This document shows positions 1-64,000 of a stretch of 64,000 nucleotides of DNA, one piece after another. The DNA comes from an uncultured Chryseobacterium sp. GTDB taxonomy: Bacteria > Bacteroidota > Bacteroidia > Flavobacteriales > Weeksellaceae. The stretch covers positions 1 through 64,000 of the forward strand of contig NZ_CAJYMO010000272.1 in the NCBI RefSeq assembly GCF_913776365.1, written 5' to 3'. Below the pieces are notes generated by a model that was not told where the DNA came from, made no database searches, and was given only the letters and a program-made list of their open reading frames with translations. Within the stretch, counting starts at the first letter, position 1. Each line of letters opens with the position of its first letter. A program made the position numbers and the translations under genes.

Positions 1-38
1 TATAATGTATAATGTATAATGTATAATGTATAATGTAT
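1..38. repeat. Heptanucleotide tandem repeat (TATAATG)x5 plus partial unit
   Basis: Direct reading: tataatg repeated five times from base 1; may continue upstream of the window. Confidence 0.9.
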
Positions 39-134
39 ATATTATTAATTTATGATCGTTTAACCGGTACCCTTATATGCTGTGCCTGAATAGAATATAA
101 GGTAAGGATCAGTCAGACAAAACTCAATAATAAA

Positions 135-166
135 AAAAATACCCGGAGAATTCTCCGGGTATTTTT
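135..166 (-). terminator. Intrinsic terminator, perfect 32-nt inverted repeat, downstream of the M1 peptidase
   Basis: aaaaatacccggagaa|ttctccgggtattttt. Confidence 0.8.
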
Positions 167-183
167 ATGACAGTAAGTGATCA

Positions 184-2025
184 TCAGTTCACTTTTACCA
201 TATTATTTTCAGGGTTGACATCTGCCAGTCTCTGGCTGAGGTCGATCCCCAATGCCGAAAGCTGGGATTTTGTATAAGGCACCGTTATACTGTACTCTTT
301 CTGGGTCCACGGCCAATACGGCATTGTTTTGAATTCACCAAATGCATCTTTCTCCTTCCAGGTATGGGTCATACTCATCGGGATCTGGTAGTTGATGACT
401 TTATTATCTTTGGTAACGATACTGAAATCTACCGGCATCGGCACCTGTCCGTTGTTTATCAGGGTGATGGTAGTAGACCTGTCGCCGTACTGCACCTCCT
501 TGATACCGTAATCGATCGTTTTTGTTGTATTGATCCAGTAATGCTGGAACCACTTCAGGTCCATACCGGAGACCTTTTGGGCAATATGGAGAAAGTCCCT
601 GTCCGAAGGATGCTTCATCGCCCATTGGTCATAATATTGTTTCAGGGTTTCGGCAAGATTCTGCTCACCCATGATGTACCCCAGCTCCACCAGATACAAC
701 TCCCCTTTCACGTAAGAAGCATAAGTATAGGCCGTTCCGTTATCATGATGGTCTCCCAGCCATACCGCAGGCTCTTCAATGCCTTTCTTTATAAAATTGC
801 GGTAGGCGTTGACGGTATTTACAAACGGGTTCGGCAGCGGCTTTGCCGGAGGGAACAGCTGGTTCATCACATAGCCTTCCGCATAGCTGGTAAAGCCTTC
901 ATCCATCCACGGGCGCATCGGTTCGTTGGTGGCCAGCATCTGCTGGTACCAGGAGTGTGCGCCTTCATGGGCCATCAGCCCCATCAGCCCTTCAATATCT
1001 TCGGCTTCTCCCAGGATCATGGTACACATCCCGTATTCCATCCCGCCGTCTCCACCCTGGATGAAAGCATAGGAAGGATACACATACTTGCCGAAATGGC
1101 TGTTCATCAGCTGGTAATATTTTGTAAGATAAGGCGGAGCCTGTTCCCAGACTTTCGTTTTATCATTGTTCTGGTACACCAGGAATACTTTCGGGCCCTG
1201 CGGGACATCGAAGCTTTTCACAATATAATCCCTGTCGGCGGCCCAGGCAAAATCCAACATGTTCTTAGCGGTCCATTTCCAGGTTGCTTTGTTTTTATCA
1301 GCCTTGATTCTGGCATTGGCATCATAGCCTTTTACCTCAGCCGGATTCTCTAAAGTTCCGCCGGCGCCTACTACATAGTCTTTGTTTATTTTAATCGTCA
1401 CATCAAAATCCGAGAACGGGGCATGGAATTCCCTTCCCACATAATCGAAAGTGGCCCAGCCGTCATAATCATATTCTGCGATCTTCGGATACCACTGGGT
1501 CATCGTCATATCGACTCCTTCCCGGTTGTTCCTTCCGCTTCTCCTGATCTGCTGCGGGATTACGGCATCCCATTCCATGGTAAAGGTAGCTGATGAATTC
1601 GGTTTAACCGGTTCGGCAAGGTAGACTTTCATCACGGTTTCCTGGATTTCAAACTTCAGATTTTTTCCGTTTTGTTTAATCCAATGGATATGCTGCGCGC
1701 CTTCCTGGTCTTTGGGAATGGAAGCAAGTCTGGATATTCCGTCTTTCTGCAGTCTGGAATCACCGTTTTTCCCCTGAGATGCCACCCGCTGGTCCATCAT
1801 GGAACCCGGCCTGAACGCATTCCAGTATAAATGGAAATACACCACTTTAAGTTCGTCCGGCGAATTGTTTTTGTAGTCTAAGGTCTGTTTTCCTTCATAG
1901 GTAAATTTTTCTGCGTTGACATCGATGTCCATCTTGTATTTCGCACCCTGCTGGTAATAAGGACCCTGCTGGGCATGAAAATGGGAAATGATCAGGGCAA
2001 AAAGAATCGCAACCGTCTTTTTCAT
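184..2025 (-). CDS. M1 family metallopeptidase (secreted)
   Basis: Signal peptide; GGMEYG and HEGAHSW...E zinc-peptidase motifs; ATG at 2025 preferred over upstream TTG. Confidence 0.9.
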   Translation of the reverse strand: MKKTVAILFALIISHFHAQQGPYYQQGAKYKMDIDVNAEKFTYEGKQTLDYKNNSPDELKVVYFHLYWNAFRPGSMMDQRVASQGKNGDSRLQKDGISRLASIPKDQEGAQHIHWIKQNGKNLKFEIQETVMKVYLAEPVKPNSSATFTMEWDAVIPQQIRRSGRNNREGVDMTMTQWYPKIAEYDYDGWATFDYVGREFHAPFSDFDVTIKINKDYVVGAGGTLENPAEVKGYDANARIKADKNKATWKWTAKNMLDFAWAADRDYIVKSFDVPQGPKVFLVYQNNDKTKVWEQAPPYLTKYYQLMNSHFGKYVYPSYAFIQGGDGGMEYGMCTMILGEAEDIEGLMGLMAHEGAHSWYQQMLATNEPMRPWMDEGFTSYAEGYVMNQLFPPAKPLPNPFVNTVNAYRNFIKKGIEEPAVWLGDHHDNGTAYTYASYVKGELYLVELGYIMGEQNLAETLKQYYDQWAMKHPSDRDFLHIAQKVSGMDLKWFQHYWINTTKTIDYGIKEVQYGDRSTTITLINNGQVPMPVDFSIVTKDNKVINYQIPMSMTHTWKEKDAFGEFKTMPYWPWTQKEYSITVPYTKSQLSALGIDLSQRLADVNPENNMVKVN

Positions 2026-2157
2026 GTACAATTTTATTTTTTTCTAAAGGTAAGTATTTAAAATAAAAGCCTCAAATAAACAGGAATCATGAAGTCTTTT
2101 CCTTTACCTTTAGATTAAATTTCTACTGGGGGTTAAGTTCGCGCTAATTGTTTTATG

Positions 2158-2634
2158 TTAATTTATATTTGAAATTACCAGCTTCTTAATCAGAGTAATC
2201 TGTCCCAGATGATAATAACAGTGTTCGATCATTCCATCAATATTTCTGAGGAAGGTTCCATACTTTTCATCAACGAAAGGTTCGTTCATTTTAGTATCAG
2301 GCATCTGTTCCAGCAAAACGGCAAATCTCTCAGCATCGCTCAAAAGTGTATTCAGCAATGATTCCCATTGCTCCTGCGACTCAACAGGAGGAAGATCAAA
2401 GCTGTATTTATCTTTAATCTCCAAAGGTCCGCCTTCAAAAACCTGAATCAATCCTGCAATATAGTAATCGATGTGAAAGGTAAGCATGGCAATGGTATTC
2501 AGAGAACCGACTCTTGTGACGGCCTGCTCCCACGTTACATCAGAAAGCTGATCCTTAAAATTGGTATTGGCAATCCACAGACCATCCAACAATACTTCCC
2601 TGAATCTTTTGGCTAATTGTAATACGGTACTCAT
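2158..2634 (-). CDS. DinB-like / DUF1572-type protein
   Basis: ~158 aa, conserved His pattern (TFHIDYY..., HCYYHLGQI) typical of the DinB/YfiT fold. Confidence 0.65.
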   Translation of the reverse strand: MSTVLQLAKRFREVLLDGLWIANTNFKDQLSDVTWEQAVTRVGSLNTIAMLTFHIDYYIAGLIQVFEGGPLEIKDKYSFDLPPVESQEQWESLLNTLLSDAERFAVLLEQMPDTKMNEPFVDEKYGTFLRNIDGMIEHCYYHLGQITLIKKLVISNIN

Positions 2635-2784
2635 TTCTTGTAATTTTCTTAAAGATAATTATTTTTACTTTTCCTGGCTGCCCATGCTTTTTAAAATGAA
2701 TCTGCAAATTCCTCAGCTATTGAAGCTTCTGTTTTTATGCGTAAACATCTGTGAAATCCGGTTGATCTGTAGGAAAATAAAAAT

Positions 2785-2812
2785 CCTTCAGGGTTTTTGA
2801 AAACCTTGAAGG
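2785..2812 (-). terminator. Intrinsic terminator for the DUF6909-like gene
   Basis: ccttcagggttttTGaaaaccttgaagg hairpin followed by a U-rich tract on the minus strand. Confidence 0.65.
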
Positions 2813-2837
2813 AGTATAAGCGTTTTAAGACTTTAAA

Positions 2838-4523
2838 TTAAGCAAAAAGCTCTTTCTTTCCGCTGCGTAAAATCTTTTCGAGGATTCTTAATGTAATCAG
2901 GTAAGTCGGTTTTACTCCTGTCAGTCCCAATCCTCCTGAAGAAAGCGTGCTTCCTGTTTCCAACGGATTATCGGATGCGTAATACGCGTACATTACGAAA
3001 AGGTCCGGCGTGATATGATGCCTGATCTTGGAGGCTACCTGTATGGCTTTCTGGTAGTGGGCACCTTCCATTTCCAGCCCGATCGCTTTCCATGACGTAT
3101 TCATAAAGTAGGAAAGAATATCCCTGTTCTGCAGCGACGTTCCCAACACGGTTATCATCGGCCCTTCGAAGGCCAGCAGTTCATCATCTTTAAAATCTTC
3201 CAGCTTCAGGGCATTTTCAAAAGGATAGTTATCGGCCGTCCCTTCAAAAATATGGGCGGTCGGGATCATAATGTCGCCTTTTCCGCCCGCCAGGATTCCT
3301 GCTTTCCCCATGATGGATACGGATTTTACCTTCATCATATACACTTCGCCTTTATGCTCAAAAGGCCTCAGCAGCTCGTCCATCACTTCAAAAGCCTGTT
3401 CCCCGAAAGCATAATCGAACACCATTACCACATCGTCCCCGTTGTACTTGATATCATTGAAGGGCGTATTCTTAAGGCTGGTTTTGCTTAAATCGAAGAT
3501 CTGGACATCGATATTGCTGCCGCTTTTATCGTTGATATAGATCATTCCTTCTTCCAGGGCATACTTGGAAACCTTATCGCGGAGTTCTTTCTTATCGGAA
3601 ATATCGCCGTACAGCTTATAGTCTACTTCCTTCTGGTCTTTTTTCTTCAGTGCATCGTTTCCGTACAGCATGTTTTTTACCGAATGCATATTGGCAGAAA
3701 TGATATGAAGCGGACGCATATGGAGGTCATTCTCATACAGCACTTCTTTTACCTTATGGGCCCATTTTTCCCCGAAATAATGGTGCCCTACCCTTTCTTT
3801 CAGGATGGCGCTGAAGTGGATTTCCCTTTCCCGGGTCTGCTTGGCATCTTCCAGGCTCACTTTGGCCAGATGGTAAATGATCTTAAACAGGCGGTCCGGA
3901 TTTTCATCTTCCCCGAAGGTGTTATAGGCGCGTAGGGTCTCGTCAAACGTTCTTCCTATTAAAGAAGACAGGTGGATCAGGGCTACTTCCTTTTCCTTTC
4001 TGCTGAATTTCTTTTCCCCTTTCACCACTTCTTCGATGATCTTGAAAGCACGGGTCGGCTTCCAGTTCTCGTCCTGCGCAAAGGCCAGGTTCCTGATCTT
4101 ATCGGCTTCAATGAACAGGAAAGTAAGATGGGTAAGGATATCGTAGATTTCGGAACGGCCGAGCAGCACTTCAATGTTCATCTGATGTTCATCGATGCGG
4201 TAGCAGTTCCTTCTTCTCTTTTTGGGAACGATGGGCTCAAAACTTCCCTTGTCAAACCCTTCATCCGAAGTAAGATGGATAAAGGCACATTCTTCAATGC
4301 CTTCAGGAAGGCGGTCCAGCACATACATCAGTCCGTTCAGTTCCAGTTTGCCCGGCACGTTCATGCTCCCGTAGATCTCAGGATTGATGATCTTAAGCAG
4401 ACTTCTGATGGTCTCGCCCGAAACTCCGGCAGGTTTAAAAAAACCTCTGTAAAAGAGGTGTCTCATAGAAATATACAGTCTTTCGATCGCTTCCGTCGTT
4501 TCTCTTGCTCTAGAATTCGTCAT
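2838..4523 (-). CDS. DUF6909-like protein with nucleoside-phosphorylase-like C-terminal region
   Basis: 561 aa from ATG 4523; C-terminal 'GLEMEGAHYQKAI' resembles phosphorylase/MTAN motif. Confidence 0.6.
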   Translation of the reverse strand: MTNSRARETTEAIERLYISMRHLFYRGFFKPAGVSGETIRSLLKIINPEIYGSMNVPGKLELNGLMYVLDRLPEGIEECAFIHLTSDEGFDKGSFEPIVPKKRRRNCYRIDEHQMNIEVLLGRSEIYDILTHLTFLFIEADKIRNLAFAQDENWKPTRAFKIIEEVVKGEKKFSRKEKEVALIHLSSLIGRTFDETLRAYNTFGEDENPDRLFKIIYHLAKVSLEDAKQTREREIHFSAILKERVGHHYFGEKWAHKVKEVLYENDLHMRPLHIISANMHSVKNMLYGNDALKKKDQKEVDYKLYGDISDKKELRDKVSKYALEEGMIYINDKSGSNIDVQIFDLSKTSLKNTPFNDIKYNGDDVVMVFDYAFGEQAFEVMDELLRPFEHKGEVYMMKVKSVSIMGKAGILAGGKGDIMIPTAHIFEGTADNYPFENALKLEDFKDDELLAFEGPMITVLGTSLQNRDILSYFMNTSWKAIGLEMEGAHYQKAIQVASKIRHHITPDLFVMYAYYASDNPLETGSTLSSGGLGLTGVKPTYLITLRILEKILRSGKKELFA

Positions 4524-4956
4524 ACAATAAATTTCACACAAATATACAAAATCTCCGCCCAACCTGTTTTAAGTAACTTTTAATAAGTTGCTTAACCGTC
4601 ATAGATAATACGGGACTGTATTCCTTCTATTCACTTCAATGAAAACCATCCGGTTTTGTTAACAGCCCCGGTCCGGCGATGATCCATTTTCCGGTCCCAG
4701 TTCTTTGTTTTCCTTCCTTTCCACTATTTTTCAGGAGTTATTTCCTGCTATCCGCTCATACTCCTCGCGCCGGCATATGCCTGTAACACCATCACCGATC
4801 CTTCCGCCCGCCAGCCTTCCCGCCCTGCTGTGGGGTAACCGCTGCTATCAGGACTAAGGCGGAAACCTTCCCGCTGAATCTGCTTTTGACACATTTTGCC
4901 CGCCATAACCTTACTCCGGCCTTATCAATTCACCCACAAGGATATCCCGGAACTTC

Positions 4957-4977
4957 AATCCTGAATCCCGAATCCTG
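4957..4977. repeat. Heptameric tandem repeat AATCCTG-AATCCCG-AATCCTG
   Basis: Direct reading, intergenic upstream of glnN. Confidence 0.7.
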
Positions 4978-5092
4978 AATGTAAAATCCGCTACACCCCT
5001 TTTTTAAATCAAATCTTTGTTTAAATTTTTGTTAAATTTCCGTTAACCCCTTAAATTTTCAGGGTAAAAATATTTTCACTGCTTTTTTTTCG

Positions 5093-5100
5093 TAAATTTG
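5093..5100 (+). promoter_or_regulatory. Flavobacterial -7 element TAAATTTG upstream of glnN
   Basis: Matches TAnnTTTG, 22 nt before ATG; -33 TTG not clear. Confidence 0.5.
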
Positions 5101-5122
5101 CCCCGTAAAAATCAAACCTAAT

Positions 5123-7318
5123 ATGTCAACTTTAAGATTCAAAGCGTTAGAAACTTTACCATTCAAGGATTTCAGGAGAGATCACTCTGTTGAGGTTCCT
5201 GTAAAACTTTCAGAACTGTTCTGCCAGAATGTTTTCTCTGAGGAAACCATGAGAGAATATTTGACGAAAGAAGCATTCACTTCCATTATGGATGCTGTGA
5301 GAAAAGGAACCAAAATCCAGCGTCACATTGCAGACCAAGTGGCAGTAGCCATGAAAGACTGGGCCATGAGCAAAGGGGTAACCCACTATACGCACTGGTT
5401 TCAGCCGCTTACAGGAAGCACCGCAGAAAAGCACGATTCTTTCTTTACTCCGATCGAAGGCGGCAGAGCCATCGAAAGGTTCAGCGGAAACCTGCTGATC
5501 CAGCAGGAGCCGGATGCGTCTTCTTTCCCGAACGGTGGTATCAGAAACACTTTTGAAGCAAGAGGATATACGGCATGGGATCCTACCTCCCCGGCATTCA
5601 TTATGGGAACAACCCTGTGCATCCCTTCCATCTTTATCTCTTATACAGGAGAAACACTGGATTATAAAGCACCTCTTCTAAGAGCACTGAATGCAGTAGA
5701 CGAAGCAGCGACCAATGTCATGCAGTATTTTGACAAGAACGTAACGAAAGTAACGCCAACCTTAGGATGGGAGCAGGAATACTTCCTGGTAGATTCCGCC
5801 CTGTACCAGTCCCGCCCGGATCTTGTACTGACAGGTAAGACATTATTAGGACATTCCCCGGCTAAAGGCCAGCAGCTGGACGACCACTATTTCGGGTCCA
5901 TTCCAACCAGGGTCATGAATTTCATGAAAGAACTGGAAGTAGAATGCATGAAACTGGGAATCCCTGTAACAACAAGGCATAACGAAGTGGCACCGAACCA
6001 GTTTGAGCTGGCGCCGATGTTCGAGGAAGTAAACGTAGCCGTAGACCACAACTCGCTGCTGATGGACATCATGGCCAGGATTGCCCACAGACACCATTTC
6101 CATATTTTATTCCACGAGAAACCGTTTGCAGGCGTAAACGGAAGCGGAAAGCACAACAACTGGTCACTGGCAACCGATACCGGAGAAAACCTGCTGAGCC
6201 CGGGAAGGAACCCTAAGAAAAACCTGCAGTTCCTGACTTTCTTCGTCAACACCATCAAGGCTGTTTATGAATATGCCGACCTTTTAAGAGCAAGTATCGC
6301 TTCGGCCAGCAACGACCACAGATTAGGAGCCAATGAAGCCCCGCCGGCCATCATTTCCGTTTTCATCGGAAGCCAGCTGTTCAGGGTACTGGAAGAGCTT
6401 GAGAAAGTAACCAGCGGAAAACTTTCCCCTGAAGAAAAAACTGAACTTAAATTAAATGTCGTAGGAAAGATCCCTGAAATCCTGCTGGATAATACCGACA
6501 GAAACAGGACTTCCCCGTTTGCATTTACCGGAAATAAATTCGAGATCAGAGCCGTAGGTTCTTCTGCCAACTGTGCAGAATCCATGACAGTAATGAACAC
6601 CATCGCTGCCAAACAGCTGAGCGATTTTAAAAAAGAAGTGGATGCGCTGATCGAAACCGGGCTTAAGAAAGATGAAGCCATCTTCAATGTATTAAGAGAA
6701 TACATCAAGCAATGTAAGGATATCATGTTTGAAGGTGACGGATATTCAGACGACTGGGCACAGGAAGCTGAAAAAAGAGGCCTGAATAATTTAAAGACCA
6801 CTCCGGAGGCACTGAAGCAGGAAATGGATGAGAAGTTCATGGCCCTGTATGAAGAAATGGGTATTTTCACCCACAGAGAAGTGGAAGCAAGAAACGAAAT
6901 CAAGCTGGAGAAATATTCTACGGTTATCGATATCGAAGCCAGAGTGCTGAGTGATATTGCAAGAAACCATATCATTCCTTCCGCTTTGAATTACCAGAAC
7001 CGGTTGATTGAAAACGTAAAAGGCCTTAAAGAAATTTTTGGGGAAGACGAATTCAGAAGCCTGGCGAAAGAACAGATGAGCCTGATTACCCAGATCTCTG
7101 AAAACGTAGCCGTGATCAAGCTGGGCGTTGAAGACCTTATCACCGCCAGGGAAGCGGCAAAAGCAACTACGGACAGCCAGCAGCAGGCAGAAGATTACTG
7201 TAACAAGGTGAAGCCTTTATTCGATGTCATCAGAGAAGCATCCGATGCGCTTGAGATGATGGTGGATGATGAGCTTTGGCCGATGACAAAATACAGAGAG
7301 ATGTTATTCACAAGATAA
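5123..7318 (+). CDS. glnN: Glutamine synthetase type III
   Basis: 731 aa; GSIII N-terminus, NGSGKHNNWS and NEAPPAIIS motifs. Confidence 0.95.
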   Translation: MSTLRFKALETLPFKDFRRDHSVEVPVKLSELFCQNVFSEETMREYLTKEAFTSIMDAVRKGTKIQRHIADQVAVAMKDWAMSKGVTHYTHWFQPLTGSTAEKHDSFFTPIEGGRAIERFSGNLLIQQEPDASSFPNGGIRNTFEARGYTAWDPTSPAFIMGTTLCIPSIFISYTGETLDYKAPLLRALNAVDEAATNVMQYFDKNVTKVTPTLGWEQEYFLVDSALYQSRPDLVLTGKTLLGHSPAKGQQLDDHYFGSIPTRVMNFMKELEVECMKLGIPVTTRHNEVAPNQFELAPMFEEVNVAVDHNSLLMDIMARIAHRHHFHILFHEKPFAGVNGSGKHNNWSLATDTGENLLSPGRNPKKNLQFLTFFVNTIKAVYEYADLLRASIASASNDHRLGANEAPPAIISVFIGSQLFRVLEELEKVTSGKLSPEEKTELKLNVVGKIPEILLDNTDRNRTSPFAFTGNKFEIRAVGSSANCAESMTVMNTIAAKQLSDFKKEVDALIETGLKKDEAIFNVLREYIKQCKDIMFEGDGYSDDWAQEAEKRGLNNLKTTPEALKQEMDEKFMALYEEMGIFTHREVEARNEIKLEKYSTVIDIEARVLSDIARNHIIPSALNYQNRLIENVKGLKEIFGEDEFRSLAKEQMSLITQISENVAVIKLGVEDLITAREAAKATTDSQQQAEDYCNKVKPLFDVIREASDALEMMVDDELWPMTKYREMLFTR

Positions 7319-7346
7319 CCTCTGTAAAGTTCCATATTAGTTAATA

Positions 7347-7375
7347 AACTCTCCGGTTTCCCGGGGAGTTTTTTT
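7347..7375 (+). terminator. Intrinsic terminator of glnN
   Basis: aactctccgg tttc ccggggagtttttttt. Confidence 0.85.
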
Positions 7376-7994
7376 CATAAATAATATGATCATCAGCGCC
7401 GGGCTTTGTTCTGCATGTTATATAAGCCGGGATTCTTCAGCAGCCAAATTAATACAACATAGTAGCCATAGATGATATAGCCCGCAAGATGGAAAGCTGA
7501 ATATTTCCGTCGTGTAACAATTAGAGAGCAGAGCTTTGTGTGATGCCGCAGTACCGTATCAGCAAAATCTTACTGTAAAACCCTGAGCAACCGGCCCGAA
7601 ACATTTTGGACTACGCCCCCTCTGACTGAAAAGAAATACCTGAACCATTAGGCGGAAAACAGCAGCCCTAATGATTTCACGGGCAGAGCGCCTGGATTTC
7701 CTTTATTTCGTCCTGTTTACCATCGTAAAACATAAAAATATGATCTGAACCGTTATAAACATAAGCTCCGTAAAAGAAACAGGAAAATTAAAAAACATTG
7801 GAAAAGCACACATTAGTCATTCTTCAGGGAAATTACTGCCTCTATAATTAAACAATCATTTAATTAACGATAGTGTTCATCATCACGGAGTTACAGACAG
7901 GTTCGGATACCACTAAATATTAGAGTTATCGCATCAGATCTGTGGGACTTTGTAAAAACAGAGCTTTTATAATGTTAAAGAATCTTAATAAAAA

Positions 7995-8031
7995 AAACCG
8001 TAGCCGCACCTGAAACAGGGCGTTACGGTTT
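7995..8031. terminator. Strong orphan hairpin/bidirectional terminator-like structure
   Basis: AAACCGTA..CGC.CCTG-AAA-CAGG.GCG.TACGGTTT, flanked by A-tract and T-tract; no annotated gene ends here. Confidence 0.7.
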
Positions 8032-8187
8032 ATTTTTCTTTAACATACACGCACGATATGTTAAAATGTGTTAAAAACAGAACCTGACAATAATCATATC
8101 AAAGTCCTTTTGAACGGAATACATATTTTTGTAATGCTTTTGAAAAATACTTAATCCTTATTTATTTAACACGGTAATCAAATATAT

Positions 8188-8904
8188 ATGAAGAAAAGAG
8201 TTTTGTTTTACTTAGTCGCTTTTGTATCTACAGTATCGTTACAATCGTGTGTTACCAATTATGTAGTGTCAAAACCAGCGACTTACACTAAAGAATACAA
8301 AACAGATGCCAAACTTGCTTCTATCGAAACCAATAAAATGGAGCAGGACAAACAGCAACTGATCAATTCCTTCCTCTCTGAAAAGGCTGCCTCTCTGGCC
8401 AACGCCAAAAACTCCATCAAAAATTCTGAAATTGCCAAGGCAATCCGCCACAATAAAACCATCGATAACATTTTAACCGAAGCTGCAACTTACCTGGGAA
8501 CACCTTACCGTTACGGAGGGATGACCAGAAACGGGATCGACTGTTCAGCTTTTGTTCTTTCGGTTTTCGGTGCGGCGGCCGGACTCAGCTTACCAAGGGT
8601 AGCCGCTTCCCAGTCTCAGGAAGGAGATAAGATTGAAAAGGAAAATCTTCAGAAAGGTGACCTTATTTTCTTTTCTCACGGCAGAAGAATCTCTCACGTG
8701 GGAATCGTGGAAAATGTAACGCCTGAAGGGGAAATCATGTTTATCCATGCCGCAACCTCGAAAGGAGTTATGGTTTCTTCACTGAATGATTCCTATTGGG
8801 GACCTAAGTACAGATTCGGGAAAAGAATCATCAATGAAAACGGCGATGCAGTAAATGCTAACCTTGCAGCAACATCTCCTGCTGAAAATACGGCTGCTTT
8901 TTAA
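8188..8904 (+). CDS. C40 (NlpC/P60) family peptidase lipoprotein
   Basis: Lipobox-like LQSC; GIDCSAFV and RISHVGIV catalytic motifs. Confidence 0.9.
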   Translation: MKKRVLFYLVAFVSTVSLQSCVTNYVVSKPATYTKEYKTDAKLASIETNKMEQDKQQLINSFLSEKAASLANAKNSIKNSEIAKAIRHNKTIDNILTEAATYLGTPYRYGGMTRNGIDCSAFVLSVFGAAAGLSLPRVAASQSQEGDKIEKENLQKGDLIFFSHGRRISHVGIVENVTPEGEIMFIHAATSKGVMVSSLNDSYWGPKYRFGKRIINENGDAVNANLAATSPAENTAAF

Positions 8905-8928
8905 TTTTAAATAATTGATTTACATACT

Positions 8929-8957
8929 AAAACCATCAGATGACTGATGGTTTTTTT
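8929..8957 (+). terminator. Intrinsic terminator of the C40 peptidase
   Basis: aaaaccatcag atga ctgatggttttttt. Confidence 0.85.
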
Positions 8958-9060
8958 ATTTTTAATGAATTCCTGCCCATCCTGCTTGCAGATGTACAGA
9001 ATCGTATGGAAATTAAACCAGGAGCTTGCAAGATAACAGAATGTTACGGAGTCACACCGC

Positions 9061-9642
9061 TCAGCTGTTCTTATCAATTTCAATATCCAGATAAGTGAGG
9101 AGTCCGTGAACCTCGGAAAGCGAGAATTTAGCTTTTCTGAGCTTGTTCAGTGAAGGATTAATGGAATAGTTGAAGGAAGTACGAAAATCTACTTTTTCAA
9201 GGTGGGTCCTTTCAAAAACGGCACCGGAAAGATCGCAGTTGGTGAATATGGCATTTGAAAGGTCTGCTTCGGAGAAATCCGTTTCGGTAAGCCTGCAATT
9301 CCTGAACATGGTTTTCTTTAAAGATGTTTTATAAAAGACGGAATTGTTAAGCAGGCAGCCGTCAAAACTGAATGACAGCCCGAATTCATGGCAATCGTTA
9401 AACGGCATCCCGAACATTTTGCATTCCCTGAATTCAACCTTCCGGAAAGCTGTGGAGGCAAGTTTTGCCATACTCAGGTTACAACCGGAAAATTCACAGT
9501 TGCTGAAGTGGCAACCGGAGAGATCGGTATATTCAAAACTGCAGTTCCGGAATGTACAGTTTTCGTATTCCGCTTTCATAAAAGGTTCCTGTGTAAAGTC
9601 CTTGTTTTCGAAATGCAGGTCTGAAAAAAAGTTGCGCATCAT
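9061..9642 (-). CDS. Pentapeptide repeat protein (Qnr/MfpA-like)
   Basis: Repeated A(D/N)Lxx / CxFxx pentapeptides across most of the 193 aa. Confidence 0.85.
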   Translation of the reverse strand: MMRNFFSDLHFENKDFTQEPFMKAEYENCTFRNCSFEYTDLSGCHFSNCEFSGCNLSMAKLASTAFRKVEFRECKMFGMPFNDCHEFGLSFSFDGCLLNNSVFYKTSLKKTMFRNCRLTETDFSEADLSNAIFTNCDLSGAVFERTHLEKVDFRTSFNYSINPSLNKLRKAKFSLSEVHGLLTYLDIEIDKNS

Positions 9643-9714
9643 TATTACTTTTTAGACATAAAATTAGCATATCATAAGACTGAAAAATGAAAAGCACACC
9701 CCATATCCTGCTGC

Positions 9715-10944
9715 CTATACAAGACTGTTCTTATCCGAATAATTAAGCTTGAAGAAAATAAAAGTCATCATTGAAAAGGCGAGCAGTGAGCTTCCGCCGT
9801 AACTGAAATAAGGAAGCGGGATCCCGACGGTTGGAAAGAGCCCCATTACCATGCCTAAATTGATGGTAAAGTGCATCAGCAGGATCGAAGCAAAGCAATA
9901 GCCGAAGACCCGGTTAAAACCTGATTTCTGCTGTTCTGCAAGATAATAGATCCGGCCGATGAAAATCATGTAAGAAAGAATCAGGACAGCACTCCCAGCA
10001 AAGCCCCATTCTTCTCCCACGGTACAGAAAATATAATCGGTTTCCTGCTCCGGAACAAATTTCCCCTGGGTTACGGAACCTTCCCGGTATCCCTTTCCCC
10101 AGAGTCCTCCGGAACCAATAGCCGTTTTGGAATAGAGCAGGTTATAGCCGGAAGTATCCCGGAAAGCCTTTTCCCCCTTAAAAAGAACCTCAATTCTTTC
10201 CCGCTGGTGCTTCGGCAGTTTTTCCAAGATAAAAGGCGAACCGAAAGCCAGGCCACATAAAATGACCACTGAGCCTACAATGCCGGAAATGGAAATAACA
10301 TTCCAGGACATTTTATAATAATTCATGGCAATCCAGCCACCGACAATAACAACAATCGTAAGGGCTACCCAGACTGGATCCACAGCGAGAGAGATCAAAA
10401 AAACACCGGCAAAAAGAAACCCGATGCCGAAGAGGAGCCCGTTAAGCCCTTCCCGGTACAGGGCAATGAAAAACGCAATGAACACCAGCATGGAACCTAC
10501 ATCCGGAATCGCCAGTACAACCACAGCAGGAATTCCCACGATTCCTAAAGTCGTGAGAAGCGATTTCCTGTTTTTCAGGTTGAACTCCGGTCCGGAGACG
10601 TAATTTGCCAGCATCAGGGCAGTACCTATTTTTGCAAATTCTACAGGCTGCATGGTAAAGCTCCCGAATTTATACCAGTTTTTCTGTCCGAGGATTTCTT
10701 TCCCGAAAGGAAACAGCCCTATCAGCAGAAGGACTCCGCCGATGTAGATGATCCCCGCCATGTTTTCGAAAAACTTGCTCCGGCTCACAAAAATCACCAG
10801 CCCTGCAAACACGGAAATACCAAAAAAAATCAATTGCTTTTCCCCAAGTTTCTGATCCACACTGTAGATATTGGCAATAGCAAACAGGCAAAGCAGGAAG
10901 TACAGCCCGAGCCCTAATTTATCAATTCCTTCAGCCCATTTCAT
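9715..10944 (-). CDS. rodA: Rod shape-determining protein RodA (SEDS)
   Basis: FtsW/RodA/SpoVE motifs (GSGGLWGKGYREG, GEEWGF), context with mrdA. Confidence 0.95.
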   Translation of the reverse strand: MKWAEGIDKLGLGLYFLLCLFAIANIYSVDQKLGEKQLIFFGISVFAGLVIFVSRSKFFENMAGIIYIGGVLLLIGLFPFGKEILGQKNWYKFGSFTMQPVEFAKIGTALMLANYVSGPEFNLKNRKSLLTTLGIVGIPAVVVLAIPDVGSMLVFIAFFIALYREGLNGLLFGIGFLFAGVFLISLAVDPVWVALTIVVIVGGWIAMNYYKMSWNVISISGIVGSVVILCGLAFGSPFILEKLPKHQRERIEVLFKGEKAFRDTSGYNLLYSKTAIGSGGLWGKGYREGSVTQGKFVPEQETDYIFCTVGEEWGFAGSAVLILSYMIFIGRIYYLAEQQKSGFNRVFGYCFASILLMHFTINLGMVMGLFPTVGIPLPYFSYGGSSLLAFSMMTFIFFKLNYSDKNSLV

Positions 10945-12980
10945 TGTTTCACCGGTTTTTTGTTGGCATTCTTTTTTTCCTTGTCTATCTTTTCCTGCAG
11001 CTTTGCTTTCTGCTCTTTGATCCGCTGCTGTAAGCTGTCCTGGATTCTTTTCTGCTTAATAGAATCCTGGCTTGGCTTATAGAGCCCTTTCCTTTTCAGA
11101 TCGGCAATCCATTGTCTTTTGTATTCGGGCATAAAGCTGGAAGTCACCATTTTTTTGTACAGGTGCTCACGTTTTACATCTCCTGTAATATACTTCTCCG
11201 CAATAACGGTAGCAGCAGGCCCTGCCCAGGTAGCTCCGAAGCCGGCATGTTCCATCACTGCCGCCACCACAATCTTGGGCTTATCGGCAGGCGCAATCAG
11301 TACGAAGATGGAATTGTCTTTTCCCTGCGGCACCTGGGCCGTACCGGTTTTTGCCAGCTGGGTAAAATCGCTGGACTTTAATCCGTGTGCCGTACCTCTC
11401 AGTACCACCGCTTCCATTCCTTTCAGTACGGGATCAAAGTGTTTTTTATCCACCAGGGTCTGGTGCTTCTTTTTGAACCTTGGGTCCGGGTTTGGCTTCC
11501 CGTCAATGGCTTTTACAATATGCGGCGTATAATACCAGCCTTTGTTGGCAATGGCAGATACGTAATTGGCAAGCTGAAGAGGAGTTACCAGCACATCCCC
11601 CTGCCCCATTCCGTTATAAATGGCACCGGTAGACATTTCATCCCAGTTTTTCAGATCCGCCCTCTTGGAACCGCTGGCTTTGATGATGGCCTTGAATCTT
11701 TTTTCATAGAAATCACCGGAAGGAATTCTCCCTTTACCACCTACCGCAAAGTCATTATTTAAAAATTCCCCGACGCCAAAGCTGCTCATGATTTTTTTCC
11801 ATTCATCCACGCCCCGGGAAGGATTTCCGGGATATTTTTTGATGATGGCAATAAAGGCATACGTAAAAAAGCAGTTGCTGGAAACCTGTATGGAAGGGAT
11901 CAGCGGATCTGCCCCGCCATGGCCTTTGATTCTTTTTCCTTTGTAATAAAATCCGCCGCCGCAGGGAAAAATCGTATTTTCATCCATCACGCCCATCTGC
12001 ATGGCCGCCAGTGCGGTTAACAGCTTGAAGGTAGAACCCGGAGGATATGCCGCCTGCAGCGACCGGTCGAAAGTCGGCTTATTTTCATAGATGGTATCCT
12101 TGGATAAGGCGTACAGGTTCCTGGATTTATTAGGGCCGGTAAAAAGATTGGGATCGATATCCGGGCCTGTAGCGGCTACCAGCACCTCCCCGTTATTGGG
12201 GTCGATGGCCACAATAGCGCCATGTTTATTTACCAGCATTTCTTCGGCAATCCGCTGCAGGTCGTAGTCGATGGTAAGGGTAATATCTTTTCCGGTAATC
12301 ACATCTTTATCCAATGATCCGTTTTTATAGGGCCCGACGTTCCGGAGCCTGATGTCTTTCTGGATGTAATTAATGCCTTTTATTCCGCGGAGTTCCTTTT
12401 CATATGCCTTTTCAATTCCTGTTTTCCCTATGAAATCGCCCGGCAGGTAATAGGCCGAATCTTTTTTGATTTCCCGTTCGTTTACCTCGCTGGTATAGCC
12501 GAGGAGGTTTCCGGAAGTTGATACTTCATACTGGCGCTGAGGCCTGGAGACAATACTGAATGCAGGATATTTGAATATGATTTCCTGAACCCTTGCGATA
12601 TCCTCGCGGCTGAGGTTTTTCATAAACGTCATCGGTGTCAGCTTGGAATAATATTTTTCCTTTTTGATGTTTTCAATGGTCTTGATGAAATCATTTTTTG
12701 AAACCTTCATCAGGTTACAGAATCCTACTGTATCAAAGTCCGGCCTCATCAGGGCCTGGGTAAAAGAGATCTCATAGGCCGGCTGGTTCCCGACAAGAAT
12801 CTTGCCGTTACGGTCAAAAATAACACCCCGCTGAGGAATGATATATTCGGTCTTTATGGAAGTATTGGCTGCATTAAGTGCATACCGGTCTGTAAGAAGC
12901 TGTAAATAGGCGATGCGCGCCACAAAAATGAGGGCGATTATGATAAGAGCCGATAAAATCTTTAAATAACGTGTGTTCAA
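10941..12980 (-). CDS. mrdA: Penicillin-binding protein 2
   Basis: PBP dimer domain; SxxK (PPGSTFK), SSN(C)F, KTGTAQ motifs. Confidence 0.95.
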   Translation of the reverse strand: MNTRYLKILSALIIIALIFVARIAYLQLLTDRYALNAANTSIKTEYIIPQRGVIFDRNGKILVGNQPAYEISFTQALMRPDFDTVGFCNLMKVSKNDFIKTIENIKKEKYYSKLTPMTFMKNLSREDIARVQEIIFKYPAFSIVSRPQRQYEVSTSGNLLGYTSEVNEREIKKDSAYYLPGDFIGKTGIEKAYEKELRGIKGINYIQKDIRLRNVGPYKNGSLDKDVITGKDITLTIDYDLQRIAEEMLVNKHGAIVAIDPNNGEVLVAATGPDIDPNLFTGPNKSRNLYALSKDTIYENKPTFDRSLQAAYPPGSTFKLLTALAAMQMGVMDENTIFPCGGGFYYKGKRIKGHGGADPLIPSIQVSSNCFFTYAFIAIIKKYPGNPSRGVDEWKKIMSSFGVGEFLNNDFAVGGKGRIPSGDFYEKRFKAIIKASGSKRADLKNWDEMSTGAIYNGMGQGDVLVTPLQLANYVSAIANKGWYYTPHIVKAIDGKPNPDPRFKKKHQTLVDKKHFDPVLKGMEAVVLRGTAHGLKSSDFTQLAKTGTAQVPQGKDNSIFVLIAPADKPKIVVAAVMEHAGFGATWAGPAATVIAEKYITGDVKREHLYKKMVTSSFMPEYKRQWIADLKRKGLYKPSQDSIKQKRIQDSLQQRIKEQKAKLQEKIDKEKKNANKKPVKQ

Positions 12981-13483
12981 ACTTTCTGTTTGATTTTAAA
13001 TATTAATGCATAAATAACGATAAACACGAAAGATATGATGCTTGTTACCGTTACATTCAGCAATATTTCAAAAAACCTGCTCAGCTTAAAAAATTCAATA
13101 TACTGTACCAACAGCTGATGCAGAAAAATACTGGTAAACAAAAAGAGCAAAAACTGCGCCCATTGCAGGGACTGAAAAGAGAAAAAATCAGTGGAGGTAT
13201 CGGTGGAGGTCCTGAAAATCAATGTCCTGAAATAAGCCACTACGGTTGTGGCAAAAGCGTTGATTCCCCAGGAATAGAGAAAAGCATCTACCGAAAGCCC
13301 GATAAGGAAGCTCAGGGCCAGGAACTGGAACCGGTTCCTGAAAAACGGATAGAACATCACAAACACGGGATACAGCACAGGCGTATATTTCCCGAACAGG
13401 GTAATCCTGTTCAGTACGAAGATCTGCAATGCTACCAGGAACATCATGATCAATATATCCGTAAACAAAGTTCTGCTAATCAT
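12977..13483 (-). CDS. mreD: Rod shape-determining protein MreD
   Basis: 168-aa multi-TM protein between mreC and mrdA. Confidence 0.85.
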   Translation of the reverse strand: MISRTLFTDILIMMFLVALQIFVLNRITLFGKYTPVLYPVFVMFYPFFRNRFQFLALSFLIGLSVDAFLYSWGINAFATTVVAYFRTLIFRTSTDTSTDFFSFQSLQWAQFLLFLFTSIFLHQLLVQYIEFFKLSRFFEILLNVTVTSIISFVFIVIYALIFKIKQKV

Positions 13484-14330
13484 TTTCCTTTTTTATTACC
13501 GCCTGCAGGGTATCCTGAATCTTCTGGACTTCGGCTTTCTTAAGATTTTTTACAACGTATACTTTATTCAGGGCGCCCATTTTCTCGCTCAGCTCTACGG
13601 AGATATCCCAGAATCCGGTTTTATTATCTACGGAATAGCCTGCAATGGTCCCGATCATCACTCCTTTCGGAAAGATGGCGGATTTTCCGTCCGTTACTAT
13701 GGTATCCCCCACTTTCAGGGCTACATACTTAGGAATGTCTGCCAGGTGCATCACCCGGGAATTTTCACCACTCCAGGTTAGAGTCCCGAAGTATCCGGAA
13801 TTTTTCAGCGCCGCATTAATCCTGATTTTATTGACGCTGAGCACCGATTGTACCAAAGCATAACTGTCCGTGGCATTGATAACGATTCCGGCGATTCCTT
13901 TTGGAGCCATAACGCCCATCTGCGGAAATACACCATCCCTACGGCCCCGGTTGATGGTAAAATAGTTATTGCGCCTGTTGATGCTGTTGAATACGATTTC
14001 ACCATCCACAAAGGTATAGATCTGGCCGCCGCCCAATGTATCATGAACTTTTCTGAACTGAGGATTTTTTGTGCCCTGTTTCCCGTAGAGCTGCAGCATA
14101 AGCGCCTTGTTCTGGGTCACCAGATCTTCATTGATCTGCTTCAGCTTAAGATAGGAAACACCCTCGTCGATATATCCGGATACCCAGGAGTTCAGCGCAG
14201 CTGACTGGCCCGCAATCCAGGATTTCTGCATCGCATTTTTAGAGAATATCAGAACCAGAGCAATGATTTGCAGGAATATAAAGAAGACAAAAAGTGCGTT
14301 CTTCGAAAATAATCTCAGCAAAAATCCCAT
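13476..14330 (-). CDS. mreC: Rod shape-determining protein MreC
   Basis: N-terminal TM plus MreC beta domain (GVMAPKGIAGIV...), context. Confidence 0.95.
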   Translation of the reverse strand: MGFLLRLFSKNALFVFFIFLQIIALVLIFSKNAMQKSWIAGQSAALNSWVSGYIDEGVSYLKLKQINEDLVTQNKALMLQLYGKQGTKNPQFRKVHDTLGGGQIYTFVDGEIVFNSINRRNNYFTINRGRRDGVFPQMGVMAPKGIAGIVINATDSYALVQSVLSVNKIRINAALKNSGYFGTLTWSGENSRVMHLADIPKYVALKVGDTIVTDGKSAIFPKGVMIGTIAGYSVDNKTGFWDISVELSEKMGALNKVYVVKNLKKAEVQKIQDTLQAVIKKEND

Positions 14331-14354
14331 TCAGATGTGTCGTAAAAGTTAAAA

Positions 14355-15380
14355 TTATTTAATCAGGAAGTTGAATTTATCCATGTTTTTAAGCGCGATC
14401 CCTGTTCCGCGTACCACGGCCCTTAAAGGATCTTCAGCAACAAAAACAGGAAGCCCGGTCTTTTTATGAAGCCTGTCGGCAAGCCCTCTCAGAAGCGCAC
14501 CGCCGCCGGCAAGGTAAATCCCGGTCTTGTAAATATCAGCTGCCAGCTCAGGAGGCGTAAGGGAAAGGGTTTCCATTACCGCATCCTCAATCCTGATGAT
14601 GGATTTGTCAAGAGCCCTGGCAATCTCTTTGTATCCCACCATGATTTCTTTCGGTTTTCCTGTAATCAGGTCCCTTCCCTGTACCGGAATATCCTCGATA
14701 TCCACATCCAGGTCTTCCACGGCAGAACCTACTTCAATTTTGATTCTTTCTGCCGTTCTTTCCCCGATATACAGGTTATGGTGGGTTCTCAGGTAATAAG
14801 CGATATCATTGGTAAATACGTCACCGGCAATCTTCACGGATTTATCACAAACAATACCTCCCAAAGCAACAACGGCAATTTCCGTGGTTCCTCCGCCGAT
14901 ATCGATGATCATGTTCCCTTCAGGCTTCTGGACGTCAATCCCGACTCCTATTGCCGCTGCCATCGGCTCATAAATCAGCCTTACTTCTTTGGCATTTACT
15001 TTCTGGGCAGAATCGCGTACCGCTCTCTTTTCCACTTCAGTGATCCCGGAAGGAATACAGATCACAATCCTCAGTGCCGGCTGGATAAATTTACCTTTAA
15101 TGCCCGGAATTTTCTTGATGAATTCTTTAATCATGTGCTCAGAAGCGTGGAAATCGGCAATCACCCCGTCTTTCAGCGGACGGATGGTCTTGATATCCTC
15201 ATGAGTTTTTCCCTGCATATGTTTTGCCTGCTCTCCCACGGCAATCGGTCTACCCGTAGAACGTTCGATGGCAACAATAGACGGCTGATCTATAACAATT
15301 TTATTATTATGGATGATTAGGGTATTGGCAGTACCAAGGTCTATCGCAATTTCCTGCGTAAACATATCGAATAAACTCAT
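14355..15380 (-). CDS. mreB: Rod shape-determining protein MreB
   Basis: Actin-like motifs IDLGTANT, IDIGGGTTE, LAGGGALL. Confidence 0.98.
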   Translation of the reverse strand: MSLFDMFTQEIAIDLGTANTLIIHNNKIVIDQPSIVAIERSTGRPIAVGEQAKHMQGKTHEDIKTIRPLKDGVIADFHASEHMIKEFIKKIPGIKGKFIQPALRIVICIPSGITEVEKRAVRDSAQKVNAKEVRLIYEPMAAAIGVGIDVQKPEGNMIIDIGGGTTEIAVVALGGIVCDKSVKIAGDVFTNDIAYYLRTHHNLYIGERTAERIKIEVGSAVEDLDVDIEDIPVQGRDLITGKPKEIMVGYKEIARALDKSIIRIEDAVMETLSLTPPELAADIYKTGIYLAGGGALLRGLADRLHKKTGLPVFVAEDPLRAVVRGTGIALKNMDKFNFLIK

Positions 15381-15407
15381 ATTTCCTTCTGATTTTTTAA
15401 AGAGTTA

Positions 15408-15415
15408 CAAAGATA
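15408..15415 (-). promoter_or_regulatory. -7 element TATCTTTG upstream of mreB
   Basis: Matches TAnnTTTG on the minus strand. Confidence 0.45.
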
Positions 15416-15775
15416 TAAATTTAACATGACCGAAGAAATTTCGCAGCCATATAATTTGGTTAAAATTTTATTAAAATTAAAAAGCGCTTATTAACTTTCA
15501 GTTGAAGTATTTACAGGCTTTAATTTAAGCGGGATTGAAGAAAATTAACAGGGTCTCAGGGGAATATCCGGCCGGATCATTGTCCTGTTATTTTTACGAA
15601 ATATTTGCATGAAAGAAAAACCGCCGGTGAGGAGTATAATCTGTTTTCCGGTACCGGTTTAGCTGTGATGGCAGGGCCTGCAGCACCCTCTGTAAAAAGA
15701 GAAGCCGGATGCAGGAATAGTTTTTTACGATAATTATCATATACAGGATCAGGAAGCCCTTTGGCAAAAAAAGCG

Positions 15776-15783
15776 TAAATTTG
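15776..15783 (+). promoter_or_regulatory. -7 element TAAATTTG immediately upstream of hemA
   Basis: Matches TAnnTTTG; ATG lies 8 nt after the G. Confidence 0.5.
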
Positions 15784-15791
15784 CATCGCTT

Positions 15792-17066
15792 ATGTTACAG
15801 TATTCCAACATCCATCAGACCTCGAATTTTGCGGTACTTTCCATCAGTTATGAAAAAGCTGATGCCGAGACGCGCGGAAAATTTGCATTTTTTGATGAAA
15901 ACATCAAAAGTTTTGTCACCAGGATCCATGATGAAGACCTGGGAGATGCCTTTGTGGTTTCTACCTGTAACAGGACGGAAATCTATACCACTTCTCCCAA
16001 TTACCTGCTGGTAGCAGAAGAATACTGCAAGACCATCGGTGTCAACCTGATGGATTTCCTTCAGTTTGCCAATATCCTTACCAAGGAAGAAGCGCTTACC
16101 CACCTGTTCCGGGTAGCGGCCGGACTGGAAAGCCAGATCATCGGGGATTTTGAAATCATCGGCCAGATCAAAAAAGCATATAACCGTTTCAAAAAGGAAA
16201 GAAGGAATTCCAATCCTTTTCTGGAAAGGGCCATTAATTCCGCAATACAGATTTCAAAAAGGATAAAAAACGAGACGGCCATTTCCAATGGGGCAGCTTC
16301 TGTTTCTTACGCGGCCGTACACTACATCCTGAACAGCCAGAAGAGAATTACCGATAAGAACATCCTTCTTCTCGGAGTAGGTGAAATCGGGCAGAATACC
16401 GTAGAAAACCTGGTAAAGCATGTGTACCAGCCAAAAATCAGGATCGCCAACAGGACCCAGGAAACCGCAGCAAAAATTGCAGACAAGTACCACATTCCCT
16501 ATATCGACTATTCTGATTTTGATAAGGAACTTAAAAATACCGATATCCTTATTGTGGCGACAGGTGCAAGACACCCCATTGTCAACAGGTCCCATTTCCC
16601 TAACGGAAAGCAGACACTGGTAATCGACCTTTCTATTCCGCATAACGTTGAAAAAAACGTGACAGAAAATGAAAACGTAACCCTGGTGGATGTGGACGAC
16701 CTCTCCAAACAGATCCAGGAAACCATCCAGCAGCGGGAAAAAGAGATTCCGAAAGCAGAAAAGATCATCAAGGAAATGACAAAGGATTTCATGGAGTGGG
16801 AAAAGAAAAGGAAACTCGCCCCTAATATCCATCACTTCAAAGCGGTCCTGAAAAATATGGAGCGCAATGAAATGCATAACTTTTACAGAAAAAACAAATA
16901 CATCAACATCACGGATATGGAGCTTTCTGATAAAATGATCCAGAAGATTACCAGCCGTTTTGCAAAATACATCATCGATAATCCTTTGAAAGCCGAAGAA
17001 ATTAGTAAATTAATGCACGAAATATTAGTTGAACAACCAAACAACGAATTCAATGAAAAGCATTAG
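15792..17066 (+). CDS. hemA: Glutamyl-tRNA reductase
   Basis: STCNRTEIY, ESQIIGDFEIIGQ, GVGEIGQNT motifs. Confidence 0.97.
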   Translation: MLQYSNIHQTSNFAVLSISYEKADAETRGKFAFFDENIKSFVTRIHDEDLGDAFVVSTCNRTEIYTTSPNYLLVAEEYCKTIGVNLMDFLQFANILTKEEALTHLFRVAAGLESQIIGDFEIIGQIKKAYNRFKKERRNSNPFLERAINSAIQISKRIKNETAISNGAASVSYAAVHYILNSQKRITDKNILLLGVGEIGQNTVENLVKHVYQPKIRIANRTQETAAKIADKYHIPYIDYSDFDKELKNTDILIVATGARHPIVNRSHFPNGKQTLVIDLSIPHNVEKNVTENENVTLVDVDDLSKQIQETIQQREKEIPKAEKIIKEMTKDFMEWEKKRKLAPNIHHFKAVLKNMERNEMHNFYRKNKYINITDMELSDKMIQKITSRFAKYIIDNPLKAEEISKLMHEILVEQPNNEFNEKH

Positions 17067-17961
17067 AATCGGAACCCGGAATTCCGCCCTTGCCCTCTGG
17101 CAGGCAAGAGAAGTAGCGAGACACCTTCAGAACCAGAATTACCTGACGGAAATCGTTCCTATCGTTTCTTCAGGCGATAAAAATCTTAACCAGCCGCTGT
17201 ATGCACTGGGAATTACCGGTGTCTTTACCCGTGACCTGGATGTGGCACTGCTGAATGATGAAATTGATATTGCCGTACACTCCCTGAAAGACGTACCGAC
17301 CCAGCTGCCGGAACATATCGAACTGATCGCCCACCTGGAAAGGGATTATCCCCAGGATGTACTGATCAGGAAAGAATCGGCGAAAAATAAGGAATTCCAT
17401 GAACTGAAGCTGGCGACCAGCAGCCTGAGAAGAAGGGCTTTCTGGCTGAAAAACTTTCCGGCTGCCGAATTTTCGGATATCCGTGGAAACATTCAGACCC
17501 GCCTGCAGAAACTTGAAGAAGGGGATTTCGATGCGACCATTCTTTCTCTGGCAGGTATCAAGAGGATGAATATGGATATCGACTATGAGATGTTGCCTTT
17601 TATGATTCCTGCGGCTTCACAGGGCGTAATTTCCGTAGCCGGCCATTCCAATAAAAAGGAAATCAATACCATTGTAAGTTCCATCAACCATAAGCCAACA
17701 CAAATCTGCGTAGAGATGGAAAGGAATTTTCTGAGAACGCTGGAAGGAGGCTGTACGGCGCCTATCGGTGCTTTTGCCGAAATTTTCGATAACCAGATCC
17801 GTTTTAAGGCAGCACTCTGCTCCCTGGATGGAAAAAGCAGCATTGCCACCGATGAGAATTTCATTTATAACGAAGAGGAAAACTCCGGTGAAAAATTTGC
17901 CGCCATCGTTCTTGAAAACGGGGGAAAAGAACTGATGGCCGAAATTAAGAGCCAACTGTAA
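17053..17961 (+). CDS. hemC: Porphobilinogen deaminase (hydroxymethylbilane synthase)
   Basis: RIGTRNSALALWQA, VHSLKDVPT, EGGCTAPIGA; ATG at 17053 within the 3' end of hemA. Confidence 0.97.
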   Translation: MKSIRIGTRNSALALWQAREVARHLQNQNYLTEIVPIVSSGDKNLNQPLYALGITGVFTRDLDVALLNDEIDIAVHSLKDVPTQLPEHIELIAHLERDYPQDVLIRKESAKNKEFHELKLATSSLRRRAFWLKNFPAAEFSDIRGNIQTRLQKLEEGDFDATILSLAGIKRMNMDIDYEMLPFMIPAASQGVISVAGHSNKKEINTIVSSINHKPTQICVEMERNFLRTLEGGCTAPIGAFAEIFDNQIRFKAALCSLDGKSSIATDENFIYNEEENSGEKFAAIVLENGGKELMAEIKSQL

Positions 17962-17987
17962 TTTCCTGTATCTTTAAAAGTGCGCTT

Positions 17988-18671
17988 ATGAAAATCCTGT
18001 TTACCAAAAACATAAAGGCTTCTGTTATTTCCCAGGCTTTAGGCCCGGATATCACGGCCGATTGTATTGAGGTAATCAGGACAAAAGCTTTACCGGTCCA
18101 GCCCTTTGCCCTCAAAGCCCATTCCCTGATTTTCACCAGTGTCAACGGAGTAGATTCATTTTTCAGGAACGGATTCCGGCCCAATGAAGATTTTACGGCG
18201 AAATATTACAATAAAATCTACTGTGTGGGCGAAAAAACAAAACGTGAGCTCAGGAAGCATGGATTCGGAACTTTCAAAGTACTGAAAAATGCCGATGCCC
18301 TGTCGAAGTTTATCACTGCTTACTGCCAGCACGAAAGCTTTCTGCATTTCTGCGGCAACCTGGCCATCAGTGTGCTGGATAATGACCTTCCGCTGCAGAA
18401 CATGCGGTATAAAAAAATTACGGTTTACGAGACGGAAGAAATCCGGCCGCTGATTCATGAAAAATATCATGCTGCCGTATTTTTTAGTCCGAGCGGAGTT
18501 CGTAGTTTTGCACAGCGGAATTCTTTTGAAGGCATGACGCTGTTTTCAATAGGGGAAACCACTTCGGGCGAGCTGAGAAAACATGTTTCCCAACCGGTTT
18601 TTACCGCTGAAGGAAATACGCTTTCCTCTCTTCTGGACCTGATCAGAAAAACAGCTGCAGACAGAAAATGA
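17988..18671 (+). CDS. hemD: Uroporphyrinogen-III synthase
   Basis: HemD-like 'FFSPSGVRSFAQ', position in hemACDE. Confidence 0.88.
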   Translation: MKILFTKNIKASVISQALGPDITADCIEVIRTKALPVQPFALKAHSLIFTSVNGVDSFFRNGFRPNEDFTAKYYNKIYCVGEKTKRELRKHGFGTFKVLKNADALSKFITAYCQHESFLHFCGNLAISVLDNDLPLQNMRYKKITVYETEEIRPLIHEKYHAAVFFSPSGVRSFAQRNSFEGMTLFSIGETTSGELRKHVSQPVFTAEGNTLSSLLDLIRKTAADRK

Positions 18672-18719
18672 AAGATGCGCTGTCGGTAGACGACGATATT
18701 AGTTGAATAATGCTATGCT

Positions 18720-19751
18720 ATGATTAAAAACGACCTATATTTAAAAGCCCTTCGCGGGGAAATTGTGGAAAGGCCACCCGTTTGGATGATGAGGCAGGCC
18801 GGAAGATACCTGCCGGAATTTATTGCCCTCAGGGACCAGTATGATTTCTTTACGCGGTGCCAGACCCCGGAGCTGGCTTCCGAAATTACCGTACAGCCGA
18901 TCAGAAGATTCCCGCTGGATGCCGCTATTCTTTTTTCAGATATCCTGGTTGTTCCCCAGGCCATGGGAATCGATTTCAAAATGAAAGAAAATGTAGGCCC
19001 GTGGCTGGATAACCCGATCCGTACCCTGGAACAGGTACAGAACGTTCCCGTTCCGGATGTGAATGATACGTTAGGATACGTTTTTGATGCCATTGAACTG
19101 ACTTTACAGAAATTAGATAACGAAATCCCGCTGATCGGGTTTGCCGGCTCGCCATGGACGATCCTGTGCTATTGTGTGGAGGGGAAAGGAAGCAAGGCTT
19201 TTGATATTGCCAAGTCCTTCTGTTTCCGCCAGCCGGAAGCGGCCCACCTGCTGCTTCAGAAAATCACCGACACTACCATCGCTTACCTGAAAAGGAAAGT
19301 GGAAAAAGGTGTTTCAGCCGTCCAGGTTTTCGATTCATGGGGCGGAATGCTTTCGCCGGCAGATTATCAGGAATTTTCATGGCAGTATATCAACCAGATT
19401 GTTGAAGCCTTAAAGCCGCTGACCCACGTTGTAGTGTTCGGGAAAGGTTGCTGGTTTGCCCTGGAAGACATGACCCGATCCGGAGTTTCTGCTTTGGGCG
19501 TAGACTGGACCATTACTCCGGAACTGGCCAGGACATTCACCGGCAATGCCGTAACGCTTCAGGGTAATTTTGATCCTGCCAGGCTGCACTCTACTCCCGA
19601 AACCATCAGAAAGATGGTTCATGAAATGATCAGCCGCTTCGGGAAAGACAAATACATCGCCAACCTGGGCCACGGAATCCTGCCTAACATCCCGGTAGAA
19701 AACGCGGAAGCATTTATCCGCGCGGTGGTGGATTGGAAACCATCCGTCTAA
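18720..19751 (+). CDS. hemE: Uroporphyrinogen decarboxylase
   Basis: [29 protein letters not shown] motifs. Confidence 0.98.
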
Positions 19752-19785
19752 GTAGCATGAACTTTTCTATCCCAACCAAAAATAA

Positions 19786-19820
19786 ACACCCTTTCCATAC
19801 CAGAAAGGGTGTCTTTATAT
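19786..19820. terminator. Hairpin between convergent hemE and ABC ATPase genes
   Basis: acaccctttc cataccа gaaagggtgt arms at 19786-19795 / 19803-19812. Confidence 0.7.
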
Positions 19821-19831
19821 AAAATTCTATC

Positions 19832-20557
19832 TCACTGCAGGTCTGTAGCCGGCACCGAGACCTGGTCTGCAAAATACTGCTCCAGATCTTTCAGGGTTTC
19901 CGGATGGGTACGGATATCCTTTACTACGGTTCCCTTATTTACCACCACAATCCTGTTGCACACTTCCGTGGTATGGGAAAGATCGTGGCTTGAAATAAGG
20001 AAAGTGACTCCATCCTGCTTAGACAGTTCCCTGATCAGATTTTTAAGCTTGATCTGGGTGGAAGGATCCAGGTTGGCAAAAGGTTCGTCGAGAATAATGA
20101 TTTCCGGATTTCCCAGGATAGCGCCTACGATTCCCACTTTTTTCTGGTTTCCCTTGGAGAGGTCACGGACATACTTCCCGGAATTCAGGATCTCGCCGCT
20201 GAACAGATCATGAAACTGTTTAAGGAATTCATCCACCGATGCCTTGGTCTGTCCCCTGAGCTCCCCGATGAAATAAAAGTATTCTTCAGGCGTAAGATAA
20301 CCGATCAGGAAGGAATCGTCTACAAAAGCGGATACTTTATTCTTCCATACTTCCGATTCATGAACTTTGATTCCATCGATGCTTATGTAGCCTGTTGTAG
20401 CACGGATCAGATCCAGCATCAGGCTGAACAGGGTGGTTTTCCCGGCTCCGTTATTTCCCACCAGCCCGAAGGTTTCTCCTTTCGGAATCTCAAGATTTTC
20501 AATATGCAGGACGGTTGCCTTACCGTATGTTTTTGATATATTATTAATGGTAATCAT
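19832..20557 (-). CDS. ABC transporter ATP-binding protein
   Basis: GNNGAGKTT, LSKGNQKK, ILDEPFANLDP. Confidence 0.93.
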   Translation of the reverse strand: MITINNISKTYGKATVLHIENLEIPKGETFGLVGNNGAGKTTLFSLMLDLIRATTGYISIDGIKVHESEVWKNKVSAFVDDSFLIGYLTPEEYFYFIGELRGQTKASVDEFLKQFHDLFSGEILNSGKYVRDLSKGNQKKVGIVGAILGNPEIIILDEPFANLDPSTQIKLKNLIRELSKQDGVTFLISSHDLSHTTEVCNRIVVVNKGTVVKDIRTHPETLKDLEQYFADQVSVPATDLQ

Positions 20558-20568
20558 ATTTTATTTTA

Positions 20569-22035
20569 TTAGTCTTTGTTTTTAAATGCCTCCAGCGTGC
20601 TGTATTTTTCTACTTTGTATGTCTTTACGATAATATCGAATATTTTTTCCCGGATCAGGAAACCGGCCAGCCCCATGGTAGCAACACTGATTACTCCAGC
20701 CGTGATCCCGAAAAAACGCTGTACCAATGCAAATACCACCATCGGCAGGAACATTTTGGGAATCAGCAGCAGCAGGGCTTTCAGGTTGAAGCTGTTTTTC
20801 TGGCCGAATCTTTTTTCTTTCGAATTAAGGTCAATCTGCATTTTATTATAAGCGCCTGACCAAAGGGTAAACTGAGAATTGACCCCAATGTTGTAAATTC
20901 CGGCTGCAAGGAAAGTCAGATACATATCCCAGCCGAAATAGGCATAGCAGAGTGCCAGTACAACGGAAGCGGCAGTTACGATATTCATAAGCCACCATTT
21001 CGCTTTCAGATATTCTTTATAAGGCACATTCAGCGTCATCATCAGGGGATAATAGGAGCTGTCGAAAGCCGGTACCCGCTGCCCGAACAGGAACTGGAAG
21101 CCACCTGTAACGAACAGCCCCATGAACATGGTCATGGCAGGCGTTTTATAGATCGAAGAGGTAAACATCAGCATACCATAGAACAGGAACAGGAAACTCC
21201 CCCAGATAATGCCTTTCGTTACTTTATTTCGTTTCATCATCTTGATATCATTGTTGATGAAAGTCCCGATGGCACCGTATCTATTAAGGAAAGCAATGTT
21301 TTCGGTTTTCCCCACTTCTTTTTTCACTTCCAGTCCCTGATCCAGGTAAAAAACTTTCCGGATATGGCGGAAGCAGATTTCCCACAGCCTGATAAACAAC
21401 ATCAGAGAAACCACTGCAAAGTAAGGCCTTTCGTAAAAATTATAGAACAGCCGCTGGGAATAATCCAGCACCGGTATCACCTGGTAATAAGCAAGGCCTG
21501 CGACAAGCGCAAAAACACATCCTACTGCTACCACCACAGCCTCTTTACCATTGAAAAGGATATTGATAAAATTATTCAGGTAGAACAATAGTGAAACCCC
21601 GATAAACCAGCCTGCTATGCCGGCAACCGCGTATCCGTTGAATAATGCAATGATGCAGAAAGTGATAAGGAACAATGAGTTCAGCCAGCTGAAAAACGAA
21701 AGAAAGGTCTTCGTCAGCAGGTAATTGACCAATGTTTTTTTAGGGATATTGAGGGTAAGGAAAGGCTTGATATTCTGGGTAGGCATTTCCTGCCAGATAT
21801 ACTTGGCAATCAGGTCTATTGCCCAGGCCGCCAGTAAAAACCGGGATACCACCTGTAGCGGATCGCGGTGCATTTCTTCCTGAATGTAGAAAAAAGCCCC
21901 GAATGCTCCGGCCACCAGGCAGACCATAAAATAGAGGATCCCGATGAAACGGAAGATCTTCATCGCCAGATTGATTCCCAGCGAACTGCCGCGAAAAAAA
22001 CTTTTGATTTCCAATCTGAGGAATTGTAAAAACAT
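20569..22035 (-). CDS. ABC transporter permease-like membrane protein (DUF5687-like)
   Basis: ~488 aa multi-TM, directly upstream of the ABC ATPase. Confidence 0.75.
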   Translation of the reverse strand: MFLQFLRLEIKSFFRGSSLGINLAMKIFRFIGILYFMVCLVAGAFGAFFYIQEEMHRDPLQVVSRFLLAAWAIDLIAKYIWQEMPTQNIKPFLTLNIPKKTLVNYLLTKTFLSFFSWLNSLFLITFCIIALFNGYAVAGIAGWFIGVSLLFYLNNFINILFNGKEAVVVAVGCVFALVAGLAYYQVIPVLDYSQRLFYNFYERPYFAVVSLMLFIRLWEICFRHIRKVFYLDQGLEVKKEVGKTENIAFLNRYGAIGTFINNDIKMMKRNKVTKGIIWGSFLFLFYGMLMFTSSIYKTPAMTMFMGLFVTGGFQFLFGQRVPAFDSSYYPLMMTLNVPYKEYLKAKWWLMNIVTAASVVLALCYAYFGWDMYLTFLAAGIYNIGVNSQFTLWSGAYNKMQIDLNSKEKRFGQKNSFNLKALLLLIPKMFLPMVVFALVQRFFGITAGVISVATMGLAGFLIREKIFDIIVKTYKVEKYSTLEAFKNKD

Positions 22036-22347
22036 AGTTATCTTTTTTATAGTATTAGTTATAAAGACGGGTAAAATGTTACAGAATCCCGAAGATTAAA
22101 TCCCCGCATAAGAAATGGCTGTGTGGAATGACCTGACCTGATTTGGCAGACAGTCGGAAAAAATACCCTGTCTTTTCTGAGTTGTTTACAGATGGATTCC
22201 CTGAATATAAAATACGGAAGATTTTCTGCAGTACACAAACGGGCCACTGATCTGATCACCGGCAGTGTAGCCAAAAATAAATTACTATCCGCACATAAAA
22301 AGCCTCCTTACAGGAAGCCTTTTGTTCTGTTATTATGAGGTGGGAAA

Positions 22348-23997
22348 TTACCCGATCAGTTCTTTTGCCTGCGCCAGCGCGGCTTCGGTAATCCTGCTGC
22401 CCGAAAGGAGCTGGGCAATTTCGTTGAGTTTTTCCTGATCGCTGAGCGGAATGATGGTAGACTGGGTCTTGCCGGCTACATCTTTCTTCACAACTTTATA
22501 ATTGTTATTTCCTTTGGCTGCTACCTGGGCAAGGTGTGAAATCACGATCAGCTGCATATCGGCTGACATTTCACGCATCAGGTTTCCGATTTCTTCAGCT
22601 ACTTTCCCGGAAACCCCGGTATCGATTTCATCTAAAATAAGGGTCGGAAGGTCATCACTTTCTGCAATAATCTTCTTTACGGCCAGCATCACCCTGGATC
22701 TTTCCCCACCGGAAATGGCCGTCTGTATAGGTTTCAGCGGAAATCCCGAATTGGCCTGGAACAGCAGCTGGATGCTTTCTTTGCCAAAGGCGTTGAATTC
22801 CTGTACTTCCTGAAGCTCAATACCGACCTTCGCTTTTTCAAGGCCGAGTTTTTTCAGCAGGCTTTCTGCCTTTCTGATGAAAACCGGAATGCTCTTTTTC
22901 CTGTTTTTAGAAAGCTTTGCCGCCAGAACCGCAAGGGATTTTTCTTTTCCGGAAATGTTCCCCTCTATTTCTTCAATCTGGGATTCAAGTTCCGAAGCCC
23001 CTTTCTGGTCGCCTGCCAGCTGGTCTCTCACTGCTCTGAGCTCTGTAATATCACTTACGCTATGCTTAAGGAACAAGACATTGATCCGGTTGTTCAGTTC
23101 GGAGAGAACGGCTAAGTTTTCAGGATTTATTTCAATTCTTTCCGCTTCGTTTTCAAGCTCGGAAATAATATCTTTCAATTCCACGAAAGACGTTTCGAGT
23201 CTTCCGTGCAGTTCGGCAAAGCTTTGGGAAACTTCCGCGATCCTGGCCAGCTTGTTTTTAGCCTCATTAAAGAAAGAGAAGATTCCTACTTCTTCCTGAT
23301 GGAAGCGGGACAATACCTGAGCAAGATTTTCGGAGATCATTCCAGCGTTTTCCTGGATGGAAAGCTGATTCTGGAGCTCTTCGAAATCTACGTTATCCAG
23401 ATGCAGTTCTTCCAGTTCGGTAAGAAGGAAGGCTTTGTAATCACTCTCCTTATTGGCATCTGAAAGCTGGGTACGGAGTCTTTTCAGCTGCAGCTTCAGG
23501 CTCTGGAAATCTGAAAATTCATGGTGGTAATCCTGTACCAGCTGCCTGTTTTCAGAAAGTCCGTCGATAATTTTAAACTGGTATTCCGGCGTAAACAGGT
23601 TGGACGTCTCAAACTGGGAATGAATGTCAATCAGCTGTGAAGACAGGGTTCTCAGGACATCCAGTGTCACCGGTACATCATTGATGAAGGCCCTGGATTT
23701 CCCGGAAGGCAGGATTTCCCGCCGTATAATGGTCTGATGCTCGTAATCGAGATCATTTTCGATAAAAAATTTCTTGAACTGGTTGTTCAGGGCAAATTCC
23801 GTTTCTACAACACTTTTCTGATCGGTTTTTGAAATCGATTTTACATCGGCCCGTTCACCCAAAATCAAGCGCAGCGCACCCAGGATAATGGATTTTCCGG
23901 CACCGGTTTCCCCGGTAATAACCTGCAAACCATTGTGCAACGATACTTCAAGGGTATCAATCAGGGCGAAATTTTTAATGTAAATTCTCGAAAGCAT
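22348..23997 (-). CDS. recN: DNA repair protein RecN
   Basis: GETGAGKSIILGAL, SGGERSRVMLA, LDEIDTGVSG; ATG at 23997. Confidence 0.95.
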   Translation of the reverse strand: MLSRIYIKNFALIDTLEVSLHNGLQVITGETGAGKSIILGALRLILGERADVKSISKTDQKSVVETEFALNNQFKKFFIENDLDYEHQTIIRREILPSGKSRAFINDVPVTLDVLRTLSSQLIDIHSQFETSNLFTPEYQFKIIDGLSENRQLVQDYHHEFSDFQSLKLQLKRLRTQLSDANKESDYKAFLLTELEELHLDNVDFEELQNQLSIQENAGMISENLAQVLSRFHQEEVGIFSFFNEAKNKLARIAEVSQSFAELHGRLETSFVELKDIISELENEAERIEINPENLAVLSELNNRINVLFLKHSVSDITELRAVRDQLAGDQKGASELESQIEEIEGNISGKEKSLAVLAAKLSKNRKKSIPVFIRKAESLLKKLGLEKAKVGIELQEVQEFNAFGKESIQLLFQANSGFPLKPIQTAISGGERSRVMLAVKKIIAESDDLPTLILDEIDTGVSGKVAEEIGNLMREMSADMQLIVISHLAQVAAKGNNNYKVVKKDVAGKTQSTIIPLSDQEKLNEIAQLLSGSRITEAALAQAKELIG

Positions 23998-24023
23998 TGA
24001 TAATAGCAATTATTTAGCTAATG

Positions 24024-24054
24024 CAAATATAGAACTTTAGATTTCAGAATTCAA
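24024..24054 (-). promoter_or_regulatory. Canonical flavobacterial promoter of recN (TTG-N20-TATATTTG)
   Basis: CAA at 24052-24054 and CAAATATA at 24024-24031 on the plus strand. Confidence 0.7.
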
Positions 24055-24063
24055 ACGAAGTTA

Positions 24064-24969
24064 CTATTTCCACTTGTTCCATCTTGATTCCGTATTTTTC
24101 GGGGACAGGATGATCATTTCGTTTTTCAGGTCGGCCAGTATAAGACCGCCGTTGTTTCCGGTATTGAAGATATTGAAGATCTCATCGGCCTTGGTATCCA
24201 TGAAAAGATTGAAGAAATAAGCCTGCTGGAAGGTATTTTCATATTGCTTCAGCTGCATCAGTGCATCGAAGATCACTTTTTTGGCCTGGGTCTGGTCCTG
24301 GTTGAACAGGTTGTCCAGCCCTGCGCGGTGATAGGAATAGATCGTGGCGCGGACCTGGCTCCAGCTCGGGGCCATAATTTCCTTGATCAGGATCGAACGG
24401 CTTCTGGGCTCATTGATCTGCTTCCATCCGTCATAGGTATTCTGTGATTCGCCGTTCTGGGCAATCTGCTGGGCCTTCTGGAACCATTGGGTTCCTGCCA
24501 TGGACTGAAAACTGTCGGCATCATATCCAAGGATCACATAGACATAAAAGCTGATAACGTCAATGAGGTTTTTTCCGGAAAACTGTCTTTCGTTAAAAAT
24601 AAGGTTTTCATTTTCCACATAATCGAAAGAGAACCTCTGGTCCTGCAGGTTGATCAGCGGTGATTCGTAAGTGGTGTTGAAAACAGGGCGTACCGCCTGT
24701 ACCACAATGGTTCCCCGGAAACGGTTCCCTTCCCTTTCACTGATGACAATAGCAAAATTGGATTTGATTTTTTCAAAATTCTGAAGCCTTTTACCGGTCC
24801 AGCTGGTGTTATTGATGAAATCCCTGAGGCTTTTCTCCAAGGCTTTATAGGCTGACTGGTTGCTGCCTCCCAGCTGCTGGGAATTCACCTGTACGGTAGC
24901 CAGCAGTTCTTGGGAAAAGCTGAGGTTGCACACGAAAAGGAGTAAAAATATACTTAAAATTTTTTTCAT
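24064..24969 (-). CDS. DUF4835 family secreted protein
   Basis: Signal peptide; conserved between recN and coaBC in Bacteroidetes. Confidence 0.8.
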   Translation of the reverse strand: MKKILSIFLLLFVCNLSFSQELLATVQVNSQQLGGSNQSAYKALEKSLRDFINNTSWTGKRLQNFEKIKSNFAIVISEREGNRFRGTIVVQAVRPVFNTTYESPLINLQDQRFSFDYVENENLIFNERQFSGKNLIDVISFYVYVILGYDADSFQSMAGTQWFQKAQQIAQNGESQNTYDGWKQINEPRSRSILIKEIMAPSWSQVRATIYSYHRAGLDNLFNQDQTQAKKVIFDALMQLKQYENTFQQAYFFNLFMDTKADEIFNIFNTGNNGGLILADLKNEMIILSPKNTESRWNKWK

Positions 24970-25005
24970 TTTCAATTAAAAATTAAGAACGGGAATTTAG
25001 CGAAA

Positions 25006-26208
25006 TTATTTTACAATCTGGTCTTCAACGAAATCCAGGATATCTATGGCTACTTCCTCTTTTGGTTTCAGTCCGAATTCTTTTTTTTCCGTCCGGGTAA
25101 AGATTTTAATTTTATTGGTATCCCCTTTGAAACCGGCTCCCTGGTCTCGGAGGGAATTCAGTACGATCATATCCAGATTTTTCTTTTCCAGTTTGCCTTT
25201 TGCATTTTCTTCCTCCTGCTGGGTTTCCAGCGCAAATCCTACCAGGAACTGGCGGGACTTTTTCTCGCCCATGGTTTTAAGGATATCGGGATTTTTCACA
25301 AGCTCTATGGTCAGATGATCGTCATTTTTCTTGATCTTTTCACTCGCCGCTTCCTTTGGGGCATAGTCTGCCACCGCAGCGCTGGCAATGGCAATATCTG
25401 CCTTGTCATAAAACTCAAAAACTTTGGAAAGCATTTCCCTGGCCGAGGTTACCGGGTACACTTCAATATTTTTATTTTCTGTTTTTTGCGAAGTCGGCCC
25501 GGATATTACGATAACGTGTGCTCCCCTTACAGCGGCTTCCTCAGCAAGGGCAAATCCCATTTTTCCGGAGGAATGGTTTCCTATAAACCGTACCGGATCG
25601 ATGGCTTCATAGGTAGGTCCGGCCGTGATCAGGACCGTTTTTCCATGAAAGCTTCTTTTCTCTTTTGTCGTAAAGAAACGTTCAACGGCTCTTGAAATGG
25701 TCTCCGGCTCTGCCATCCTTCCCTGCCCTATGAGTCCGCTGGCCAGCTCGCCATGCTCTGCCGGAATAACGGTATGTCCGAAACTTTCTGCAAGTGCTAT
25801 GTTCTTTTGTGTGGAAGGATGTGCATACATATCCAGATCCATGGCCGGAGCAATAAATACCGGGCATTTGGCAGACATATAGGTGGCCATCAACAGGCTG
25901 TCGCACATTCCGTGCACCATTTTAGCCAATGTATTGGCCGTACATGGCGCCACCAGCATCAGGTCTGCCCATAATCCCATGTCCACATGGCTGTTCCAGG
26001 TTCCGTGGTCATTGTAAAATTCAGTATATACCGGGTTCTTGGATAAGGTGGAAAGACTTAGTTTGGTTACGAAGTGCTCAGCATCAGGTGTCATTATAAC
26101 CTGGACCTCGGCTCCTTTCCTGACAAAATCCCTGATCAGAAAATGAATTTTATAAGCTGCAATTCCTCCGGAAACCGCAATCAGAATTTTTTTACCGGAA
26201 AGGCTCAT
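25006..26208 (-). CDS. coaBC: Bifunctional phosphopantothenoylcysteine decarboxylase/synthetase
   Basis: GGIAAYK, PAMDLDMY, ITAGPTYEAIDPVRFIGNHSSGKMG. Confidence 0.96.
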   Translation of the reverse strand: MSLSGKKILIAVSGGIAAYKIHFLIRDFVRKGAEVQVIMTPDAEHFVTKLSLSTLSKNPVYTEFYNDHGTWNSHVDMGLWADLMLVAPCTANTLAKMVHGMCDSLLMATYMSAKCPVFIAPAMDLDMYAHPSTQKNIALAESFGHTVIPAEHGELASGLIGQGRMAEPETISRAVERFFTTKEKRSFHGKTVLITAGPTYEAIDPVRFIGNHSSGKMGFALAEEAAVRGAHVIVISGPTSQKTENKNIEVYPVTSAREMLSKVFEFYDKADIAIASAAVADYAPKEAASEKIKKNDDHLTIELVKNPDILKTMGEKKSRQFLVGFALETQQEEENAKGKLEKKNLDMIVLNSLRDQGAGFKGDTNKIKIFTRTEKKEFGLKPKEEVAIDILDFVEDQIVK

Positions 26209-26333
26209 TGATCGTCGTATTTAATTTTTAGCCTACTAAATTACTTAATTTTTGTTACAAACCGACCCGTAACAACAAAGGTCATAAAGAAAAGATTTCC
26301 TTATGACCTTCGTTTATAAAAACATGATGATGT

Positions 26334-26657
26334 TTATTTTCTTTCTTCTGTTTTTCTGAAGTAAATTTCTTCATTCAGCCACTCTTCAACGGCAATGGAA
26401 GTAGGCTTCGGAAGTTTTTCGTAATGCTTGGAGATTTCAATCTGTTCTCTGTTTTCGAAAACCTCTTCCAGGGTAGAATTGTGAACGGCAAACTCATCAA
26501 GCTTGTTGTGCAATTCCGTACGGATTTCAGCATTGATCTGCTCTGCTCTTTTTCCCATGATAACAATCGCTTCGTAGATTGAACCTACTTTGTCTTCAAT
26601 CTTATCTTTATCGTAAGTAATGGTATTTACTTCTGCTTTTGTATCTTTTACACTCAT
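26334..26657 (-). CDS. rpoZ: DNA-directed RNA polymerase omega subunit (Bacteroidetes type)
   Basis: Small protein between bamD and coaBC; 'SIYEAIVIMGKRAEQIN'. Confidence 0.85.
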   Translation of the reverse strand: MSVKDTKAEVNTITYDKDKIEDKVGSIYEAIVIMGKRAEQINAEIRTELHNKLDEFAVHNSTLEEVFENREQIEISKHYEKLPKPTSIAVEEWLNEEIYFRKTEERK

Positions 26658-26699
26658 TTTGAGAATATTAATTTTATATTAAGTCCGCAAATTTACGAA

Positions 26700-27695
26700 T
26701 TATCTTTGAATCTTGAAAGTGGCTGCTGGCGGAGGGGTATTAATTACCGCACTATCCCTCTGGATCTGTATGGCTTTTTTCTCGTTATCCACCTGATCTT
26801 TGATCTGCTGCTCTGTTTTGGCCTTCTCTGCATTCTGGGCTTCCAGTCTTTTCTGACGCTCGGTAAGGGCGGCTATTCTTTCTTCGGTCTGCTTTTTAAC
26901 GATCACGAAGTCTTTTTTCTCTTTTTCAAGTTTTTCCCTTATATCCAGCGCTGTTTTGGCAACTTCGGTATTCGGCATCTCTTTTTCAATCTGCCTCGTA
27001 AAAGCCAGTGCGTTTTCAATACGCTCATCCTTGAGGTCATATACCGATTTGGTAGCGAGCTGATAACGGGATTTTACGATATAATCATAAATCTGAGGGC
27101 GCAGTTTTGTACTTGGGAAGTCTTCCAGTACATTTTCCAGGGCTACATTTGCCGCTTTGTATTCCCCCATATTGAAATACTGTTTTGAATTTTCGTAGGC
27201 TTTGAATTCCAGTTTATAAGAAAGTTCGTCAATCAGGGTATTGATGTTTTTTGATCTTTCCGAATTGGGGTAGTTATTCAGGAAATCCTGAAGTTCACTG
27301 ATGGCGGACTGCGTGGTAGACTGGTCCAGGTTATAATCCATAGATCCCTCGTAATAGCACAGGGCAGACATATAAGCCGCCTCTTCTGCTCTCGGGTCTT
27401 TAGGAAAACTTACGGAGAAGTTCTTGAACTGGTGACCGGCCAGTTTATAGTTTTTGTCGTAATAATTAGCATATGCCGTGTTGAAACCTACATTCGGGAA
27501 ATCATCTGTTCCGGCAACAAGATTGGTAAGCCTGTCATAAAGAGCCAGTGCATTTTTCCATTTCTTTTTGGCAAAATTTTCGTTTGCCGCTTTTAAGATC
27601 ACATTTTTGTCAGCACTTTTCATCGCTCTTTCCTGCTGGCTTACACATGAAGCGACCACTGCTACAGCAAAAAGACCTAAAATATATTTTTTCAT
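26700..27695 (-). CDS. bamD: Outer-membrane assembly lipoprotein BamD
   Basis: Lipobox VVASC, TPR repeats, position. Confidence 0.88.
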   Translation of the reverse strand: MKKYILGLFAVAVVASCVSQQERAMKSADKNVILKAANENFAKKKWKNALALYDRLTNLVAGTDDFPNVGFNTAYANYYDKNYKLAGHQFKNFSVSFPKDPRAEEAAYMSALCYYEGSMDYNLDQSTTQSAISELQDFLNNYPNSERSKNINTLIDELSYKLEFKAYENSKQYFNMGEYKAANVALENVLEDFPSTKLRPQIYDYIVKSRYQLATKSVYDLKDERIENALAFTRQIEKEMPNTEVAKTALDIREKLEKEKKDFVIVKKQTEERIAALTERQKRLEAQNAEKAKTEQQIKDQVDNEKKAIQIQRDSAVINTPPPAATFKIQR

Positions 27696-27734
27696 ATAAA
27701 AAATTCAACAGTTTTCGGGTATTACAGCCGATTT

Positions 27735-27758
27735 ACTAATTTGCAAAAATATAACTTT
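27735..27758 (-). promoter_or_regulatory. -7 element TATTTTTG with upstream TTGGC-A6 box, bamD
   Basis: Minus strand reads ttggcaaaaaagttaTATTTTTG; coordinates approximate. Confidence 0.4.
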
Positions 27759-27798
27759 TTTGCCAATAGATTTTTTTTTATGAATATTTAACGTAATT

Positions 27799-28428
27799 TT
27801 AGTCCGCAGCGTATCCCAGAATGGCAAAAACGCTCATTAAAAGATTCATTCTCACCTTCTTTTCTGCTTCCCGCGCATACGTTTCCTCGCTTTTACTCGG
27901 CACATAAAGTTCATAGAAATTGCGGTTTCTGATGACGAACAACGTAGAACCTATAATGGTGGTAAGAACATCTTCAGGTTTCGGAGTAAAGGTAAAAACG
28001 CCTGTAGCTACGCCTTTTTTAATAACCTCATCCAGTTTTTTGACAAACAGCTGATAAAAATCAAGCAGCTCGTCTTTTACTGTATCCGTATGCCTGAGTT
28101 CCTGGGTGACAAAGCCGTGGAAATAATTGTATTTAAATAATTGCGAGACAATATATTTGATGATTTCCTTCATTTGCATTTCCGGTTTACCCTCCTTGAT
28201 AGTATCTGCAAATTCAGAAAAAGTTTCCCGTGTTTTCAGTACCCTGTACTGGTACAGATAAGACATCATCTTTTCTTTGGAGCCGAAGTAATAGGAAATC
28301 ATGGCTACATTAATGTTGGCTTTTGAACAGATATCCCGTACCGATGTCCCTTCATATCCTTTCTTGGCAATCAGTTCCTCTGCAATATCCAGAATGTGAA
28401 TTTGTTTTTCAGTAAATTTTTTCCTCAT
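27799..28428 (-). CDS. TetR/AcrR family transcriptional regulator
   Basis: N-terminal HTH 'AKKGYEGTSVRDICSKANINVAMISYYFGSKEKM'. Confidence 0.93.
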   Translation of the reverse strand: MRKKFTEKQIHILDIAEELIAKKGYEGTSVRDICSKANINVAMISYYFGSKEKMMSYLYQYRVLKTRETFSEFADTIKEGKPEMQMKEIIKYIVSQLFKYNYFHGFVTQELRHTDTVKDELLDFYQLFVKKLDEVIKKGVATGVFTFTPKPEDVLTTIIGSTLFVIRNRNFYELYVPSKSEETYAREAEKKVRMNLLMSVFAILGYAAD

Positions 28429-28471
28429 ACTTTGCACTTTGAGTAAAGTTAAGAATTTTTTAACAGATTTA

Positions 28472-28485
28472 TAAACGTTCGTTTA
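28472..28485. promoter_or_regulatory. Putative TetR operator TAAACG-TT-CGTTTA
   Basis: 6-bp perfect arms, 2-nt spacer, 43 bp upstream of the TetR start, between divergent genes. Confidence 0.55.
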
Positions 28486-28525
28486 AGAAATTTACTTGGT
28501 ACGGTAATTTATCTTATTTTTGAAC

Positions 28526-29152
28526 ATGGACTTTTTTGATTTTCACCATCATAAAAAAAATATGCCAAACGGTATTTATAACCTGGGCTTACAGGATATT
28601 CCGCCGGATTTCCCCTATTCTATAGGGATACACCCTAACGATATCGGTTCAGGATCAACGGAAGATCTTTTTTCATGGCTGGAGGCAAATATCAGGGAAA
28701 ACTGCTTTGCCATCGGGGAATGCGGACTGGACTCCGGAGCAACGGCAGACCTGAAAACGCAGGGAGAAGCCTTTCTGAGACAGCTGAGGATAGCAGAGGA
28801 GATCAGAAAACCGGTCATTATCCACTGCGTGAGGAAATTTTATGAAGTGATCTCTTTCAGGAAATACACTTCGCAGCCTATGATCATGCATGGTTTCAAT
28901 AAAAAGCAAAAAGTTGCAGCAGACCTGCTGGACAATAATTTTTATCTGAGTTTTGGAAAAGCCGTTCTGTATAATTTATCTTTGCAGGATACTTTGAAAG
29001 CAGTTCCCCTGCACAGGATCTTTCTGGAAACGGATGATGAGGACTTTGATATCGGGATTCTGTATGAAAAAGTTTCAGTCCTCAGGGGGATTTCCCTGAA
29101 AAGCCTGAATGAACAGATAAGAGAAAATTTAGAGACAATAAAAAATGGATAA
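28526..29152 (+). CDS. TatD family hydrolase
   Basis: FFDFHHH, GECGLDSG, PVIIHCVR, FLETDDED. Confidence 0.9.
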   Translation: MDFFDFHHHKKNMPNGIYNLGLQDIPPDFPYSIGIHPNDIGSGSTEDLFSWLEANIRENCFAIGECGLDSGATADLKTQGEAFLRQLRIAEEIRKPVIIHCVRKFYEVISFRKYTSQPMIMHGFNKKQKVAADLLDNNFYLSFGKAVLYNLSLQDTLKAVPLHRIFLETDDEDFDIGILYEKVSVLRGISLKSLNEQIRENLETIKNG

Positions 29153-29870
29153 ATACTGGCTTGAAAGAACAGAACTTCTGGTAAAGGAAGAAGGTCTGGA
29201 AAAACTGATACAATCAAACGTCCTGGTAGTCGGATTGGGCGGCGTAGGATCCTTTGCCGCAGAATTCCTGGCGCGAGCAGGAATAGGAAGCATGACCATT
29301 GTAGACGGTGACACCGTTGACATTACCAATATCAACCGTCAGCTGCCCGCTTTGCGATCCACTGTAGGGAAGCATAAAGTGGAAGTGGTTGCCGAGAGGT
29401 TGCTGGATATCAATCCTGATCTGGCCTTAACCAAAATCAATGAATTCCTGAACCCTGAGAGAATGGAAGAAGTACTGGATTCGGCTGAGTTTGATTACGT
29501 ACTGGACTGCATTGACAGCGTCACGCCCAAACTCTCCCTGATCATCGCGGCCAAGAGGAGAAAAATAAAAATTGTCAGTTCTATGGGAGCCGGAGGAAAA
29601 TCTGATCCCAGCAAAGTACTGGTGAGGGATATCAGCAAAACCGAGCACTGCCACCTGGCAAGGGAAGTACGGAAAAGGCTGAAGAAAGTAAAAATTGATA
29701 AAGGCGTGCGCTGTGTTTTTGCCAATGATATCCAGGATGAAGAGAGTCTGAAAATGACGGACGGCACCAATTATAAAAGATCTTTCTACGGTACCATCAG
29801 TTATATGCCTGCCATTTTCGGATTGTATGCGGCTTCGGAGGTGATTACCTATCTGCTGGACAAAAAATAA
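29145..29870 (+). CDS. tcdA: tRNA threonylcarbamoyladenosine dehydratase (ThiF/E1-like)
   Basis: GLGGVGSFAAEFLARAGIGSMTIVDGDTVDITNINRQ. Confidence 0.93.
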   Translation: MDKYWLERTELLVKEEGLEKLIQSNVLVVGLGGVGSFAAEFLARAGIGSMTIVDGDTVDITNINRQLPALRSTVGKHKVEVVAERLLDINPDLALTKINEFLNPERMEEVLDSAEFDYVLDCIDSVTPKLSLIIAAKRRKIKIVSSMGAGGKSDPSKVLVRDISKTEHCHLAREVRKRLKKVKIDKGVRCVFANDIQDEESLKMTDGTNYKRSFYGTISYMPAIFGLYAASEVITYLLDKK

Positions 29871-29940
29871 CAGTTTACCCGGTCCTCAGCCTGCCTATCG
29901 GGACCGGAAAGCCTAATAAAGATTCCCTTTGCAACTTTTC

Positions 29941-30315
29941 ATGACAAATTTCAATTATCCCAGAGCCGAAAAGCTCAAAAAAAATACCGAAATCACCCTG
30001 CTTTTTGAAAAGGGCAAATGGAAGACGCTTGGAAACCTGAGGATTATCGTTCTGAAAGACAAGCCTTCCGTTCCGATAGAACATCCTAAGTTTGCCGTAT
30101 CGGTTTCCAAGAGATACTTTAAAAAAGCGGTTCACAGGAACCGCATCAAGAGGCTGCTGCGGGAATGCTACAGGCTGAATAAGGATCTGTTCCGGGAAGC
30201 TTTCGGAGAAAAGTCGGTTGCCATGCTGTTCTGGGCCTCACCGGAAATGCCTTCCACCTTTAGAGAGGTGGAGGAACAGTTCAACAGGCTTTGCAAAGCC
30301 CAGAAGAAAGGATGA
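29941..30315 (+). CDS. rnpA: Ribonuclease P protein component
   Basis: FAVSVSKRYFKKAVHRNRIKRLLRECYR. Confidence 0.95.
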   Translation: MTNFNYPRAEKLKKNTEITLLFEKGKWKTLGNLRIIVLKDKPSVPIEHPKFAVSVSKRYFKKAVHRNRIKRLLRECYRLNKDLFREAFGEKSVAMLFWASPEMPSTFREVEEQFNRLCKAQKKG

Positions 30316-30452
30316 TTATTTCCGGCACTGTTAGTTCATCTATTGCCGGTTTGCTGCAGTTGAGGTAAATATATTTCAGCAGACGGCCGGCTTTCCTGTT
30401 TCACGGATAATTTTTTGTATCTTTAAACAAAACAATTAACCTGAAAATCAAT

Positions 30453-31073
30453 ATGTCAGAAAATCTGTCTTTCTTCTCTTATGTGCTGAGCGCTTTTATC
30501 GGTATCGGGCTGGCTGCTGCCAGCGGCTTCAGGGTCTTTTTACCGATGTTTGCCGTAAGCCTTGCCTCCTATCTTCACTGGATTCCTATGAATGAGCATT
30601 TTGAGTGGCTGGCCGGTCTTCCTACATTGGTAACCACCGGTATCGCCATGGTTGTGGAAATCCTTGCTTATTACCTTCCGTTTATCGATCACCTGCTGGA
30701 CACGATTTCCATTCCGATGGCTACCGTGGCGGGCTCCGTTCTGTTTGCCAGCCAGTTTGCGGAACTGGGAACCTTTCCGCAGTATGCACTGGCCCTGATT
30801 GCGGGCGGGGGCACGGCCATGACCATAAGTTCCGGATTTGCAGGGCTCAGGGCGGCCTCTACGGCAACAACCGGCGGATTGGGAAATGCGGTGGTAGGCA
30901 CCTCGGAAACGGCAGGTGCCGGTATAATGGCTATCCTGGCGATAGCCGCTCCGGTAATTGCTGCTGTGATTGCCGTTATACTGGTAATATCAGCACTTGT
31001 TTTCGGCCGTAAACTCTGGCGCAGGCTACGAAACCGCAGACGAGCAGTCAAAGCAAGTCAGGATGTGAAATAA
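30453..31073 (+). CDS. DUF4126 family membrane protein
   Basis: GLAAASGFRVFLPM, repeated TM, Gly/Ala rich. Confidence 0.85.
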   Translation: MSENLSFFSYVLSAFIGIGLAAASGFRVFLPMFAVSLASYLHWIPMNEHFEWLAGLPTLVTTGIAMVVEILAYYLPFIDHLLDTISIPMATVAGSVLFASQFAELGTFPQYALALIAGGGTAMTISSGFAGLRAASTATTGGLGNAVVGTSETAGAGIMAILAIAAPVIAAVIAVILVISALVFGRKLWRRLRNRRRAVKASQDVK

Positions 31074-31235
31074 AAGAGATTCTTATTCCGGGATTGGTAA
31101 AAGCAATACCGGTTGATGCCTGTACGCTCCGGCCGGCTTTCACATCCTGATAACCAGCCGTAGCATCACTTTACATTTATTTTTTCACCATACGCACTGA
31201 TTGGCGGGAAAATATCCCACCGATAAGGGTGTATA

Positions 31236-31427
31236 TTATTTCGACCTTCCCAGTAAATTCCCGAAGATAATTCCCAGTGCTCCTGCCAGCGGAAACAGGA
31301 TCAATACCAGGTAAGGCAATAGGCCTGCCCTATTTTTATACAGCACTGCAAAGGCATATATATACATGGCAGCCACCAGCACCGCAGCGGTTAAAAGCTG
31401 GAAAGCATTAATTGACAAAAAAATCAT
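31236..31427 (-). CDS. Small two-TM membrane protein (63 aa)
   Basis: Hydrophobic short ORF with two predicted TM segments; possibly PLDc_N-like. Confidence 0.55.
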   Translation of the reverse strand: MIFLSINAFQLLTAAVLVAAMYIYAFAVLYKNRAGLLPYLVLILFPLAGALGIIFGNLLGRSK

Positions 31428-31471
31428 GTCTGTGGTGTTTATTTTATTGGTTTATGTCTGCTGATTACGGC

Positions 31472-33958
31472 CTATTTGGTTCTGAAATCTTTAATTTCCT
31501 GGATCTTACCTTTAAAATATTCTTCTTTGTCCGGCGATTTTTTAATCAGGATCTCAAAGGCTTTAATGGCTTTGGTATAGAGTTTCTGTTCAAAATACAG
31601 ATTGGCCAGCGTTTCGGTCATCAGGTGCGAAATATCATCTCCTTTTTCCTTTACAACGAAGGTACTTTCATCTTTCAGCTGGCTGATTTTCGGATTGTTC
31701 TCAATAAAAGCCTCGATTACTTTGGCCTTGGTTTCCGTTTTCTCTTTCTGGATCTCTTCCGTCCGGTCTATTTTGAGCCAGCTCTGCCAGGTATTGATGA
31801 AGCCAGGCACGTTGCTGTCCAAAGGCTGGGTAGCGGCGGCAGAAACGGCTTCGAGCTTTTCTGCCACCTGTTCCTGCTCAGCCGGCACATCCTGATCTGC
31901 AGGCCTGCTTTTCTCTTCAGGTGTTTCCGGCTGGGCAATGGTCCATCCGGAACCAAAGAATGATACATTCATTACCGGCGCTTCTTCAGCAGGGCTTATG
32001 GTATCGGAACTTTCAGGCTGATCCTGCTTTTCAACCGTATCCCGTGTTTCTCCGGTCAGGGTTTCAAGCGGCTGTTCTTCCTCCGTAACAGCTTCTTTTT
32101 TATCTTCAGGAAATTCTCTACCGGAAGTTTTTTCAGTTCCGGTTTTTAATTCCGTTTCCGGCAGAATGGATGGGGCCGGCTGGTTGAGCAATGAGTCCGG
32201 CAGGTTGGATTGGAAGTTCATTGGCCTCCATGCGGAACGGGCCGCTTCCGTATCCGGCTGGTCTTTTACTGCCTCAGGTTCCTCAACATCTGCTTCATTC
32301 TGTCCTGAGATTTCTTCCGACGGGGTTTCTGATGAAGATTCCGTCTTTTGCGGTTCATGTGCCGAAGAAGTATCATCAGGCCTTGTTTCAGCAAAGTTGA
32401 TGTTGCTGTCTGCGGTTTCAGGCTGCGGCTGCTTATCCGTTTTCTCAGCAGCTGCCCTTTCCTTCATTTTCTTCTCTACTTCTTCAATCAGGCGGCGCAT
32501 CTCTTCCTCATGCTTATTGATGTTCGGCTGGATCGGTTCATCCGGTCTTTCTTCCTGAACAGGCGCCTGAATGTTTACTTCCGGCAGGAATGACTCCGTT
32601 CCGTGGAAACTGAGCTGCGATTCATCATGCAGGGTTTCCTTTTCCCCTGAAATTCCATCTTCACTGATGATCTTTTCCGGAGTGAAAAGAGCGGCCTGCT
32701 CACCTGCGTCTACAGATCTATCCGCAATGTTTTCTTCCCGGATCTGTTGCTCCGGATCCTCAGCGGCTTCAACGGAGGTATGAGGCATAAAGGATTCTGT
32801 TTCATGAAAGCTGAGTTCAGCATCACCGGGCATTTTTTCCGTATCTCCGGAGCCGGTTTTTCCTTCTTTGATAAGGGTTTCAGAAGTAAAGTCACCAACA
32901 CTGTCCGTTTCAGCAGATCTGCTGACTTGCTGTACGTCTTCCGCCCGGACATTTTCACCGGCAGCCGGTAAAGCCTCTTTTTCTTCTTTTTCGGCACTTT
33001 CAGCATCAGGATTAGGCGTACTTTCTTTGTAGTCTGTGCTTTCTTCCGCAACAGCTGAATTTTCAATTTCCGCTGTTCCAGACTGTGGCTCTTCATCGAT
33101 CCCGGCTTTCCTGCTATCCCCTGCATTTCCCTCCTGTTCCGCAGGTTCTTCAGGAACCGGTAAGGATTCAGTTTCCTCGGCGATTCCAGGATTGTAAGCA
33201 TTTCCACCGGATGGAACGTTTCCGGCGGCTGGTAAAAGCCCATCCTTTCCTTCCGTTTCTGAAATAGCTTGATCTGCCCTGTGATCCGTGCCAGCAAGAC
33301 CGGGATCTTTATCTTTTTCCTGTGGCAGGTCGTTTCCGGTCACAGCAGTCTGTGCTTCTTTATGTGGCTTTTGGGTAACAATAGAACCTGATTCCAGCGT
33401 GGACTCAAGATCAATGGTTTCAACATCCTGATCTGCCAGGAAGTCTTCTTCACCTTCGAAAAGGATTCTGTTCAGTTCGCCGTTGGCATATACCGGTTTA
33501 CTTTCAGTCCTAGGCAAGGGCGACAGGCGTTCTTCCTGATCAGACCCGTTGGATTTTTCTTCAGGCTGCTTATCTGATTTTTCCTGTATGGCAGCTGCAG
33601 CCTCCTCTCTGGCCAGCGGGAATCCTGAGATATTCGGTTTCCGGGCAGTGTCCTGCGTTTCTGTTCCGATAATTGCCTGTTCCGGTACATTCGCCGGCAC
33701 TGTGGTTTCAGGTTTAGGCTTTTGCCTGATTTTCCCATTGATCAGCTGATACAGGATTTTTTTATCCGTAGTATAGGCGGCTGTGGTAGAAAGCACTTTC
33801 TGGTAATTTCCCTGATCATACCGGTACACGCCATACAGATATAAAGCCCTGATGTTCTGAATATAGGGATAAGAATCAATTTCCTGTTTCAGGAGACCGA
33901 GATCTTCTGACTGAATATTTTTCGGGGCCTTTAATAATTCCAATACTCTTTCATTCAT
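31472..33958 (-). CDS. Large acidic low-complexity protein with C-terminal TPR-like segment
   Basis: 828 aa; ordered N-terminus, Glu/Pro/Ser-rich middle with internal repeats, C-terminal 'LYFEQKLYTKAIKAFEILIKKSPDKEEYFKGKI'. Confidence 0.85.
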   Translation of the reverse strand: MNERVLELLKAPKNIQSEDLGLLKQEIDSYPYIQNIRALYLYGVYRYDQGNYQKVLSTTAAYTTDKKILYQLINGKIRQKPKPETTVPANVPEQAIIGTETQDTARKPNISGFPLAREEAAAAIQEKSDKQPEEKSNGSDQEERLSPLPRTESKPVYANGELNRILFEGEEDFLADQDVETIDLESTLESGSIVTQKPHKEAQTAVTGNDLPQEKDKDPGLAGTDHRADQAISETEGKDGLLPAAGNVPSGGNAYNPGIAEETESLPVPEEPAEQEGNAGDSRKAGIDEEPQSGTAEIENSAVAEESTDYKESTPNPDAESAEKEEKEALPAAGENVRAEDVQQVSRSAETDSVGDFTSETLIKEGKTGSGDTEKMPGDAELSFHETESFMPHTSVEAAEDPEQQIREENIADRSVDAGEQAALFTPEKIISEDGISGEKETLHDESQLSFHGTESFLPEVNIQAPVQEERPDEPIQPNINKHEEEMRRLIEEVEKKMKERAAAEKTDKQPQPETADSNINFAETRPDDTSSAHEPQKTESSSETPSEEISGQNEADVEEPEAVKDQPDTEAARSAWRPMNFQSNLPDSLLNQPAPSILPETELKTGTEKTSGREFPEDKKEAVTEEEQPLETLTGETRDTVEKQDQPESSDTISPAEEAPVMNVSFFGSGWTIAQPETPEEKSRPADQDVPAEQEQVAEKLEAVSAAATQPLDSNVPGFINTWQSWLKIDRTEEIQKEKTETKAKVIEAFIENNPKISQLKDESTFVVKEKGDDISHLMTETLANLYFEQKLYTKAIKAFEILIKKSPDKEEYFKGKIQEIKDFRTK

Positions 33959-33959
33959 C

Positions 33960-34505
33960 TTACCAGTTCGCTACAATGTCGTTAAATATTTTATTGATGA
34001 TCCTGTCCGTGGCGATTTTCACCTGGGAACTTTCGATCTCAGACTGTGACAGGTTGCTGTTGAAAACGGCCTCGTCAGAATATGTCCTGTCAAAACTTAC
34101 TTCCGGATGCAGTTTATTCTCATAATGCACTTTTACCGTAATGGTCAGCTTGTTCTGCGATTCCTGCACCACGCCACCGGTACTTTGGTTAGTCACGGTA
34201 TTGGATCCGATGGTGGTAGGCGTAATGGAATAATCGGTAATTTCCCCTTCCACCAGGATATCCGGGTTTTCTTTGGTTCCTTTCAGTGTTGTCCTCTGCA
34301 GGAAACGGTTTTGGATATCCGTGGAAAACTGCTGGGACAACGTAGGGTTTACCAACGGCGCATTATTCGGAAACTCATTGATCTGGATGGTCTTTTCATC
34401 CGTAAGGGATGAACCGGTAAAACTATAGCAGGATTGCATAAGCCCGAGGCAAAACCACAGGATCCAGATTATTTTAGGCTGATATTTTTTATTTTTAAAA
34501 TCCAT
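33960..34505 (-). CDS. lptE: LptE family LPS-assembly lipoprotein
   Basis: 'SCYSFTGSSL...FPNNAPLVNPTLSQQFSTDIQNRFLQRT'; start MDFKNKKYQ at 34505. Confidence 0.85.
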   Translation of the reverse strand: MDFKNKKYQPKIIWILWFCLGLMQSCYSFTGSSLTDEKTIQINEFPNNAPLVNPTLSQQFSTDIQNRFLQRTTLKGTKENPDILVEGEITDYSITPTTIGSNTVTNQSTGGVVQESQNKLTITVKVHYENKLHPEVSFDRTYSDEAVFNSNLSQSEIESSQVKIATDRIINKIFNDIVANW

Positions 34506-35184
34506 TTTTCGTTCCAATTTCTTTTTCATCATGTTCGATCTGTTGCATCCCGTCTTCCAGAGCGAAATAAATAGCCACACGGGCAAACGGCATTGTAAAA
34601 AACAATCCGATACCACAGGCCAGTATACCCAGGTTGGCCAGTATGCTGACCACAAAAAGGAATAAAAACAGGGTAAGCCCATTGCCTTTGGTCATGATGG
34701 TTGACATTTTCCACGCTGTTTTAAGATCTGTAATTCCACCCAGGGAAATCAGGGCTGTCATATAGAAAGTTTTGATCAGCAATACAAATATGGCGACCAC
34801 CAGGAACAGTATATACAATACAAATATGATCCCGAATACAGCGGCTGCATTGCCACCGGTAGCTATAACCGGCAGAAAAATAAGCATCGGGATATACAAA
34901 GCGAAGAATACGCCTATGAAAATCAGCTGCAGGACGAAATATGGGATAAAATTATCGAAATTGAAGACATCGCCCGTATTGACCTGTTCTTTCCTGCGCA
35001 GCCCTCTGCAGTACCTGTAAAAATTCCCCATTGCCAGCAGACCGCAGAAAGGAATTAAGGACATCACACAGCATAACAGGAAAGCTACAAAGATATCACC
35101 GAAATGATCTTTCAGGAAACTGTATCCGCTATTGATGTATTCGCCCATTTTAAAATGTACGGGTCTTGCTTTTAATGTATTCAT
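34495..35184 (-). CDS. Multi-TM membrane protein
   Basis: 229 aa, six hydrophobic segments, operonic position before lptE. Confidence 0.8.
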   Translation of the reverse strand: MNTLKARPVHFKMGEYINSGYSFLKDHFGDIFVAFLLCCVMSLIPFCGLLAMGNFYRYCRGLRRKEQVNTGDVFNFDNFIPYFVLQLIFIGVFFALYIPMLIFLPVIATGGNAAAVFGIIFVLYILFLVVAIFVLLIKTFYMTALISLGGITDLKTAWKMSTIMTKGNGLTLFLFLFVVSILANLGILACGIGLFFTMPFARVAIYFALEDGMQQIEHDEKEIGTKNGF

Positions 35185-35193
35185 AGGTTTAAT

Positions 35194-36489
35194 TTATTCT
35201 TCCAGATTATATTGTTTTATTTTTCTGTATAAGGTCCGCTGCGAAATCCCCAGCTCATCTGCTGCCTTGTTTCTCCTGCCCTTATGTTTCTCCAGCGCTT
35301 TGATGATCAGATCCTTTTCATTGTTCTGTAGTGAAAGGGATTCCGGCCTGTGTTCTTCCACCTCAATGTCCTCAATATCCTCATAGCTGTCATCGGATCC
35401 TGAAATAATGGTGGGGTTCTGGATTACAGGATGATCACTTGCGGCCTTGTTTTCAAAATACAACAGGGAGCTGGGCGCAACATTCTGCTGGGCTTCAGGC
35501 GTATAGATCCTGTTGATCAGGTTTTTCTCCTGATTGCTGAGGTCTGCATTCCCCCGGTTCTTAATCAGTTCCGAAGTTAGGGATTTTAAATCATTGATAT
35601 CGTTCCTCATATCAAAAAGGATTTTGTACATGATTTCCCTTTCGTTTCCGAAATCGCTTTGTTTAGGGGAATTGGGGGTATTGACGACCATCGGAAGATG
35701 GCTTTCCATCGGGATATATTCTGCCAGCTTGTCTACGGTAACGTGCCTGTTTCTTTCAACAACGGTCATCTGCTCCACAAGATTTCTCAGCTGGCGGACA
35801 TTTCCGGGAAAGGTATAATTTTCAACATAATGAACGGCGCCCGGCTCCAGTTCCAGCTCAGGCATCCGGTATTTTTCGGCAAAGTCAATGGCAAATTTCC
35901 TGAATAAGAGATGAATATCGCCTTTTCTTTCCCTCAGAGGCGGCATATCGATCTGTACGGTATTGAGACGGTAATACAGGTCTTCCCGGAAGCGGCCGTC
36001 CTGGATGGCCTTCATCATATTGACGTTGGTAGCAGCCACGATTCTCACATTGGTTTTCTGGACCTGGGACGACCCTACTTTCATGAATTCGCCGCTTTCC
36101 AGCACCCGCAGCAGGCGGACCTGCGTCTGTAAAGGCAGCTCTCCTACCTCATCCAGGAAAATAGTACCGCCGTCAGCTACTTCAAAGTAGCCTTTCCGGG
36201 TGGCTGTTGCCCCGGTGAACGCCCCTTTTTCATGTCCGAACAATTCGGAATCGATGGTTCCTTCCGGAATCGCTCCGCAGTTGACCACAATATAAGGCTG
36301 ATGTTTTCTTTTGGATTCCGAATGGATGATTTTCGGAATAAATTCTTTCCCGACCCCACTCTCTCCGATTACCAGTACGGAAATGTCTGTGGGTGCTACC
36401 TGGATGGATTTTTCCAGCGCCCGGTTAAGTGCCGGAAAATTCCCGATGATTCCGAAACGGTTTTTTATATTCTGTAAGTCGTTGCTCAT
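35194..36489 (-). CDS. Sigma-54-dependent transcriptional activator without receiver domain
   Basis: GESGVGKE Walker A, GAFTGA, Fis-type HTH at the C-terminus. Confidence 0.95.
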   Translation of the reverse strand: MSNDLQNIKNRFGIIGNFPALNRALEKSIQVAPTDISVLVIGESGVGKEFIPKIIHSESKRKHQPYIVVNCGAIPEGTIDSELFGHEKGAFTGATATRKGYFEVADGGTIFLDEVGELPLQTQVRLLRVLESGEFMKVGSSQVQKTNVRIVAATNVNMMKAIQDGRFREDLYYRLNTVQIDMPPLRERKGDIHLLFRKFAIDFAEKYRMPELELEPGAVHYVENYTFPGNVRQLRNLVEQMTVVERNRHVTVDKLAEYIPMESHLPMVVNTPNSPKQSDFGNEREIMYKILFDMRNDINDLKSLTSELIKNRGNADLSNQEKNLINRIYTPEAQQNVAPSSLLYFENKAASDHPVIQNPTIISGSDDSYEDIEDIEVEEHRPESLSLQNNEKDLIIKALEKHKGRRNKAADELGISQRTLYRKIKQYNLEE

Positions 36490-36564
36490 AAGTAAAGTTT
36501 TAGATTATTTTTTAGCAGTTTCCTGCTGTCCGATTAATTTTTAAATAATTTCCTGTCTTAATAA

Positions 36565-36981
36565 TTAACCTATCGTGCTTAAATAATCTTTGTTTCTGAC
36601 TTTTGAAACTTTTGTTTTAAAATATAAATTCCGGGCAAATCGCTGCTCCCTGCTTTTTCTCTCGAAGTTTTTGAGAATGAGCGCATGTTCTGTACCAGCA
36701 GGAAGAAATGCTTCTGCTTTGTTTTTGTAAATGCAACCCTGTTTTTTGGCTGACAATATATTGGCGGCAGAATCTGCTTTTTCTGTATATCCGCATGAAG
36801 ACCTGTTGCTGGTTTCGGCAGAAGTCTGTGATTCAATCCCCGATTCCAGAATCTGACTGCAGAACTGATACAATACCCTGCACCTTTCCTGATGCAGAAC
36901 TTCTTTACCAGTCTGCGCGGAAATATTGCTGTATATGATCACCAGCAAGACTCCAAAACAGTATTTCTGAAATTTTTCCAT
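36565..36981 (-). CDS. Hypothetical secreted protein (138 aa)
   Basis: Signal-peptide-like N-terminus MEKFQKYCFGVLLVIIYSNISAQ; no recognised family. Confidence 0.4.
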   Translation of the reverse strand: MEKFQKYCFGVLLVIIYSNISAQTGKEVLHQERCRVLYQFCSQILESGIESQTSAETSNRSSCGYTEKADSAANILSAKKQGCIYKNKAEAFLPAGTEHALILKNFERKSREQRFARNLYFKTKVSKVRNKDYLSTIG

Positions 36982-37165
36982 TATTAATTATATCTGTTAA
37001 CTCATTTTTCCTCCTGTACTGTAATTGACTGAGGCAATATCAGCAGAAAGACCAAAGCTTTTTGTATCTCAGGGTCTCAAATTCCCAATCTAAGTCTCTG
37101 ACATTATCATGATAAGCCCAATGATAACAATACATTTTTTCCTGCTTTACCGGAACCAGACTTTT

Positions 37166-37318
37166 TCACTGAGCTTTTCGGAGATAAACCATTCTTCCCG
37201 TTTCATAACAGGCAAGCACAATGGTCCGCTTAAAGGCAGCAACAAATTTACCCCGGGTATCTTCGGGCAATGCGGAACTATTTTTTACAAGCGGTTCAGT
37301 CATTGGTCTTTCCGGCAT
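37166..37318 (-). CDS. Putative 50-aa small protein immediately downstream of miaB
   Basis: ATG 2 nt after the miaB stop; MPERPMTEPLVKNSSALPEDTRGKFVAAFKRTIVLACYETGRMVYLRKAQ*; not in supplied ORF track. Confidence 0.35.
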   Translation of the reverse strand: MPERPMTEPLVKNSSALPEDTRGKFVAAFKRTIVLACYETGRMVYLRKAQ

Positions 37319-37320
37319 AT

Positions 37321-38811
37321 TTATTTTGAAACCGTTTCCCCTAAAAGTGTGCCCTGGGTATTGTCAAAGACAAAAACATCCACAAGGTCACCGATCTTCT
37401 GTCCTTCCAGCACATCAAATACACAGACAGCGTTCTGTGAATTCCTGCCTTTCCACTGGTTTTTATTTTTTTTGGAAACGCCCTCAATAAGTACTTTATG
37501 GGTCTTCCCTACATAGGATTTCATCCGGTTTCTTGAGAGTTCCCCCTGTAAGGCAATAACTTCCGCAAGACGCCGCTGCTTTACATCAGCCGGAATATTG
37601 TCTTCCATCTTTTTATGAGCCGGTGTCCCCGGCCTCTCCGAATAGGCAAACATATATCCATAATCATATTCTACTTCTTTCATCAGGCTTAAAGTGTCCT
37701 GATGATCCTGTTCGGTTTCATTACAGAACCCGACGATCATATCCTGGGAGAAAGCAATATCCGGAACAATTTCCTTGGCTTTCCGGATCAGATCGAGGTA
37801 TTCTTCACGGGTATGCTGCCTGTTCATGGCTTCCAGCATGGCATTGCTTCCGCTTTGTACCGGAAGGTGGACGTATTTGCAGATATTTTCGTGCTTTGCA
37901 ATCATCCTGAACACATCCAGGCTCATGTCCTGCGGATTGGAGGTGGAAAACCGGATTCGCATTTCAGGAACGGCTTTCGCTACCAGGTCGAGCAGCTGGG
38001 CAAAATTCACAGCGGTTGCTTTCTGCATTTCAGAAGCTTTGGCAAAATCTTTCTTGGGACCTCCGCCGTACCAGAGATAAGAGTCTACATTCTGGCCCAG
38101 CAGGGTAATCTCTTTGTATCCGCTGTCGCGCAGGTCTTTACATTCCTGCAGAATGGAATGCGGATCCCGGCTTCTTTCCCTTCCTCTTGTAAACGGAACC
38201 ACACAGAAAGTACACATATTATCGCAGCCCCTGGTAATCGTTACGTAGGCAGTTACCCCGTTTCCGCCCAGACGTACCGGGTTGATATCGGCATAGGTTT
38301 CCTCTTTTGAAAGGATCACATTAATAGCATCCCTTCCGTCTTCGGTTTCTTTTAAAAGATTGGGCAAATCCCTGTAAGCATCAGGACCCACTACAAGATC
38401 CACCAGCTGCTCTTCTTCCAGGAATTTCGTCTTCAGCCTTTCCGCCATACAGCCAAGAACCCCTACCGTCATGTTCGGTTTTTCTTTTTTCAGGTTTTTA
38501 AACTGGGAAAGACGCATCCGGACGGTCTGTTCGGCTTTCTCACGGATGGAACAGGTATTCAGGAGAATTAAATCGGCCTCTTCCACTTTCAGGGTGGTAT
38601 TATATCCCTGTTCATTAAGAATGGAAGCGACGATCTCAGAATCTGAAAAATTCATCTGGCAGCCGTAGCTTTCCAGGAAAAGTTTTTTGGAATTCCCGTC
38701 TCTTTCTGCAACTGCAAAAGCTTCGCCCTGCTTTGTTTCGTCTATATATTTTTCCTGCACTTCGATAGATTTAAGGTTCAATGTTTGAGGCCCAAAGCGT
38801 ACGCTCTGCAT
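37321..38811 (-). CDS. miaB: tRNA-2-methylthio-N6-dimethylallyladenosine synthase
   Basis: UPF0004 Cys motifs, radical SAM CDNMCTFCVVPFTRGRERSR, TRAM domain. Confidence 0.97.
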   Translation of the reverse strand: MQSVRFGPQTLNLKSIEVQEKYIDETKQGEAFAVAERDGNSKKLFLESYGCQMNFSDSEIVASILNEQGYNTTLKVEEADLILLNTCSIREKAEQTVRMRLSQFKNLKKEKPNMTVGVLGCMAERLKTKFLEEEQLVDLVVGPDAYRDLPNLLKETEDGRDAINVILSKEETYADINPVRLGGNGVTAYVTITRGCDNMCTFCVVPFTRGRERSRDPHSILQECKDLRDSGYKEITLLGQNVDSYLWYGGGPKKDFAKASEMQKATAVNFAQLLDLVAKAVPEMRIRFSTSNPQDMSLDVFRMIAKHENICKYVHLPVQSGSNAMLEAMNRQHTREEYLDLIRKAKEIVPDIAFSQDMIVGFCNETEQDHQDTLSLMKEVEYDYGYMFAYSERPGTPAHKKMEDNIPADVKQRRLAEVIALQGELSRNRMKSYVGKTHKVLIEGVSKKNKNQWKGRNSQNAVCVFDVLEGQKIGDLVDVFVFDNTQGTLLGETVSK

Positions 38812-38881
38812 TCTGAACCCAACACGTTGAACAGATTAAGTCTGCAAAGATACAAAATATTGTGACAGAATGGCAGGAGAA

Positions 38882-39634
38882 TTATTTTGGTGCGGAAAAG
38901 CTCAGCGGAAGCCTGAACCGGTAATCCACAGGCTCCCCGTGAATTCTGGCCGGGCTCCATTTCTTTCTGAGGCTTTTTATCCCTTCAAGAACCCTTTCAT
39001 CAAACTCTGCATTACCCGAAGATTCCTCCATAGCCAGCTGATCTATTTTTCCTTCTTTATTAACCACAAAAACCACCACCAGCCTGAAAGGCTGATTCCA
39101 TTCAAATCCTCTCAGATCCACATGCCTGACCACCTCGTTCCGGAAATTATTAATTCCTCCCGGCAACCCTTCCTTTTTGCCAAAGACCGTTTCTTCTATA
39201 AAATTCTGCGGCAGGTAGCCTTCCTTATAGCCATCGAACAATGCATCCGGGAAAATGATAAATCTGGTTACTGCCGGCTTTTTAATCCCATCAAAAACAG
39301 CAGGTTTCCATTGATCCATATGCTTCAGGACTTCAAGGCTCAGGTCAAAAGCACATTTATTTTTCGTTATCAGCTCATTATTCAATTCATCCTTTACGTA
39401 TTTTACCGTGGCATCTTCATACACCACCAGCTTAAGGGTAAAAAATTCTTTCTTATTATCGCAGGGCTTTAACGATTTGTCTGTAACAATCTGATGAAAG
39501 TCTTTATAAAACTGCACATCGCCGCCTTCATAGGAATTCTGGCCCTTAGGATATCGGTCCATTATCTGTTGTGCGGAAATTTGCCATGAGAGAAGTATGT
39601 TCATGATGAACAGGACACGCTTAATGGTAATCAT
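38882..39634 (-). CDS. Secreted protein with TonB-C-like domain
   Basis: Signal peptide; C-terminal 'VVVFVVNKEGKIDQLAMEESSGNAEFDERVLEGIKSLRKWSPA'-type TonB pattern. Confidence 0.7.
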   Translation of the reverse strand: MITIKRVLFIMNILLSWQISAQQIMDRYPKGQNSYEGGDVQFYKDFHQIVTDKSLKPCDNKKEFFTLKLVVYEDATVKYVKDELNNELITKNKCAFDLSLEVLKHMDQWKPAVFDGIKKPAVTRFIIFPDALFDGYKEGYLPQNFIEETVFGKKEGLPGGINNFRNEVVRHVDLRGFEWNQPFRLVVVFVVNKEGKIDQLAMEESSGNAEFDERVLEGIKSLRKKWSPARIHGEPVDYRFRLPLSFSAPK

Positions 39635-39746
39635 AGGTATTAGAAATTAAATTAATTTTTATAACAAATCCGGAATTTCTTATATGGTTTATGCACCTTC
39701 CGTTTCTATTGATCATTTGCAGGCATAAAAATACGATAAAAATTAA

Positions 39747-39770
39747 AAACTCCGCACTATGGCGGAGTTT
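39747..39770 (-). terminator. Terminator downstream of the MFS transporter
   Basis: aaactccgc actatg gcggagttt. Confidence 0.7.
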
Positions 39771-39776
39771 GTTGTT

Positions 39777-41021
39777 TTAATGAGCAGCCTGTATTGCGGT
39801 TTGCTGATTTCTGCTTCCTGTTTCCTTCAGCAACAGCGAAATCAGGATGGCCAGTACAATTCCCGTAATCCAGAACAGGACCGAATGCTGGAAATGTTCC
39901 GTGCCGGGTACCGTGCCGAGACTTTTCCCGAACCATCTGCTGAAAACCGGACTCAGCAACGTTGTAACGCCGAAAGTAATAAAATTGATGGCTCCGGTAG
40001 CACTTCCCTTCACGAAATCCGGATTGGCTTCCTTGATTACGGAATAAGGGATCATAGCCGCTCCCGAACCCAGTCCCAAAATAAACATGCTTATCCTCGC
40101 AGGATAAAGTTCCGGAAGATAGATCAATTGCAGAAGACTGAGGATCATGATTACCGCTCCTGCTGCAAGAACAGGTTTCCGCCTGCCGATCTTATCCGTA
40201 ATAAAACCCAGTAACGGACACCCGAAAACCCATCCGAACGCCACCATGGCACTGGTTACAGCCGCCTCATGAAAAGCAAACTGCCGGTCTTTCTCAAAAA
40301 AGGCAACAGCCCAGGTCATGGCAAAAATGGTAGTCGGGGCAAAGAGCAGCCCGGAAATAATCCCGCATAGCCAGGACTGCGGATTCCTGAACACAATTTT
40401 ATACGGTTCAAGATACCCGACAGGCTTTTCTTCCGGGGATCCTTCTTCGTTCTTTTCCTTCGGAATTACGAAAAAGAGGCAGAATGCCGTAATAACGGTT
40501 GCTATTCCGGACCATAGCCAGAAGGTATTGATATTTACTCCTTCTTCCACCCATGGCCCGACAACGAATTGCCCTGCGGTACCGCCCAGCATCCCGATGC
40601 ATTGGGTCGCCCCGATAGCTGTTGCCAGGGATTTGGAAGAAAAACCTTTGCTGGCGAGATACACACATCCCGGGAAGGCAAAAGCACATCCTGCACCCTG
40701 CAGCAATCTTCCGGTAATCCCTGCTACCTGGCTTGAAGCCAAAAACAGAAGACATCCGACGCCCAAAATTAAGGTACCGATAAAAAGGGATTTTTTACTT
40801 CCGAATTTATCCAGCGCAATCCCCGCAATAAGGCTGCAGGTAGAATAGGTATAATAATAGGTCCCGACCATGCTGATGAGCTTCAGCTCTGTGGTATTGA
40901 AATTATCAACCAGTTGCGGAATCATGACTGCCGGAGCCGATCTGATGACATAATCCAGAAAATAGAATACAAGGCCGAAAACCCATGCGACGATATATAA
41001 CCTCTTTAATGATGCACTCAT
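39777..41021 (-). CDS. MFS transporter
   Basis: 12-TM pattern; GFITDKIGRRKPVL. Confidence 0.92.
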   Translation of the reverse strand: MSASLKRLYIVAWVFGLVFYFLDYVIRSAPAVMIPQLVDNFNTTELKLISMVGTYYYTYSTCSLIAGIALDKFGSKKSLFIGTLILGVGCLLFLASSQVAGITGRLLQGAGCAFAFPGCVYLASKGFSSKSLATAIGATQCIGMLGGTAGQFVVGPWVEEGVNINTFWLWSGIATVITAFCLFFVIPKEKNEEGSPEEKPVGYLEPYKIVFRNPQSWLCGIISGLLFAPTTIFAMTWAVAFFEKDRQFAFHEAAVTSAMVAFGWVFGCPLLGFITDKIGRRKPVLAAGAVIMILSLLQLIYLPELYPARISMFILGLGSGAAMIPYSVIKEANPDFVKGSATGAINFITFGVTTLLSPVFSRWFGKSLGTVPGTEHFQHSVLFWITGIVLAILISLLLKETGSRNQQTAIQAAH

Positions 41022-42754
41022 TACAACAGGTCTTTAACATGTTTATAATTGCTTTTCACGGTATCCAGCACTTCTTCCATTTTACCGCCCAGCATCAGTT
41101 GTGTCATAGCCTTGGTCATCCCAAGCACCTGGTTGGCTTCTATCTTAGGCGGTAATGCCAGTGCATTCGGATTGGTGAAAACATTCAGAAGAAAAGGACC
41201 GTCATATTCCAGGCATTCCTTTATGGCAGCCTCCACTTCATCCGGACGGTGTACATTCTTACCGGGGTATCCCATAACCTGGGCAAGCATGGCAAAATCC
41301 GGGTTTACCATATCCGTTTCGTTGTCCGGCATTCCGGCGACTTCCATTTCAAGCTTTACCATTCCAAGGGAGCGGTTGTTGAAGACAATAAGCTTTACCG
41401 GAAGCTTATATTGGAAAATGGTAGCCATATCTCCCAGCAGCATAGACAACCCGCCATCGCCGCATAAAGCAATAACCTGCTTGTCCTTATGGGCCAGAGC
41501 GGCTCCTATAGCCATCGGCATGGCATTGGCCATGGAACCGTGATTGAAAGACCCCAGCATTTTACGTTGCCCGGTTCCTGTGATATAACGTGCTCCCCAG
41601 ACGCAGCACATGCCGGTATCTACCGTAAAGATAGCATCATGCTTCGCCAGCTTATCCAAAGTGTGGGTAACAAATTCCGGTTGTATGGCATTTTCAGATC
41701 CCGGATCTTTAACATAGATCATCTGGTCTTCTTTTACTTTTTCATAAAATTCAAGCTGCTGGCTAAGAAAATTAACATCCGTCTTTTCTTTCAGGAGCGG
41801 CATCAGAGCCCTTATGGTTTCTTTTACATCCCCGGTAAGCCCCAGGTCGAGCTTTGCCCTTCTACCCAGTCTTTCCGCGCTTTCGTCCACCTGTACTATT
41901 TTATTTTTAACCGGCATGAATTTCTGGTAAGGAAAATCTGTTCCCAAAAGGACCAGCAGATCTGCTTCGTGCATGGCATGATAAGCGGATGGGAGCCCCA
42001 AAAGCCCCGTTAGCCCCACTTCATTGGGGTTGTTTGCCTGAATGGCCATTTTCCCGCGGAAGGAATACCCTACCGGTGCTTTCAGGTGTTTAGACAGTTC
42101 TATCACCTCTGCATTGGCATGCTGGGCGCCGATACCGCAATACAGGGTAACTTTTTTATGTTCATTGATCAGGTCGGCAAGCTGCTGAAGCTCTTCATCC
42201 GAAGGACGGATGACCGGGTTCGTATGGAAAACTTTATTGGCCGTTACCGCTTCTTCTGCCTCCAGTTCCGAAACATCTCCCGGAAGCCCGATCACCGACA
42301 CTCCTTTTTTGGAAATGGCATGCTGGATAGCCGTCTGCATTATCCGCTGCACCTGTTCCGGCCGGGTAATCATCTGGTTATAATGGCTGCAGTCATCAAA
42401 CAGCTTTATGGTATTCGTCTCCTGGAAATAATCGGTTCCCATTTCTTCGCTGGGAATGGTAGAGGCAATAACCAGCATCGGCAAATGAGAACGGTGCGCC
42501 TCGTATACGCCGTTAATGAGATGGATATGCCCTGGTCCGCAGCTTCCCGCACATACGGCAAAACCGTCCAGTTCCGCTTCAGCGGCAGCGGCAAAGGCAC
42601 CTACCTCTTCATGCCTTACATGGATCCACTCGATGCTGCTTTTCCTAACCGCCATATTCAGATGGTTCAAACTGTCTCCGGTTACTGCATAAATCCTTTT
42701 CACGTTTGCATTTTCGAGCATTTCCACAATCTGCTCGGCTATATTCTTTGCCAT
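41021..42754 (-). CDS. poxB: Thiamine-pyrophosphate enzyme, pyruvate oxidase/dehydrogenase (quinone)-like
   Basis: PoxB-like N-terminus; TPP motif GDGGLSMLLGDMATIFQYKLPVKLIVFNN. Confidence 0.85.
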   Translation of the reverse strand: MAKNIAEQIVEMLENANVKRIYAVTGDSLNHLNMAVRKSSIEWIHVRHEEVGAFAAAAEAELDGFAVCAGSCGPGHIHLINGVYEAHRSHLPMLVIASTIPSEEMGTDYFQETNTIKLFDDCSHYNQMITRPEQVQRIMQTAIQHAISKKGVSVIGLPGDVSELEAEEAVTANKVFHTNPVIRPSDEELQQLADLINEHKKVTLYCGIGAQHANAEVIELSKHLKAPVGYSFRGKMAIQANNPNEVGLTGLLGLPSAYHAMHEADLLVLLGTDFPYQKFMPVKNKIVQVDESAERLGRRAKLDLGLTGDVKETIRALMPLLKEKTDVNFLSQQLEFYEKVKEDQMIYVKDPGSENAIQPEFVTHTLDKLAKHDAIFTVDTGMCCVWGARYITGTGQRKMLGSFNHGSMANAMPMAIGAALAHKDKQVIALCGDGGLSMLLGDMATIFQYKLPVKLIVFNNRSLGMVKLEMEVAGMPDNETDMVNPDFAMLAQVMGYPGKNVHRPDEVEAAIKECLEYDGPFLLNVFTNPNALALPPKIEANQVLGMTKAMTQLMLGGKMEEVLDTVKSNYKHVKDLL

Positions 42755-43021
42755 AATTAATATTTTTTGATAAAGTGAGAAATTAGATTCTAATCCCTAA
42801 GGAGTAAAGAGATAAGCGTGGAAAGATTATGCCATTATGGTATTTTGGAGCGGCAAATTGCCTTAAAATATTGAGAGGGACAGAGCCAATGGCGAATAGT
42901 CAACTTCCTTAGCTTGCCGATTATACAGACTTGGACTCTGCTACGGTATTTAAAAAGTATGTTCGATGAATTTTAAACCGGTTTTAAAAATGTAATCGGC
43001 TTCTATAATCAGTAAAAGCAA

Positions 43022-43096
43022 ATGGTCAATTCCCTACACCTGCCAATCGGTAAACTTTAAAAAATCACCATTGACCTGCGGAGCAAATTGACCATT
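43022..43096. repeat. 11-bp inverted repeat AATGGTCAATT / AATTGACCATT
   Basis: Arms 43022-43032 and 43086-43096; third degenerate copy ccattgacc near 43069. Confidence 0.7.
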
Positions 43097-43130
43097 CGTA
43101 ACCTGTAAAACAGGCGGATCATAAGTCTTT

Positions 43131-44330
43131 TTACAAAATCTCGATCTGGTTTCTCAGCAGATCTTCAAATTCATCCCTTTTCCTGATCAGATGAGGTTTC
43201 CCATCGAGAAAGAGCACTTCAGCCGGCTTCAACCGGGAATTGAAGTTGGAACTCATCTCAAAACCATAAGCTCCGGCATTACGGAACACCAGGATATCGC
43301 CCTCCCTTACTTCATTCAGCTTCCTGTCCCAGGCAAAAGTGTCGGTTTCACAGATATTCCCTACAACGGTATAGATCCTTTCCGCTCCTTTCGGATTGGA
43401 TAAGTTTTCAATGGCGTGATAGGAATCGTAGAACATCGGCCGGATCAGATGGTTGAAACCTGAATTTACCCCTACGAAAACCGTAGCCGTGGTCTGCTTG
43501 ATCACATTGGCTTTTACCAGCAGGTTACCGCTTTTTCCTACCAGGAACTTTCCGGGCTCGAACCACAACTCGAATTTTTTTCCGGTTGATTTTGAAAATT
43601 CGGAGATAACCTTTTCCACTTTTTTCCCAAGGGTTTTCACATCAGTTTCCTCCTCACTGTCCTGGTAAGGAATCTTGAATCCGCTGCCCATATCCAGGTA
43701 TTTCAGGTTAGGGAAATGCTCGGAAAGCTCCAGCATGATTTCCAGGGCCTGCAGGAACACATCCGGATCCTTGATTTCGCTTCCGGTATGCATGTGGAGG
43801 CCTTCCACATTCAGGTTGGTACTTTTCATCACCCTTTCGATATGACGCACCTGGTGGATGGAAATCCCGAATTTACTGTCGATATGACCTGTAGAGATTT
43901 TATAATTCCCGCCTGCAAAGATATGCGGATTGATCCTTACCAGAATCGGATAGCTGTTCCCGTATTTGTTCCCGAACTGCTCCAGAATGGAGATGTTATC
44001 GATATTGATATGTACTCCGTATTTCATGGCTTCCTCAATCTCAGCCAGGTCTACACAGTTGGGTGTAAATAATATTTTCTCTTTGGTAAAACCTGCTTTA
44101 AGCCCCAGTTTTACCTCATTGATGGACACGCAGTCCAGCGAGGCACCCAGGTTTTTCACATATTTCAGGATGTTGATATTGGTAAGTGCCTTGGCAGCGT
44201 AAAAAAACTTGGTATGTTTCAAAAAAGAAGAAGTAAGTTTCTCATACTGGGATTTAATAGACTCTGCATCATACACGTATACCGGTGTGCCGAATTCATT
44301 GGCAATCTGTAACAAATCTTGTGAGTTCAT
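43131..44330 (-). CDS. lysA: Diaminopimelate decarboxylase
   Basis: YAAKALTNINILK PLP-Lys motif; HTGSEI; GNICETDTFAWDR. Confidence 0.95.
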   Translation of the reverse strand: MNSQDLLQIANEFGTPVYVYDAESIKSQYEKLTSSFLKHTKFFYAAKALTNINILKYVKNLGASLDCVSINEVKLGLKAGFTKEKILFTPNCVDLAEIEEAMKYGVHINIDNISILEQFGNKYGNSYPILVRINPHIFAGGNYKISTGHIDSKFGISIHQVRHIERVMKSTNLNVEGLHMHTGSEIKDPDVFLQALEIMLELSEHFPNLKYLDMGSGFKIPYQDSEEETDVKTLGKKVEKVISEFSKSTGKKFELWFEPGKFLVGKSGNLLVKANVIKQTTATVFVGVNSGFNHLIRPMFYDSYHAIENLSNPKGAERIYTVVGNICETDTFAWDRKLNEVREGDILVFRNAGAYGFEMSSNFNSRLKPAEVLFLDGKPHLIRKRDEFEDLLRNQIEIL

Positions 44331-44486
44331 AAGTAAATAATTAAACTTTTTCTTTTTGATTAATAAAATACAAATGTACTGAGAATTTGTTTACTGTATA
44401 AAATGAAACCCTTAGAATTTTATTCTTATTAAAATCATATTTGCAGAATAAAACACTTAAACAAAAACAGGAAGACAATATTTGTT

Positions 44487-44681
44487 TTATTTTTTCAGAA
44501 AAAAACCAATTATTACAATACCGGCTGATATTAGCGAAAATACAATGACAGAGGAAGGATTTGCGAAGTTGACAGTCCAGCCTAATCCTATCCTTTTAGG
44601 AGGAAACATTCTTTTGTCGTTTTTATTGAAATAGAAAAACCCCAACTTCCAGTGGGACGGATCGTGACCGATGTGATTCAT
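44487..44681 (-). CDS. DUF5808-like small protein
   Basis: 'HWKLGFFYFNKNDKRMFPPKRIGLGWTVNFANP' motif plus C-terminal TM. Confidence 0.7.
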   Translation of the reverse strand: MNHIGHDPSHWKLGFFYFNKNDKRMFPPKRIGLGWTVNFANPSSVIVFSLISAGIVIIGFFLKK

Positions 44682-44709
44682 GGATATAGAATTTTAAATG
44701 ACCTGTTTA

Positions 44710-45933
44710 TTATTTTGGCAAAGGCAGCGTTTCAAAGTCGCCGCGTAAAAGGGCCAGCTGGAGTTCATTGACTAAATCGGCAGGCTGGAAAAGCAGATCT
44801 ATTTTCAGTTTGGAAAGCTTGCTTAATGTCTGGATCTGGGTAAAAAGATCATAAAACCCGTAAGAAACCACCTTTCCGTTCTCAATAATGAGGAACAGTT
44901 TTTCACCCAGCCTTCTTCCCTGGCCCAGCCAAAGTTCATTTTTTTGCCTGAAACTGATTTTATTCTTAAAAAATTCAACATCGGCATAGGCATCGACTCC
45001 TGTAATAAACTGCACCGCTTTCGCGCCCTGTGTAAAAGACCTGAATTTCAGGATAGGTTTCTCGGTTTTGTTAAGCCTGTTTTTCTCTACAACATATTTC
45101 CCGTTTCTGCAGTACAGACCGAACGGCAGGATTTCTTTCTTCCGGATGCCTTTGGAGCTCAGGATAAGTTTCGCAATGATATCTGTTCCGGTGAGTTCAT
45201 AACTGATCTGTTCCACTTCGTCCTGAACGGGTTCCCATTTTCTGGATTTGGAATTGAATATTTTTTTTGAAAACTTATTGATGTCCTGTACGTAATCTGA
45301 AAAAATGATTTTGCCTGCATTGTTCTGGAAGTAGACAAATCCTTTCTCGTTCGGAAGATCCTGAGTCAGCTCTCTGATTTTGTTGATATAGGTTTTGGCA
45401 TTCAGCTCTTCGTGATGTTCCTGGATAATTTCATTCTCCGTATCTTTTGCCACCAGCAGCCTGAACAGTTCCAGGGTAGCCCGCGCATCTCCATCTGCCC
45501 GGTGAGGGTTGGTTAATGGAATACCCAATGATTTTACCAGCTTCGAGAGTGAATAACTGGCTTCATCAGGGATCAGTTTTTTTGCTAGGGGAATGGTATC
45601 GAGCGTATGGATTTTATAATCATATCCTAATCGTTGGAACGACTGCCGGAGCATACGGTAATCAAATTCGATATTGTGGCCAACCAAAGTGGTATTGGCT
45701 GTAATTTCCACTACCCTTTTTGCAATTTCATGGAATTTCGGAGCGGTTTTCACCATTTTCGGGCTGATGCCGGTAAGTTTCTGTACAAAAGGAGTGATAT
45801 CACTTTCAGGATTGACGAGCGAAATGAACTGATCGGTGATCTTCTGCCCGTCGTACCGGTAAATGGCAATATCGATAATGCATTCTTTTCTATACCCTGC
45901 ACCATTGCTCTCTATATCTATAATGGAATACAT
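44710..45933 (-). CDS. DEDDh 3'-5' exonuclease (DnaQ/epsilon-like) with C-terminal extension
   Basis: DIESNG, HNIEFDYRML, HRADGDA motifs. Confidence 0.88.
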   Translation of the reverse strand: MYSIIDIESNGAGYRKECIIDIAIYRYDGQKITDQFISLVNPESDITPFVQKLTGISPKMVKTAPKFHEIAKRVVEITANTTLVGHNIEFDYRMLRQSFQRLGYDYKIHTLDTIPLAKKLIPDEASYSLSKLVKSLGIPLTNPHRADGDARATLELFRLLVAKDTENEIIQEHHEELNAKTYINKIRELTQDLPNEKGFVYFQNNAGKIIFSDYVQDINKFSKKIFNSKSRKWEPVQDEVEQISYELTGTDIIAKLILSSKGIRKKEILPFGLYCRNGKYVVEKNRLNKTEKPILKFRSFTQGAKAVQFITGVDAYADVEFFKNKISFRQKNELWLGQGRRLGEKLFLIIENGKVVSYGFYDLFTQIQTLSKLSKLKIDLLFQPADLVNELQLALLRGDFETLPLPK

Positions 45934-46318
45934 TTCAATTTAAACAAGTTTCTTTTATATATTAATCTTAGTCACAGCTGCCATCATAAGCCCAATACCC
46001 ACTGATAACAAGCTAACAACATAACCCATGCCACAAACCCATAACGGTTTAAGAGGGTTTTCCCGGGGGATACTGAGATGTGAAACCAGCATGCCAAAAC
46101 AGATAAAGGCCAGTCAGTAAAAATAAGTCCGCCAAAAATCCTGTCCAGTCAACCCTGTTCACAACCGGAGACCATCCCGCTAAAATAACAAAAATTACAT
46201 CAAAAGAACCGAAATTCCTATGAATAATATCCGTCACCAGGATGAGAACTCCATTGCAGTAAAGTATAATGCTGCTTTTACTTGTCCTTTTAGATCATGA
46301 TCCTCTGTATCGGCCGCA

Positions 46319-47842
46319 TTACCTCCTTCTTCCTCCCAGTCCCAGCATCCCCAGTATAGCCTTTGCTCCTTCCCTCATCAGGGTACTGGTAAAAGTACGT
46401 CCCGCTTTGCTTTGAAGGATCTGTTCAAACATACCCGGATCTTCTTTTACAGGCTTTGATTTTTTATCCGGCATCTCTCGTACTGCCGATTCCATTCTTT
46501 TTGCCAGGATTTCATAGGCCGATTCGCGGTCAACCGGATTTTCATATTTGGCAACCAGGCCGGACCGGCGGGTAAGCCCGTCAACTTCGGCATCGCTTAG
46601 TACATCCATCCTGGATTCCGGGGAAATTAGATAGGTATGTACCAACGGTGTCGGGATGCCTTTTTCATCCAGCGCCGTCACCAACGCCTCTCCGATTCCC
46701 AGGTTCTGGATCAGCGAGGAAGCTTCATAAAATGTGGTGGACGGATAATTTTCCACTGCTTTGGAAATCTCTTTCTTGTCTTTTGCCGTAAATCCCCTCA
46801 GGGCATGCTGTATTTTCAGGCCGAGCTGGGACAGCACCGCTTCGGGGACATCCCCCGGAATCTGGGTAATGAAATAAATTCCTACTCCTTTAGAACGGAT
46901 CAGCTTAACCATGGTCTCGATCTGGGAAACCAACGCCTTGGAGGATTCATCAAAAATAAGATGCGCTTCATCGATAAAAAGCACCAGCTTCGGCTTTCCG
47001 CTGTCGCCCTCTTCCGGAAATGCCATATAGATTTCCGCAAAAAGCGAAAGCATAAAGGTGGAAAACAATTGCGGCCTGCTCTGGATATCGGCCACCCTCA
47101 GGATATTCACGACGCCTTTTCCGTCCCGGGTCTGCAGCAGGTCATGGACATCAAAGCTCAGCTCTCCGAAAAATTCAGAAGCGCCCTGCTGTTCCAGCGC
47201 CACAATGGATCTCAGAATCGCTCCCAGCGAGGAGGAAGCTACAGATCCGTAATCGGTAGACAGCTCAGCTTTTCCCTGTGGATTTTCCGTAACATATTGC
47301 AGGACTTTTTTCAGGTCTTTCAGATCCGTAAGCGGAAGCCCCTTGTCATCACAATATTTGAAGACAATGGCCATAATGCTCTGCTGGGTCTCGTTCAGCT
47401 GCAGGATCTTGCTCAGCAGCACCGGCCCGAATTCCGTCACAGTAGCGCGCAGTTTTACGCCTTTTTCTCCCGAGATGGTCATCAGCTCCACGGGAAATGC
47501 CTGAGGCTGATAAGGAAGCTGAGTTTTCGCATACCTTTCCTCAATCACCGGATTCTTTGTGCCGGCTTCAGCAATTCCGGAAAAATCACCTTTAATGTCA
47601 AGCACCAGGGACGGAACTCCCGCATGGGAAAGCTGTTCTGCAAATACCTGCAGGGTTTTGGTCTTTCCGGTTCCGGTAGCTCCGGCAATCAGCCCGTGGC
47701 GGTTTACGGTTTTTAAAGGAATCGATACATTTACTTCCGGTACCACTTCTCCGTCCAGCATCGCCTTACCCAAGATAATATGGTCGCCTTTTGGGATATA
47801 ACGTGAATTCAGTGCTTCAATAAATTGTGTTCTGCCTGCCAT
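46319..47842 (-). CDS. HerA-like DUF853 ATPase/helicase
   Basis: GATGTGKTKTLQ, FIDEAHLIFDE, C-terminal GRR. Confidence 0.9.
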   Translation of the reverse strand: MAGRTQFIEALNSRYIPKGDHIILGKAMLDGEVVPEVNVSIPLKTVNRHGLIAGATGTGKTKTLQVFAEQLSHAGVPSLVLDIKGDFSGIAEAGTKNPVIEERYAKTQLPYQPQAFPVELMTISGEKGVKLRATVTEFGPVLLSKILQLNETQQSIMAIVFKYCDDKGLPLTDLKDLKKVLQYVTENPQGKAELSTDYGSVASSSLGAILRSIVALEQQGASEFFGELSFDVHDLLQTRDGKGVVNILRVADIQSRPQLFSTFMLSLFAEIYMAFPEEGDSGKPKLVLFIDEAHLIFDESSKALVSQIETMVKLIRSKGVGIYFITQIPGDVPEAVLSQLGLKIQHALRGFTAKDKKEISKAVENYPSTTFYEASSLIQNLGIGEALVTALDEKGIPTPLVHTYLISPESRMDVLSDAEVDGLTRRSGLVAKYENPVDRESAYEILAKRMESAVREMPDKKSKPVKEDPGMFEQILQSKAGRTFTSTLMREGAKAILGMLGLGGRRR

Positions 47843-48108
47843 CTCAGTCTTTTAAATGATAAATATAAAGATTTTTTGGAGACTGAAGGGCAATTGCCTT
47901 TCCTTATGATTTATTTCAGATACAACAGACGGTAAATAACAGTATCTTCGCCCTGTTCTGACATTCAGAAAGTTAACGGAACGAATAAGGATGAATAAAA
48001 ACTTTATAGACAATCTCTATCAATATAGATTTTTTAATTTTAATGGGTTTTAAAAAATAAAAACCGATTTTTGTAAGTATTAAAACATTAAAACGATTAC
48101 ATCATACA

Positions 48109-49518
48109 ATGAAAGTCGAACAAATATATACCGGATGTCTTGCTCAGGGTGCCTATTATATTGTATCCGGAAATGAAGCTGCAATCATTGATCCGTTGAG
48201 GGAAATAAAGCCTTATCTGGATCGGCTGGAAAAAGACGGGGTCCGGTTAAAATATATTTTTGAAACCCACTTCCATGCAGATTTCGTTTCGGGACACCTG
48301 GACCTCAGCAATAAAACCGGGGCTCCTATCGTATACGGCCCGACAGCACAACCGGAGTTTGAAGCGATCATTGCAGAAGACGGACAGGTATTTGAAATCG
48401 GCCAGGCAAGGATAAAAGCCCTGCATACGCCCGGACACACCATGGAAAGCACGACTTATCTCCTGATCGATGAGCAAGGCACCGAAACAGCCATCTTTAC
48501 CGGAGACACTTTATTTCTGGGAGATGTAGGAAGACCGGATCTTGCCCAGAAAGCCACCAATCTTACCCAGGAAGACCTGGCAGGGATCCTGTATGACAGC
48601 CTGCAGACGAAAATCATGCCTCTTGAAGACAGCATTACCGTTTATCCTGCTCACGGCGCAGGCTCGGCCTGTGGAAAGAATATGCAGAAAGAAACGGTGG
48701 ATATCCTGGGAAACCAGAAAAAGACAAACTATGCCCTCAACCAGCCGGATAAAGCCTCTTTCATCCGCGAAGTACTGGACGGGCTGACGGCCCCGCCTAA
48801 ATATTTCGGTATGAATGTGGTCCTTAACAAAGGAGGTTACGAAAGCCTTGACAGTGTGATGAACAAAGGCCTTACCCCCGTTCCGGTGGAAAGTTTCGAA
48901 TCTTACGCAGAAGAGACCGGTGCCCTGATCCTGGATACCCGCAGCGCAGCTGAATTCTGTAAGGGATTTATTCCGAATTCTATTAACATTGGCCTGAAAG
49001 GGGACTTTGCTCCCTGGGTAGGGACACTGATTGTAGACGTAAAGCATCCGCTGTTACTGATCGTGGATAAAGGGATGGAAGAAGAGGCCATTACACGGCT
49101 CAGCAGGGTTGGATTTGATAACGTACTGGGCTATCTGGAAGGTGGATTCGAGGCCTGGAAAATCAAAGACAAGGAAACCGATGAAGTCAGAAGAATCACA
49201 CCGGAAGAATTTGCCGCCGTGTTTACGGAACAGTCAAAAGTAATTGATGTCCGCAAGATCACGGAATACTCGGCTGAACATATCAACCATGCTTACAGCA
49301 GGCCCCTGGACACCATCAGCGAATGGGTAAAAACCATTGACGATTCCGAACATTTCTTTCTTCACTGCGCCGGAGGGTACAGAAGCATGATTGCCGCCAG
49401 CATCCTCAATTCACACGGAATCAGGAACTTTACCGAAATCGAAGGCGGCTTTAACGGAATCAAAAAAACGAAAAAATTCCCGACTTCGGACTTTATCTGT
49501 CAGTCGAAAACGGAATAA
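48109..49518 (+). CDS. MBL-fold (persulfide dioxygenase-like)-tandem rhodanese fusion
   Basis: ETHFHADFVSGH; GDTLFLGDVGRPD; second rhodanese HCAGGYRS. Confidence 0.92.
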   Translation: MKVEQIYTGCLAQGAYYIVSGNEAAIIDPLREIKPYLDRLEKDGVRLKYIFETHFHADFVSGHLDLSNKTGAPIVYGPTAQPEFEAIIAEDGQVFEIGQARIKALHTPGHTMESTTYLLIDEQGTETAIFTGDTLFLGDVGRPDLAQKATNLTQEDLAGILYDSLQTKIMPLEDSITVYPAHGAGSACGKNMQKETVDILGNQKKTNYALNQPDKASFIREVLDGLTAPPKYFGMNVVLNKGGYESLDSVMNKGLTPVPVESFESYAEETGALILDTRSAAEFCKGFIPNSINIGLKGDFAPWVGTLIVDVKHPLLLIVDKGMEEEAITRLSRVGFDNVLGYLEGGFEAWKIKDKETDEVRRITPEEFAAVFTEQSKVIDVRKITEYSAEHINHAYSRPLDTISEWVKTIDDSEHFFLHCAGGYRSMIAASILNSHGIRNFTEIEGGFNGIKKTKKFPTSDFICQSKTE

Positions 49519-49594
49519 GAAATAAAATCCCCTTTCCGGACGAAAAGCTTCTTAAGAACGGTCCGTCCGGAAAATCAATTAAAAACCCAACCCT

Positions 49595-49894
49595 ATGTCA
49601 CAGAAATTTCAGGAAATCATCGACTCGGAAAGACCCGTACTTATTGATTTTTTCGCCACGTGGTGCCAGCCCTGCAAAGTACAGTCTTCCGTACTGAATA
49701 CGGTAAAGGAAAATGTAGGCGAAGGAGCCCGGATCATTAAAGTAGATGTCGACCAGTATCCGGCTTTGGCCGCCCAATATGGCGTTCGCGGAGTACCTAC
49801 CCTGGCGATTTTCAAAAACGGGGAAATGCTCTGGAAGGAAAGCGGCGTTCACGATGTGAATACCCTTACGCAGCTTCTTCAGCAGTACCGGTAA
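49595..49894 (+). CDS. trxA: Thioredoxin
   Basis: FATWCQPCK active site. Confidence 0.93.
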   Translation: MSQKFQEIIDSERPVLIDFFATWCQPCKVQSSVLNTVKENVGEGARIIKVDVDQYPALAAQYGVRGVPTLAIFKNGEMLWKESGVHDVNTLTQLLQQYR

Positions 49895-49921
49895 GTCATA
49901 TGGATGCAGAGATATTTTAAA

Positions 49922-49943
49922 GAAGCAGGCCTTCGCCTGCTTC
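49922..49943 (+). terminator. Terminator-like hairpin after thioredoxin
   Basis: gaagcaggc cttc gcctgcttc; weak U-tract. Confidence 0.5.
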
Positions 49944-50045
49944 TCTGTTATATAAGATCCTGAAAAAGGGTTTAACGATCTGACGCTACCACTGTGAATT
50001 CATTCTGCTTCAGATCAAATATCCCAGTCAAAACGTATCCTTATT

Positions 50046-50798
50046 TTACATTTGAACTGAAAAGACATCACGATCATTGAGGAAGCTGAAATGGTTCCTG
50101 AAATCGTTCAGTTCTGAAAGGCTTAGCTCAGCACTGACAAGGTTCCCGGTTTTCCGGGCAATTTCAGTTCCGTCAGGGGAAAAGCAATGGGAGCTTTCCC
50201 GGTACACCAGGTCATTCCCATCGGTACCGATCCTGTTCAGCCCGAATACATAAGAAAGATTCTCAATAGCCCGTGCCTTCAGCAGGTGTTCCCAGGCCCC
50301 GACTCTTTTTTCCGGCCAGTTCGCCACATACAGCATCGCATCGTAGTCATCGTTGTTTCTGGAAAAAACAGGAAACCGGAGATCATAGCATACCTGAAGC
50401 AGAATTCTGAATCCTTTATATGACACAATGGAGCGCTCCCGGCCACGGGTATACACTTCGTCTTCACCTGAAAATGAAAACAGGTGCCTTTTATCATAAA
50501 AATCAACCCTGCCATCCGGCTGTACAAAATACATCCGGTTATAGAAATTCCCCTCTTCTTCCACCGGAGCACTGCCGCAGAATGCGGAATTTTTCTTACG
50601 CGCCATTTTTTTCAGGAATTCCAGGGACTCCTGATGACGGTCGGAAACTTCAGCAGCATCCATGCAGAAACCCGTGGAAAACATTTCCGGTAACAGGAAA
50701 AGGTCTGCCTCCTGATCATGCAGTTCGAACTCAATGATTTCAAAGTTTTTTTCTTTGTTTTTCCAGACAATATCCAGATTCAGTCCCGTAATTTTCAT
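50046..50798 (-). CDS. Nitrilase/omega-amidase family protein (YafV-like)
   Basis: Catalytic E-K-C: LPEMFSTGF, DKRHLF, LQVCYDLRFPVF. Confidence 0.92.
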   Translation of the reverse strand: MKITGLNLDIVWKNKEKNFEIIEFELHDQEADLFLLPEMFSTGFCMDAAEVSDRHQESLEFLKKMARKKNSAFCGSAPVEEEGNFYNRMYFVQPDGRVDFYDKRHLFSFSGEDEVYTRGRERSIVSYKGFRILLQVCYDLRFPVFSRNNDDYDAMLYVANWPEKRVGAWEHLLKARAIENLSYVFGLNRIGTDGNDLVYRESSHCFSPDGTEIARKTGNLVSAELSLSELNDFRNHFSFLNDRDVFSVQM

Positions 50799-50897
50799 AG
50801 AAGGTATTAAAGTTTAATAAAAATACGGTTTTATTTCTGATGCGGTTTTATTTTTGATGCGGATATTTGTTACGTTTTTATCTGAAAAATATAATTT

Positions 50898-51338
50898 ATG
50901 AAGAAACTGATGTTTACAGCTTTGCTGATGATGGCCGGAACGGCAGCGCAGGCACAGGCCTGGACAGGAAAAGGGGACCAGAAGATCAATGCAGGATTCA
51001 GTGTCTGGGGTTACGGAACAGGCATTGCCGGAACCTATGACTACGGTTTGAACAGGCTGATCTCCGTAGGTGCCGGACTGAATGTTTATTTTGACAATTA
51101 CCGGGATAACGATGATGACAACAGGGCATTTGTTTTCGGACGGCTGAATTTCCACCTGAAAGATGCCCTCGATCTTCCTGAAAAACTGGATATTTACCCG
51201 GGTGTAGACCTGGGTGTCGTGGGACGTGATTTCGGGATCGGAGCCCACATTGGTGCACGGTACTTTTTTACGGAGAGAATCGGGGTTTTTGCAGAAGTCG
51301 GAAACAATGGCAGCCTGGGCGTGTCCATTAATCTGTAG
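50898..51338 (+). CDS. Small outer-membrane beta-barrel-like protein (DUF6646-like)
   Basis: Signal peptide, Gly/aromatic alternating strands. Confidence 0.7.
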   Translation: MKKLMFTALLMMAGTAAQAQAWTGKGDQKINAGFSVWGYGTGIAGTYDYGLNRLISVGAGLNVYFDNYRDNDDDNRAFVFGRLNFHLKDALDLPEKLDIYPGVDLGVVGRDFGIGAHIGARYFFTERIGVFAEVGNNGSLGVSINL

Positions 51339-51359
51339 AAAATCTTGTATTTATATGAC

Positions 51360-51387
51360 AAAGCTTCCTGAAACGGGAAGCTTTTTA
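51360..51387 (+). terminator. Terminator after the DUF6646-like gene
   Basis: aaagcttcc tgaaac gggaagcttttt. Confidence 0.75.
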
Positions 51388-51388
51388 T

Positions 51389-51418
51389 TTGGCATCCTTT
51401 TGATAATTGTTACCTTTG
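51389..51418 (+). promoter_or_regulatory. Canonical flavobacterial promoter of rseP (TTG-N19-TACCTTTG)
   Basis: TTG 51389-51391; TACCTTTG 51411-51418. Confidence 0.7.
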
Positions 51419-51441
51419 CAAATTAAACATAAAAAGCATTA

Positions 51442-52791
51442 ATGGAAATAGCAATCAAACTGTTTCAATTTATATTGAGCATTTCTATCCTGGTCATCCT
51501 TCACGAACTCGGGCATTTCTTACCCGCCAAATGGTTCAAGACCAAAGTTGAAAAATTCTATCTGTTCTTCGATCCCTGGTTTTCACTGGTAAAGAAAAAA
51601 GTAGGTGAAACCGAGTATGGAATCGGCTGGCTTCCTTTCGGAGGCTATGTAAAAATCGCCGGAATGGTGGATGAGAGCATGGATACGGAACAATTGAAGC
51701 AGCCTGCACAGCCATGGGAATTCAGGGCAAAACCGGCCTGGCAGAGGCTGATTATCATGCTGGGAGGTGTTACGGTAAACTTTTTCCTGGCCTGGTTTAT
51801 TTACACCTGCCTTTCCTTGTTCAACGGAGAAGTATATGCAGACCTTAATAAATTCAGCAATGGGATCGGCGTTACGGAAGCAGGAAGAAAGATGGGCTTT
51901 GAAAACGGTGATAAGATCATCAGCATCGACGGAAAGCCTGCTGAACGGCTGGATAATGCTTCTATCAATATCTTACTGGGCGACAATGCTACCGTATTGA
52001 GAAACGGAAAGGAAATTACGTTCCCGATCAATAAAGAAGGCGTGGCAGAAGTACTGAAACAGAGGGAAGCCAAAATGTACATTGCACCGAGATTCCCAAT
52101 GACCGTAGATTCCCTGGTAACGCCGTCTGCAAAGGCTTCGGGACTGCTGAAAGGCGACCGTATTGTTTCCGTAAACGGTAAAGCGACTCCTTTTTTTGAT
52201 GAAGTCGGGACGGTGCTTACTGAAAACAAAGGTAAAAACGTAGCAATCGAAGTGCTTAGAAACGGAAAGCAGGAAACCCTGTCTGCTGCAGTAGACAAAA
52301 ACGGGAAACTGGGCGTTGCTGTAGACCAGGCTGGCGTGAATAACGTGATTACGGATAAAAAATATTCTTTCGGAGAAGCCATCCCAAGAGGTTTTGTGCG
52401 CACCATTGAGGCATTGACCATGCAGGTGAAACAATTCAAGATCATGTTCAACTCCAAAATCCAGGGTTATAAAAACGTAGGCGGCCCTATCGCCATCATT
52501 AAGAATATGCCGATTGACAAAAGTTCAGACGGCGACATTTCCATCAACTGGACTGCTTTCTGGAGTTTTACCGCGATGTTTTCCGTATGGCTTGCTTTCC
52601 TGAACCTGATCCCGATTCCCGGACTGGACGGAGGCCACGTTATTTTCACGTTGTACGAAATGATTGTAGGGAAACCGGTTCCGCAAAAAGTTTTGGAAAA
52701 TGCCCAGATGATTGGGGTAGTATTCCTATTAGGACTCATGATCCTCATTTTTGGAAGTGATATTTTCAAGGTATTTACCGGGAAATTATAA
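51442..52791 (+). CDS. rseP: RIP metalloprotease RseP
   Basis: HELGHF, PDZ, NLIPIPGLDGGH. Confidence 0.95.
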   Translation: MEIAIKLFQFILSISILVILHELGHFLPAKWFKTKVEKFYLFFDPWFSLVKKKVGETEYGIGWLPFGGYVKIAGMVDESMDTEQLKQPAQPWEFRAKPAWQRLIIMLGGVTVNFFLAWFIYTCLSLFNGEVYADLNKFSNGIGVTEAGRKMGFENGDKIISIDGKPAERLDNASINILLGDNATVLRNGKEITFPINKEGVAEVLKQREAKMYIAPRFPMTVDSLVTPSAKASGLLKGDRIVSVNGKATPFFDEVGTVLTENKGKNVAIEVLRNGKQETLSAAVDKNGKLGVAVDQAGVNNVITDKKYSFGEAIPRGFVRTIEALTMQVKQFKIMFNSKIQGYKNVGGPIAIIKNMPIDKSSDGDISINWTAFWSFTAMFSVWLAFLNLIPIPGLDGGHVIFTLYEMIVGKPVPQKVLENAQMIGVVFLLGLMILIFGSDIFKVFTGKL

Positions 52792-52818
52792 TATTTTTTA
52801 AAAATTTAAAAAAAATAG

Positions 52819-52849
52819 TTGCGCAGTACAGATATTCGTCCTATATTTG
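52819..52849 (+). promoter_or_regulatory. tRNA-Asn copy 1 promoter (TTG-N20-TATATTTG)
   Basis: Direct reading. Confidence 0.75.
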
Positions 52850-52872
52850 CACCACTTAAAACAGAAGGACAT

Positions 52873-52946
52873 TCCTCCTTAGCTCAGTTGGTTAGAGCAT
52901 CTGACTGTTAATCAGAGGGTCGCTGGTTCGAGCCCAGCAGGAGGAG
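52873..52946 (+). tRNA. tRNA-Asn (GTT), copy 1
   Basis: Acceptor TCCTCCT/AGGAGGA, anticodon loop CTGTTAA, T-loop TTCGAGC. Confidence 0.97.
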
Positions 52947-52950
52947 CAAG

Positions 52951-52979
52951 AAGGCTTACAGCAATGTAGGCCTTTTTTT
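52951..52979 (+). terminator. tRNA-Asn copy 1 terminator
   Basis: aaggcttaca gcaa tgtaggccttttttt. Confidence 0.85.
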
Positions 52980-53089
52980 ATGCCCTGAATTTTCTTTTCG
53001 CTGATTAATTTAATTCCCTGATAAATAATAAAATAGAGCTGCAACCTGCATCAATACGGGAAAATTTTAATTATTTATGAAATAAAAAC

Positions 53090-53120
53090 TTGCTTGGTAT
53101 TGATAATCGTTTTATATTTG
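53090..53120 (+). promoter_or_regulatory. tRNA-Asn copy 2 promoter (TTG-N20-TATATTTG)
   Basis: Direct reading. Confidence 0.75.
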
Positions 53121-53142
53121 CACCACTCTAATGAAGGAAAAT

Positions 53143-53216
53143 TCCTCCTTAGCTCAGTTGGTTAGAGCATCTGACTGTTAATCAGAGGGTCGCTGGTTCG
53201 AGCCCAGCAGGAGGAG
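53143..53216 (+). tRNA. tRNA-Asn (GTT), copy 2
   Basis: Identical to copy 1, offset 270 bp. Confidence 0.97.
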
Positions 53217-53220
53217 CAAA

Positions 53221-53249
53221 AAGACGTACAGCAATGTAGGTCTTTTTTT
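53221..53249 (+). terminator. tRNA-Asn copy 2 terminator
   Basis: aagacgtaca gcaa tgtaggtcttttttt. Confidence 0.8.
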
Positions 53250-53315
53250 ATGCCCTTAATCCAGGTATCAAGTCCAGGTTTGCATATATTTTGTACCATT
53301 GGTAATAAATTGCGC

Positions 53316-53945
53316 ATGTGCTATAACTTCAATAATAAAAAAGTCAGTTTAAAGAAAGCAGTAGAGGATCTCGGGGCAGAAGGATATGATGAGGAAAACT
53401 TTGTACTGAAAGGCAGCATCAATGCATTCACCAAGCAAACGGAACCTGAAATCCCTGCTATTGTCAATCATAACGGGATTGTGCTGATGAATACATTCTG
53501 GGGCGTCAAAGAACACCCGGACGCTCCAACCAAAGGAAAAAACCTGCAATCTGAAAATACCCACACGTTTTACCGTAAAATCGAAAAAAACAGGTGCCTT
53601 ATTCCCGCATCTTCCTACTTCGAACACAAAACCGTGTCTGTGCCGGGAAAGAAAACCCCGGTAAAAGTAAAGCATGAAATGTTCTGGAAAGATAAAGCCC
53701 AGTTTTATATCGCCGGGTATTTTGATATCTATTCAGACGGCAACCTGGGTTTCGGCCTGGTGACCACATTACCGAATCCGGTACAGGCCGAAATCCACAA
53801 CCGGATGATTATTACCCTCGATGCGAGGTCAGGCCGTGCTTTCCTGGAGCAGGAGCCGATTGAGAGGTTTCAGTTCCCTCAGTATTCACCGGATCTGCAA
53901 TATGCCAACCTGGAACCTGAAAAGACACCGGATACCCTTTTTTAG
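53316..53945 (+). CDS. SOS response-associated peptidase (SRAP/YedK/HMCES)
   Basis: Mature N-terminus M-C-Y-N; RCLIPASSYFEH; HNRMIITL. Confidence 0.92.
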   Translation: MCYNFNNKKVSLKKAVEDLGAEGYDEENFVLKGSINAFTKQTEPEIPAIVNHNGIVLMNTFWGVKEHPDAPTKGKNLQSENTHTFYRKIEKNRCLIPASSYFEHKTVSVPGKKTPVKVKHEMFWKDKAQFYIAGYFDIYSDGNLGFGLVTTLPNPVQAEIHNRMIITLDARSGRAFLEQEPIERFQFPQYSPDLQYANLEPEKTPDTLF

Positions 53946-53958
53946 CCTTTATACAACA

Positions 53959-53981
53959 AGAGCCCCGGACTGCGGGGCTCT
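53959..53981. terminator. Hairpin after the SRAP gene
   Basis: agagccccg gactg cggggctct. Confidence 0.65.
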
Positions 53982-53994
53982 GTATTTATTTGGT

Positions 53995-54234
53995 TTAAAG
54001 ATAAAATGGAGATGCGGAAGCGGAATCGGGTTCCGTATAGATGGTAATAATGCTGTTTTTCAGCAACAGTGCCGGAAGCATCATTCCGGAGCCGTCTTTT
54101 TCATAATACATGCCTTTCACATTGGCGTCATCGGTAATGGCTTCCGTAATTTCCGAATGGATCTTTTTAAAGTATTCTATGCTTTCGAATTCCAGGATAA
54201 TTTTTTCAAGCGGTGTTTTGATTTCTATTTTCAT
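53995..54234 (-). CDS. Hypothetical small protein (79 aa)
   Basis: Compact ORF with strong helix/strand pattern and its own intergenic space. Confidence 0.6.
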   Translation of the reverse strand: MKIEIKTPLEKIILEFESIEYFKKIHSEITEAITDDANVKGMYYEKDGSGMMLPALLLKNSIITIYTEPDSASASPFYL

Positions 54235-54499
54235 AATGTATCGGGTTTATTATTTAACGTCATTGAATCGGCAGTCCCTGCTGCTTCCGGAATCACTGAT
54301 GCAAAATACACGCCTTCTTTTGCAGAAAAATCCCGACACCTTTATTTTACGGAAAGGGGCCGTAAAAGATAACGGATGATCATCTTATTTCATTACCTTT
54401 GCCGTTTATAGGAAAGCCGTCTTTCAGGCTGAATATTTTAACTCGTAACAATAAAACTGCATACTTTTTGTTTATGCTAATAGCTTGAAGGAACAACAA

Positions 54500-57025
54500 A
54501 TGTCAATTAACCATCCGAAATACTACGCTCTTTTTTTTCTGCTCTTTTTTTTCGACTGTATCTATTGCCAGAATACAGCTTCCGGAAGGATTGTTGATGC
54601 AAAAACCAATAAGGATGTCACGGGAGTCGATCTGTTCATCAATGACGACGAAAAGCCGGCACTTACCACCACCTCAGGGAATTTCCTTGTTCAGTCGGAT
54701 ACCATCATCTATAAATTAAAATTTCTCAGGAAAAACTATGCCTTGCAGAGCATAGAAATCAGCCCTGAAAATGCTTCCAATATTTTCGTTAAGCTTGCAC
54801 AGGAAAAAGTAAGCTCCATTGAAGAAGTGGTGATCCATAACGAAAAGCCTAAATATAAGAACAAAAAGGAAAACCCTGCGTATGCCATTATGCAGAAAGT
54901 GTGGGAACGCAAAAGAAACAACGGTCTTGATAAATTTGACACGTATACGTTCAAGGAGTATGAAAAGATCCAGTTTGATGCCAACAACCTGGACAGTGCT
55001 TTCATGAAGAGGAAAATCTTCAACAAGCTGGATTTTATTTTCGATTATGCCGATTCTACTGCCAGCGGTAAAATCGGGCTTCCGCTTTTCCTGAATGAAG
55101 CCGTCTATGAAAACTATGGGGAAAACAGGCCATCCAAAAGGAACAAGAGATTGCTGGTAGCCCAGAAAACCTCAGGCTTCCAGGACAACCAGATCATTAC
55201 CCTGACCGCTAAGAACCTTTACCGTGATATCAATATTTATGACAATACCCTGAATTATTTCGACATCGGATTTCCGAGCCCGGTGGGAGAAACCGGATTC
55301 AGCACTTACGATTACAATCTGATCGACACGATTTCGATCCGCGGTGAAAACGCTTTTAAAATACGGTACCTGCCGAAAAGAACGGAAGTCCTTGCCTTCC
55401 AGGGATACCTGTATATTGATACCGACAGCTATGCCGTACTGGGAGCAACGTTAAAATCAACCCAGAAAATCAATGTGAACTTCATCAACGGCATTTCCAC
55501 GGAACTGGAATATGACAATCCGGATGAAAACACATTCCTGCCGAGAAAGGTGATTACGGAAATCGAAATGACCCCTTTTTCAAAGAAGAAAAGCGCCAAA
55601 AGCATCGTGGCAAAGCGGTCTGTGGACTATTCCGACTACGGTTTCAACAAACCTCTTGAAGATAAACTCTTTAAAAGGACCGAAGAAGAATACAGCGATC
55701 AGTTTGTTGAAAAAGATGACGCCTATTGGGTACAGGCCCGGCCCGACTCACTGTCAAAAAGCGAACAGGGAATCTATGATATGCTGGATAAGCTCCAGCA
55801 GACCCCGAAGTTTAACCGGCTGGTAAAACTATATGAAACACTGGGTTCCGGCTATTACAATGTAGCCAAAAGCATTGACCTCGGCTCTATTTTTTCTGTT
55901 TACGGTAAAAATGAAGTGGAAGGAGACCGGATAAGGATCGGTGCGAGAACATATTTTACACGGAATGATCCCTGGAGGCTGCAGTTTTATACGGCTTACG
56001 GCTTCAAAGACCACCAGGTGAAATACGGGGCGGAAGGACGGTTTATGTTTAACCGGGTAAACCGCTTTACCGTCGGGGCAGGGACCAGAAGGGACATCTT
56101 GCAGCTCGGCGTACAGCTTACCAACGACGATGGGATCATGGCCCGGACATTTGCCTCCTCCACTCTTTTTGCAAGGGGCGAAAACGCTTCTTTAAGCTCC
56201 GTAAACCAGACCAATGTCTTTACCTCTATAGAACCCTGGAAAAATATCCAGTTGAGGCTGGACGGTACGATGCAGAGCATCAAATCAGCCAATCCGGATG
56301 GATTCAACCTGATGTATTACAAAGACGGCAATGTAAGGAAGACAACCAATGATTCCCACCTTGCCCTGAGCCTTATTGCAAGACCGGGCGCCAAATTTTC
56401 ACAGACCGGCCTTGACCGGACCGAGCATGGAACACTGGCACCAACCATTATCCTGAAATATACCCGTGGGATCGAAGGCCTTTTCGGATCGGACTTTACG
56501 TATAACAAGCTTCAGTTTATGTTTTACAAGCCGATCCTGATCGGGAGCTGGGGCAAGCTGATGCTGAATTTTGAAGCGGGAAAAAACTTCGATACCGTGC
56601 CCCTGGCATTGCAGAATGTAATTCCGGGTAACCAGTCGTACAGCCTGGCGGCCAACACATTTGCACAGCTTAACTATTATGAATTTGTAGCGGACACGTA
56701 TACCACCCTTCATCTGGAACATCACTTTAACGGAAAGATCCTTTCTTTCATTCCGCTGATCAAAAAACTGAAACTACGGGAGGTTGCTTTTATCAGAAGC
56801 GCTTACGGAACATTGAGTGATGATTCAAAAGCCATCAATGTGACCGGATTCAAGTATTCTGCCCCGAGTGAACATATCTATTATGAATACGGAGTAGGCC
56901 TCGAAAACATCGGTTTCGGGAACCTGAGGATTTTCAGGGTAGACTTTAACTGGAGAGGGAATTACCTGGACCGGCCGGATATTTCAAAATTCGGAATCAA
57001 AGCCGGATTTCAGGTAAACTTTTAG
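54500..57025 (+). CDS. DUF5686 / carboxypeptidase-like regulatory domain outer-membrane protein
   Basis: Signal peptide, CarboxypepD_reg-like N-terminus, C-terminal beta-barrel ending in aromatic (VNF). Confidence 0.88.
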   Translation: MSINHPKYYALFFLLFFFDCIYCQNTASGRIVDAKTNKDVTGVDLFINDDEKPALTTTSGNFLVQSDTIIYKLKFLRKNYALQSIEISPENASNIFVKLAQEKVSSIEEVVIHNEKPKYKNKKENPAYAIMQKVWERKRNNGLDKFDTYTFKEYEKIQFDANNLDSAFMKRKIFNKLDFIFDYADSTASGKIGLPLFLNEAVYENYGENRPSKRNKRLLVAQKTSGFQDNQIITLTAKNLYRDINIYDNTLNYFDIGFPSPVGETGFSTYDYNLIDTISIRGENAFKIRYLPKRTEVLAFQGYLYIDTDSYAVLGATLKSTQKINVNFINGISTELEYDNPDENTFLPRKVITEIEMTPFSKKKSAKSIVAKRSVDYSDYGFNKPLEDKLFKRTEEEYSDQFVEKDDAYWVQARPDSLSKSEQGIYDMLDKLQQTPKFNRLVKLYETLGSGYYNVAKSIDLGSIFSVYGKNEVEGDRIRIGARTYFTRNDPWRLQFYTAYGFKDHQVKYGAEGRFMFNRVNRFTVGAGTRRDILQLGVQLTNDDGIMARTFASSTLFARGENASLSSVNQTNVFTSIEPWKNIQLRLDGTMQSIKSANPDGFNLMYYKDGNVRKTTNDSHLALSLIARPGAKFSQTGLDRTEHGTLAPTIILKYTRGIEGLFGSDFTYNKLQFMFYKPILIGSWGKLMLNFEAGKNFDTVPLALQNVIPGNQSYSLAANTFAQLNYYEFVADTYTTLHLEHHFNGKILSFIPLIKKLKLREVAFIRSAYGTLSDDSKAINVTGFKYSAPSEHIYYEYGVGLENIGFGNLRIFRVDFNWRGNYLDRPDISKFGIKAGFQVNF

Positions 57026-57031
57026 AATAAC

Positions 57032-57060
57032 AAAACTCCTTCATAAAGAAGGAGTTTTTT
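57032..57060 (+). terminator. Terminator of the DUF5686 gene
   Basis: aaaactccttc ataaa gaaggagtttttt. Confidence 0.85.
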
Positions 57061-57065
57061 ACTGG

Positions 57066-57251
57066 TCAGGATTCCGAAGGATAGTCTTTGCAGCCGTTGC
57101 AGTGGGCAACAATGTACACGATATTGCACGTTGGCCTCTGCCCTTCAGGGATTGCACAATACACATCACACGGAAGACAGCCTGCCGAAGGATTGATTCC
57201 TCCCGCCACTTCTTTCAGCTGCTGCCTGCTGATTTTTTTCAGGTTTTTCAT
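57066..57251 (-). CDS. Double-glycine-leader, cysteine-rich bacteriocin/RiPP-like precursor peptide
   Basis: MKNLKKISRQQLKEVAGG leader and 43-aa core with six Cys (CxxC...CxxC). Confidence 0.75.
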   Translation of the reverse strand: MKNLKKISRQQLKEVAGGINPSAGCLPCDVYCAIPEGQRPTCNIVYIVAHCNGCKDYPSES

Positions 57252-57398
57252 AATGACTTTGTTTTAATTTGATGATGGGCCCAATCCGGCTCAGATGGTA
57301 TAATCTGTTACGTATTTGACACTTACCAAATATATAAATATTTCTCTTTGAATTGAAAAATATAACAAGAAATAAATTCATTTGAATAACCGCATAAA

Positions 57399-57424
57399 AA
57401 AACCTCAGCAATTGCTGAGGTTTT
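57399..57424 (-). terminator. Terminator of rpmA, perfect palindrome
   Basis: aaaacctcagcaattgctgaggtttt. Confidence 0.85.
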
Positions 57425-57448
57425 GATTTTTATAAAACGCGTAATTGA

Positions 57449-57706
57449 TTAAGCGTTTGCTTCTACAGATACAAAAGACCTGTTGTTTGCTTTCTTTCTG
57501 AAAACTACTTTACCATCAATCAGAGCAAACAAAGTGTGGTCTTTACCGATACCCACGTTTGCACCCGGGTGGTGTTGCGTACCTCTTTGTCTAACAATAA
57601 TATTTCCGGCAATAGCTTCCTGACCTCCGAAAATCTTTACTCCTAATCTCTTGGAATGTGATTCTCTACCGTTTTTGGAACTACCAACTCCTTTCTTATG
57701 TGCCAT
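57449..57706 (-). CDS. rpmA: 50S ribosomal protein L27
   Basis: [24 protein letters not shown]. Confidence 0.98.
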
Positions 57707-57734
57707 TTTATTCTAAGGTTTTTTGGTTTAACAA

Positions 57735-58121
57735 TTATTCTGCACCTTCAGCAGATTCGTCTGCTTTTTTAGTGGTTTTCTTAGCAGGTTTCTCTGCTTT
57801 TTGTCCTCCGTCAAATCCTGTGATTCCAGTGATACGGATCTGAGTTAAAGATTGTCTGTGACCATTTTTTACCTGATAACCTTTTCTTCTTTTCTTTTTG
57901 AAAACGATTACTTTATCAGCTTTTACGTGGTCTAGGATCTCTGCTTCTACAGTGATTCCGCTTACAGCTGGGGCGCCTACAGTGATTGAACCGTTTACGG
58001 TAAGAAGAATCTTATCAAAAGATACTTTTCCTCCTTTGTCTCCTTTTAAACGGTTTACAAACAACTTCTGGTCTTGCTCAACTTTGTATTGAAGCCCTGC
58101 TATTTCTACAATTGCAAACAT
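57735..58121 (-). CDS. rplU: 50S ribosomal protein L21
   Basis: MFAIVEIAGLQYKVE; KKRRKGYQVKNGHRQ; Lys/Glu/Ala-rich tail. Confidence 0.97.
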   Translation of the reverse strand: MFAIVEIAGLQYKVEQDQKLFVNRLKGDKGGKVSFDKILLTVNGSITVGAPAVSGITVEAEILDHVKADKVIVFKKKRRKGYQVKNGHRQSLTQIRITGITGFDGGQKAEKPAKKTTKKADESAEGAE

Positions 58122-58299
58122 TGTTTATAAATTTTTAGTTATTTCGAGGTGCAAATATAAGCATTATTTTCTAATCCATTCAAATTCAACCGTATCTTTT
58201 TCTATAAAATTTTAACTATGCAAAGAATAATTTATCACAATAAAGTGATTAAAATTCACGTTAAAAAGAATAACTTCGCACAGATCAAATATATTTAAT

Positions 58300-59190
58300 A
58301 TGAAAAAAACCTTAAAATTTCCCTTCCTTGCGGGAGCCATTGCTGCTCTCTCACTGACCGCCTGTAACGATGACACCATGGAAACACCTTCCCTGCAGCA
58401 GGAACAGCAGGCCGAAAGCCTGAGACCGGAACAGCCGGGTGATCTGGAGAAGGTATGCTATTATGTAGACCAGAACTGGAGCTCCAGCGCCGTGCTTACC
58501 ACCTCACTACAGAATTCCGCTGACACCAGCTTTATGAATTCCCAGATGACCAAAATTGCAAGCCTGTGGGGAAGAAGCAATCCTACCCTGAGATTCGTAA
58601 ACGATCCGTCCAATTACAACTCCACCTACAATGCCATTTCCTACTCCACCGGAAAGATCTACTATGGCTATGCGATTTATTATGATGCTAAAAACAAAGG
58701 TGGGGATATCGTAAATGCCATGATTCTGGCTCACGAGTATGGCCACCAGCTACAGTACATCTTTGGTCTCCCGACAGTGAACGAATCGACTGCAAGGCCG
58801 AATGAACTGGAAGCAGACGGTTTTGCAGGCTATTATCTGAGAAGGCCGAACGGCTATAACCAGACTTCCTTCACCCAGATTGCGGCAGCTTACGAGTTTG
58901 CGCAGAGCATCGGGGATTATCAGACCAACAGTCCGGGGCACCACGGAACGCCTCCCCAGCGGAGATCGGCCGTGCGTCTGGGATTCCTGTTAGGCCAGTA
59001 TGACCTTACGGCTTCTGCCTTTGATTATAATTTCTTCTATTATTACCAGGGCGTCCTTAACGGCACCTATAAAATGGGAAAGAATACCCAGTATCCTGAA
59101 ATCGATGCCTTTATGCAGCAGCATATGGAAGAGCTGAGAAAAATCCAGAGCGGGGAAATTTCTGCTGAAGAATTTAAAAACCTTAAGTAA
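58300..59190 (+). CDS. Neutral zinc metallopeptidase lipoprotein
   Basis: Lipobox SLTAC; HEYGHQLQ...ELEADGFAGYYLRR. Confidence 0.88.
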   Translation: MKKTLKFPFLAGAIAALSLTACNDDTMETPSLQQEQQAESLRPEQPGDLEKVCYYVDQNWSSSAVLTTSLQNSADTSFMNSQMTKIASLWGRSNPTLRFVNDPSNYNSTYNAISYSTGKIYYGYAIYYDAKNKGGDIVNAMILAHEYGHQLQYIFGLPTVNESTARPNELEADGFAGYYLRRPNGYNQTSFTQIAAAYEFAQSIGDYQTNSPGHHGTPPQRRSAVRLGFLLGQYDLTASAFDYNFFYYYQGVLNGTYKMGKNTQYPEIDAFMQQHMEELRKIQSGEISAEEFKNLK

Positions 59191-59298
59191 ACATTCATTT
59201 TCGATATTATTCTTCGGGAGGTAAGCTTGGTCTTGCCTCCTTTTGTTTTCCGTAATATGGTAAAGTTTATCTATTTTTGATGTCTCATCCACCCGTTT

Positions 59299-60390
59299 AT
59301 GAAAAGAGATCTCTACATTGATTTTGCTAAAGGGACAGCAACCCTTTCGATTGTTTTTATCCACACGGCATTCTGGTCCGGACAGTTTTATATTCCGGCA
59401 GAAGTAAGGGTATTTTCGCTGGTATTCGATGTGGCGCTATTTTACGCGCTGAGCGGAATTACTTCGGGTGCCCATATCGAAAAGACATTCTACCGTTTAC
59501 TGAAGCTGCAGATTACCTACATGATTTTTGTAACGCTCCTCTTTTTCCTGGATTATTTCTTTAAAGTTTTCGGTCTTACCTTTTTCTCTGCAGAATGGCT
59601 GCAGGATTTTTATTCGACCTTTGGATCGAAATATGCGGCAACCAGCGTCTCTTCGGTTCCGCAATGGGAAAACCTGGGCAACTGGTACCTTCATCAGTAC
59701 ACCAATGCCGATACCTTTCCCGTAGTGATGGGAAGCTTCTGGTACCTTAAAGTCTACTTTATTCTTACTGTTCTGGGGGTTCTCATCCTGAGGTTTTTCC
59801 CGGGGCATATTCCGTGGTTCATCGGCCTCTGTATTGCTCTGACTTTATTGTTCAATATTTTCCCGGAAATTTATCCTTCAGGGCAGGTAGGCTATGTGGC
59901 TTTTTATATGGCTGTTTTTCTTACAGGCAATCTGATGAAAGGCAGGAAGATTCCGGATAAGATCGTTCCGGTGCTGTACGGACTGGTAGCTGTGGCATTG
60001 TTATGGATGTTCTGGTTCTACGGAAATGAGATTTTTTATAAGATCAACCGCAACAAATTTCCGCCTAAAATCCCTTACATCATCTGGGCACTCTTCTCTC
60101 TGGTCACCTTATTTACAGGTTATAACCGGTTACAAATAACCAGAGAAAGCTTCATCACCCATATCGGCAGAAATGCTATTTTTTTCTATTTTGCCCAAGG
60201 GATCAGTTCTTCTCTGGTGTATTTTATCGTGGTCCAGTTTCAGGAAAATCTGCCGTGGTGGCTCTTGATGATCCTGGTATATGCGATCAATATCGGGCTT
60301 GCTTTCTTAATTTCAGGATTTCTGAAAAAGGCAGACGACAGCGGTTGGAAAGTGCTGCAGTTCCTGCGTATGAAAACAGCCGTCAGATAA
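59299..60390 (+). CDS. Acyltransferase 3 family membrane protein
   Basis: 'RDLYIDFAKGTATLSIVFIHTAFW' and multi-TM. Confidence 0.85.
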   Translation: MKRDLYIDFAKGTATLSIVFIHTAFWSGQFYIPAEVRVFSLVFDVALFYALSGITSGAHIEKTFYRLLKLQITYMIFVTLLFFLDYFFKVFGLTFFSAEWLQDFYSTFGSKYAATSVSSVPQWENLGNWYLHQYTNADTFPVVMGSFWYLKVYFILTVLGVLILRFFPGHIPWFIGLCIALTLLFNIFPEIYPSGQVGYVAFYMAVFLTGNLMKGRKIPDKIVPVLYGLVAVALLWMFWFYGNEIFYKINRNKFPPKIPYIIWALFSLVTLFTGYNRLQITRESFITHIGRNAIFFYFAQGISSSLVYFIVVQFQENLPWWLLMILVYAINIGLAFLISGFLKKADDSGWKVLQFLRMKTAVR

Positions 60391-60395
60391 GAATG

Positions 60396-60635
60396 CTAAT
60401 TGGAGCGTCTTCCGCTTCTTGCAATCAGAGCAATGATGATGATCAGCAGGATGGCGCCGCCAACAATATACATCGGGTCAGCATACCATTCTGTCGTGGT
60501 AGTGGTGGTACTGTTTGTGGTTACCGCACCGCCGGATGTCGTTTCCTGGGCAAAAGCAGTAAAAGACATCAATAGGGAGAATGCAAATGTCATCAATGCA
60601 TTTCGTTTACTTTTTAAAATAGCCGTTGTTTCCAT
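60396..60635 (-). CDS. Small membrane protein with Thr-rich linker (79 aa)
   Basis: Signal-like N-terminus, TTNSTTTTTTEW, single TM, basic tail. Confidence 0.65.
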   Translation of the reverse strand: METTAILKSKRNALMTFAFSLLMSFTAFAQETTSGGAVTTNSTTTTTTEWYADPMYIVGGAILLIIIIALIARSGRRSN

Positions 60636-60792
60636 TATTTAAATTTTTGTTTGGTTTTAGAACAATAACAAAAAAAGTACCAGTATGATCCGGAATCAAG
60701 GCAGAAACATTCCTGCAGTCCGTCAAAAAGTTAATAAAAATAAACTGCTGTCGTATTGCAAATTATTTTAATTTTACGGAAAATTTGATACT

Positions 60793-61374
60793 ATGTTCAA
60801 GTTGAAACTTCCTACCGATCCGAGGTGGGCGAATATTGCGGAAGGAAACATTGAAGAAATTTTAACAGACCATGCCTGGTGCGAGCAGAAAGCGGCTACC
60901 AATGCCATTGGATTGATCACCATGCTTCCTGAATATCCTGAAATCGTAACGGAACTCCTGGCCATTGCCCAGGAGGAACTTGAGCATTTCGGCCAGGTTC
61001 ACGAGATCATCAGGAAAAGAGGGTATACCTTCGGCCGTACCCGGAAGGATGATTATGTAAATGAACTGGTAAACTTCATCCAGAAAGGCGGAAACAGGGA
61101 CGATCTTATTGTTGATAAAATGCTTTTTGCTGCGATGATCGAAGCACGGAGCTGTGAGCGATTCAAAGTGCTTACCGAAAACATAAAAGATGAAGAACTG
61201 AGGGACTTTTACAGAGAGCTGATGATTTCAGAAGCCAATCATTATACTACCTTTATCGGTTTTGCAAGACAGCTGGGCAATCCGGAGAAAGTAAATGCCC
61301 GCTGGGAGGAATGGCTGGAATACGAAGCAAAGATCATTCAGTCGTACGGAAAAGGAGAAACCATACACGGATAA
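60793..61374 (+). CDS. miaE: tRNA-(ms2io6A)-hydroxylase
   Basis: Diiron motif EELEHFGQVHEI, EARSCERFKVL, EANHYTTFI. Confidence 0.93.
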   Translation: MFKLKLPTDPRWANIAEGNIEEILTDHAWCEQKAATNAIGLITMLPEYPEIVTELLAIAQEELEHFGQVHEIIRKRGYTFGRTRKDDYVNELVNFIQKGGNRDDLIVDKMLFAAMIEARSCERFKVLTENIKDEELRDFYRELMISEANHYTTFIGFARQLGNPEKVNARWEEWLEYEAKIIQSYGKGETIHG

Positions 61375-61385
61375 AAAAACTGACT

Positions 61386-62003
61386 TTGAAAAAACTGACG
61401 TTTGAAAATATTGCCAATTTTTTCCTGAAAAATTTCTTTCAGGGACTCGTGATCATCGGTCCGATCGGGCTGACGATTTTCGTGATCTGGTATGTCGTAA
61501 CGTCAATTGACAATATCATCCCATCCGTGGCGAAGGAAATCCCGGGGCTGGTTTTTGTTTCTACCATCCTGATTACCGCTCTCCTGGGCTTCCTGGGAAA
61601 CAAATTTGTGGTCGGAAAATTCTTTTTCGATTCCATGGACCGCCTGCTGGAAAAGACGCCGGGTGTAAAACATATCTACACTCCGACCAAGGATGTGATG
61701 TCTTCTTTCGTCGGTGATAAGAAAAAATTCAATGATCCGGTTTGGGTCAAGACCAATGAAAACCCGGAAATATGGAGGATCGGCTTCCTGACCCAGAAAG
61801 AGATGGCCGATGTGGAAAAGCATAACTATGTAGCCGTTTACCTGCCTCATTCCTATGCCATTTCAGGCTGGGTGATCGTTACGGAAGAAAAAAACATCAA
61901 ACCGGTAGTGGGAATGACCGCGGCCTCTGCCATGAAGTTTGCTGTGAGCGGCGGTGTAGCCGGCTTCCATTCAGACGAAAACATCTTCAAAGCACCGGAA
62001 TAA
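61386..62003 (+). CDS. DUF502 family membrane protein (TTG start)
   Basis: IIGPIGLTIFVIWYVVTSID; TPGVKHIYTPTKDV; TTG at 61386 is better than ATG 61311, which overlaps miaE. Confidence 0.85.
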   Translation: MKKLTFENIANFFLKNFFQGLVIIGPIGLTIFVIWYVVTSIDNIIPSVAKEIPGLVFVSTILITALLGFLGNKFVVGKFFFDSMDRLLEKTPGVKHIYTPTKDVMSSFVGDKKKFNDPVWVKTNENPEIWRIGFLTQKEMADVEKHNYVAVYLPHSYAISGWVIVTEEKNIKPVVGMTAASAMKFAVSGGVAGFHSDENIFKAPE

Positions 62004-62240
62004 GTTCCTTTTATTCCCGGTCTCTCAACCGTTTATGTATTAAAACGGATCAACCCGTATTTTTATCCGGAACGGATATTCTCCATTCTGCCCGGCAAGA
62101 ATTGAGTCGCTGAAATATCTGTCTTTACAGGTTTCTCACGGGTTTTGTCCATGAAAATAAATAAAACGGCCCCGGACACGTTTATCCTATACGGACTTCT
62201 GTCCGCACCCATCTTTACAAATAATTTAATCCATATCATC

Positions 62241-63617
62241 ATGAATTTACCGTACGCGGAACCATTCCGCATTAAAATGATTGAGGAAATCCGCCAGTCA
62301 ACCAGAGAAGAAAGAGAGCAATGGCTCAAAGAAGCCAATTATAACCTGTTTAACCTGAAATCATCCCAGGTCTATATTGACCTGCTGACCGATTCCGGAA
62401 CCGGAGCGATGTCCGACAGGCAGTGGGGTGCCCTGATGACCGGTGACGAAAGCTATGCCGGATCCCGTTCTTTTGAGCAGCTGCACCAGACCGTCCAGAA
62501 CATCACGGGGTTCAAATACCTTCTGCCTACCCATCAGGGAAGAGCTGCTGAAAACGTTCTTTTCTCCGTACTGGTAAAGGAAGGCGACGTAGTTCCGGGA
62601 AACTCCCATTTCGACACGACTAAGGGACATATTGAATTCAGAAAGGCCCATGCAATCGACTGTACGATTGATGAAGCTTTTGATATCAATGACCTTCATC
62701 CTTTCAAAGGAAATATCAACCTTGAGAAGCTGGAAGAGGTTTACAAAAGCCATCCGAAAGAAAACATTCCGTTCTGCCTGATTACCATTACCTGCAACTC
62801 TTCAGGGGGCCAGCCTGTGTCTCTGGAAAACATGAAAGCCGTTAAAGAACTTTCCGACCAATACGGGGTTCCTGTCTTTTTTGATTCTGCCAGGTTTGCT
62901 GAAAATGCCTATTTCATTAAAAAAAGAGAAGCGGGCCAGGAAAACAGAACGATCAAGGACATCTGTAAAGAAATTTTCTCTTACGGAGACGGAATGACGA
63001 TGAGCTCCAAAAAGGACGGACTGGTGAACATCGGGGGCTTCATTGCTTTAAACAGTGAAGAGGTATTCAGGAAAGCATCCAATTTTACCATTATCTATGA
63101 AGGCTTTATCACCTACGGAGGGATGGCCGGAAGGGATATGGCAGCACTGGCCGTAGGACTTGACGAAGCCACTGAATTCGCTTATCTGGAAAGCCGTATT
63201 TCCCAGGTGGAATATCTTGGAAATAAACTGATTGAATACGGAATCCCGGTTCAGAAACCGATCGGCGGCCATGCCGTGTTTATCGATTCGCTGAACTTTC
63301 TGCCAAAAGTTGACCGTTCGGAATACCCTGCCCAGACGTTAGGTCTTGAAATTTACAAGGAAGCCGGCATCAGGACTGTTGAGATCGGAACCCTGCTTGC
63401 AGACCGCGATCCTCTTACCCGGCAGAACCGATATCCGAAACTGGAGCTGGTACGTCTGGCAATCCCGAGAAGGACTTACACCAACAACCATATGGATTAT
63501 ATTGCGGCGGCCATCAGCAATGTTTATGAAAGGCGTGACGAGATTGCAAAAGGCTACAGGATTACCTGGGAGCCGGACCTGTTGAGGCATTTTACGGTTC
63601 AGCTGGAAGAAGCTTAG
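62241..63617 (+). CDS. tnaA: Tryptophanase
   Basis: Aligned from memory to E. coli TnaA; FDTTKGH and GIRTVEIG favour tryptophanase over tyrosine phenol-lyase; MSSKKD PLP-Lys. Confidence 0.9.
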   Translation: MNLPYAEPFRIKMIEEIRQSTREEREQWLKEANYNLFNLKSSQVYIDLLTDSGTGAMSDRQWGALMTGDESYAGSRSFEQLHQTVQNITGFKYLLPTHQGRAAENVLFSVLVKEGDVVPGNSHFDTTKGHIEFRKAHAIDCTIDEAFDINDLHPFKGNINLEKLEEVYKSHPKENIPFCLITITCNSSGGQPVSLENMKAVKELSDQYGVPVFFDSARFAENAYFIKKREAGQENRTIKDICKEIFSYGDGMTMSSKKDGLVNIGGFIALNSEEVFRKASNFTIIYEGFITYGGMAGRDMAALAVGLDEATEFAYLESRISQVEYLGNKLIEYGIPVQKPIGGHAVFIDSLNFLPKVDRSEYPAQTLGLEIYKEAGIRTVEIGTLLADRDPLTRQNRYPKLELVRLAIPRRTYTNNHMDYIAAAISNVYERRDEIAKGYRITWEPDLLRHFTVQLEEA

Positions 63618-63686
63618 GTCGTTTTTTCATGTGAGATCTGTTTTTTTAATAAGAACAGACAGGTCAGATCTGGAAAAATCCTCAAA

Positions 63687-63722
63687 AAAAGCGGGCCCAT
63701 GTATTTTGTGTCCGCTTTTATT
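63687..63722. terminator. Hairpin between tnaA and the convergent gene
   Basis: aaaagcgg...ccgctttt followed by T-rich tract. Confidence 0.55.
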
Positions 63723-63740
63723 TTTATTCTTTAAAGGATA

Positions 63741-64000
63741 TTACTTTTTAGAAACTTTGTAGAGTTTGCCGCTGTCGGTAATCCCGTAAAGATTGCCGTC
63801 CATACCGTTGAGTACATCGCGGAACCTTTCATTCTGGTCCAGCAGCAGGCGTTCTTCCCCAACTACCTTATTATCCTTTATCACGATCCTGTTGATGTGT
63901 TTACCGCTAAGGCAGGCAATAAATAAGTTGTTTTTCCATTCAGGGATGCTGCCGGTATAAAAAGTAACCCCACTTGGCGATACCACCGGATCCCAGTAAT
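63741..64000 (-). CDS. PQQ-dependent sugar dehydrogenase, C-terminal part (truncated by window edge)
   Basis: YWDPVVSPSGVTFYTG...NLFIACLSGKHINRI...FRDVLNGMDGNLYGITDSGKLYKV. Confidence 0.8.
   Translation of the reverse strand, partial: YWDPVVSPSGVTFYTGSIPEWKNNLFIACLSGKHINRIVIKDNKVVGEERLLLDQNERFRDVLNGMDGNLYGITDSGKLYKVSKK

Follow-up and report, generated by a model that had tools for sequence, protein, structure and literature searches.

A new six-cysteine core on a curated Chryseobacterium double-glycine leader, probably processed in trans by a C39 exporter and a VKOR-thioredoxin protein

RESULTS

A conserved gene for a six-cysteine peptide with a double-glycine leader

The open reading frame described here is a real, conserved gene of Chryseobacterium, in which a new core is carried on a leader that is already curated. 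It stands alone in the window, as we call the whole 64,000-nucleotide stretch analyzed, and comparison with related genomes suggests that it quite probably encodes a secreted, disulfide-stabilized peptide of 43 residues, processed in trans by a C39 ABC exporter with an HlyD-type adaptor and by a membrane protein that joins C39-like, VKOR and thioredoxin domains.

The gene occupies positions 57066..57251 on the minus strand (61 codons plus a TGA stop inside these coordinates), and its translation is identical to the one from which it was first singled out. The 61-residue precursor consists of an 18-residue leader (MKNLKKISRQQLKEVAGG; 57198..57251, minus strand), with the two glycines at positions 17 and 18, and a 43-residue core (INPSAGCLPCDVYCAIPEGQRPTCNIVYIVAHCNGCKDYPSES; 57069..57197, minus strand). 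The cysteines reported at core positions 7, 10, 14, 24, 33 and 36 were verified in the translation. The earlier note had described a symmetric six-cysteine core; the number stands, but the spacing, C-x2-C-x3-C-x9-C-x8-C-x2-C, is only roughly symmetric.

The gene lies downstream of rpmA and rplU and is convergent with a DUF5686 gene (54485-57025). On its 3' side are an A-run, a hairpin of the CTCCTT...AAGGAG type (57032..57060, without strand assignment) and a T-run, an arrangement found alike in the 27 listed orthologues. Judging by its sequence, this hairpin is common to both convergent genes and is probably a bidirectional terminator that ends the peptide and DUF5686 transcripts. Upstream, 83 bases from the ATG, the element TATATTTG (57327..57334, minus strand) is tentatively read as a Bacteroidetes -7 promoter box (TAnnTTTG); an exact TAnnTTTG precedes the gene in only 6 of the 27 orthologues, this locus counted, at distances that are not all equal and with no -33 box shown. 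On the plus strand, at 58300-59190, lies a gene for a putative lipoprotein whose zinc metallopeptidase-like domain scores under the family cut-offs; this gene stays beside rplU in related genomes. Elsewhere in the window there are two tRNA-Asn (GTT) genes (52873-52947 and 53143-53217), and the opposite-strand open reading frames at these places are artefacts.

Full-length orthologues (E < 1e-25) were found in 28 of 175 genomes of the genus, including the source genome; one of the cultured species that carry it is C. gregarium DSM 19109 (L100). Conservation counts and dN/dS values refer to the 27 that were extracted; the 28th (L041) has AG instead of GG. All 27 are 61 residues long, with invariant cysteines and invariant CLPC, PEG, RP and IVAHCN motifs, and the stretch IVYIVAHCN[GS]CK is near-identical across these species-level genomes. 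The core had a median pairwise dN/dS of 0.11, compared with 0.21 in the leader. The DUF5686 gene adjoins the peptide in 29/29 related loci, and rpmA lies on the opposite side in 28 of them; in the remaining one (L026), the contig end is reached before rpmA. Frameshifted or unconserved homologues had been named as grounds for doubting the gene. What we found were conserved homologues and a single decayed copy, a shortened relative with a mutated cysteine in G155 (L252).

The slot between rpmA and DUF5686 (window 57026-57448) is a recurrent site of six-cysteine leader peptides. A distant form, FKCEGISCDWYCSLPAGSRPVCLSPQTLVPICGGC, occupies it in other species. In a survey of 30 genomes (L250-L279), all but a few picked for the absence of a close orthologue, leader peptides were present beside rpmA in 17, either as the distant form or as a second six-cysteine type, CP...xWCxEWCxW..WQK.HC, in one to four tandem copies; in the other 13, the examined stretch beside rpmA held no leader peptide. 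Since the slot in other species contains other six-cysteine peptides, is empty or carries a decayed copy, we consider it a recurrent but dispensable peptide site. Homology of the window core to the second slot family (CP..xxWCxEWCxW) was considered, given a similar cysteine register and the same slot, but an hhalign P of 0.21 gave no demonstration of it.

The leader belongs to a genus-wide family

The first 18 residues had been proposed to form a double-glycine leader, and they match the NCBIfam model NF047798 (leader_Chryseo, "bacteriocin-like protein"), which spans the leader alone, scoring 37.7 bits where the curated cut-off is 23.5. A leader model built with the window peptide left out gave 36.1 bits for this peptide. 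The best score elsewhere in the window was 6.0 bits and the maximum among 30 Markov-1 simulated windows was 8.8 bits, so the leader is more than a chance likeness.

The proposed search for paralogues with the same leader returned nine NF047798 matches above the cut-off in the source genome, which is approximately 91% complete. The peptide had been called an orphan; as a lone peptide it is not one, given at least nine leader-sharing peptides in its own genome and a genus-wide set with a leader already curated in NCBIfam. The leader is present in 162/175 Chryseobacterium genomes, with up to 48 matches per genome. A further leader match in the source genome (G000:C174:3298-3351; L007) contains an in-frame TGA and is possibly a decayed copy. 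A literature search found no paper on the NF047798 family, which is not proof of absence.

The core itself had no meaningful match in NCBIfam and is without a curated family. The closest models are alike in the leader only: NF047792 (CCPGW putative bacteriocin) shares a common leader region (23 bits, residues 1-21 only, against a cut-off of 80), which makes the peptide a nonmember, and PF10439 (class II bacteriocin with a double-glycine leader) is alike in leader type but scores 12.1 bits, below its gathering cut-off of 27.1. In a PDB sequence search the best match had an E value of 0.2, and the likeness to the class IIa/IIc bacteriocin carnobacteriocin B2 (PDB 1ry3) is weak (E 0.2); PADLOC gave no match. 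AlphaFold2 models of the precursor and the core (25- and 23-row alignments) reached pLDDT values of only 55 and 64; this quality did not suffice for a fold search, and for this reason we predict no disulfide pattern.

A C39 exporter and a VKOR-thioredoxin protein are encoded together on another contig

The window contains no C39 domain, in agreement with the earlier note, which saw no exporter nearby and expected machinery from elsewhere; a C39 ABC transporter, an HlyD-type protein and a C39-like/VKOR/thioredoxin protein were found on another contig. The genome-wide search for C39 transporters yielded exactly one match above the cut-off (G000:C168:14295-14660), so the source genome is not devoid of a C39 protease. 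The protein (L062/L065; 118 bits) also has ABC_membrane and ABC_tran domains. C39 domains occur in 171/175 genomes of the genus, with a single match each in seven orthologue-bearing genomes (the source genome G000, G005, G044, G045, G069, G099 and G110).

The genes of this row (L065) lie on one strand. At its upstream end is a peptide with the same leader (15217-15402), followed by a GLPGLI protein, a 502-residue membrane protein fusing C39-like, VKOR and thioredoxin domains (G000:C168, L065:11806-13314, minus strand), the 730-residue C39 ABC transporter and the HlyD-type adaptor. The N-terminal part of the VKOR protein (~110 residues) matches C39 in a profile comparison (96.2%, E 2e-9), a likeness that needs a diverse alignment and is unseen with close homologues alone. 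Because the alignment begins after the C39 catalytic-cysteine region, this domain is probably inactive; such a degenerate domain may serve to dock leaders. Cysteines 174, 186, 253, 256, 365 and 368, which correspond to the two VKOR loop cysteines and to the CxxC motifs of the VKOR and thioredoxin domains, are invariant in 53/53 VKOR proteins.

Leader and VKOR-thioredoxin genes occur together across the genus. Among 175 genomes, 161 had both, 1 only the leader, 3 only the VKOR gene and 10 neither (Fisher 5e-13, a value that overstates independence because the genomes share ancestry). The leader-only genome, G070 (99% complete), has leader peptides at L206, L210, L214 and L217 and neither a C39 nor a VKOR match. 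The VKOR-only genomes are G031, which has a weak match, and G090 and G140, in which leader-like peptides are present but below the threshold. Among 248 genomes sampled from the order, only three outside the genus carried the leader, each with a VKOR relative; thirteen others had a VKOR relative but lacked the leader. Relatives of the fusion protein are thus encoded by other genera of the order as well, and their clients there may be other short GG-like peptides. Peptides with the same leader were found at most 1.5 kb from the VKOR gene in 19/24 loci, with 1 to 5 per locus. It is mainly the presence of one leader on both the machine-adjacent peptides and the dispersed window peptide that leads us to assign the latter to this machinery; its predicted processing in trans is well supported.

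Most peptides with the same leader have even numbers of cysteines

Cysteine parity was assessed in two sets not selected by core sequence, which include some related sequences and many families. Among leader-selected peptides in or beside matches in six genomes, 34/37 had an even, nonzero number of cysteines, 25 of them six; all 47 VKOR-flanking peptides had four or six. Pooled, 81 of the 84 peptides had even, nonzero counts, mostly six or four, and in the source genome the fraction was 11/14. Some cores with this leader (L006 and similar ones) display a C..C..CC..C..C pattern, like that of inhibitor cystine knots.

Disulfide bonds, thioethers and metal binding had all been offered as chemistries for the core. 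The co-occurring VKOR-thioredoxin oxidase and the even cysteine counts favor the first, and three disulfides would be the most economical reading of the window core. The other two have no sign of a maturase in the neighboring genes: no MNIO, lanthipeptide or graspetide enzyme was recognized there in a reading of the open reading frames, which were scanned in part.

DISCUSSION

As described above, the precursor is probably a client of machinery encoded on another contig. In the scheme that we consider likely, the 18-residue leader would direct the precursor to this machinery, the C39 peptidase domain of the single ABC exporter would cleave after Gly18, and the core would leave the cell through the ABC-HlyD channel. 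The degenerate C39-like domain of the membrane protein would be the probable leader-docking part, and its VKOR-thioredoxin part would oxidize the six cysteines to three disulfides.

The nearest characterized analogues, compared by description, are the bacteroidetocins (proposed class IIf), secreted Bacteroidetes peptides of ~42 residues with double-glycine leaders and cysteines (PMC6671954). They are encoded in a four-gene region together with a C39-type ABC exporter, a transmembrane protein and a dedicated thiol oxidoreductase; according to the authors, this last enzyme is expected to form the disulfides (PMC6671954). This combination of double-glycine leader, C39-type exporter and thiol oxidoreductase follows the same logic and gives experimental precedent for the scheme (PMC6671954). 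However, bacteroidetocin leaders have 15-16 residues and the characterized members four cysteines (PMC6671954), whereas the window peptide has an 18-residue leader, six cysteines and machinery on a separate contig, and it falls outside class IIf. Peptide natural products from the same genus include MNIO RiPPs (chryseobasin) and graspetides (chryseoviridin); among the neighboring genes read and partly scanned at the window locus, no MNIO or ATP-grasp gene was identified.

What the secreted product would do is a more speculative matter. The idea that it is directed against competing bacteria, one weapon in a set shared across the genus, is tentative, with a chance that we put at a little under even. 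A low dN/dS is atypical of an arms-race toxin and counts against this role, and the strong conservation keeps a signal-like role in play. With the same export and oxidation, the product could instead serve as a signal or have a role in the envelope or the colony, present as a single copy in a fixed slot under strong purifying selection, a reading to which we give roughly one chance in three. The core dN/dS of 0.11, the near-identity of the IVYIVAHCN[GS]CK stretch in 27 species-level genomes, the conserved gene neighborhood and the fact that no immunity gene was recognized beside the peptide are consistent with it. Nevertheless, up to 48 divergent cores on one leader look more like a varied arsenal, and the slot that is elsewhere empty, decayed or filled with other six-cysteine peptides points to a dispensable function; we slightly favor antagonism.

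It seems improbable that the core is modified or metal-binding (by thioethers, or by copper, zinc or an iron-sulfur center) and not a disulfide mini-protein. Its CxxC pairs could hold a metal, and the cysteine region weakly resembles radical-SAM activase segments (E 0.008), but this match, tried as an assignment for the core and rejected, scores 15.5 bits where 425 are required, the gene has no conserved maturase next to it, and the leader co-occurs with a disulfide oxidase and with cores of even cysteine number. That the gene is a silent relic, its leader left over from duplication, is very improbable, since the decayed relative in G155 and the patchy paralogues are outweighed by purifying selection, a conserved terminator and the uniform length of the 27 full-length orthologues that were extracted.

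Returning to a secreted, disulfide-stabilized product, a broader proposal, which we judge to be an even call, is that the genus operates a trans-acting factory, in which one leader-docking oxidase and one C39 exporter would fold and secrete up to ~50 dispersed, unrelated four- or six-cysteine peptides per genome. Some clients would be knottin-like (C..C..CC..C..C), and the window gene would be one conserved client. An apparent orphan precursor thereby becomes the putative client of an identifiable machine, and one deletion, of the C39 ABC or the VKOR-thioredoxin gene, would probe processing of the whole peptide set. If this proposal is true, Chryseobacterium would offer a natural supply of numerous disulfide-rich, genetically encoded peptides, and the C39-like/VKOR/thioredoxin fusion would catalyze oxidative folding under the guidance of the leader.
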